From: Bacteroidota bacterium
GTDB lineage: Bacteria; Bacteroidota; Bacteroidia; Flavobacteriales_D; Sanyastnellaceae
Length of the DNA: 34,883 bases
NCBI GenBank assembly: GCA_027619225.1
Contig: JAQCFW010000019.1
Coordinates: 1-34,883, forward strand
Reading direction: 5' to 3'
The position numbers were made by a program, and so were the translations under genes. The notes under the pieces are model-generated. The model was given only the letters and a program-made list of their open reading frames with translations. It was not told the DNA's origin and did no database searches. Positions 1-34,883 of the stretch are shown in pieces. How positions within the stretch are numbered: the stretch's first letter is position 1; every line of letters starts with the position of its first letter.

Positions 1-885
1 ACAATGCCTTTACATATTCAAAGATGGGGTCAGGTAGAATCCTATAATGATTGGCTTTCTTCTGTTCAGGCGATTAAATATTACAATTACAATAGATTGA
101 ATCCTGCGAGAAATAACGTGGTTAATTCGTTCGGTTTGCCTGGCAGAGTTGATTTGCTTCTTAACGTATTCCCAAATGGTGCAGGTCAAGTGAAGATATC
201 TACGATCGTTCCTGAGACCTTTCCATGGACTGGAGAGTATTTCAAGGGCTGTCCAGTACAAATAGAAGCGTTGCCAAATGAAGGCTTTGGGTTTATTGAA
301 TGGCAAAATAATACTCATATTAATCAAGGCGCTATGGATGCTTACTCTCAAACAGTAAATTTAGAATTACTTGATGAGGATGAGTTTAAAGCGATATTCG
401 AACCATGTCTAAATTCTATTTCTGTTTCAATTCAAAATATTGGTGACCTCTTTATTCCAGTAATAAATGATTCATATATAGTATCCAGTTATGCGTGGTT
501 TTTAGATGGAGTGCTTAAAGGAAATGGTTCTTTTTATACACCTATATCATATGGTGAATATTACCTTGTAGTTGTAATTAATGGTTGCCAATTTCAATCA
601 GACATTTTGGAGTATGATGCCAATGGAATTAACGATATAAATGGTATTCAGATCTCAATCAGCCCTAACCCAGCTTCAGAATATATCATAGTTAAGAAGT
701 ATACAGACGCGAGTTTATCTCTTTCTATTACAGACATTCAGGGACGTAGCACACATATTTCAAATTATCATCTCGACAATATAGACAACAGATTTGACAT
801 CAGTAATTTAAGTAGCGGAATGTATGAGATTATTCTTGAATCAGATAATGGACAAATCAGTTATCAGAGATTCATTAAAGACTAA
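1..885 (+). CDS. CotH-kinase-type secreted protein, C-terminal part (5' truncated by window edge)
   Basis: The reading frame is open to the left edge, so the internal ATG at base 4 is not taken as the start. The visible 294 residues resemble the C-terminal end of Bacteroidota CotH-kinase (spore-coat-H-like) surface proteins: a W-containing helical stretch (HIQRWG...YNDWLSSV), then a beta-rich segment with VFPNGAGQVKISTI, PWTGEYFKGCPV and GFGFIEWQNN. The last ~75 residues are a type A T9SS sorting domain (ISISPNPASEYIIV, then LSITDIQG, then ISNLSSGMYEIILES), so the protein is exported by T9SS and anchored or released at the cell surface. The kinase-like domain would lie upstream of the window. 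It converges on the GH16 gene with only 5 bp between the stop codons. The CotH assignment rests on remembered family pattern; the sorting domain is clear. Confidence 0.72.
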   Translation, partial: TMPLHIQRWGQVESYNDWLSSVQAIKYYNYNRLNPARNNVVNSFGLPGRVDLLLNVFPNGAGQVKISTIVPETFPWTGEYFKGCPVQIEALPNEGFGFIEWQNNTHINQGAMDAYSQTVNLELLDEDEFKAIFEPCLNSISVSIQNIGDLFIPVINDSYIVSSYAWFLDGVLKGNGSFYTPISYGEYYLVVVINGCQFQSDILEYDANGINDINGIQISISPNPASEYIIVKKYTDASLSLSITDIQGRSTHISNYHLDNIDNRFDISNLSSGMYEIILESDNGQISYQRFIKD

Positions 886-890
886 TGTAG

Positions 891-2078
891 TTACTGAAAA
901 ACCCTAACGTAATCAATGGCCATATATACCGGGAACAATGTTGACTCATCCGGATATCCAGGCCAATTGCCCCCAACAGCTACGTTCAAAATAAAGAAGA
1001 AGTCTTCGTTGAAAGGATATGCTTGACCATTCATCTGTGAAGAATTGATGGTGAAAAATTCAACATCATCGAGTAGCCAAGTGATCTGGTTCTCTTGCCA
1101 ATCTATTGAGAACACATGATACTCATCTGCAAATGTATCTGGAAAAGGCAGTGATATACCATTCCCATTTTGTTGATGAACGGAGTTGTTTGCACCCCAA
1201 TGTGTGGTGCCATGAACCCTTCTCGGATTTGCTCCTACAAGCTCCGCAATGTCAATTTCTCCACACGCAGGCCATCCTACGTTTTCAAAGTTTGAACCTA
1301 ACATCCAAATCGCAGGCCATAAGCCTTGACCTATAGGCAGTATCGCACGCACGTCTATACGACCATAGGTGAAGTTCTGTAAACCCTGTGATTTAAGTCT
1401 AGCCGATGTATACTGTCCATTAGATATTTCTCTAGCAACGATAAATAGATTGTCATTTTGCAAATACGAGTTGTCTGCAGTTTGGACATAGTTCTGTGCT
1501 TCATTGTTTCCCCATCCCGAGTTCCCAGTTCCTAGGTCATAAGTCCAATTAGAAGTGTTTATAGCCGTTCCTTCAAACTCGTCAGACCAAACCAATTGCA
1601 TCCCCTCATATGAATCTGCTGACGTATAACCTTCATTCGTCATCTCTACTTCGGAGTCATCATTTTTTATTGTACCTGTAGCCTCTTGAACATTGTCTTT
1701 AAGATAGCCATTCGTTGGATTCGTCAGTACGACCTTAAACTGCTCGTCACTTTCAAGATATGTGTCAACAACTATTTCGACAGAGATAATCTTCTCAATT
1801 TCTCCCGGGCTAAACATGACAGCTCCATTACTTGAGATATAATCTTCTCCCTCAGAGGCAGAGATATCCTCGGTGTAATAATCTACGGTAACGACCTCTG
1901 TATTTGGCGAGTCTAGCTTAATTGTGAAATCAAAAATACTGTTGCTTTCATTTTCGTACGCACTTCTATCGTTCAGAAATTTAATTTCTGAATTAAATGG
2001 CTCGATTCCGGAATCCCCACAACTCTCACAACCAGTTAATAGAAGTAATGTAGCTATATATAAAGCAAAGTTTTTCAT
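891..2078 (-). CDS. GH16 endo-beta-1,3-glucanase (laminarinase) lipoprotein with Calx-beta domain
   Basis: Predicted to hydrolyse internal beta-1,3 bonds of laminarin or a related beta-glucan at the cell surface. The upstream in-frame start at 2090 is TTG, so the ATG at 2078 is chosen (395 aa); it gives MKNFALYIATLLLLTGC, a lipoprotein signal with lipobox LTGC. Residues ~27-140 form a Calx-beta-like domain (DFTIKLDSPNTEVVTVDYYT, then EDYISSNGAVMFSPGE). From ~155 to the end is a GH16 domain with LVWSDEFEG, GLWPAIWMLG and the catalytic motif GEIDIAE; nucleophile E274, D276 and acid/base E279 are all present. It ends with FFFILNVAVGGNWPGYP and a final beta strand (AIDYVRVFQ), so the domain is complete. 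Last gene of the minus-strand beta-glucan operon, 21 bp after the PKD lipoprotein. Confidence 0.93.
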   Translation of the reverse strand: MKNFALYIATLLLLTGCESCGDSGIEPFNSEIKFLNDRSAYENESNSIFDFTIKLDSPNTEVVTVDYYTEDISASEGEDYISSNGAVMFSPGEIEKIISVEIVVDTYLESDEQFKVVLTNPTNGYLKDNVQEATGTIKNDDSEVEMTNEGYTSADSYEGMQLVWSDEFEGTAINTSNWTYDLGTGNSGWGNNEAQNYVQTADNSYLQNDNLFIVAREISNGQYTSARLKSQGLQNFTYGRIDVRAILPIGQGLWPAIWMLGSNFENVGWPACGEIDIAELVGANPRRVHGTTHWGANNSVHQQNGNGISLPFPDTFADEYHVFSIDWQENQITWLLDDVEFFTINSSQMNGQAYPFNEDFFFILNVAVGGNWPGYPDESTLFPVYMAIDYVRVFQ

Positions 2079-2099
2079 AGTTTTACCCAAGACAATGAT

Positions 2100-2924
2100 T
2101 TATTGTGATACAAAAATATAGGTAAAAAACCCCTCTGCTTGTGTGCAATCTCCAGTACGTACTGTTGAATGTAAAACCAGTCTTGTCTCGGTAAGCTCTA
2201 CAATATCATATGCGGGACCGGAATCCCATGTTCCAATAAACCAACAGAATTCATCTACAGTTGGGATTATAATTTGATTTTCGCCGCTTGTTCCAGTTCC
2301 TTCAGAGAACAGAAATGTGAGTTCTGGAACGACCAATTCATTGACGACATACCCTTCAAAAGGATTCACAGTCCCTCCATTGTTGTTGTAAATATATCCA
2401 CCATCAAATGTAAATTGATAAGAGTCATCATATTGTTCATCAACCAATCCTCCTTGAGGTGAGCTATACCATGACGTAGAGTATGGGTCTGGTCCTACTG
2501 CAATGGCTGCAATTTCTGATGAAAAGATCCATGTTTTTTGAGTATCACAACCAGTAAGCAGTTCCAGATTGCCCTCACAGGGTAATTCTAAAGTCTGTGA
2601 AATAGAGATGATTTGAGAAGATTGTGACATCCCCCCCGCGTTGTGTACCGTATACGTTACTTCATATTCACCTGCTTGGGGATAAAATGCAGTGTCCGAT
2701 TCCAGTAAAGAAGTAAGCCCATTTCCAAATTCCCAAAGATGAAGAAATGAATCCTCGGAAGATAATCCGCTAAATACGACTCTGTTAGAATCATTTTCAA
2801 GATAACTCCATGAAAATGTTGCACTTGGTCCCTCAGGCAATTCTATCCCATCTTCTTCAGAAGGTGTGCAAGCATAAATGAATACAATGGCAGAAAAAAC
2901 AATAGCTAGGTTAAACTTATTCAT
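2100..2924 (-). CDS. PKD-domain lipoprotein, probable surface glycan-binding protein
   Basis: 274 aa. It starts at an ATG and carries a lipoprotein signal (MNKFNLAIVFSAIVFIYAC). Residues ~33-108 form a PKD domain (FSWSYLEN, then WEFGNGLTS, then YPQAGEYEVTYTVHNAGG). Residues ~118-274 are a beta-rich domain with a LTGCDTQKTWIF opening and aromatic-rich strands, ending CWFIGTWDSGPAYDIVELTETRL. PKD lipoproteins in this position (directly after SusD, before a GH16) are usual in laminarin utilisation loci and serve as surface glycan-binding proteins analogous to SusE/SusF. The start abuts the SusD stop (1 bp between), so the two are translationally coupled. The binding role is inferred from position; no catalytic motif is visible. 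Confidence 0.78.
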   Translation of the reverse strand: MNKFNLAIVFSAIVFIYACTPSEEDGIELPEGPSATFSWSYLENDSNRVVFSGLSSEDSFLHLWEFGNGLTSLLESDTAFYPQAGEYEVTYTVHNAGGMSQSSQIISISQTLELPCEGNLELLTGCDTQKTWIFSSEIAAIAVGPDPYSTSWYSSPQGGLVDEQYDDSYQFTFDGGYIYNNNGGTVNPFEGYVVNELVVPELTFLFSEGTGTSGENQIIIPTVDEFCWFIGTWDSGPAYDIVELTETRLVLHSTVRTGDCTQAEGFFTYIFVSQ

Positions 2925-2925
2925 T

Positions 2926-4446
2926 TTAGTATCCTGGATTTTGAATTAATAATCCTCCTGACAGAGATATCTCAGCCAAAGGAATAGGGAATAACTCATG
3001 AGTCCCTGCCACAAAGCCTTCCTCCCCAAGAATTTGCTGACCTCGATTTTGACGGACAATATCGAAGAAGCGATGCCCCTCTAGCCCTAATTCTACGCGG
3101 CGTTCATGATATATCGCTTCTAGAAGATAAGGTCCTCCTGCGGAAACATCTGGTAGAATCGAAAGATCACCACCTCTTGCCCTAGATCTGACCTCATTAA
3201 TCATTTCAAGGGCAATTCCAGTTGCACCTGTATGATATGCAGCCTCAGCCCTAAGAAGCAAAATATCAGCGTATCTAATGACTCTATCGTTTGCTAATCC
3301 ATTGGGATTTGGATCTCCTAGAGCATCTGATTCTTCTGCAGCAGTGTTAAAATATTTTTTACAGTAGTATAAGTGTGGCATTCCTGTAGCTTCGAGTGTG
3401 AAAGGACCACGATCACCCATCAAATCTCCAACTTGAAATATAGATGCATTAAGTCTGGGGTCCGAATTTTCAAATTCATCAACGAAATTTTGTGTTGGGA
3501 TGTTAAATCCATATCCACCAAATTGACCTCTTGCTCTTTGAAATACATTTGTAAAAGTACCCTCCAATTGGTTGCCCCAATTACCCCCGGAACCATTCAT
3601 ATATTGAATCTCCCAAATAGATCCTGAACCATTTTCGCCTAAAGTGGTAAAAATGTTAGCGTAATTCAGATCTAAGAAATATTCGCCTGAATTGTATATA
3701 TCATCAGCTACAGCCATTGCATCATCCCATTTCTCCTGATATACATATGACTTTAATAGCAGACTTGCGGCTGCGCCCCAATTTGCTCTTCCTGTTTCGC
3801 TTAATGGCCTCTCGCTTCTTCTGGGTAAAGCTAACATTGCTTGAGATAAGTCATCTTCAATGAATGACCAAGTTTGTTCTGCTGTAGATTTTGCTTGTTG
3901 ATACTCACTAGGAGCGAGTAACTGATCAATCAGTGGTACTCCACCAAACATGGTTGTAAGGTTAAAATACCAGTAAGCCCTGATAAATCTAATCTCACCC
4001 AGTAACATATCCTTGGTATCACTATCCATATCAATTCCTGGTATGTTCTCAAGTGCTATGTTGCAGTAAGCAATACCTTTATAAGCCGTTTGCCACTCTC
4101 CTAAAACCAGTTTACTATCACTTGTACCTTGGAATAATTCAAATTTTAATAAATCTGGCTCGTCTCCATCACTAGAACCTCCTTTATCAGTGTCATCTGA
4201 AACAACATCTCCAAAGTACCATCTAAAATGAGGAGATAAACCACCTAAGCCTTGAAGGGGAGATACTTCTTGTTGGAGATTGTTATAGCAGGCGATGGTT
4301 GCAGATATTGCATCATCTTCATTTTGATAAAAGTTGGCTTCTGTAGATCCTACTAATGGATTAATTTCAAGGAAGTCCTTTTTGCAAGAAACCAAAGAGA
4401 TTATAAGGGCAAAAATTATGCTATTATATGTAATTATTTGTTTCAT
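2926..4446 (-). CDS. susD: RagB/SusD family outer-membrane glycan-binding lipoprotein
   Basis: Surface lipoprotein that captures oligosaccharide and acts as the lid on the SusC transporter. The in-frame codon at 4455 is TTG; the ATG at 4446 (506 aa) gives MKQIITYNSIIFALIISLVSC, with lipobox LVSC. Family hallmarks in order: DFLEINPLVGSTEANFYQNEDDA near the N terminus, IRFIRAYWYFNLTTMFGGVPLI at ~150, the TPR-like helical core, then the C-terminal VIRYADILLLRAEAAYHTG, EVRSRARGG and IYHERRVELGLEGHRFFDIVR. Length is typical. It lies 9 bp after the SusC stop and 1 bp before the PKD lipoprotein, so it belongs to the same operon. Confidence 0.97.
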   Translation of the reverse strand: MKQIITYNSIIFALIISLVSCKKDFLEINPLVGSTEANFYQNEDDAISATIACYNNLQQEVSPLQGLGGLSPHFRWYFGDVVSDDTDKGGSSDGDEPDLLKFELFQGTSDSKLVLGEWQTAYKGIAYCNIALENIPGIDMDSDTKDMLLGEIRFIRAYWYFNLTTMFGGVPLIDQLLAPSEYQQAKSTAEQTWSFIEDDLSQAMLALPRRSERPLSETGRANWGAAASLLLKSYVYQEKWDDAMAVADDIYNSGEYFLDLNYANIFTTLGENGSGSIWEIQYMNGSGGNWGNQLEGTFTNVFQRARGQFGGYGFNIPTQNFVDEFENSDPRLNASIFQVGDLMGDRGPFTLEATGMPHLYYCKKYFNTAAEESDALGDPNPNGLANDRVIRYADILLLRAEAAYHTGATGIALEMINEVRSRARGGDLSILPDVSAGGPYLLEAIYHERRVELGLEGHRFFDIVRQNRGQQILGEEGFVAGTHELFPIPLAEISLSGGLLIQNPGY

Positions 4447-4455
4447 GTTGCGCAA

Positions 4456-7400
4456 TTAAAATGAGACGTTTAATCCACCCATAAATATTCGTGGGGAAGG
4501 GTAGAATCCTCTGTCTATGGCTATCTCCAATGTTCCCCTGGAACCTATCTCAGGATCCAATCCGGAATAGTTAGTAAAGGTTAATAGGTTCTGAGCTGAG
4601 ACGTAAATTCGCACACTTGAGGCTCCTATCTGCTTAGAGGATTTATTATTTAAAGTGTACCCTATCTGGAGATTTTTAATCCTGAAATAAGATCCATCTT
4701 CAACAAATCGATCAGACACTCTATTGTTTTGGTTAGGGTCTGAATGAGATATCCTAGGATACTCATTCGTAGATCCTTCACCAGTCCATCTCTCTAACGC
4801 TGATATTGGAAGATTCGTCGTGTTTAAGTCATATCTAAAAATACCATTGTATATATCGTTTCCTTGAGAGCCTTGAAGAAAAACACTTAAATCGAAAGAT
4901 TTATATTTCAGTTCACAATTCATAGCATATGTGAAGTCTGGATGAGGATTCCCGATCATCACTTTATCCTCACCATCAATCATTCCATCTGCATTTTGAT
5001 CTACAAAAATAACATCTCCCGCTTGCGCATTAGGTAAAGAAGTGTTTGCTTCAGCTTCTTCATTGGTTTGGAAAATACCTCCCGTCTCATATCCATAGAA
5101 ATATGCTATAGGCAGCCCAATTTCAGTGTATGAAACAAAATCACCTGCTCCAAACACATTGCCACTTGAAATAGGCTGTCCACCCTCTCCCAATCCAGTG
5201 ACTTCGTTTTTAATGAAAGAAATATTTCCTCCGAGACTATAATTAATAGGATTGTCGTAATTTTTGTAACTAACCTCAAGCTCTATACCTGAGTTTTTTG
5301 CGGATGCTACATTCGTCGCAGATGGGTTAAATCCAACTACTCCCGGTACAGGCACGACAGCTAACATATCGTTTGTGTTTTTAACAAAATAATCACAAAC
5401 CATATTTAGCTTTCCTTTAAAAAGATCAATATCTACTCCAACATTGGTCTGTTCTACTGTTTCCCATTTCAAATCGGGATTAGAAGTATTAATTGGGCCT
5501 GCTCCGTTGACAATTTGCTGATCTGTTCCGAAAGTATAGTTCAGGCCATTATAAATAATAGAAGTGTAATCAAAGTTTCCAATACCATCAGCATTACCAT
5601 TTCTCCCCCAACTCCCTCTTAGTTTGACAAATTCAATCCAATCTTTTTCAATAACCCATGGCAACTCAGTTAAGTTAAATGCTGCAGAAAAAGATGGAAA
5701 GACACCGTATCTATTGTTTTCCCCAAATTTTGATGACCCATCTCTCCTCACAGTACCTGAGAATGACCACTGATTACCTATTTCGTAATTTGTTCTTATA
5801 AACGTTGATAAGAAAGCAGACTGACTTATCCCACCACTAGATTGAGGTGCTTGTTCTGCAGAATTAATGCTGTTATTTAAAAATGCTTGGTCTGGGTCAT
5901 TCGTAGCTAGGCTATCTCTAACTCCGACAAGATTTGAGTATTCGTTATATAAGGCAGAATACCCAGCTATAATATCTAGTTTATTCCCATTGTTCAGTTC
6001 TTGATCATAGGATACAAGATTTTCCCATTGCCAATTTGTGTATTTATTTTCAGCTTGAATGAGTACATTAGTCTCTCTCCATTCATATGCTGGTCTATTT
6101 GGATCATTAGAGCCAATCCCAAGATCAAATGTTGGCATAAATATCTTTTGAGACCCAAGCGATAAATCAGTTGAGAAAGTTGATTTGTAGGAGAGATTTT
6201 GAAGAATATCATATTCTGCGAAAGCACTTCCAACAAATCTATTCGTAATCCAATTGTCAAATGTATTGGCAATTTGATTTGCAGGATTTGCAATATCTGA
6301 GTCAATGAAATTCGAGTATGAAAAAGTCCCATCTGGGCGGGTCGCAGGGGTGACAGGATCCATATTCAAGGCTCTTACAACAGGAGTTGCGAATTCATTA
6401 TTTTCACCCAAAGCATTGCGGCTAAGATTTGTAAAATTAATGTTCTGTCCCATTCTCAATCGGTCAGAACCATCTTGAGTGGAGGATATTCGAAAGGTAT
6501 ATCTTTCAAACTGACTTTTTTCTCCACCAATTATCCCATCCTGAACAAAATAACTACCCCCCACCGCGGTTGAACTTGATTCCGTACCACTAGTGAAATT
6601 AAAGGCATGGTTCATTATAGGAGCCCTTTCAAAGATTTCCTTTTGCCAATGTGTGCCTTCACCTAAGTCTTCTGGAGACAGCAAATCAGAATATGGTGCA
6701 TAGCCTGCAGCGGATCTGCTTTCGTTCATCAATATTGCATACTCTTCAGCATTTAGCAAAGACATATATTTAGACGGCTCCTGCATTCCATAATAAGTGT
6801 CGTATTTAATTTGAGGCTTCTGATTTTTCCTGCCTTTTTTTGTAGTCACTAGAATCACGCCATTACCTCCTCTAGCACCATATATAGCTGCAGATGCAGC
6901 ATCTTTTAAAACAGTTATAGATTCAATATCTGAAGCATTTAAATAATCTATTCCAAAACTAGGAATACCATCGACTACAAATAATGGCTCAGAATTGTTA
7001 AGAGAACCAGTACCACGTATTCTAATAGATTGAGTACTACCGGGCTGTCCAGAATTTTGTGATACTTGTACTCCAGAAGTTCTACCTTGAAGTGCTTGTT
7101 CAGTCCTTAATACAGGAAGGGAAGTGATTTCTTTTGTCCCTATAGTTGCTACTGCTCCAGAAATTTTACTTCTTTCTTGATTACCATATCCCATAACAAC
7201 AGCTTCTTCTAGTCCAGCAACATCTAGTTTAAGTTCTATATTAATTACCTTAACATCTGTCGGTGATTCAGATTCTATCGTAATCTCCTGTTTAATATAT
7301 CCAATAGATGTGAATAGGAGAACTGGTGATGTTGTAGAAGTTGTAATTGAATAATTACCATTGGAATCTGTGAAAACACCATTGTATGTGTTTTTCTCTA

Positions 7401-7545
7401 AAACAGTTACTCCGGGCAGGCTTTCTCCACTAATTAAATCTTTTACTACTCCTGAAATTTTGACATTTTGTCCAATAATCTGGGATGAAAAACAGAATAA
7501 GAAAAAGGCAATAAATATTTTATTAATCATTTTTAATGGCGTCAT
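4456..7545 (-). CDS. susC: SusC/RagA family TonB-linked outer-membrane transporter
   Basis: TonB-dependent porin of ~1029 aa that imports oligosaccharides across the outer membrane with SusD. The signal peptide is MINKIFIAFFLFCFSSQIIGQ if translation begins at the second ATG (7530); the upstream ATG at 7545 overlaps the previous stop as ATGA. Domains: carboxypeptidase-D regulatory-like N-terminal domain (residues ~28-110: KISGVVKDLISGESLPGVTV, then FTDSNGNYSI); a TonB-box-like VVMGYGNQERSKISGAV; a plug with the family signature LQGRTSGVQVSQNSGQPG, then IRIRGTGSLNNSEPLFVVDG; and a 22-strand barrel ending in a terminal aromatic (GGLNVSF). The substrate is inferred to be beta-1,3-glucan from the GH16 and GH3 neighbours. 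Confidence 0.97.
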   Translation of the reverse strand: MTPLKMINKIFIAFFLFCFSSQIIGQNVKISGVVKDLISGESLPGVTVLEKNTYNGVFTDSNGNYSITTSTTSPVLLFTSIGYIKQEITIESESPTDVKVINIELKLDVAGLEEAVVMGYGNQERSKISGAVATIGTKEITSLPVLRTEQALQGRTSGVQVSQNSGQPGSTQSIRIRGTGSLNNSEPLFVVDGIPSFGIDYLNASDIESITVLKDAASAAIYGARGGNGVILVTTKKGRKNQKPQIKYDTYYGMQEPSKYMSLLNAEEYAILMNESRSAAGYAPYSDLLSPEDLGEGTHWQKEIFERAPIMNHAFNFTSGTESSSTAVGGSYFVQDGIIGGEKSQFERYTFRISSTQDGSDRLRMGQNINFTNLSRNALGENNEFATPVVRALNMDPVTPATRPDGTFSYSNFIDSDIANPANQIANTFDNWITNRFVGSAFAEYDILQNLSYKSTFSTDLSLGSQKIFMPTFDLGIGSNDPNRPAYEWRETNVLIQAENKYTNWQWENLVSYDQELNNGNKLDIIAGYSALYNEYSNLVGVRDSLATNDPDQAFLNNSINSAEQAPQSSGGISQSAFLSTFIRTNYEIGNQWSFSGTVRRDGSSKFGENNRYGVFPSFSAAFNLTELPWVIEKDWIEFVKLRGSWGRNGNADGIGNFDYTSIIYNGLNYTFGTDQQIVNGAGPINTSNPDLKWETVEQTNVGVDIDLFKGKLNMVCDYFVKNTNDMLAVVPVPGVVGFNPSATNVASAKNSGIELEVSYKNYDNPINYSLGGNISFIKNEVTGLGEGGQPISSGNVFGAGDFVSYTEIGLPIAYFYGYETGGIFQTNEEAEANTSLPNAQAGDVIFVDQNADGMIDGEDKVMIGNPHPDFTYAMNCELKYKSFDLSVFLQGSQGNDIYNGIFRYDLNTTNLPISALERWTGEGSTNEYPRISHSDPNQNNRVSDRFVEDGSYFRIKNLQIGYTLNNKSSKQIGASSVRIYVSAQNLLTFTNYSGLDPEIGSRGTLEIAIDRGFYPSPRIFMGGLNVSF

Positions 7546-9143
7546 TTAGACTTGATAAGTCTAATAGAATTAGATTGTATCTCTGTAATTACAGTTAGTA
7601 TATATAATCCAGAATCGTAAGAACTCAGATCAAGAACTTCCTGTTCAGCAGATCCGCTTATCTCTTTTCTTAGGATTGTTTTTCCAGCGATATCATTTAT
7701 GAGTAACACTTTATTTAACTGATTATTTCCATTGAACTTTAATGTAGTAAAGTCAGCTGTTACAGTAGGATAAATGGTAAAAAGTGGTCCGTGATTCTCC
7801 TCAATTAGATTTTCGATCTCACATCCTTCACAAGAATTAAAGCATACTGTTCCGACTTCAAGTTCCGACGCATCCGCATCTACTTCGATGACTCTATTTG
7901 AAAAACCATCGGTCGTTAAAGTACACAGAGCATCTTCGGTAGGGTCGAGACTCTCCGTACCATCCCATCCTCCGTTATTGAACTTGTATTCGTGTACCCC
8001 TGCCGCGAGATCAATCGTCACGTCGTAGACACTGTCTCCATCATCGTCAATCATTTCAACGGATGCTCCATTCCACCCGTCAATGCTTGGTCCTGTAATG
8101 TAAATAGCTCCAAGTATAAATTCTTGACTCATATCCACACTAAACGTTACCGCGACATCGTCTTGCACGGGATCTGTATCACAAGCATCACAAGCGTTAA
8201 AGCAAACAACATCAAGAATTAAGTCTTCGCCTGAAGTTAATTCTATTACTCGGTTTACAAAGATGTTCTCACCATCAATAGTTGACAATGTACATGCGCT
8301 ATCCGCTTCTGTTTCCAATGATTCACTTCCATCCCATCCTCCATTGTTGAATTTATATTCTTGAGTCCCTAGATTTAGCTCTGTGGTGTATGTGTATATT
8401 CCGTCACCATCTGAATCATCCATGATTTCACATGTACCACACCAATTATCGATGATTTGTCCCGTGATGTATACAGGACCAAGGACTGTTTGTTGTGACA
8501 TATCAACTTGAAATGTTACGCTAGCAGAATTTACACATTGTCCGGCAGTATAAGATGTTACTCCACCTTCATTAACAGCAACACAGTCGTTTGAATATGT
8601 AACACCATCACAACCACATACTAAATCTATGACTGTTGGACATACTGCCTCAGGATTTATCAATGACTCATCAACACAAGCGACAGTAGCACTACTGTTA
8701 AGCGTCACATTCGTCAATGTGACTGGAGAATCAAGAGTTGTTACATACAATAGGAATGAACTAAATGTATTGGCTCCTTGAGAAGGGATAGCCACTGTAT
8801 AAGAAGCTTCCTCTGTTCCACTAACGGTGACAGCCACCGTGTTAAAACTTGGTTCAGTATCTGGGTATGGATTATATTCAAACCTAAAATACACTTCAGC
8901 GTCTGTTCCAGCAGTTGCCCCAGTAAATGTTATTTCGCCATCCTCTGAAAAACTCAACGGATAAAGGCTTACATCTTCATTGGCAAAACCTCCCCATGTT
9001 TCAGAACCTGTAGGATTTAAATATGTGTTTCCATCCATCGATGTGCCACCAAAAACTCCTGTGAATACAACATCCGTATTTGTTACTTGAGAAAAAGCGG
9101 TCAGCTGGATAAAGAAAAAAGAGAGAGATAAAAGATATTTCAT
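7542..9143 (-). CDS. T9SS-sorted protein with Kazal-like domain and two tandem CBM-like repeats
   Basis: 533 aa. Signal peptide MKYLLSLSFFFIQLTAFSQ. Residues ~20-150 are a beta-sandwich of the kind seen in PUL-encoded binding proteins (FRFEYNPYPDTEPSFNTVAV). Residues ~165-203 form a Kazal-like domain (CPTVIDLVCGCDGVTYSNDC...YTAGQC). Then come two ~110-residue repeats starting VTFQVDMSQQTVLGPVYITG and VTFSVDMSQEFILGAIYITG; each contains DGDxxY and YKFNNGGWDG, and they resemble starch-binding-type modules. The C terminus (FTIYPTVTADFTTLKFNGN, then LDLSSYDSGLYILTVIT) is a type A T9SS sorting domain. It is the first gene of the SusC operon (ATGA overlap with SusC), so it is probably a secreted laminarin-binding protein. 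The protease-inhibitor role of the Kazal domain is only family knowledge. Confidence 0.75.
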   Translation of the reverse strand: MKYLLSLSFFFIQLTAFSQVTNTDVVFTGVFGGTSMDGNTYLNPTGSETWGGFANEDVSLYPLSFSEDGEITFTGATAGTDAEVYFRFEYNPYPDTEPSFNTVAVTVSGTEEASYTVAIPSQGANTFSSFLLYVTTLDSPVTLTNVTLNSSATVACVDESLINPEAVCPTVIDLVCGCDGVTYSNDCVAVNEGGVTSYTAGQCVNSASVTFQVDMSQQTVLGPVYITGQIIDNWCGTCEIMDDSDGDGIYTYTTELNLGTQEYKFNNGGWDGSESLETEADSACTLSTIDGENIFVNRVIELTSGEDLILDVVCFNACDACDTDPVQDDVAVTFSVDMSQEFILGAIYITGPSIDGWNGASVEMIDDDGDSVYDVTIDLAAGVHEYKFNNGGWDGTESLDPTEDALCTLTTDGFSNRVIEVDADASELEVGTVCFNSCEGCEIENLIEENHGPLFTIYPTVTADFTTLKFNGNNQLNKVLLINDIAGKTILRKEISGSAEQEVLDLSSYDSGLYILTVITEIQSNSIRLIKSK

Positions 9144-9257
9144 GACGATTTAAATTAGTTATGAGAACACGTGAAATAAGGCCAAAAGCATTGTCATACA
9201 ATAAGTTAGACGATATTTTTCAGTTGACAACATCCTGAATAATCATTGTCTTCACAG

Positions 9258-9321
9258 CAAATATAGTTGAACACGAATCTAATATTGTCATTTCACAATA
9301 GTTAATTGTAAAGTGTACAAT
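9258..9321 (-). promoter_or_regulatory. Putative promoter and palindromic operators of the SusC operon
   Basis: The 226-bp gap between GH3 and the SusC operon holds a minus-strand -7-like box TATATTTG (9265-9258), matching TAnnTTTG; no matching -33 TTTG is visible. Just upstream are two inverted repeats, ATTGT-N6-ACAAT (9284-9299) and ATTGTA-N5-TACAAT (9305-9321), with centres about 21 bp apart (two helical turns). A third, shorter ATTGT-N3-ACAAT lies downstream at 9190-9202. The pattern fits a repressor or activator site controlling glucan-induced expression, but no regulator gene is in the window and AT-rich DNA produces such palindromes by chance. Confidence 0.35.
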
Positions 9322-9369
9322 AAGTCTTTGATTCAAGTCTTCAATTCGTATATATCGAAATCGATCTTG

Positions 9370-11637
9370 TTATTTAATGAGATCAAATGTTTTTGAAGAT
9401 GTATTAACCCGGATTTTAAAACTCCCGGATTCAATGACATATGAATTGTCGATTCCTATAAAACCAAGATCTTTAAGAGGTATTCTCATGGCAAAATCTA
9501 AGGTCTCATTTGGACCAATGTTAATCTTCTTATAATGTCTTAATCTTTCTACTGATGGAGTTATTGAGGCGAAAAGGTCTGAGATATAAACTTGAATTAT
9601 TTCTGTTGCATCACAATCGCTTTTGTTAGAAACAGACACCGTCAATTCAATCGTATCATCAATCAAATAAGATGATTTATCAATTGTGATAGAATCAATA
9701 CTTGCTTGGCAATAAGACAATCCATCGCCGAAATTAAACTGGGGATTAAAAGCATTTAATGAGAAATCCGTATGAATATCCTCGGTGTGTTTCCTGAAAT
9801 AAGGAATGTGAGAAGATGCATGTTTAGGCCAAGTGAATGGGAGTCGACCTGTAGGATTCACTTCACCACTAATGATTTCTGACAACGCTACTCCACCATA
9901 ATCGCCAGGTAAATAAGCCATAAGGATTCCATCGGCCATTGATTCAATATCATTGAATGTCCTGGGCCTTCCTTCAATGAAAACATATATTATTTTTACT
10001 CCTGTAGCTTTCAGAGCTGTAGCTAGATCTTTTTGATTTTGAAATAACTCAAGGTCTTCAATGTTTCCTGGAGTCTCGGTATAGGGCATTTCTCCAAGGA
10101 ATAAAATGGCATAATCTGGTTTTTGCAATTTTGTTTCAAAGACTATTTTTTCAATATCTGATTCATCAAAGTCCATCTCTAATGGAAAGTTTATGACATG
10201 ATCTTTCCCAAATTTTTGTATTAACGCTTCGGCTGCATTTGGTCTTTCTGAATTAGAATATTTAGGGTCATCTCCCTGCCAAGTGCCTGACCATCCTCCA
10301 TTAAGTGCTAACAGACTGTTTGCTGTTGGTCCAGTAACAAGGATTTTTCGATCTAAGTCTATCGGGAGTGCCTCATCTTCATTTTTCAGCAGGGTGATAG
10401 ATTCTTGAGCTGCTTGGAGTGTGTAATTCTTTAAATCAACCTCTTCCGAAGTGAAGGCACCGGATTTAGGGATAGGATTTTTGAATAATCCCAATTCTAA
10501 TTTTAAATGAAGTATCCGCCTAACACTTTCATCTATTCTAGCTTCTGAAATTTCACCATCTTTAATCAAATCAAGAAGAATTCCAGGAAATTCTAGATCT
10601 GTAGGCACCATGCTCATATCTATTCCTGCATCGATCGCTAGCTTCACAGCGTCCCTATAATTTTCAGCTACTTTATGCCTTGACACAAGGTATTTTATAT
10701 CTTCCCAGTCGGTGACTAAGACACCCTCAAAGCCTAGTTCTACTCTAAGTAAATCGTGCAGTAATTTTTTATTCACATGTACAGGGATTCCATTTAGCTC
10801 ACCACTATTCACCATGATCGTCTTCGCACCTGCATTTATAGCTCTTTCAAAAGGGGGAAGGAAATATTCTCTTAATTGCCTTTCAGGTATCCAGGCTGGA
10901 GTTCTATCCTTACCGCTTAATGGCATGCCATAACCATAAAAATGTTTTAATGTTGCAGCTATTGGATAGGGTCCTTCTTGATAGCCTAATACCATTGCTT
11001 CACCCATATCGGAAGTAAGTAAGGGGTCTTCCCCAAAGGTCTCCCAAAATCTAGGCCAACGTGGATCTAATCCTAAATCTAAAACAGGAGAGAAATTCCA
11101 TGGGATTCCTGATTCATAAACATCTCTCGCTGCATTTTCAGCAATTTTTCTAACAAGCTCAGTATTCCAAGTCGCAGCTAAACCAATTTGCTGAGGGCAA
11201 AGGTCAGCACCTGAAGTATAGGTAGCTCCATGAATTGCATCGACTCCGTATAGAACGGGTATTCCAGATGTTTTTTCCTGTGTTGCAGCAGCTTGAATGC
11301 CCTGGATTAGAGAGTTCCATTTTGATGAAGAGTAAGAGTGGCCTCCTGAATTTAATATGCTCCCAATTTTTAAATCAACAATGGCTGTTTTTAATTTCTC
11401 TTCATTCAACGTATGTGGTTCATCTAATGTGTATGGTCCACTGCCATCACACAACATACCTAATGTAAGTTGAGTCATTTCTCCAACCTTATCTTCTAAA
11501 GACAAAGTGCTCATAAGGCTATCTAAGAATATCGTATCTAAATCTTTTTTTGTATTTGTTGAACTGTTGCTACAGCTGAATAAAAACAAAATCGTGATCG
11601 CCAAAAAGGCATTTATACAGATGAATCTATTGCTCAT
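9370..11637 (-). CDS. GH3 beta-glucosidase lipoprotein
   Basis: Releases glucose from the non-reducing ends of laminari-oligosaccharides. The first in-frame initiation codon (11667) is TTG; the ATG at 11637 gives MSNRFICINAFLAITILFLFSC, a lipoprotein signal with lipobox LFSC (755 aa). Domains: N-terminal TIM barrel with IPVLYGVDAIHGATY, FSPVLDLGLDPRWPRFWETF and the LKHFYGYG pair; the nucleophile is the Asp of VLVTDWEDI (~D310). Next comes the alpha/beta sandwich (ITLLKNEDEALPIDLDRKIL, then NGGWSGTWQGDD) and a C-terminal fibronectin-III-like domain (LTVSVSNKSDCDATEIIQVY). Length and order are typical of full GH3 enzymes. It is separated from the SusC operon by 226 bp, so it may have its own promoter, but it shares strand and pathway. 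Confidence 0.95.
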   Translation of the reverse strand: MSNRFICINAFLAITILFLFSCSNSSTNTKKDLDTIFLDSLMSTLSLEDKVGEMTQLTLGMLCDGSGPYTLDEPHTLNEEKLKTAIVDLKIGSILNSGGHSYSSSKWNSLIQGIQAAATQEKTSGIPVLYGVDAIHGATYTSGADLCPQQIGLAATWNTELVRKIAENAARDVYESGIPWNFSPVLDLGLDPRWPRFWETFGEDPLLTSDMGEAMVLGYQEGPYPIAATLKHFYGYGMPLSGKDRTPAWIPERQLREYFLPPFERAINAGAKTIMVNSGELNGIPVHVNKKLLHDLLRVELGFEGVLVTDWEDIKYLVSRHKVAENYRDAVKLAIDAGIDMSMVPTDLEFPGILLDLIKDGEISEARIDESVRRILHLKLELGLFKNPIPKSGAFTSEEVDLKNYTLQAAQESITLLKNEDEALPIDLDRKILVTGPTANSLLALNGGWSGTWQGDDPKYSNSERPNAAEALIQKFGKDHVINFPLEMDFDESDIEKIVFETKLQKPDYAILFLGEMPYTETPGNIEDLELFQNQKDLATALKATGVKIIYVFIEGRPRTFNDIESMADGILMAYLPGDYGGVALSEIISGEVNPTGRLPFTWPKHASSHIPYFRKHTEDIHTDFSLNAFNPQFNFGDGLSYCQASIDSITIDKSSYLIDDTIELTVSVSNKSDCDATEIIQVYISDLFASITPSVERLRHYKKINIGPNETLDFAMRIPLKDLGFIGIDNSYVIESGSFKIRVNTSSKTFDLIK

Positions 11638-11886
11638 ATTTGATAAAATTTTGTCAAACTTAGTCAAAAGCTGTGACTTAACTCTCTAAAAAATATTTTT
11701 GTTTTCTCAATATCTTTAACAACTTCCGTTATCAATAATGGAAAACACTACATAGAATCCCAAACGAGTTCTTATGACTTCTAGCTATTTCGATTATTAA
11801 AACACATATCTCTCCCTGCGTTATCGCACGGCTCGTGATTCAACACAAGTTTAACACAACGCGACTGCGTCCTTAAGTTTAAGGTT
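11638..11886. other. Intergenic region with DGR-linker-like repeat (copy A) and post-VR hairpin
   Basis: No gene seen. Two blocks, CGCACGGCTCGTGATT (11825-11840) and CGCGACTGCGTC (11860-11871), recur in the same order and orientation at 34836-34851 and 34860-34871, upstream of the DGR avd gene. Between the linker and the stop codon of the FISUMP pseudogene is a perfect hairpin, CCTTAA-GT-TTAAGG (11871-11884), only 2 nt from the stop. DGR target genes commonly have a hairpin or cruciform just past the variable repeat, which fits. No TAnnTTTG promoter for GH3 was found here. Confidence 0.6.
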
Positions 11887-12067
11887 CTAATCCCGGATGC
11901 AACGAGCAGAGACCCCGTTGGCTTGACTGTAGTCGCCAGGGAGGACAGTGTCGTAGTAGTAGCTCAACAGACGTAACCAAGAGTAAGAACCGGACTCTGT
12001 AGACGACCACCAATATCCGTAGTACCCTTTGTTGAAAAAACCACCGGAGTATCGGAAACCGCCTGGC
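11887..12067 (-). repeat. VR-like segment 1 (diversified 3' end of the FISUMP pseudogene)
   Basis: From the GCCAGGCGG block to the stop codon this segment aligns codon for codon with the TR at 34144-34324. TR Asn codons are replaced by Phe, Tyr, Leu, Ser, Thr and Ala codons, while the framework (GGF, WWSS, SARC.RD) is retained. It shares most mutated codons with VR-like segment 2, so the two derive from one diversified ancestor. Confidence 0.75.
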
Positions 12068-13254
12068 AAACCTGAGAAATCGCTGGAATTCGCCGCACCT
12101 GTATTTGGTGCAATCCAATGGTCATAACCCGTCTCTTTCATCTTACCTCCTCCTAAATTTACTCCGCCAAGAAAGCAGTTAATTGAGTCCATTCATCGTC
12201 AGATGGAATATGCCAATCACTTGGGCAAATGCCTTCTGTCATAACGGCTGGCCAGTTGTAGAGGACTCCATATGTCTCGTAGTTATCAGTTGCTTTAGCA
12301 GCAACAACGTCAGTACCTTCGTAACCATAAACGTAGTAGTAAGGTACTGTTTCGCTTCCTGTGTTAAAGTCTGAAGCCTCAGGCAGATAGCGGCAGTTCT
12401 CTGCAAACCAACATTGGTCACCGATTTGGACAGTAGAGTAATCGTAGCCTTCGTGGGAGACAAGGTCGCCGAACATGTATGGGTTAGAAGTTATTCAAAT
12501 CCAAACACTTGAACATCAACATCACTTAGCTCAGAAGTAAGAGTACTCGTAAATGTTACATACCCATCTGCTGGATTAACAAATAGGTTGACAAATGTTA
12601 ATGACATATCGTATGCCTCTGTAATGTAATCCTCATCTTCAGGAACCTCAGTATAGATATTTATACCTGATTCAGCATTTGAAATCACAAAACCTCCTGC
12701 AATATCTCCTACGGAATAAGCCGGTGAGTTAGATGCTGTTACATGACTGAATACAGTGTAGTTACCGTTATTGATATTAGATACAACCAAGATTGATGCA
12801 ATATCGACGTTACCAGCATAAAGCTCAAGTAATAAAGATCCTGTACCGATAACATCACCCACTAGAAGTCCCGAAAGATTAAAAGATCCAGCATCTGAAA
12901 CTACTAATGAAGATAATATCTCAGACTCACCAGCATCTTGAGACATCGTGTAAATTAGGTTTGTTGAGCTACCCCCTACAGAATTATCGATAATTATATT
13001 AATTGTTGGAGAGAATCCTGTTGCAGAAAGACAACTACATTCATCACAAGCTAATGAACCATCCAAACATATGTATGAAGGTTCTAATCCCCCACAAGCT
13101 GCCCAAGAATAACTATATAATGAAAGAAGTCCCATGACATCGCTAACTCCAATAATACCATTTCCGTCATAATCAGGGTTATAATTAGGGTTAGTCTGCC
13201 CAAATGCATTGAAGCTTAAAGCAAATAGTAATAAAATAATTGATTTATAATTTT
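11887..13254 (-). pseudogene. FISUMP/C-type-lectin-fold secreted protein, degenerate tandem copy with VR-like 3' end
   Basis: Homologue of the intact neighbour at 13261-14766, reading from about 13254 to the TAG at 11887. Four lesions are visible by comparison. (1) The signal-peptide region (KSIILLLFALSFNAFGQ) has no ATG where the neighbour has one; the first usable ATG (13135) would drop the signal peptide. (2) An in-frame TAA at 12491 follows VQVFGFE. (3) About 2 extra bases near 12466 shift the frame before the FISUMP domain. (4) One base is missing near 12172 (ACTGCTTTC where the neighbour has ACTGACTTTC). The remaining pieces still read as FISUMP (YDYSTVQIGDQCWFAENC, then GVLYNWPAV, then CPSDWHIPSDDEW) and end in a VR-like segment (FRYSGGFFNKGYYGYWWSS...ARCIRD). 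It is not expected to make a functional protein. Confidence 0.88.
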
Positions 13255-13260
13255 AAGTTT

Positions 13261-13443
13261 TTAATCCCGAACGCAACGAGCAGAGACCCCGGTGGCATGA
13301 CTGTAGTCGCTTTGGAGAACAGTGTTGTAGTAGTAGCTCAGCAGACGTAACCAAGAGTAGGAACCGGCCTCTGTAGACGACCACCAATATCCGTAGTACC
13401 CTTTGTTGAAAAAACCACCTGTGTATCGGTAACCGCCTGGCAA
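13261..13443 (-). repeat. VR-like segment 2 (3' end of the intact FISUMP gene)
   Basis: Aligns over 58 codons with the TR at 34144-34324. A hand count gives about 28 mismatches at the ~55 TR adenines (~50%) and about 20 at the ~119 other positions (~17%). Variable codons include TAC, TTC, AGC, CTC, GCC and ACC where the TR has AAC. The end TCTGCTCGTTGC is shared exactly with the TR, as expected of an IMH-type anchor. The non-adenine differences mean this TR is not its immediate template. Confidence 0.75.
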
Positions 13444-14766
13444 GCCTGTGAAATCGCTGGAATTAGTCGCGCCTGTATTTGGCGAAACCCAATGGTCATA
13501 ACCCGTCTCTTTCATCTTACCTCCTCCTAAATTTACTCCGCCAAGAAAGTCAGTTAATTGAGTCCATTCATCGTCAGATGGAATATGCCAATCACTTGGG
13601 CAAATGCCTTCTGTCATAACGGCTGGCCAATTGTAAAGAACGCCATAAGTAGAGTAGTTCTCAGTAGCTTTAGCAGCTGCAACGTCAGTACCTGCGTAAC
13701 CATAAACGTAGTAGTAAGGTACTGTTTCGCTTGCTGTGTTAAAGTCTGAAGCCTCTGGCAGATAGCGGCAGTTCTCTGCAAACCAACATTGGTCACCGAT
13801 TTGGACAACAGAGTAATCGTAGCCATCGTGAGAGACGAGACCACCACAGGGAGCTATAGGGATAATATCAAACATAAACTCTTGAACATCAACATCGCCG
13901 AGCTCAGTTGTTAAAGTACTCGTAAAGGTGAGAGAACCTCCTTCAGGGTTAACAAATAAATCGTCAAAAGTTAAATACATATCGTACGCCTCAGCAATGT
14001 AATCCTCATCTTGAGGAACCTCAGTATAGATATTTATACCTGATTCAGTATTTGAAATCACAAAACCTCCTGCAACATCTCCTACGGAATAAGCCGGTGA
14101 GGAAGATGCTGTTACATAATTGAATACTGTGTAGTAACCGTTATTGATGTTAGATACAACCAAGTTTGATATAATATAGAAGTTACCTGCATAAAGCTCA
14201 AGATATAACATCCCTGAACCGATAACATCACCCACCAGAAGTCCGGAAAGATTAAAAGATCCCAAATCTGAAATCACGGAAGAAGAGAATATCTCCGACT
14301 CTCCACTATCTTGAGACATCGTGTAAGTGAGACTCGACGTACCCTCCCCCATCAAGTCAGCGAGCATTATATTAACTGTTGGTGAGAACTCGGGCAAAGC
14401 TGTACAATCAGATTCACCACAAACTAAAGCACCATCCCAACATGTGTATGAAGGTCCTGGACCATTACATACTCCACACTCGTCAAGCAAAGAACTTCCA
14501 TTTATAACGCAAGCACAGTCAATGTATAAAGTACAACTACCGTCATCAACATTTGCTAATGGGTTATACTCAACTGCATAAGAATATGTACATCCCGTTA
14601 TCACCTCTACATTATCCCAAGAAGAACCAAAAGATGAAAGAAACCCCAGAAGATCAGAAATATCAATAAAATTATTCCCGTCATAATCAGGGTTGAAATT
14701 CGGATTTATCTGCCCAAATGAATTGAAGCTTAAAGCAACTAATATAAATGTAATTAAATATCTCAT
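13261..14766 (-). CDS. Secreted FISUMP-domain protein with C-type-lectin-fold, VR-like C terminus
   Basis: 501 aa from the ATG at 14766 (a second ATG two codons earlier at 14772 is possible; the longer frame to 14898 has no signal peptide at its N terminus). Signal peptide MRYLITFILVALSFNSFGQ. Residues ~22-50 contain a dockerin-like calcium motif (DYDGNNFIDISDLLGFLSSF). Next is a Cys-rich segment (EYNPLANVDDGSC; DECGVCNGPGPSYTCWDG), a beta-rich ~170-residue middle domain, then a FISUMP (Fibrobacter major paralogous) domain: YDYSVVQIGDQCWFAENC, GVLYNWPAV, CPSDWHIPSDDEWTQL, WWSSTEAGSYSW, GVSARCVRD. FISUMP is a C-type-lectin-like fold in which the C-terminal face can be varied by DGRs. No lipobox or T9SS sorting domain is seen. 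Probably a secreted ligand-binding protein and a former or occasional DGR target. Confidence 0.85.
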   Translation of the reverse strand: MRYLITFILVALSFNSFGQINPNFNPDYDGNNFIDISDLLGFLSSFGSSWDNVEVITGCTYSYAVEYNPLANVDDGSCTLYIDCACVINGSSLLDECGVCNGPGPSYTCWDGALVCGESDCTALPEFSPTVNIMLADLMGEGTSSLTYTMSQDSGESEIFSSSVISDLGSFNLSGLLVGDVIGSGMLYLELYAGNFYIISNLVVSNINNGYYTVFNYVTASSSPAYSVGDVAGGFVISNTESGINIYTEVPQDEDYIAEAYDMYLTFDDLFVNPEGGSLTFTSTLTTELGDVDVQEFMFDIIPIAPCGGLVSHDGYDYSVVQIGDQCWFAENCRYLPEASDFNTASETVPYYYVYGYAGTDVAAAKATENYSTYGVLYNWPAVMTEGICPSDWHIPSDDEWTQLTDFLGGVNLGGGKMKETGYDHWVSPNTGATNSSDFTGLPGGYRYTGGFFNKGYYGYWWSSTEAGSYSWLRLLSYYYNTVLQSDYSHATGVSARCVRD

Positions 14767-15119
14767 AGCCATGCATTTATAGATACAAAAACGAACACTG
14801 TTTTTTATAATAAAATATATTTTGTTTTTATAAAGATACCACTTTTTTTTACATAAAATTACACTTTCGACAATAAAAATGATGTATGCATTGCACAACC
14901 TAACGGAAATATTAGAATTTAAAACTTGATTTGCAGAAAACAGATCTACGAATAGGAGTTGAGATAAGATGAAATCTTTTTATTCTTCATTGCATTCGAA
15001 GCGAGGTATACTTAACTTTAAAAACTTCAAGGGTACATCAGAAATTCAAAAAGTTTTGAGAAAATGATAACTCTATTTAGTCACTTTTTGTTACTGTTTC
15101 ACTGAAATAAATAAAAATT

Positions 15120-16298
15120 ATGGAGTACATATTAGTCCTAATTATCTCGATAGCGATAGTCACTTTTGTATTAACAAAGCAGAAACACAAAAACTCTTCA
15201 GTAGAAGACCGTAACCTAGAGTTAGAAAAAAATCTATCTTCAAAAGAAGAGATAATCAATAACCTTCAATCTAAAAAAGAAGTTTTGGAAGTTCGATTAG
15301 CTGAATTTGAAGAGTTGAAAACTGAAAACACTATTATAAAAGAAAGACTTAAAAATACTGAGAATGAACGAAATGATATAAAAACAAAAAACACGACTCA
15401 CGAAAACAATGAGGAAGCAAGAAATGAAGCTTTACGGAAATCATTAGAACAAAGCAACACATTACAAAAGTCATTAAACAATGAAAAAGAAAGACTAAAT
15501 GATGAGCGCGTACAAGAGAAGGAACAGCAAATGCTGGATATGAAACGTTTATGGGTTCAGCATGAAAAGGATGTTGAAAGTCATATTAGAGGCATCTGTA
15601 AAGACTACCTCCTAAAATATATTTCCCAAGAAGATTTTCCATACCCACGTAATAAGCCAGATAACACGATAGAAATTTCTGATCAATTAATAATTTTTGA
15701 TGCAAAAAGTCCTGCAAGTGATGATTTAGAAAATTTCCCTAAGTACATCAAAACGCAAACGGAAAGCTTAAAAAAATATTCACAACACAGTGACGTGAAG
15801 AAAGACATGTATTTAGTCATTCCATCGAACACTTTAAAAGTCATTCATCAGTACACTTACAATCTAGGAGATTACTATGTCTTTGTGATCACAAAAGATT
15901 CTTTAGAACCTATTATTCGTAGTCTAATTAAAATTCAAGAGTTCGAATCTGTTGAGAAATTAAGCCCCGAGGATAGAGATGATATATGTAGAATCATAGG
16001 GAAATTTGCACATACAACAAAACGAAGAATTCAGATAGATCAATTTTTTGCAGAAGAATTTTTGGAGACTTTGAAAAAAGCTAAAACACAACTGCCGGAA
16101 GAAATATTAAAAAGTGTTGTTGAATTTGAAGGTGCCGAAAAGCTAAATCCACCTATGGAGAAACGAAATAAGAAGATTTTAGTTGAAAACCTTGCTAGTA
16201 AAAAAATAGAGCTCGATAAGGAAATTGAAATCCGTGATATCCCTGAGATCGAAGCTATAATAACCTTCAAAGATGATAAGAGGGACAAACTGAAATAA
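15120..16298 (+). CDS. rmuC: DNA recombination protein RmuC
   Basis: 392 aa. The N-terminal membrane anchor (MEYILVLIISIAIVTFVLT) is followed by a long Lys/Glu-rich coiled coil (residues ~25-150), then the RmuC nuclease-like domain (~150-330). That domain carries ISDQLIIFDAKSPASDDLENF (the PD-(D/E)xK-like DxK), KDMYLVIPSNTLKVIHQY and YYVFVITKDSL. RmuC proteins limit inversions and help genome stability; the exact activity is not settled. The gene is alone on the plus strand between minus-strand FISUMP and AbiE genes. No TAnnTTTG box was found in the 350-bp upstream gap, which otherwise shows nothing. Confidence 0.9.
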   Translation: MEYILVLIISIAIVTFVLTKQKHKNSSVEDRNLELEKNLSSKEEIINNLQSKKEVLEVRLAEFEELKTENTIIKERLKNTENERNDIKTKNTTHENNEEARNEALRKSLEQSNTLQKSLNNEKERLNDERVQEKEQQMLDMKRLWVQHEKDVESHIRGICKDYLLKYISQEDFPYPRNKPDNTIEISDQLIIFDAKSPASDDLENFPKYIKTQTESLKKYSQHSDVKKDMYLVIPSNTLKVIHQYTYNLGDYYVFVITKDSLEPIIRSLIKIQEFESVEKLSPEDRDDICRIIGKFAHTTKRRIQIDQFFAEEFLETLKKAKTQLPEEILKSVVEFEGAEKLNPPMEKRNKKILVENLASKKIELDKEIEIRDIPEIEAIITFKDDKRDKLK

Positions 16299-16386
16299 TC
16301 AACCCTGCAGATGTTACATAGACATTTGCGACAATGCCCCCCTCCTTACACAAGTGAACTTCTGACAAAGTTGGCATAAAAAAAAG

Positions 16387-17227
16387 CTAACTGACTGATT
16401 CAAATGCTCTAAACTGCCGTTCTATTCTTCTCCACATTTCCTCAAAATCAGGAAGCTCTTGAATTTGGTGGCTTAATCTCCTTTCCCACGTCCTTTTCAG
16501 CTTCTCTTTATTAGCTGATAATCTTTCTATGAACTCCTCTGGGTTACGGCCTTTATTTACGGCCTTTATTTACGGCCTTCCTATGAAATTCAGCAAAGAT
16601 TTCTTGCATCATAAGTCCAACTTCATCGGTAATGTAATCGAAGTCATACATATCCCTTGGCTCAACTCGGCTCATCAACGCTACCATCTTTTCTATGATC
16701 ACTTCCTTCAAAGAATAGGACTGAATATAAACTTCTCGCTCATCCGCAAGATCTTCATATTCGTGAAGTATTGATTTATACTCCAAATTAAATTCTAACA
16801 CTTCTCCCCTAGTTGCATCAATTTTTACAGCATCAACTGCACCTGAAGGGAGCGAGTATGCAATACCGAACTTCATACTATTTGTTGCAACATGCGGATT
16901 CTTTGAGTCCTCTGGGATGTTAAACTTTAGTCGTGCTGTTCTTTCGATGTCAGAAAATACCTTTTCAAATTCCTCATAAACGTTATCGTCTGTTAAAGTA
17001 TCCAATACATTTGGGTGAATGGTAAAATCCATATCCTCAGAGTATCTGTAATCTCCGAAATATATCTTCTTAAGGCACGTGCCTCCTTTAAAGATTAATG
17101 CTTCTGAAAGCACTTTATTTCTGCTGATACCCCACAGTATCCATGATATCATGTAATCCTTTTGGATTTGAGACATACGCACACCATGTGCGTTTGCTAT
17201 CCTTTGTAATTTGCCTTGTGCTATCAT
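16387..17227 (-). pseudogene. abiEii: AbiEii-type nucleotidyltransferase toxin, frameshifted by a 13-bp tandem duplication
   Basis: Type IV toxin-antitoxin toxin of the AbiEii/DUF1814 nucleotidyltransferase family, acting in abortive phage defence. The uninterrupted reading frame is 224 aa (stop at 16553) and contains the NTase motif FKGGTCLKK (46-54) followed by YSEDMDFTI (Asp pair ~65-67). At its end the minus strand reads GGCCGTAAATAAA twice in tandem. Deleting one unit in silico puts the frame straight into 55 further sense codons (NPEEFIERLSANKEKLKRTW, then LPDFEEMWRRIERQF) ending at TAG 16387-16389, giving 275 aa, the usual family length. So the current allele is truncated but could revert by slippage. 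It overlaps abiEi by 4 bp (ATGA). The catalytic core is intact, so residual activity cannot be excluded. Confidence 0.88.
16544..16577 (-). repeat. 13-bp tandem repeat in abiEii (possible slippage tract)
   Basis: On the plus strand the unit TTTATTTACGGCC occurs at 16552-16564 and 16565-16577, preceded by a partial copy TTACGGCC at 16544-16551. Thirteen is not a multiple of three, so gain or loss of one unit switches the C terminus of the toxin. Confidence 0.95.
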
Positions 17228-18114
17228 GTGTAAATACCGTTTTTGATGGTCTCAATATCTACATTCATCTTAAGGCCAAATCCAGAATCTTTTTTTCCTT
17301 CGTCAGGTGCAGTGGTGTCCAACAATGGAAACGCATTTCCAAGGCTGTGCTCATCACTTAAAGGTGCCGTGTTACGTTCAAATTCTTTCATATTCTCCAA
17401 AGGAACAGTGATTTCTAATTGCTTGTTGATCATGCCTTGATGATAAGCCGTCCACTTCACTTCAACTACATAACATAAGAATAGATATCTCTTAATAGCA
17501 GCATTGCTATTATTGGTAACGAAGTACCTCAATAACTGCTGAAGATCAATCTTGTCCTTTGTATCAAAGATGGCACGTGCAACTTCGACTATCCCACCAC
17601 ATAAGTGAGGTTTTGTGCAAGCATCAACAATCGTTTTTTCTAGGTCACTTACAGCTACTCTGTCAAAGTCGTTTAACCAACTCTTCTCGACTCCAAAAAA
17701 CCGTTCTGTCATTTGAGTAACGAATGTGAATTTAACTCCCTGTATCAATTTTACAGGCGTTGAGGTTCTATCTTCAATTACTATAATTTCTGCAAGGCTT
17801 GGTTGAGTAATAAGTCCATGAATCTGCATTGCTGAGTAATACCCTATATAGTATTTCTTCCCTTGCATTAACATTTTGGCCACCACATGCCAATTTGGAA
17901 GGTAAGTCTCAGCATCGTACATCGTCGGCACAATTAGGTAGTGCCCTCGTTCTAATTTTGTAATAGTTCCTTTTGCAACCATTCTGTTTAGGACATTGGA
18001 CAATGAAGTATTGCTAGAAGAAGGAAACTTCTCCAATACATCTTGGTAGGTAAAACTAATCTTGTCTTCAACTGCAAACACCTTTAATATCTGCCAACTA
18101 ATGTCTTTCTTCAT
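17224..18114 (-). CDS. abiEi: AbiEi-type antitoxin / transcriptional repressor
   Basis: 296 aa. N-terminal winged-helix domain (ISWQILKVFAVEDKISFTYQ, then NVLNRMVAKGTITKLERGHY), then the AbiEi antitoxin domain (NWHVVAKMLMQGKKYYIGYY, SAMQIHGLITQP, KFTFVTQMTERFFGVEKSW, VAVSDLEKTIVDACTKPHLC). Family knowledge: AbiEi neutralises the AbiEii nucleotidyltransferase without a stable complex and represses its own promoter by binding two inverted repeats. It precedes abiEii with a 4-bp overlap, the standard antitoxin-toxin order. An unusual extra C-terminal tail (~230-296; FERNTAPLSDEHSLGNAF, then LDTTAPDEG) is longer than I expect for the family. A promoter flanked by inverted repeats lies directly upstream. 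Confidence 0.9.
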   Translation of the reverse strand: MKKDISWQILKVFAVEDKISFTYQDVLEKFPSSSNTSLSNVLNRMVAKGTITKLERGHYLIVPTMYDAETYLPNWHVVAKMLMQGKKYYIGYYSAMQIHGLITQPSLAEIIVIEDRTSTPVKLIQGVKFTFVTQMTERFFGVEKSWLNDFDRVAVSDLEKTIVDACTKPHLCGGIVEVARAIFDTKDKIDLQQLLRYFVTNNSNAAIKRYLFLCYVVEVKWTAYHQGMINKQLEITVPLENMKEFERNTAPLSDEHSLGNAFPLLDTTAPDEGKKDSGFGLKMNVDIETIKNGIYT

Positions 18115-18142
18115 GCTTGAAGTATAAATAACATGTAAATTA

Positions 18143-18217
18143 ACTCATAACATGAATTCAAATGTAATAAATATCTCCGTGAAAGACAAATAATACACAT
18201 TAATTCATGTTTTAAGT
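18143..18217 (-). promoter_or_regulatory. abiE promoter flanked by two ~23-bp inverted repeats (AbiEi operator candidates)
   Basis: Minus-strand -7 box TACATTTG (18166-18159) and -33 box TTTG (18190-18187) are separated by 20 bp, a good match to the Bacteroidota sigma-A consensus. Two 23-bp segments, 18143-18165 and 18195-18217, are inverted copies (about 18 of 23 matching; shared core AACATGAATT / AATTCATGTT), centres 52 bp apart. The left copy overlaps the -7 box and the right one lies upstream of the -33 box. This matches the known AbiEi autoregulation layout of two 23-bp inverted repeats. Confidence 0.7.
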
Positions 18218-18316
18218 GAATAACAATGTGTTTTATAGCTAAATAGTGGATTAAAATGGAGTGCCTACATTGTAATTTTAACACCTTCTCTGTCGAAAGA
18301 TGGGGAGCATTACACT

Positions 18317-19381
18317 TTAACTCCTTTTTTTAAATTTATTTCTCCCTTTTTTATCGAATCTTGTTATACTATCTTGACCCACTACATTTACATATCCAAA
18401 GACGTTATCAAGGGCTTTTTCCTCAATTATGGTTTCTACCTCCTCCTTTAAATCTTTCAGAATCATACCTTCATTAATTAGTGTTTGAATTTCTTTTACC
18501 CTTGCGATTTTTATTGGTATTAAATCGGCTTCATTGGGGTAACTAAACCACATCATTTGTTTTTCAATATCTGTTTTTTGCAGAAGGGCAATCCCTTTAA
18601 GTGTTTTAATGGCGTTAACATTATTGGCCTTCAAAGAAGATTTTTTATTTCCCCAATCTTTGATTAGGCAACATTTGAATTCAGACCATTGCTTGCCTTG
18701 ATTTTTACGAAACATTGTAGACCTTGTATTAAAATCTGTTAACCAAGTAGAATGACAAAATTCTCTTCCACAAGTACCGACACCACCTAAACGGGCGGCT
18801 TCCTCTAACAGGCTAATTTGACGCATTACTATTTTGATATGAAACGTTGCAGCCATTACCGGTAGCAGTTCTCGAAAATCAACCCGTTTGTCTGCTGTAT
18901 AATAGAATGTAGCTTTAGTATTATCTCCCTGATAATCAACATCACATATTTTCATCTTCACATTTAAATCTTTTGCCAAAATACGTGCTTTGTACATTGT
19001 TTTAGATTCTAAATCTTTAGCAGTTTTCCATTTTTTAATATCCGCTGGACTTGCCTTTCGGTAGATTTTTTTAATGACATCTTTCGTTTGGATATTGTGT
19101 TTTTTTAGTTGTAAACGAACCAATTCTCCAGTTAGTGAAACATGCCCAACGTCATACCCACCAACGGCTTCAACAATTACTATATCTGTCTGTTTAAGGG
19201 GTGTCTTTTCAGGATTTATATAAAAATCTTTACGCCCTCCTTTAAATTTTATTTCAACAATGTTGAATGCTTGTTGATTAGTTGGCAATGGTATGTCGGC
19301 AAGCCAATCATATACATTTAATTGATTATATGCTCCGCTTAGGTTGGGTATATTATTTTCACGTTCTGAAGTAGTATCCAT
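18317..19381 (-). CDS. Diverged PSP1/RicT-like protein
   Basis: 354 aa. The PSP1 domain is recognisable: FNIVEIKFKGGRKDFYINPE, DIVIVEAVGGYDVGHVSLTG, KMKICDVDYQGDNTKATFYY, TADKRVDFRELLPVMAATF and EEAARLGGVGTCGREFCHST. In ordinary Bacteroidota RicT proteins the last motif continues with a second Cys and an LNPxKxxGQCGxLxCC segment. Here one Cys is replaced by His (REFCHSTW) and the following segment is rewritten (KNQGKQWSEFKCCLIKDWG), so the Fe-S ligand set is altered. RicT-family proteins form Fe-S complexes linked to RNA processing. The reading frame is long and intact, so this is either a specialised paralogue or an early-decay duplicate. It sits beside a lipA relic and an Nfu gene. Confidence 0.8.
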   Translation of the reverse strand: MDTTSERENNIPNLSGAYNQLNVYDWLADIPLPTNQQAFNIVEIKFKGGRKDFYINPEKTPLKQTDIVIVEAVGGYDVGHVSLTGELVRLQLKKHNIQTKDVIKKIYRKASPADIKKWKTAKDLESKTMYKARILAKDLNVKMKICDVDYQGDNTKATFYYTADKRVDFRELLPVMAATFHIKIVMRQISLLEEAARLGGVGTCGREFCHSTWLTDFNTRSTMFRKNQGKQWSEFKCCLIKDWGNKKSSLKANNVNAIKTLKGIALLQKTDIEKQMMWFSYPNEADLIPIKIARVKEIQTLINEGMILKDLKEEVETIIEEKALDNVFGYVNVVGQDSITRFDKKGRNKFKKRS

Positions 19382-19440
19382 ATCTATTGAATAAAATTGA
19401 ATTATATATTGAAAACATTTTCGGCATTAATACACTGGGT

Positions 19441-19710
19441 TTAAATAATTACTTCTCTCATACTTTGTCTACCCGTATGCACATTGCAAAATCCGCAGGA
19501 TCTTGTACAGGTGTTCCCTAAGATCATAAAGGTAGCTGTTGCGTTTCCCCAAAATTCACACATATTAGGGCAACTGCCACAAATGGTATGTGATTTATGT
19601 TCAGATACTATTTGTCTAACTTCCGCATATTCTTTTCCCATCGGCAGTTTTACACGAAGCCAATCGGGTTTTTTAGAATATTTTCTTTCTACTTCAACTA
19701 TTTCTTACAT
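19441..19710 (-). pseudogene. lipA: Lipoyl synthase N-terminal relic
   Basis: About 90 residues match the N terminus of lipoyl synthase: [40 protein letters not shown] and [20 protein letters not shown]. The radical-SAM CxxxCxxC motif (CTRSCGFC) is kept, but the auxiliary cluster motif, normally CX4CX5C, reads CxxCxxxC. The second codon after the in-frame ATG at 19710 is TAA, and the frame ends after [12 protein letters not shown], losing more than two-thirds of the enzyme. It cannot be a working LipA. It precedes the RicT-like gene on the same strand and follows nfu. Confidence 0.85.
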
Positions 19711-19736
19711 AATCTAAATTTGAACTAATCTTAATT

Positions 19737-20351
19737 TCATGCTGTTTCTGCAATCACTTCTTGAACTTCTGGCAACATTCTGCGAAGGAGATTTTCAACA
19801 CCCTGTTTTAAAGTTGTTTTCGTAGAAGGACAGCCGTTACACGCGCCTTTGAGTACAAGAGTAACCTTGCCGTTGATAAATGATTTGAAGTGAATAGTTC
19901 CGCCATCGCCTTCCACTGCTGGGCGTATGTGCTCGTCCAGTAAATCAATAATTTGTTTATCAATGTCACACGAAACAGTTTCAGGAGCTATCTCCGAATC
20001 TACTTCTGTAATCATTTCTTCGCTAAAAATTTCTTCGCCTGATGCAACATGTAACTTTATGAGTTCTTTCAGTTCAGGAATAACTTCATACCACTCTATA
20101 CTTTCGTCTCGTGTTACTGTTACAAAATTAGAGGTAATGAAAACTCCTTTTACATAAGGAAATGCAAATAGTTTTTTTGCTAATGCTGACGCTTCTGCCT
20201 TTTCTCGCGTTCGAAATTCAACGCTTTTGCCAGCTTCCTTAACCAACAAAGAATTAAGGACAAATTTCATCGCAACGGGATTGGGTGTCATCTCTGCATA
20301 AATAGTATGGGCAAACTGTACGGTATTGTTGGTTTCTTGAGTTGTTGTCAT
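19737..20351 (-). CDS. nfuA: NifU-family Fe-S scaffold/carrier protein (Nfu)
   Basis: Delivers Fe-S clusters to client enzymes (known clients include lipoyl synthase). The start is taken at the ATG at 20351 (204 aa), because the 19-residue extension to 20408 is basic, unlike the family. N-terminal Nfu domain (IYAEMTPNPVAMKFVLNSLL, FPYVKGVFITSNFVTVTRD) and C-terminal NifU domain (ridge LDEHIRPAVEGDGGTIHFKS) with the cluster-binding pair C171-x2-C174 in GACNGCPST. Both domains look intact. Its neighbour is a relic of its own client LipA, which suggests this small cluster was once a second lipoylation/Fe-S unit. Probably expressed from the 76-bp region before the insertion-element relic. Confidence 0.92.
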   Translation of the reverse strand: MTTTQETNNTVQFAHTIYAEMTPNPVAMKFVLNSLLVKEAGKSVEFRTREKAEASALAKKLFAFPYVKGVFITSNFVTVTRDESIEWYEVIPELKELIKLHVASGEEIFSEEMITEVDSEIAPETVSCDIDKQIIDLLDEHIRPAVEGDGGTIHFKSFINGKVTLVLKGACNGCPSTKTTLKQGVENLLRRMLPEVQEVIAETA

Positions 20352-20485
20352 CTGTTGTTTTCTTTTAGTATTAATCTTAATGAGGAGTCTTTTGAAAAAT
20401 AACTCCATGCCAAATTAATGAATATTATTAACTTATTTTTTATACTTAGTATCAACATGAGGTTTACAAACATCCATGTTAACCA

Positions 20486-20811
20486 GGCATTAATTTGCTC
20501 TAAAGATAAAGAAACTTGATTTTAAGCAAAAATCTCATAGACATGTTAAAGGATCACCGATATCCAAAAGCCATAATCCTTTAAGCAGTCTATTTCAAAC
20601 TTAAATTCACTCTAAGTTATCGAGATGTAGACAGAGTTACTCCAGATAAGAGGAGTTAAAATTGATCCTTCTACAATTCAGAGATAGGTGTTTAAATTTG
20701 GTCCAGAGAGTGAACAGAACATGCACGAAAGTTTCTAAACCAAGATTCATAAACATTGATAAGAGTGGAGCAAATAAATCAGGAATCAGATTTGATTCAT
20801 GCGACAGAACC
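20486..20811. mobile_element. Relic of an insertion element (internally degenerate)
   Basis: The left part (20486-20547) is about 58/62 identical to 26675-26736, which lies just inside the element end at 26667. The right edge ATGCGACAGAACC (20799-20811) is the inverse of the end motif GGTTCTGTCGCAT. So the ~330-bp block looks like two opposite ends of one element with a decayed interior and no transposase frame. The family was not identified. The right edge stops 5 bp short of the katG stop codon. Confidence 0.6.
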
Positions 20812-20816
20812 GTTTT

Positions 20817-23195
<2,379 letters not shown>

Positions 23196-23211
23196 CTATA
23201 TATTTGTGAAT

Positions 23212-24147
23212 ATGAATATCCAACAATTTCAATATGTATTAGCAGTTGTCGATTCTAAAAACTTTGAGACGGCAGCAGAAAAGTGTTGTATAACTCAATC
23301 CACTTTAAGCACTATGATTGGTAGGTTTGAGAGTGAGATTGGGATAAAAATATTTAATAGGAAAACTAAACCAGTTTCAATTACAACTGAAGGTGGAAAA
23401 ATTATTGATAGATTAAGGATCATTGACAACGAAATCGGGCAATTAGAAAATGTAATTCAAGAGTTGAAAGGTGAAATGGTGGGGGTATTAAAAATAGGTA
23501 TCATTCCAACAATTGCACCCTACCTGTTACACTTATTTTTACCAAAATTAGCGAATAAATTCCCCCAAATTAAGATTATTGTAAAAGAGATTCCAACTGT
23601 TCAAATTACAGAGTTATTAAAAAACAGGTCACTAGATATTGGAATACTTGCGTTGCCAATTATAGATAGTGAATTGACTGAACAAGAGCTGTATGTTGAA
23701 CCTTTCTTAGTTTATGATTGTAGAGTTAATAAATCGCTTTCGAAAATTTCTATTAATAATTTAGATTATTCTAAACTATGGTTGCTACAGGAAGGTCATT
23801 GTTTACGGACTCAAGTGTACCAAATTTGTGAGCGGTCAAATCAAACCAAAAGATCTAAATTAAATTTTGAGTTTGAGTCTGGCTCTATGGATAGTTTATT
23901 ACGGTTTACAAAGTCTAATGAAGGAATGACAATAATACCTTTTTTGGCTTCCTTGGATTTTCCAATTGATGATAAACGGAATGTTTTAGAGTTTATAAAT
24001 CCAACTCCATCTCGCTCTGTAGGAATATTAACGCATAAATTTTTCGTTAAAAAAAGACTTGCTTTGGAATTAGCAAAAATCATTCAAGACGCTGTTTTAG
24101 AGTTGCTTCCAAAGATAAAAGACACTGAAATTATCAAGCCTGTTTAA
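23212..24147 (+). CDS. oxyR: Peroxide-sensing LysR-type regulator OxyR
   Basis: 311 aa. An in-frame GTG lies two codons upstream (23206), but the ATG at 23212 gives the typical MNIQQFQYVLAVVDSKNFET start of the winged helix-turn-helix (QSTLSTMIGRFESEIGIKIF, then RKTKPVSITTEGG). The effector domain carries LLQEGHCLRTQVYQICE, with C197 and C206 nine apart, exactly the spacing of the E. coli peroxide-sensing pair C199/C208. It also has FESGSMDSLLRFTKSNEGMTIIP. So this is a bona fide OxyR, expected to activate the divergent katG when oxidised. A TATATTTG box (23199-23206) lies so close to the start that the transcript could be nearly leaderless. Confidence 0.94.
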   Translation: MNIQQFQYVLAVVDSKNFETAAEKCCITQSTLSTMIGRFESEIGIKIFNRKTKPVSITTEGGKIIDRLRIIDNEIGQLENVIQELKGEMVGVLKIGIIPTIAPYLLHLFLPKLANKFPQIKIIVKEIPTVQITELLKNRSLDIGILALPIIDSELTEQELYVEPFLVYDCRVNKSLSKISINNLDYSKLWLLQEGHCLRTQVYQICERSNQTKRSKLNFEFESGSMDSLLRFTKSNEGMTIIPFLASLDFPIDDKRNVLEFINPTPSRSVGILTHKFFVKKRLALELAKIIQDAVLELLPKIKDTEIIKPV

Positions 24148-24183
24148 TGATCCACACTATAGGTTTAATCCAATTTAATGAGT

Positions 24184-24297
24184 CGTCATCATAAGTTGGA
24201 CAACAGTAAACTGTATTTATTGACACTTTTTTCGTTAGAGTGTTACAATTAAACTTGTTCCGGGATTACTCACACTGCTACTGCAGTGATCGTGATC
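24184..24297 (-). repeat. 114-bp direct repeat, copy R1
   Basis: About 80% identical, same length and orientation, to 32461-32574. On the minus strand it comprises the last codons of a gene (DHDHC, SSVSNPGTSL.VTL, stop) followed after 8 nt by a GTG-initiated small frame. The two copies bound an 8.4-kb block. Confidence 0.85.
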
Positions 24298-24423
24298 TGA
24301 CTCTATTCGTATAGTTTTATTTCTAAAATCTGCAAGTGCGACTATTGAAAGACTATCTATTAATTCATCATTTGAATAAACCCTAAAAGAAAACACACCC
24401 TTAATTACTGTGTCTTCATATCA
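24235..24423 (-). pseudogene. 3' fragment of an unidentified gene ending ...NPGTSLIVTL
   Basis: An open minus-strand frame of ~62 codons without an ATG reads as protein (VFSFRVYSNDELIDSLSIVA, then DFRNKTIRIESDHDHC, then SSSVSNPGTSLIVTL) up to a TAA at 24235-24237. Upstream the frame is closed by TGA at about 24424-24426, with gene-like sequence beyond (DNRYQTYLSQ). I do not recognise the family. The last ~20 codons recur in R2 (32512-32574), where the rest of the gene is missing. Confidence 0.45.
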
Positions 24424-24559
24424 TTGCGATAGATAAGTCTGATAACGATTATCAAACCCTGCCACTTTGGTTTATTTTTGTTTGGCTTAGCCCTACGTTA
24501 CAGACGATAAATAACAAGAATAAATAAATATTTAATCACTAATAAAATTTAACAAAACA

Positions 24560-26491
24560 ATGAAAGAAAAATACCCTAAAGGGCAAGGCTCAAATGGCAA
24601 GGTTGACAAAAAAATGGTTTCCAATAAAACGATTGGCCCTATATCAAACCTTGAGCAACATTTGCAACCCGATTGGTGGAAGAGAATTTTCAATTCTATG
24701 TATCTGAAAACTGATGCAGATGTGGTAGAAGACAACCAAATTACAAAAAAAGAAGTTGACCTATTCCAGAAAATACTTAATATCAAAGAGGGGGAAACGC
24801 TTTTGGACTTGGCGTGTGGACAAGGACGACATTTAATAGAATTACAGAGCCGACAGAATTACAATCTTTATGGCTTGGACCGTTCTCGCTATTTAATTCA
24901 AAGAGCCAAAAATATTTCCAAGAAAAAAGGATTATCTATTCATTTAAAGGAAGGAGATGCAAGGAAATTACCGTATCCAGCAGATACTTTTGATTTTGTA
25001 ATTAATCTTGGTAATAGCTTTGGGTATTTTGAGACAATTGATGATGATACAAAAATTCTAAATGAAATATTCAGGGTATTAAAACCTGGTGGACTACTCT
25101 TAATGGAAATTGCCGATGGTGATTTTTTAAGAAATAATTACACCCCACGGAGTTGGGAATGGATAGATCAAAAGCATTTTGTTTGTAGAGAAAGAACAAT
25201 GGCTGCTGATAATCAGAGGCTTATTTCCAGAGAGGTGATAACCCACACAGAAAAAGGCGTAATTGTTGATCAATTTTATGCAGAAAGATTATATGCAAAA
25301 GAAGACTTAATCGAACTGCTCAAAAAGGTGAACTTTAAAGAGGTGACTTTTCATGGAAATATTAGTTCCGAGTCTCTGCGTAATCAGGATCTGGGAATGA
25401 TGGAAAACAGATTCATCCTTACCGCTAAGTCGGTAAAAGAATGGACACCTAAAAAACTTAAAAAGGCAGTTAAAAACGTAACCGTCATTATGGGTGACCC
25501 TACACTCAAAGATGTAATTAAACCAGACGCTGTTTTTGATTCCGATGATTTTGACACTATTGACAAACTTAAAATTGCATTAAGCAAGTTGGACAAATAC
25601 AAATTCAGCTATCTCAATAATCATAAAACCTTAGTTTCTGACCTGCAAAAAATCCAAGGAAAAATAGATTTTGTATTTAATCTATGTGATGAAGGCTTTG
25701 AAAATGATGCAGTTAAAGAATTGCATGTACCTGCACTTTTAGAAATAGCAAAAATTCCATATTCGGGTTCGAATCCTCAGACATTGGCATACTGTTATGA
25801 CAAGTCACTCATCAGAGGAATAGCTACTGAAATAGGCGTACCTGTTGCAGATGCTTTTATGATAACAGCAGATGAAAATTTATTTGAACTCAACATTCCG
25901 TTCCCCGTCATTGCAAAACCTAATTTTGGTGATTCCAGCTTCGGAATTACTCAAAAAAATGTGGCGTATACAATTGAAGAATTAGCGGATGCTATTATTA
26001 GAATAAGGTCACAATTTGGATCCTCTAAACCAATATTAGTGGAAGAATTCTTAACTGGAGCAGAATTATCTGTTGGTATTATTGGGAATATTCAAAATTA
26101 CACAGTCCTTCCAATTATAGAGGAAGATTTTTCGGAATTGCCAGAGGGACTTCCTAAAATTTGTGGCTATGAAGCTAAATGGTTGACAGATTCACCATAT
26201 ATGAAAGCATTAAAATCTATACCCGCATCCATTCCTACAAGTACCCAAGAAGAATTGGTAAACCACAGCCTTAAACTTTTTGAAAGACTGAATTGCAGAG
26301 ATTATTGCCGATTCGATTGGCGGATGAATGCGAATGGAGAGCCAAAAATTCTGGAAGTTAACCCAAATCCAGGTTGGTGTTGGGATGGTCATTTATCTAA
26401 AATGAGTAGCATTGGTGGAATGGATTATTCTCAAATGTTAGAATCAATATTAAGTGCTGTAGAATTGCGATATAGTCAATCTGAATCTTAA
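24560..26491 (+). CDS. Fusion of SAM-dependent methyltransferase and D-Ala-D-Ala-ligase-like ATP-grasp enzyme
   Basis: 643 aa. Residues ~35-295 are a class I methyltransferase: motif I LLDLACGQGRHL (81-92), YGLDRSRYLIQRAK, EGDARKLPYPADTFDFVINL, then LNEIFRVLKPGGLLLMEIAD. Residues ~305-640 are a Ddl-type ligase: VTVIMGDPTLKD at the N-lobe, FVFNLCDEGFENDA, then IPYSGSNPQTLAYCYDKSLI, PFPVIAKPNFGDSSFGI, PILVEEFLTGAELSVGIIG and the metal-binding end YCRFDWRMNANGEPKILEVN with PNPGW. Both halves look complete. It probably joins and methylates an amino-acid or peptide substrate; the product is not deducible. A plus-strand monocistronic gene between katG/oxyR and the cyanophycin module, followed by a long palindrome. 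Confidence 0.85.
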   Translation: MKEKYPKGQGSNGKVDKKMVSNKTIGPISNLEQHLQPDWWKRIFNSMYLKTDADVVEDNQITKKEVDLFQKILNIKEGETLLDLACGQGRHLIELQSRQNYNLYGLDRSRYLIQRAKNISKKKGLSIHLKEGDARKLPYPADTFDFVINLGNSFGYFETIDDDTKILNEIFRVLKPGGLLLMEIADGDFLRNNYTPRSWEWIDQKHFVCRERTMAADNQRLISREVITHTEKGVIVDQFYAERLYAKEDLIELLKKVNFKEVTFHGNISSESLRNQDLGMMENRFILTAKSVKEWTPKKLKKAVKNVTVIMGDPTLKDVIKPDAVFDSDDFDTIDKLKIALSKLDKYKFSYLNNHKTLVSDLQKIQGKIDFVFNLCDEGFENDAVKELHVPALLEIAKIPYSGSNPQTLAYCYDKSLIRGIATEIGVPVADAFMITADENLFELNIPFPVIAKPNFGDSSFGITQKNVAYTIEELADAIIRIRSQFGSSKPILVEEFLTGAELSVGIIGNIQNYTVLPIIEEDFSELPEGLPKICGYEAKWLTDSPYMKALKSIPASIPTSTQEELVNHSLKLFERLNCRDYCRFDWRMNANGEPKILEVNPNPGWCWDGHLSKMSSIGGMDYSQMLESILSAVELRYSQSES

Positions 26492-26501
26492 AATTCTAGC
26501 C

Positions 26502-26564
26502 TGTAACAATATATATGCGGAAGCTGCCATACGGGACAGCTTCCGCATATAATTATCCGTTACA
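26502..26564 (+). other. Long palindrome after the MTase-Ddl gene (attC-like or terminator-like)
   Basis: A 14-bp perfect stem, ATATGCGGAAGCTG (26513-26526) with CAGCTTCCGCATAT (26537-26550), has a 10-nt loop and is framed by outer arms TGTAAC (26502-26507) and GTTACA (26559-26564). There is no T-run, so it is not a classic intrinsic terminator. A CGTTACA heptamer also occurs 60 bp before the gene (24496-24502), so the gene is bracketed by it, reminiscent of an integron cassette. No integrase is present in the window. Confidence 0.5.
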
Positions 26565-26591
26565 AGTTATTAAACCAGATCGTGCATAAAA

Positions 26592-26687
26592 ATGAAAGAC
26601 TACTTTGACTTGCAATTAGAAATGAGTCACCGAAAGATTAAAAAAGCGGGTATTAATCCTGTTTTAGGTTCTGTCGCATTAATTTGA
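26592..26687 (+). pseudogene. 5' gene fragment truncated by an insertion-element end
   Basis: The ATG at 26592 opens MKDYFDLQLEMSHRKIKKAG, continuing INPVLG up to 26666, where the element end GGTTCTGTCGCATTAA begins. The frame then runs five codons into the element and stops at TGA 26685-26687. The N terminus resembles amphipathic starts of flavobacterial membrane proteins, but the family was not identified. It is most likely a gene cut by the insertion. Confidence 0.5.
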
Positions 26688-26736
26688 TCTAAACATAAAG
26701 AAACTTAATTTTAAGCAAAAATCTCATAGACATGTT
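26667..26736. mobile_element. Insertion-element end (left end motif GGTTCTGTCGCATTAA)
   Basis: It starts with GGTTCTGTCGCATTAA (26667-26682), the inverse of TTAATGCGACAGAACT at 31613-31628 and of ATGCGACAGAACC at 20799-20811. Bases 26675-26736 match 20486-20547. No transposase frame is present. The rest of the 380-bp gap up to cphA (26737-26872) shows nothing further. Confidence 0.6.
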
Positions 26737-26872
26737 TAACAAAGGTTTTTCCGATAAAAGGAACCTCCAAAAAGCAATTAATCTTTAAAATGAAATCAAA
26801 ATCATTTTCAGCAAAAATTTTCAACTATCAAAGTTAAGAGACTTTTAATATGTCAAAACAAATGTGTCTTTG

Positions 26873-29515
26873 CTAATCGTTAAAAACTAGTTCTCCTTTA
26901 GTTTCTTGTTCTTTAAATTTTTTCACCAAAGCTAAAGCGTCTGGAATCACATCGCTACATAATATTATGAGAGAGCCTTTTACAGCATTTTTAACAGCGA
27001 AGGTAATTGCTTCTTTTTCCGAAGGAATAATAGTAGTTTTCTTATTAGGATCTTTCATTTTAATTCCATCGTGTAACATTTTAATAAGTTCTTCTTCCGT
27101 TTTGCCTCTCAAACGTTTGTCTTGTCTTATAATTATCTCGTCAAACATTTCTGCAGCAATACTTCCCATTTCATTATTATCTTCAAGTCGTCTGTCTCCA
27201 ATTCCTGCAATAATTCCAACTTTTACAGTGGCCTTTAACTCGTCTATAAACTCTTTTAGAGCTCTCATCCCAGCAGGGTTGTGAGCATAGTCTAAAAGTA
27301 TGCTAAAGTCTTTAAACTCAAATAAATTTAAACGTCCAGGTGTTTGTGATGAAGAAGGAATAAATGTTTCTAAAGCAGCTTTTATATCTTCAATACTAAT
27401 GCCTTGAACATGCGCAGCCAAAATTGCTCCTAGAACATTTTTAATCATAAATTTAGCTTTTCCGCCATAGGTTAACGGAATATCTTCGGCTTTCATTAAG
27501 CGCATTTTCCATTCTCCTCTGCAGATTGTTACGTAGCCATTTTCATACACTGCAGTAATTCCGTTTAAACGCTGGAGTGCTTTTATTCGTGGATTAGTTT
27601 CATCCATAGAAAATAGAGCAACATTACACTGAACATTTCGACGCATATCATACACTAAATCGTCATCAGCATTTAAAATAGCATAACCATCGGGTGAAAC
27701 AGTTTCCGGCACGACAGCCTTTACTTTTGCTAATTGGTCAATTGTATGAATTCCTTTTAATCCTAAGTGATCAGCTTCAACATTAGTTACAACTGCTACA
27801 TCACAATTTTTAAAACCTAAACCAGCTCTTAATAATCCGCCACGAGCACATTCTAATACAGCAAAATTTACCGTTGGATCTCTTAATACAAACTCAGCAC
27901 TTGTAGGTCCAGTGCAATCACCAGTCATTAATAATCTGTTTTGAATATATACACCATCACTAGTTGTATAACCAACTCGATATCCTATCATTTTTGCAAT
28001 ATGCGCAATCAAACGTGTTGTCGTTGTTTTTCCATTGGTGCCTGAAACTGCAATAATTGGAATACAGCCTGAATCACCTTTTTGAGGGAATAATTTATCT
28101 ATCACAGGAGCCGCTACATTTCTAGGTAATCCTTTAGTGGGAGCTAAATGCATTCTAAATCCTGGGCCTGCATTTACTTCTAGCACAGCACCCCCAGTTT
28201 CTGATAATGGTTTTGAGATGTCGGTGGTCGTGATATCTATTCCGCAAATATCTAAATCGATGATTTTTGAAATTCTTTCCGCCATACTTACATTTGCAGG
28301 ATGTATAATATTTGTAATATCTTCTGCAGTCCCTCCAGTACTTAGGTTTGCTGTGTCTTTTAATATTAACATCTCTCCTGTTTCAATTACAGAATCTAAT
28401 GAATAGCCCTTATCTTTTATTATTGTTTTTGTTAAATCATTTACAGTAATTTGGGTTAGCACATTTTCATGACCATAGCCACGACGTGAGTCACTATTCA
28501 CTATGTCAATAAGTTCTTGAATAGTTGATTTCCCATCACCAATAACATGCGCAGGAGTTCTAATTGCTCCTGCTACTAATTTATTGTTAATCACTAATAA
28601 TCTATAATCACTTCCTTTAATAAACTTTTCAACAATGATCACTCCACTTTTAGAACTTTCTTTTGCTTGTTGAAATGCAATTAAGGCATCGTCATAATTT
28701 TGAATATTAACGGTTATTCCTCGACCATGATTACCATCCACAGGCTTAATTACTAAAGGATAGCCAACATACTTACAAGCGTCTTCCAAACTACTTTCCC
28801 TTCGGATAATATCTCCTTTTGGGACTTCTATTTCTGCTTGTTCTAGAAGGTATTTTGTATCTTCTTTATCGCAAGCCAGTTCAACACCAATACTACTAGT
28901 TTCACTTGTTACAGTCGCTTGTATTCGTTTTTGATTAGCGCCATACCCAAGTTGAACCAATGAATATTTATTCAACCGAATCCAAGGAATTCCTCGACTT
29001 TCAGCCTCTGCTACTATTGACCCTGTGCTTGGTCCAAGACGATCATCTTCACGTAATTCACGCATTTTTTGGATATCGTCCGTTAAATCATAAACTTCCC
29101 CCACTATTAGTGCTTCACAAATTCTAACCGAAACCTTGGCAGCATATCTTCCAACAGATTCTTCCATGTAGGAAAAAACCACATTATAAACACCCTCTTC
29201 TCCATAACCACGAGTTCTTCCAAAACCAGTATCCATTCCTGCTAAAGTTTGAACCTCTAGAGCAATATGTTCTATAATGTGACCCATCCAAGTTCCTTTA
29301 TCAACTCGCATAAAAAAACCACCTTCGCATCCTTCAGAACATCTATGAGAATACATTGAGGGAAACATGTTTTTTAATCGCTCAGAAAAACCTTCTATTT
29401 TATTTGAAGGTGTTTTTTCCATTTCCTGAAGATCTAATACCATCACGATTAACTTGTGTCTTCTTACTGACCAATAATTCGGCCCTCTCATTACATTGAT
29501 TTCTCTAATTTCCAT
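26873..29515 (-). CDS. cphA: Cyanophycin synthetase (CphA1 type)
   Basis: 880 aa, the usual length. Polymerises Asp and Arg into the nitrogen-storage polymer cyanophycin using ATP. Three domains are visible: the N domain (residues ~1-160, with HRCSEGCEGGFFMRVDKGTW, then GHIIEHIALEVQTLAGMDTG); an ATP-grasp G domain (~215-480, YPLVIKPVDGNHGRGITVNI, VIIVEKFIKGSDYRLLVINN, AVLEVNAGPGFRMHLAPTKG) that adds Asp to the backbone; and a Mur-ligase-like M domain (~485-880) with P-loop GTNGKTTTTR (492-501), VEADHLGLKGI and DYAHNPAGMRAL that adds Arg. All motifs are intact. Divergent from cphB with 46-76 bp between starts; no clear promoter box was found in the gap. Confidence 0.97.
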   Translation of the reverse strand: MEIREINVMRGPNYWSVRRHKLIVMVLDLQEMEKTPSNKIEGFSERLKNMFPSMYSHRCSEGCEGGFFMRVDKGTWMGHIIEHIALEVQTLAGMDTGFGRTRGYGEEGVYNVVFSYMEESVGRYAAKVSVRICEALIVGEVYDLTDDIQKMRELREDDRLGPSTGSIVAEAESRGIPWIRLNKYSLVQLGYGANQKRIQATVTSETSSIGVELACDKEDTKYLLEQAEIEVPKGDIIRRESSLEDACKYVGYPLVIKPVDGNHGRGITVNIQNYDDALIAFQQAKESSKSGVIIVEKFIKGSDYRLLVINNKLVAGAIRTPAHVIGDGKSTIQELIDIVNSDSRRGYGHENVLTQITVNDLTKTIIKDKGYSLDSVIETGEMLILKDTANLSTGGTAEDITNIIHPANVSMAERISKIIDLDICGIDITTTDISKPLSETGGAVLEVNAGPGFRMHLAPTKGLPRNVAAPVIDKLFPQKGDSGCIPIIAVSGTNGKTTTTRLIAHIAKMIGYRVGYTTSDGVYIQNRLLMTGDCTGPTSAEFVLRDPTVNFAVLECARGGLLRAGLGFKNCDVAVVTNVEADHLGLKGIHTIDQLAKVKAVVPETVSPDGYAILNADDDLVYDMRRNVQCNVALFSMDETNPRIKALQRLNGITAVYENGYVTICRGEWKMRLMKAEDIPLTYGGKAKFMIKNVLGAILAAHVQGISIEDIKAALETFIPSSSQTPGRLNLFEFKDFSILLDYAHNPAGMRALKEFIDELKATVKVGIIAGIGDRRLEDNNEMGSIAAEMFDEIIIRQDKRLRGKTEEELIKMLHDGIKMKDPNKKTTIIPSEKEAITFAVKNAVKGSLIILCSDVIPDALALVKKFKEQETKGELVFND

Positions 29516-29591
29516 CTTTAGTTCTTTTGTTGATAGATCATAAATATATACATTTTAAAAGATGAAAAATAGTTTATTTTTGATTTTTAAA

Positions 29592-30449
29592 ATGAAATTT
29601 ATGCAACAAGTGAGAGGGATATTAATTCCAATAGGCGGAAATGAAGAAAACGAAAAAAGCCGGCTTGAGTTTATTGATGATGGAATTTTGTATCAAGTTG
29701 TAAAAGAGGCAGGTGGAATTAAAGCAAGTATTGTAATCATTCCTACGGCATCAAGTATTCCTATTGAAGTTGGAAATAATTATATAGAAGCATTTACTAC
29801 TTTAGGCTGTAAAAATATTTCTGTTCTTGATATTAGAAGTAAAGAAGATTCTGAAAAACAATCTTCAATAGATTTAATTAGAAATGCAGATTGTGTTATG
29901 TTTTCTGGAGGTAATCAATCAAACATCACCAATAAAATTGGTGGAACAACAATTCATAGAATCTTAGTAGATCGATACAAAAATGACGAAGGTTTTGTGA
30001 TTGCAGGCACAAGTGCTGGTGCTATGGCTATGACGAATGAAATGATTTCTGGCGGAAGCGCTTCTGAATCATTTTTTAAAGGGTCTGTCAGTATGTATAA
30101 AGGATTGGGCTTAATCTCTGAATTAATTATTGACACGCATTTTATTAAACGTGGTCGTTTTGGAAGACAATCTGAAGCTGTTGCGAAATTTCCAAATTTA
30201 ATTGGAATCGGATTGGCAGAGGATACCGGAATGATTATTAAAAATGGAAAAGAATGCACTGTAATTGGTTCTGGAACGGCAATTGTTTTTGACGGAAGTT
30301 CATTAACACATAATAACGAAGGGATTCTTGAAGAGGGTACACCAATGACTATAGCAAATCTAAAAGTTCATGTGTTGTCAAATGGTGATCAGTATGACAT
30401 CAAGAACAGACTTGTTACAGTATTGCCAATTAAGGCGCCTTTTATTTAG
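29592..30449 (+). CDS. cphB: Cyanophycinase
   Basis: Serine peptidase of family S51 that cleaves cyanophycin to beta-Asp-Arg dipeptides. The frame opens at ATG 29562, but the first ten residues (MKNSLFLIFK) are not like the family. ATGs at 29592 (used here, 285 aa) and 29601 lie closer to the conserved start GILIPIGGNEEN. Family motifs: ASIVIIPTASSIPIEVGNNY, DCVMFSGGNQSNITNKIGGT, the nucleophile elbow FVIAGTSAGAMAMT (Ser ~131) and IDTHFIKRGRFGRQ with GIGLAEDTGMII. No signal peptide is evident, so it acts intracellularly on stored granules. Divergent from cphA and followed by the isoaspartyl peptidase on the opposite strand (60-bp convergent gap). Confidence 0.95.
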   Translation: MKFMQQVRGILIPIGGNEENEKSRLEFIDDGILYQVVKEAGGIKASIVIIPTASSIPIEVGNNYIEAFTTLGCKNISVLDIRSKEDSEKQSSIDLIRNADCVMFSGGNQSNITNKIGGTTIHRILVDRYKNDEGFVIAGTSAGAMAMTNEMISGGSASESFFKGSVSMYKGLGLISELIIDTHFIKRGRFGRQSEAVAKFPNLIGIGLAEDTGMIIKNGKECTVIGSGTAIVFDGSSLTHNNEGILEEGTPMTIANLKVHVLSNGDQYDIKNRLVTVLPIKAPFI

Positions 30450-30509
30450 TTCTAAATACTCACTTTTTTGAATTCTTTGAATTCCTCGAATTCTACAGAA
30501 GTTATAACA

Positions 30510-31439
30510 CTATTTATAAATAGAAATTTCTTCTTTTCCGTTTGATGATTTAGTGGCTCTGTACATTCCTTCTGTATTAAAAGGCATCGCAACATTTCCT
30601 TTGGAATCAACTGCAATTAAACCTCCATCACCACCAATTTCGAGGATTCTTTTATGAATTACTTCGTTAGAAGCTTCCAATAAAGACATTTCTTTATGTT
30701 CAATTAAACACGCTACATCATATGCAACAACACCCCGTATAAAAAGCTCCCCACTACCCGTACAAGAAATGGCGCATGTTTTATTATTGGCATAATTTCC
30801 AGCTCCAATCATAGGACTATCTCCGACTCTTCCAAAACGCTTGTTTGTCATACCCCCTGTAGAAGTTGCTGCGGCAATATTTCCATCTATATCGCAAGCA
30901 ACAGCACCAACAGTGCCAAATTTACTGTCTTTTTTCTTTGCATGGTCAAGTTGAAAACTATCTGTGTCCTTAATTTCTAACCATTGCTTATGACGAAAAT
31001 CATCATAAAAATATGATGCAGGTTCAATAGTGAAATTATTCATTTTAGCAAATTGCATTGCTCCTTCTCCAGCTAAAAAAACATGCTCACTCTTTTTCAT
31101 AACCTCACAAGCTAATGAAATCGGATTTTTAATCCCAGAAATTAAACTAACAGCACCAGCATTTAAGCTATTACCGTCCATTATAGAAGCATCCATTTCA
31201 TGGGTTTCATCCGCAGTAAAAACGGCGCCTTTACCTGCATTAAATAAATGTGAATCTTCCAAAACGACAACCGCTTTTTCCACGGCATCAACTGAATTTC
31301 CACCGCCCTCTAAAACTGAATATCCTGCATCCAGAGCTTCTTTTAAAGCCGCTTTATATTGGTTTTCTAATTCATCTGTCATCATTCCTTTTACCAAAGT
31401 TCCTGCACCACCATGAATAGCAATTGAAAAAGTTTTCAT
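30510..31439 (-). CDS. iaaA: Isoaspartyl peptidase / plant-type L-asparaginase
   Basis: 309 aa Ntn-hydrolase. Splits beta-aspartyl dipeptides, completing cyanophycin breakdown to Asp and Arg. N-terminal FSIAIHGGAGTL, GGGNSVDAVEKAVVVLEDS and NAGKGAVFTADETHEMDASI; the autocleavage/catalytic Thr is T166 in KFGTVGAVACD; then TSTGGMTNKRFGRVGDSPMI and GAGNYANNKTCAISCTGSGE. All family motifs are present and there is no signal peptide. It forms, with cphA and cphB, a complete synthesis-and-mobilisation set. A TATTTTTG box (31460-31453) lies 13 bp upstream, beside the MITE-like element, so the promoter may involve that element. Confidence 0.94.
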   Translation of the reverse strand: MKTFSIAIHGGAGTLVKGMMTDELENQYKAALKEALDAGYSVLEGGGNSVDAVEKAVVVLEDSHLFNAGKGAVFTADETHEMDASIMDGNSLNAGAVSLISGIKNPISLACEVMKKSEHVFLAGEGAMQFAKMNNFTIEPASYFYDDFRHKQWLEIKDTDSFQLDHAKKKDSKFGTVGAVACDIDGNIAAATSTGGMTNKRFGRVGDSPMIGAGNYANNKTCAISCTGSGELFIRGVVAYDVACLIEHKEMSLLEASNEVIHKRILEIGGDGGLIAVDSKGNVAMPFNTEGMYRATKSSNGKEEISIYK

Positions 31440-31478
31440 CTATTTTTTTTTTCAAAAATACACTATATTTAAATTATC

Positions 31479-31628
31479 GGTTCTACCGCATTAAACTAAA
31501 ACCCACTGATTTTTGTCGTTTTTGATAAAAACTGAAAAACCTAAAGTTCTGTTTATTTGTGATTTAACTTTTTGAAGGAAGGGCGATTTTAGTAAAACCG
31601 TTTAAAAAATAATTAATGCGACAGAACT
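31479..31628. mobile_element. 150-bp MITE-like element
   Basis: Terminal inverted repeats GGTTCTACCGCATTAA (31479-31494) and TTAATGCGACAGAACT (31613-31628) match at about 13 of 16 positions, with no coding frame between. The right end is the inverse of the element end at 26667. No target duplication was recognised. Confidence 0.65.
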
Positions 31629-31656
31629 CATACATATGCCGTAGATAAAAATCTTG

Positions 31657-31682
31657 AGTCCTGCTTCGGCAGGACTTTTTCA
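31657..31682 (+). terminator. Intrinsic terminator hairpin
   Basis: Stem AGTCCTGC (31657-31664) and GCAGGACT (31669-31676) with a TTCG tetraloop, followed by a T-run on the plus strand; a weaker T-run on the other side means it may also end yhhN transcription (stop at 31685). Confidence 0.8.
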
Positions 31683-31684
31683 TT

Positions 31685-32368
31685 TTAAATAATTTTCTGC
31701 ACTACAAAACCTCTTAAAATTAAATACTGGGCTAGACAATAGAAAATCGTAATAAGGACACGATCGTACGGTATATTACCTACAAACTTAGAATAACCGA
31801 TTAGACTATCAGATAAAATAAAAGAAAATGCTCCAATAAGCGTAAAATTAAACGATTTAGAATTTACAAACTTATACCTGTTTACAGCTAAGATCCCCAT
31901 TAAACCAATAGTAAAAACATAAAATAATACAGGGGTTTTAAGTTCCGCCAAGCCAGGATACATCAAGCTATAAAAGCCAATAGCATAAAGGAAAAGTAGT
32001 AATTGAATTCCTTTTACCCACTTGTTAGTATTTAAAGAATTAAGTGAAGATTTGTAAAAATAGCTAGCATATAATATATGAGAAATTAAAAAGGAAGCCA
32101 ATCCTGCTACAAAGAAAAGTGTATGATATAGTTGTCCTAGTAGGAATATATCTCCTGCCCAAGAGAAGATAAAAGCTATTAAAATCAATTTATAAAAAGG
32201 TGATTCCTTTAGATACATTCTTGTAAAACAAATGATACTTAACATGATCAAAGGTTTGCAAATCAACTCTAAAAAACTGTATTGTATAGATAACTGAATT
32301 ACAACTATATCTACTATACATATTAACAGATAAAGTCTGGAGAAATTCTTAAATTTTAATGCTCTCAT
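31685..32368 (-). CDS. YhhN/TMEM86-family integral membrane protein (lysoplasmalogenase-like)
   Basis: 227 aa with about eight hydrophobic segments. Family features: a YLICIVDIVVIQLSI start, KPLIMLSIICFTRMYL (the KPL motif), FIFSWAGDIFLLG, GLASFLISHILYASYF (SH motif), FYVFTIGLMGILAVNRY, and the C-terminal ALSD-equivalent GAFSFILSDSLIGYSKFVGN. Bacterial YhhN relatives hydrolyse the vinyl-ether bond of lysoplasmalogens in some species, but in flavobacteria the substrate is unknown. The ATG at 32368 lies 30 bp downstream of a tiny zinc-ribbon frame inside repeat R2. Confidence 0.85.
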   Translation of the reverse strand: MRALKFKNFSRLYLLICIVDIVVIQLSIQYSFLELICKPLIMLSIICFTRMYLKESPFYKLILIAFIFSWAGDIFLLGQLYHTLFFVAGLASFLISHILYASYFYKSSLNSLNTNKWVKGIQLLLFLYAIGFYSLMYPGLAELKTPVLFYVFTIGLMGILAVNRYKFVNSKSFNFTLIGAFSFILSDSLIGYSKFVGNIPYDRVLITIFYCLAQYLILRGFVVQKII

Positions 32369-32398
32369 AAAAAGGTGTTATTTAGTCTAGTACGTTCC

Positions 32399-32503
32399 TT
32401 AACAAGGAAAATCAATACTCATGACTTCCTCCCTACAATTCGGACATTTTAGGTGTAAGTCGTCAGCATATGTTGGACAAAAGTTACAAATATTAATGGA
32501 CAC
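32399..32503 (-). CDS. Small zinc-ribbon-like ORF (34 aa, GTG start), uncertain
   Basis: A GTG eight bases after the R2-encoded stop opens MSINICNFCPTYADDLHLKC, continuing PNCREEVMSIDFPC. Two CxxC knuckles 12 residues apart resemble a rubredoxin-like or zinc-ribbon unit. In copy R1 the equivalent frame has only one CC pair and a different tail. It may be a micro-protein or the remains of a larger gene. No start-deciding ribosome binding site is visible. Confidence 0.35.
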   Translation of the reverse strand: MSINICNFCPTYADDLHLKCPNCREEVMSIDFPC

Positions 32504-32574
32504 TTTTTTCGTTAGAGTGTAACACTTAAACTTGTTCCGGGATTACTCACACTGCTCCCGCAGTGATCGTGATC
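32461..32574 (-). repeat. 114-bp direct repeat, copy R2
   Basis: Partner of 24184-24297. It encodes DHDHC, GSSVSNPGTSL.VTL and a TAA at 32512-32514, but the gene body upstream is replaced by hairpin-rich non-coding DNA. Contains the inverted repeat CACTGC-TCCC-GCAGTG. Confidence 0.85.
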
Positions 32575-32889
32575 GGTGAGTGGGGCTTACTCAACAAAAA
32601 AGAAGCCTTCGCTCTGCGAGCGATTTGGTCTTTTTTATACACTTTTTCTTACACAAGCTTCGCTTGTGACGACAGCGCATAAAAAAAGCCCGATACACTT
32701 TGTGTATCAGGCTTCTTTTTTTTTGTGACCTCCGGTGGTACAGGTTCGAACTTTTTAGAGGATTTGAAATCTCTTATATAAACAATCAATTTGCTGTTGA
32801 TTTCTTCAACTCCTGAAGAGATGGTTGAGGTGAGATGTAAGAAGACTAAATCTGCTTTTTCGACGGCTTTATTCAAAAGCAAAACACCA
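32575..32889. other. Hairpin-rich gap downstream of the DGR reverse transcriptase
   Basis: No convincing gene. Besides the terminator at 32681-32721 it holds a second hairpin, CACAAGC-GAA-GCTTGTG (32652-32668). An open frame at 32649-32882 runs straight through the terminator and is not believed. Confidence 0.6.
32681..32721 (-). terminator. Bidirectional intrinsic terminator after the RT gene
   Basis: Stem GCCCGATACAC (32688-32698) and GTGTATCAGGC (32702-32712) with one mismatch and a TTT loop, A-run on the left and T-run on the right. It ends minus-strand transcription from the DGR. Confidence 0.85.
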
Positions 32890-34095
32890 TTAATTAAATT
32901 TAACAGTAAATTTATTTATGTTTTGATCTACTGTAACGAAACGATACCACAGTCGTGAGAGGTATTTATTCAACATTCTTTCTCTTAATCTAAAGGTGGA
33001 GAAATGACGCATCAACCCCAAGTATGAATTCATCGTGCTTATAAATTGCTCGAAGTTTTCTTCACTCGGTGTGGAGTTATTTCTACAAATTGCCCTAATT
33101 ACAATGTTTTGAGCTTGTATCGATTCGTAAAACCCTGATTTGATACGGTTGCCAACATAAGTTCGTCCAGGTTTTATATACGTTCCTAAGAAAGGCACAC
33201 CATGTTTTACCTCCTGAAGATATATTTTCTTAGGATGAAGTGTAAGGCACAAATCTGATCTTAGAAAATGTTTTATTTTAGGTATTATCAATTTTAAATA
33301 TTCTTTGTCACGAGAAATCATATAAAAATCGTCAACATACCTACCATAAGCTCCAATACCTAAATCTTGTGTAACGAACATATCGAGAGAATGAAGGTAA
33401 AAGTTCGCGAAGACTTGGCTTGTGAGATTACCTATAGGAATACCACAAGTTTCTGGACTGTAAAATAAGCTTTTATCTGGTGGGAGTCCAACCCAATCAG
33501 ATGGAGCTCCCTTAACTACACATAAAGAAGTAGAGTCGTGCGTAACGATCATCGACACCAATCGCATCATCAATTCCTTATCTTTTTCTTTATAGTTTTC
33601 GAAAATAAGTTTCATAAGACGTCGATTAAGGATATCTCTATTTATATGCATAAAGAACCCTTTAACATCCAGTTTGAGCAGCCAAGCTTCTTTTGTGTAG
33701 TTGTCTGACACTCGCTCCATGTCTTCTCGTACACTTCTTATACCATAATGAGTACCTTTAGATACTCTACAGGCAAAACTATTTGGGTGAAAAAGAGTCT
33801 CAAAAATCGAGTTTAATTTATCTATTAAAAAATGATGAATAACTCTATCGCGGAAGTCAGCGGCAAAGACTTCTCTTCTAACGGGCTTGGTAACCACAAA
33901 GGCAATACTGCTAGATAATTTATACCTACCTGTAATTACATCATCATAAAGTTTAAATACATTTGACTCAAAATGTTTTTCAAATTCTAGAGAAGAATTT
34001 TTATTTCTTTTATTTTTTCGACAGTTAAAATAAGCCGTGAAAAGATCCTTCAACAACTCATCATCGGTGTCTTCATAAAATAAACTTAGTTGCAT
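32890..34095 (-). CDS. DGR reverse transcriptase
   Basis: 401 aa. Copies the template-repeat RNA into cDNA with adenine-specific errors. Motifs in order: N-terminal palm FEKHFESNVFKLYDDVITGR; FAADFRDRVIHHFLID (with HPNSFACRVSKGTHYG); motif A LLKLDVKGFFMHI (Asp ~153); the DGR/group-II-like motif GIPIGNLTSQVFANFYLHSL (218-237), where IGxxxSQ is a DGR hallmark; the catalytic GRYVDDFYMIS (YVDD 253-256); FLRSDLCLTLHPKKIYLQ and PFLGTYIKPG; then a C-terminal helical thumb. No maturase, protease or endonuclease domain is present, and the neighbours are Avd and a TR, so this is a DGR RT and not a group II intron or retron. The start ATG at 34095 lies 10 bp downstream of the TR terminator; translation has no visible Shine-Dalgarno. 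Confidence 0.95.
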   Translation of the reverse strand: MQLSLFYEDTDDELLKDLFTAYFNCRKNKRNKNSSLEFEKHFESNVFKLYDDVITGRYKLSSSIAFVVTKPVRREVFAADFRDRVIHHFLIDKLNSIFETLFHPNSFACRVSKGTHYGIRSVREDMERVSDNYTKEAWLLKLDVKGFFMHINRDILNRRLMKLIFENYKEKDKELMMRLVSMIVTHDSTSLCVVKGAPSDWVGLPPDKSLFYSPETCGIPIGNLTSQVFANFYLHSLDMFVTQDLGIGAYGRYVDDFYMISRDKEYLKLIIPKIKHFLRSDLCLTLHPKKIYLQEVKHGVPFLGTYIKPGRTYVGNRIKSGFYESIQAQNIVIRAICRNNSTPSEENFEQFISTMNSYLGLMRHFSTFRLRERMLNKYLSRLWYRFVTVDQNINKFTVKFN

Positions 34096-34105
34096 GTTTT
34101 ATAAT

Positions 34106-34131
34106 AAAAAGCCCCAACGGTTTGTTGGGGC
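34106..34131 (-). terminator. Intrinsic terminator between the TR and the RT gene
   Basis: Minus-strand stem GCCCCAAC (34131-34124) and GTTGGGGC (34118-34111), 5-nt loop, followed by TTTTT (34110-34106). It would end the TR RNA shortly after the template and leave RT expression to read-through. Confidence 0.85.
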
Positions 34132-34143
34132 TTACTCTTAATT

Positions 34144-34324
34144 CTATCCCGGACGCAACGAGCAGAAAAGCCGTTGTTTCGATTGTTGTTGTTTCGGTTG
34201 ACATTGTCGTTGTTGTTGTTCAGTTTACGTTTCCATGAGTTGGAACCAGACTCTGAAGCAGACCACCAGTTTCCGTTGTTTCCATTGTTGTTGAAACCAC
34301 CGGAGTAGCGGTAGCCGCCTGGCG
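34144..34324 (-). ncRNA. DGR template repeat (TR)
   Basis: Non-coding template read on the minus strand. In the frame of the target it spells GGYRYSGGFNNNGNNGNWWS, then ASESGSNSWKRKLNNNN, then DNVNRNNNNRNNGFSARCVRD: about 19 of 58 codons are AAC or AAT, the classic TR design in which adenine mutagenesis yields many residues without stop codons. It lies between avd (ends 34452) and the RT (starts 34095). It aligns with the 3' ends of both FISUMP genes (11887-12067 and 13261-13443). A TATTTTTG box (34333-34326) fitting TAnnTTTG lies directly in front. No exact-match VR occurs in the window. Confidence 0.93.
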
Positions 34325-34356
34325 ACAAAAATAACCGCACCCTCTAAATCACTTAG

Positions 34357-34378
34357 CTACAGATACGTTTATCTGCAG
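34357..34378 (-). other. Stem-loop 5' of the TR
   Basis: Minus-strand CTGCAGATA (34378-34370) pairs with TATCTGTAG (34365-34357) through nine pairs including one G-U, around a 4-nt loop AACG. It lies in the 111-bp avd-TR spacer and could be a structured handle of the TR RNA for RT/Avd. The rest of the spacer shows nothing. Confidence 0.55.
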
Positions 34379-34451
34379 CGGGATGCCGGATAAAAAATGC
34401 TCTCTCCTACAGACCTTAGCCGATAAGACTCACGCACGATTGATTGGAAAA

Positions 34452-34793
34452 TTACTTACTTACTTTATGCCAACCATTTAATTGCTTTGAAATGTTTTCA
34501 ACTATTTTATTTTGCCGTACAAAAGTCTTGATATCTATGACGTGAAGCTCATGCATTATTCTAATAGTGAGCCTAACAACCTCTATCTTTTCCTTAGCTA
34601 ATTGTAGAGTCTCTTTCTTATTCTCCATTGGTGCAGCTCTAAACACTATAATTAGCAAGTCTTTAACGTCACTACGCAGCTCTGCTCCTAAAGAATATTT
34701 ATAAAGCTTATCCATATCCTTTGAAGTCTCAAATACAAGCTTAGTGAGGTCATAACAGGATTTATAAACCGGAAGATCTAGATGAACGGACAT
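34452..34793 (-). CDS. avd: DGR accessory variability determinant (Avd), four-helix-bundle protein
   Basis: 113 aa, almost entirely helical, of the Avd/S23-like four-helix-bundle family. Helix 1 LPVYKSCYDLTKLVFETSKD (~7-26), helix 2 KYSLGAELRSDVKDLLIIVF (~32-51), helix 3 NKKETLQLAKEKIEVVRLTI (~58-77) with RIMHELHVI, helix 4 RQNKIVENISKQLNGWHKV. Avd forms a basic pentamer that binds the RT and the TR RNA and is required for retrohoming. The order Avd, TR, RT on one strand is the standard bacterial arrangement. Helices 2 and 3 carry K/R patches, as expected. The ATG at 34793 has no nearby TAnnTTTG box, so it may be transcribed from the presumed target gene to the right. Confidence 0.9.
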   Translation of the reverse strand: MSVHLDLPVYKSCYDLTKLVFETSKDMDKLYKYSLGAELRSDVKDLLIIVFRAAPMENKKETLQLAKEKIEVVRLTIRIMHELHVIDIKTFVRQNKIVENISKQLNGWHKVSK

Positions 34794-34827
34794 GTTGAAA
34801 AGTTAAGTTTTGAAAAAAATCACTCCC

Positions 34828-34883
34828 CGTGCTCACGCACGGCTCGTGATTTGCCAACGCGCGACTGCGTCGCTATAATTTAA
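34828..34883. other. DGR linker repeat (copy B) with tandem hairpins at the window edge
   Basis: CGCACGGCTCGTGATT (34836-34851) and CGCGACTGCGTC (34860-34871) repeat the linker found at 11825-11871 right after the FISUMP pseudogene. Hairpins: CGTGC-TCAC-GCACG (34828-34841) and GCGAC-TGC-GTCGC (34861-34873). By analogy the stop codon of a target gene should lie within a few tens of bases beyond the right edge. Confidence 0.6.

Follow-up and report, generated by a model that had tools for sequence, protein, structure and literature searches.

The 34,883-nt stretch of DNA analysed here, which we refer to as the window, makes up the whole of contig C17 in the assembly under study (G000; 2.03 Mb, 49 contigs, 97% complete), and very likely carries the core of a diversity-generating retroelement (DGR) whose targets are dispersed across the genome. 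The element is ordinary in kind, with an open core, and what is unusual is the record of its action across the genus. The features of the window that matter for this reading are as follows.

34861-34873, minus strand: stem of 5 bp with a GCA loop (GCGAC-GCA-GTCGC), of the type found after variable repeats (VRs); from sequence, with the same hairpin past the VR end on C14.
34817-34852, minus strand: imperfect palindrome, the second in the VR 3' flank (AAATCAC..CCGTGC-GTGA-GCACGG..GTGATTT); from the DNA fold and the C14 flank.
34452-34793, minus strand: avd, accessory protein of 113 amino acids, four-helix bundle; from the ORF and from family and fold matches.
34146-34324, minus strand: template repeat (TR) of 179 nt, with 56 adenines and 19 AAC/AAT codons in the frame of the target; from VRs of this assembly and of relatives, whose mismatches to it are A-specific.
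34096-34145, minus strand: TR-RT spacer, 50 nt long, containing a terminator-like hairpin; from an inverted repeat and the RNA fold.
32890-34095, minus strand: reverse transcriptase (RT) of 401 amino acids with GIPIGNLTSQ and YVDD; from Pfam, PHROG, PDB and tree.
13261-14898, minus strand: FISUMP-domain protein b, intact, with a drifted VR at 13264-13441; from PF09603, 126.9 bits.
11887-13135, minus strand: FISUMP-domain gene a, disrupted and split over several frames, with a drifted VR at 11890-12067; from PF09603 in two separate ORFs.

The first-pass annotation had placed Avd, TR and RT in this order on one strand and had seen no lesion in either protein. The order was borne out on the minus strand with exact coordinates, both ORFs are open with their conserved positions kept, and the core is plausibly competent. 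Upstream of Avd the contig continues for 90 nt and ends within sequence that elsewhere follows VRs, and the nearest target gene therefore probably lies past the end of C17 and is missing from the contig. No Rfam family was found above threshold in the window, in which ARAGORN also identified zero tRNA genes.

The RT contained both of the motifs claimed for it and matched Pfam RVT_1 (61.1 bits) and phrog_1423 (E 2.3e-86). Its best PDB sequence match was the BPP-1 DGR RT, 8ub7 (E 5.7e-27), followed by the group II protein LtrA (E 2.9e-6). The scores fell far under the curated cut-offs of TIGR04416 (group II intron RT; 103.6 vs 300), retron St85 (45.5 vs 235) and Drt2 (antiviral DRT; 37.5 vs 390). 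A quick tree of 99 RTs split three group II intron RTs from the DGR RTs with SH-aLRT support of 100, with BPP-1 on a long branch, and placed the RT next to that of G005 (NORP19) with a support of 90 (not starred), the two lying inside a Bacteroidota-rich group of DGR RTs. The small Avd-like protein was recognised both by family and by its AlphaFold model, which had four helices and a pLDDT of 92. It matched phrog_3206 (E 1.4e-17), NCBIfam DivGenRetAVD (E 5.8e-12; 45.9 bits, below the curated cut-off of 80) and Pfam bAvd (37.1 bits, below the curated cut-off of 40). A PDB sequence search with Avd gave nothing useful; in a Foldseek search with the model, the closest solved structure was the Xanthomonas protein 2gsc (TMq 0.92), and BPP-1 Avd 4dwl (TMq 0.82) and 8ub7 were also matched.

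The A-rich segment between Avd and RT, which had been described as packed with AAC/AAT codons, proved to be a TR of 179 nt. Its frame translates to PGGYRYSGGFNNNGNNGNWWSASESGSNSWKRKLNNNNDNVNRNNNNRNNGFSARCVRD, with 16 AAC and 3 AAT codons. G000 contained this single copy without adenine changes and, in addition, seven VR-like places, several of them on other contigs of the assembly. Mismatches to the TR were concentrated at adenines in the VR on C36 (7/15 A and 0/36 non-A sites; Fisher p 5.6e-5), in the minus-strand VR on C26 (21/39 and 3/81; Fisher p 5e-10) and in the plus-strand VR on C26 (8/19 and 1/43; Fisher p 1.6e-4), while the stretch on C14 was too short to tell (1/3 and 0/28; p 0.097). 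The three remaining places also carried many non-A differences: C1 (26/56 and 21/122), and C17a and C17b, the VRs of FISUMP genes a and b in the window (29/56 and 17/122; 28/56 and 20/122). Among the assembled VRs of G000, none is both full-length and low in non-A mismatches: the VRs on C36 and C14 were cut by contig ends, C26 contained two truncated remnants and C1 a fragment with in-frame stops.

When VRs from relatives were added, 15 of 21 had a p-value for A-bias below 1e-4. Over these 21 VRs the TR adenines were changed to T 209 times, to G 198 times and to C 76 times, most commonly at codon position 1 (238/371, compared with 179/454 at position 2 and 66/153 at position 3), and in the final 20-nt bin of the TR 0/18 adenines were altered. 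Taken together, the RT class, the Avd protein and the A-biased TR/VR pairs support the identification as a DGR; neither of the two contrary outcomes named in the first-pass annotation, a lack of any A-biased near-copy of the TR and an RT outside the DGR clade, was found.

For the isolated pieces of VR on C26 and C1, an origin as 5'-truncated retro-insertions was also considered, but their flanks and neighbours recur beside targets in G001, G006 and G004, and they were classified as remnants. It was noted that the plus-strand VR on C26 (L010 6143-6204; C26:25142-25203) is internally deleted and fused behind about 70 codons of the start of another gene, presumably TPR-like, of which a second copy was not found in G000.

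We consider C17 to be probably resident in G000, perhaps as an AT-rich island. The alternative, that C17 was misbinned and carries the DGR of another organism, while a similar DGR that is missing from the assembly wrote the VRs in G000, is unlikely but deserves weight. A pair of core genes in the window, which we take to be PSP1-like and Nfu-like, was present as side-by-side divergent, foreign-looking second copies (18317-20408), with the resident copies on C27 and C4. The PSP1-like protein of C17 was 38% to 42% identical in amino acid sequence to those of 11 genus mates, to which the resident G000 copy was 70% to 91% identical; its best matches in 395 genomes of the class reached 54% to 57% and came from another family, and none close was found among 399 genomes of the order. 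Across 17.5 kb of C17, few nucleotide matches to genus mates were obtained beyond fragments of two core genes and short repeats (only 21 candidates scored per genome). As to a plasmid origin, 17.5 kb gave no match in a plasmid collection (near mode). The contig is also AT-rich, with 5-kb bins at 0.34 to 0.39; of the resident bins, 4/62 lay below 0.39. In length-matched tetranucleotide comparisons, its five 10-kb segments (0.34 to 0.40) scored below 19 to 22 of the 24 resident segments (0.30 to 0.55), whereas 9/11 outside loci of the same size scored 0.30 or lower, with L108 at 0.38 and the same-genus L066 at 0.45; the value of 0.58 for C17 as a whole is inflated by length.

Against misbinning, the TR matches the VRs on C36, C26 and C14 as well as VRs in 8/13 other genomes of the genus, the 68-nt VR 3' flank at the end of C17 is 96% identical on C14, the region of FISUMP gene a is 79% like C20 over 716 nt, and the start of C17 matches the end of C16 at 92% along 166 nt, in the manner of an overlap. 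Interspersed repeats of C17 were moreover found on C18, C32 and C34 of G000 and in G001, G004 and G005, although some of them are IS-derived and mobile.

Other segments of the window were noted in passing. At 32453-32730 and 24181-24297 lie IS-end-like remnants and a palindromic interspersed repeat, which occur also on C18 and C32 of G000 and in G001, G004 and G005. The 74 nt at 16382-16455 recur unchanged on G005 C11, close to what we take to be an IS3-type transposase gene, and in the window they adjoin a presumably AbiEii-like gene. Three adjoining ORFs at 26873-31439, presumably for cyanophycin-synthetase-like, cyanophycinase-like and isoaspartyl-peptidase-like proteins, form a possible cyanophycin storage cluster.

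The FISUMP genes a and b (11.9 to 14.9 kb) are tandem duplicates, 86% identical over 1205 nt, and in the FISUMP genes the VR extends to the stop codon. Gene a contained internal stops, and the 2 VRs differed from each other at 5/56 A and 10/122 non-A sites. With drift in both, a broken gene in one case and no excess of A differences between the duplicates, these VRs are not live; they are old copies at which rewriting has ceased, and the duplication was not followed by renewed rewriting. FISUMP is a published DGR target domain; as a refinement of the first-pass annotation, the 2 copies in the window are not live targets.

The FISUMP domain of the intact gene b was modelled with a pLDDT of 84. 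With VIA-align, on which the fold call rests, the model matched InvE (Z 8.9), Lcl (7.8), many C-type lectins and BPP-1 Mtd (7.0), values of 7 to 9 that may reflect merely a common arrangement. Foldseek gave no match to the model at E 0.001 or better (best E 0.12), and a PDB sequence search with the domain found no relative. The VR sits at the 3' end of a target with a predicted C-type-lectin fold. As read by eye from the sequence, the target proteins have signal-peptide-like starts and dockerin-like repeats; they may be secreted binding proteins with a C-type-lectin fold, and the fold and the signal-peptide reading suggest a role in surface recognition. FISUMP-like ORFs were also seen on both sides of the RT in the viral contigs L142, L143 and L144, where the downstream match was weak. 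A search of viral contigs in general with a 27-mer of the VR end found none.

The state of the VRs in G000 raises the question of whether the element is a relic, in which RT and Avd are still open yet no target is rewritten and all VRs are fossils. We regard this as improbable. The drifted FISUMP VRs of the window, undiversified between themselves and in one case within a broken gene, and the truncated copies on C26 and C1 are what such a relic would contain, but the mismatches on C36 and in the minus-strand VR on C26 are A-specific, and the RT and Avd genes contain zero stops. Furthermore, four contigs of G000 (C36, C14, C17 and C20) end in or beside target genes, which is expected, though not solely, if VRs vary in the population.

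A hairpin downstream of the VR, another feature of DGRs, is present as well. The hairpin GCGAC-GNA-GTCGC was located 17 to 18 nt past the VR on C14 and in relatives, but was absent after some well-kept VRs (L036, L051 and L039). The 48-nt stretch that contains it, folded alone, was no better than shuffles (z -0.06), whereas the DNA fold of the second palindrome (34816-34860) had a z-score of -4.4. To place these structures among other elements, we examined 126 DGR loci with a TR/VR pair out of 161 with an RT, C17 included, the other 35 having no usable upstream pair; BPP-1, the positive control, was recovered with its 8-bp stem and GAAA loop. A short GC-rich hairpin was found within 60 nt after the VR in 59/126 loci. 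The loop was of 3 nt in 28 of the 59 hairpins, and in 23/28 it was GNA (20/25 on genome contigs, 3/3 on viral contigs). In 200 dinucleotide shuffles the mean was 0.3 and the highest count 2. The loci are related and hence not independent, and 12 distinct stems were represented. Passages of published reports describe 3-nt GRA loops in nanoarchaeal DGRs and 4-nt GRNA loops in phage DGRs, and our survey suggests that a 3-nt hairpin loop is common in a Bacteroidota-rich DGR group. The spacer between TR and RT contained an inverted repeat (34102-34118/34124-34140), and RNA folding of 34090-34150 gave -17.7 kcal/mol with a z-score of -3.5. Spacers of 70 nt or less were found in 96/126 loci, and a short spacer is therefore common in this set; a simple scan identified a terminator-like hairpin there in 17/126.

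Within the genus, the TR search gave matches in 9/14 genomes, G000 included, while the RT was found in only 2/14 (E 1e-30) and Avd was clear in the same 2, with one further match at E 0.2. The 14 genomes are 61% to 97% complete, and targets are places where contigs often break; the absence of RT and Avd from the other genomes is therefore uncertain, and the missing cores may be assembly gaps. The second core, in G005, follows five tandem FISUMP genes in the order Avd-TR-RT; it has different neighbours from the core in G000, and the RTs are 53% identical. The G005 VR nearest to the core differed from the TR at 25 A and 0 non-A sites over 182 nt, two further VRs had 3 and 7 non-A mismatches and the far two had many more, although the drift did not rise strictly with distance from the core. 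Only the nearest VR was free of non-A changes inside the TR, and it was also the only one followed by the hairpin when 110 nt past each VR were inspected.

In the well-kept, full-length VRs of the relatives, 43% to 59% of the adenines were changed, compared with 2% to 10% of the other bases. The same contrast was seen between species at the same target locus: G006 L036 and G011 L039 differed at 37/56 TR-A sites and 12/121 others (flank 131/140 alike), and G000 C26 and G006 L051 at 27/39 TR-A sites and 3/81 others (flank 63/69 alike). It is hardly conceivable that the A-biased differences arose, in place of reverse transcription, by the usual divergence among paralogous lectin genes that have asparagine-rich patches: FISUMP is a multigene family whose older copies carry non-A differences too, but the well-kept VRs of the relatives show A-specific change with a border at the VR edge, and RT and Avd lie beside an unmutated copy.

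To follow the silent sites, the G000 TR was compared with 14 VRs in six relatives, which were 77% to 98% identical to it at third-position non-A sites, 9/14 of them at 88% or more; the lowest values were 77% for L041, 80% for L046, 82% for L059 and 85% for both L048 and L056. The third-position identity of the hosts to G000, as represented by the resident PSP1-like gene alone, was 42% to 46% for G001, G002, G004, G005, G011 and G012, and 78.5% for G006. In pairs of targets from different species (G001, G002, G004, G006 and G011), the VRs were 86% identical at third-position non-A sites but only 40% identical at TR-A sites, whereas in the stretch immediately before the VR, over at most 120 codons, the third positions were 50% identical, a value lowered by the mixture of orthologues and paralogues. 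A pair was kept if it had at least 60 upstream codons and 20 VR sites, and G000 C36, C17a and G006 C16 were left out on this ground; G000 took part through C17b alone and was excluded from the pooled value. Retrohoming from near-identical templates would be expected to produce just such a likeness of silent sites, ending at the VR edge. The likeness of the templates across the genus could in turn be due either to a core that spread recently or to strong constraint on any template with many targets to serve. The TRs of G005 and G000 were 72% identical at third positions, which exceeds the value for the host gene, and some constraint on the template is therefore likely. In the titles and passages covered from open-licence PMC papers, a genus-wide silent-site pattern of this kind was not found.

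Targets recurred beside shared genes. One such gene, which we take to be trmE-like, adjoins targets in G004 and G000; a gene that scores with the GSDH family lies beside a target in G001, and a like gene adjoins targets in G006 and on C26 of G000; another shared gene adjoins targets in G004, G001, G002 and G011. A phage-type integrase gene adjoins targets in G006 and G011, and a remnant of its 3' end lies by a target in G009 and G001. In G006 (L036 88-1491) and G011 (L039 88-1491) the integrase gene was oriented tail-to-tail with the DGR target gene, and in G006 a second target (L060) was located on its other side; the integrase and target could possibly form a mobile target cassette.

The element resembles the DGR of Bordetella phage BPP-1 (mtd-avd-TR-brt) in the order Avd-TR-RT, the RT motif GIPIG.LTSQ, the fold of Avd, the C-type lectin fold at the VR and the target flank with a hairpin upstream of Avd. 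It differs in that the spacer is 144 nt in BPP-1 and here 50 nt with a terminator-like hairpin, in that the VR hairpin of BPP-1 has an 8-bp stem with GAAA and here a 3-nt GNA loop, and in that BPP-1 is a phage, whereas the present element lies on a bacterial contig with dispersed targets. By analogy with the mechanism described for BPP-1, the TR RNA would be bound by RT and Avd and copied in such a way that adenines are paired with random bases; the resulting cDNA would take the place of the VR at the 3' end of a FISUMP gene, in many cases with the aid of a small hairpin past the VR. The DGR may be expressed and active at present.

According to passages of the respective reports, one core with remote targets, and target genes that persist in isolates without the core, are also known from the Treponema denticola DGR with its TvpA-type targets (PMC4891356); these are of the FGE-sulfatase type and from one species, whereas the targets here are FISUMP genes in several species. 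The passages on human-microbiome DGRs list 9 variable proteins with Fib_succ_major, the same target domain as here, from human metagenome assemblies, and contain no genus-wide comparison (PMC4159848). Several targets of unequal activity are likewise described in the passages on the DGR loci of Thiohalocapsa PB-PSB1, where some RTs were replaced by MITE-like arrays and the targets, in contrast to those studied here, are in putative conflict systems (PMC10907252).

The pattern across the genus fits a core that is mobile or repeatedly lost and that rewrites resident targets. A more specific scenario, which we put forward tentatively and hold to be somewhat less probable than its negation, is that the core is a mobile mutator that recently swept the genus and overwrote the VRs of resident FISUMP genes at recurring positions, so that silent sites are alike and adenine sites different, and was then lost, leaving frozen, diversified lectins behind. 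With one template, seven VR-like places in one assembly and VRs in relatives without a detectable core, the genus offers a natural experiment on the evolution of a DGR separately from that of its targets, in which the silent sites inside and outside the VR may serve as a record of past homing that requires no population reads.
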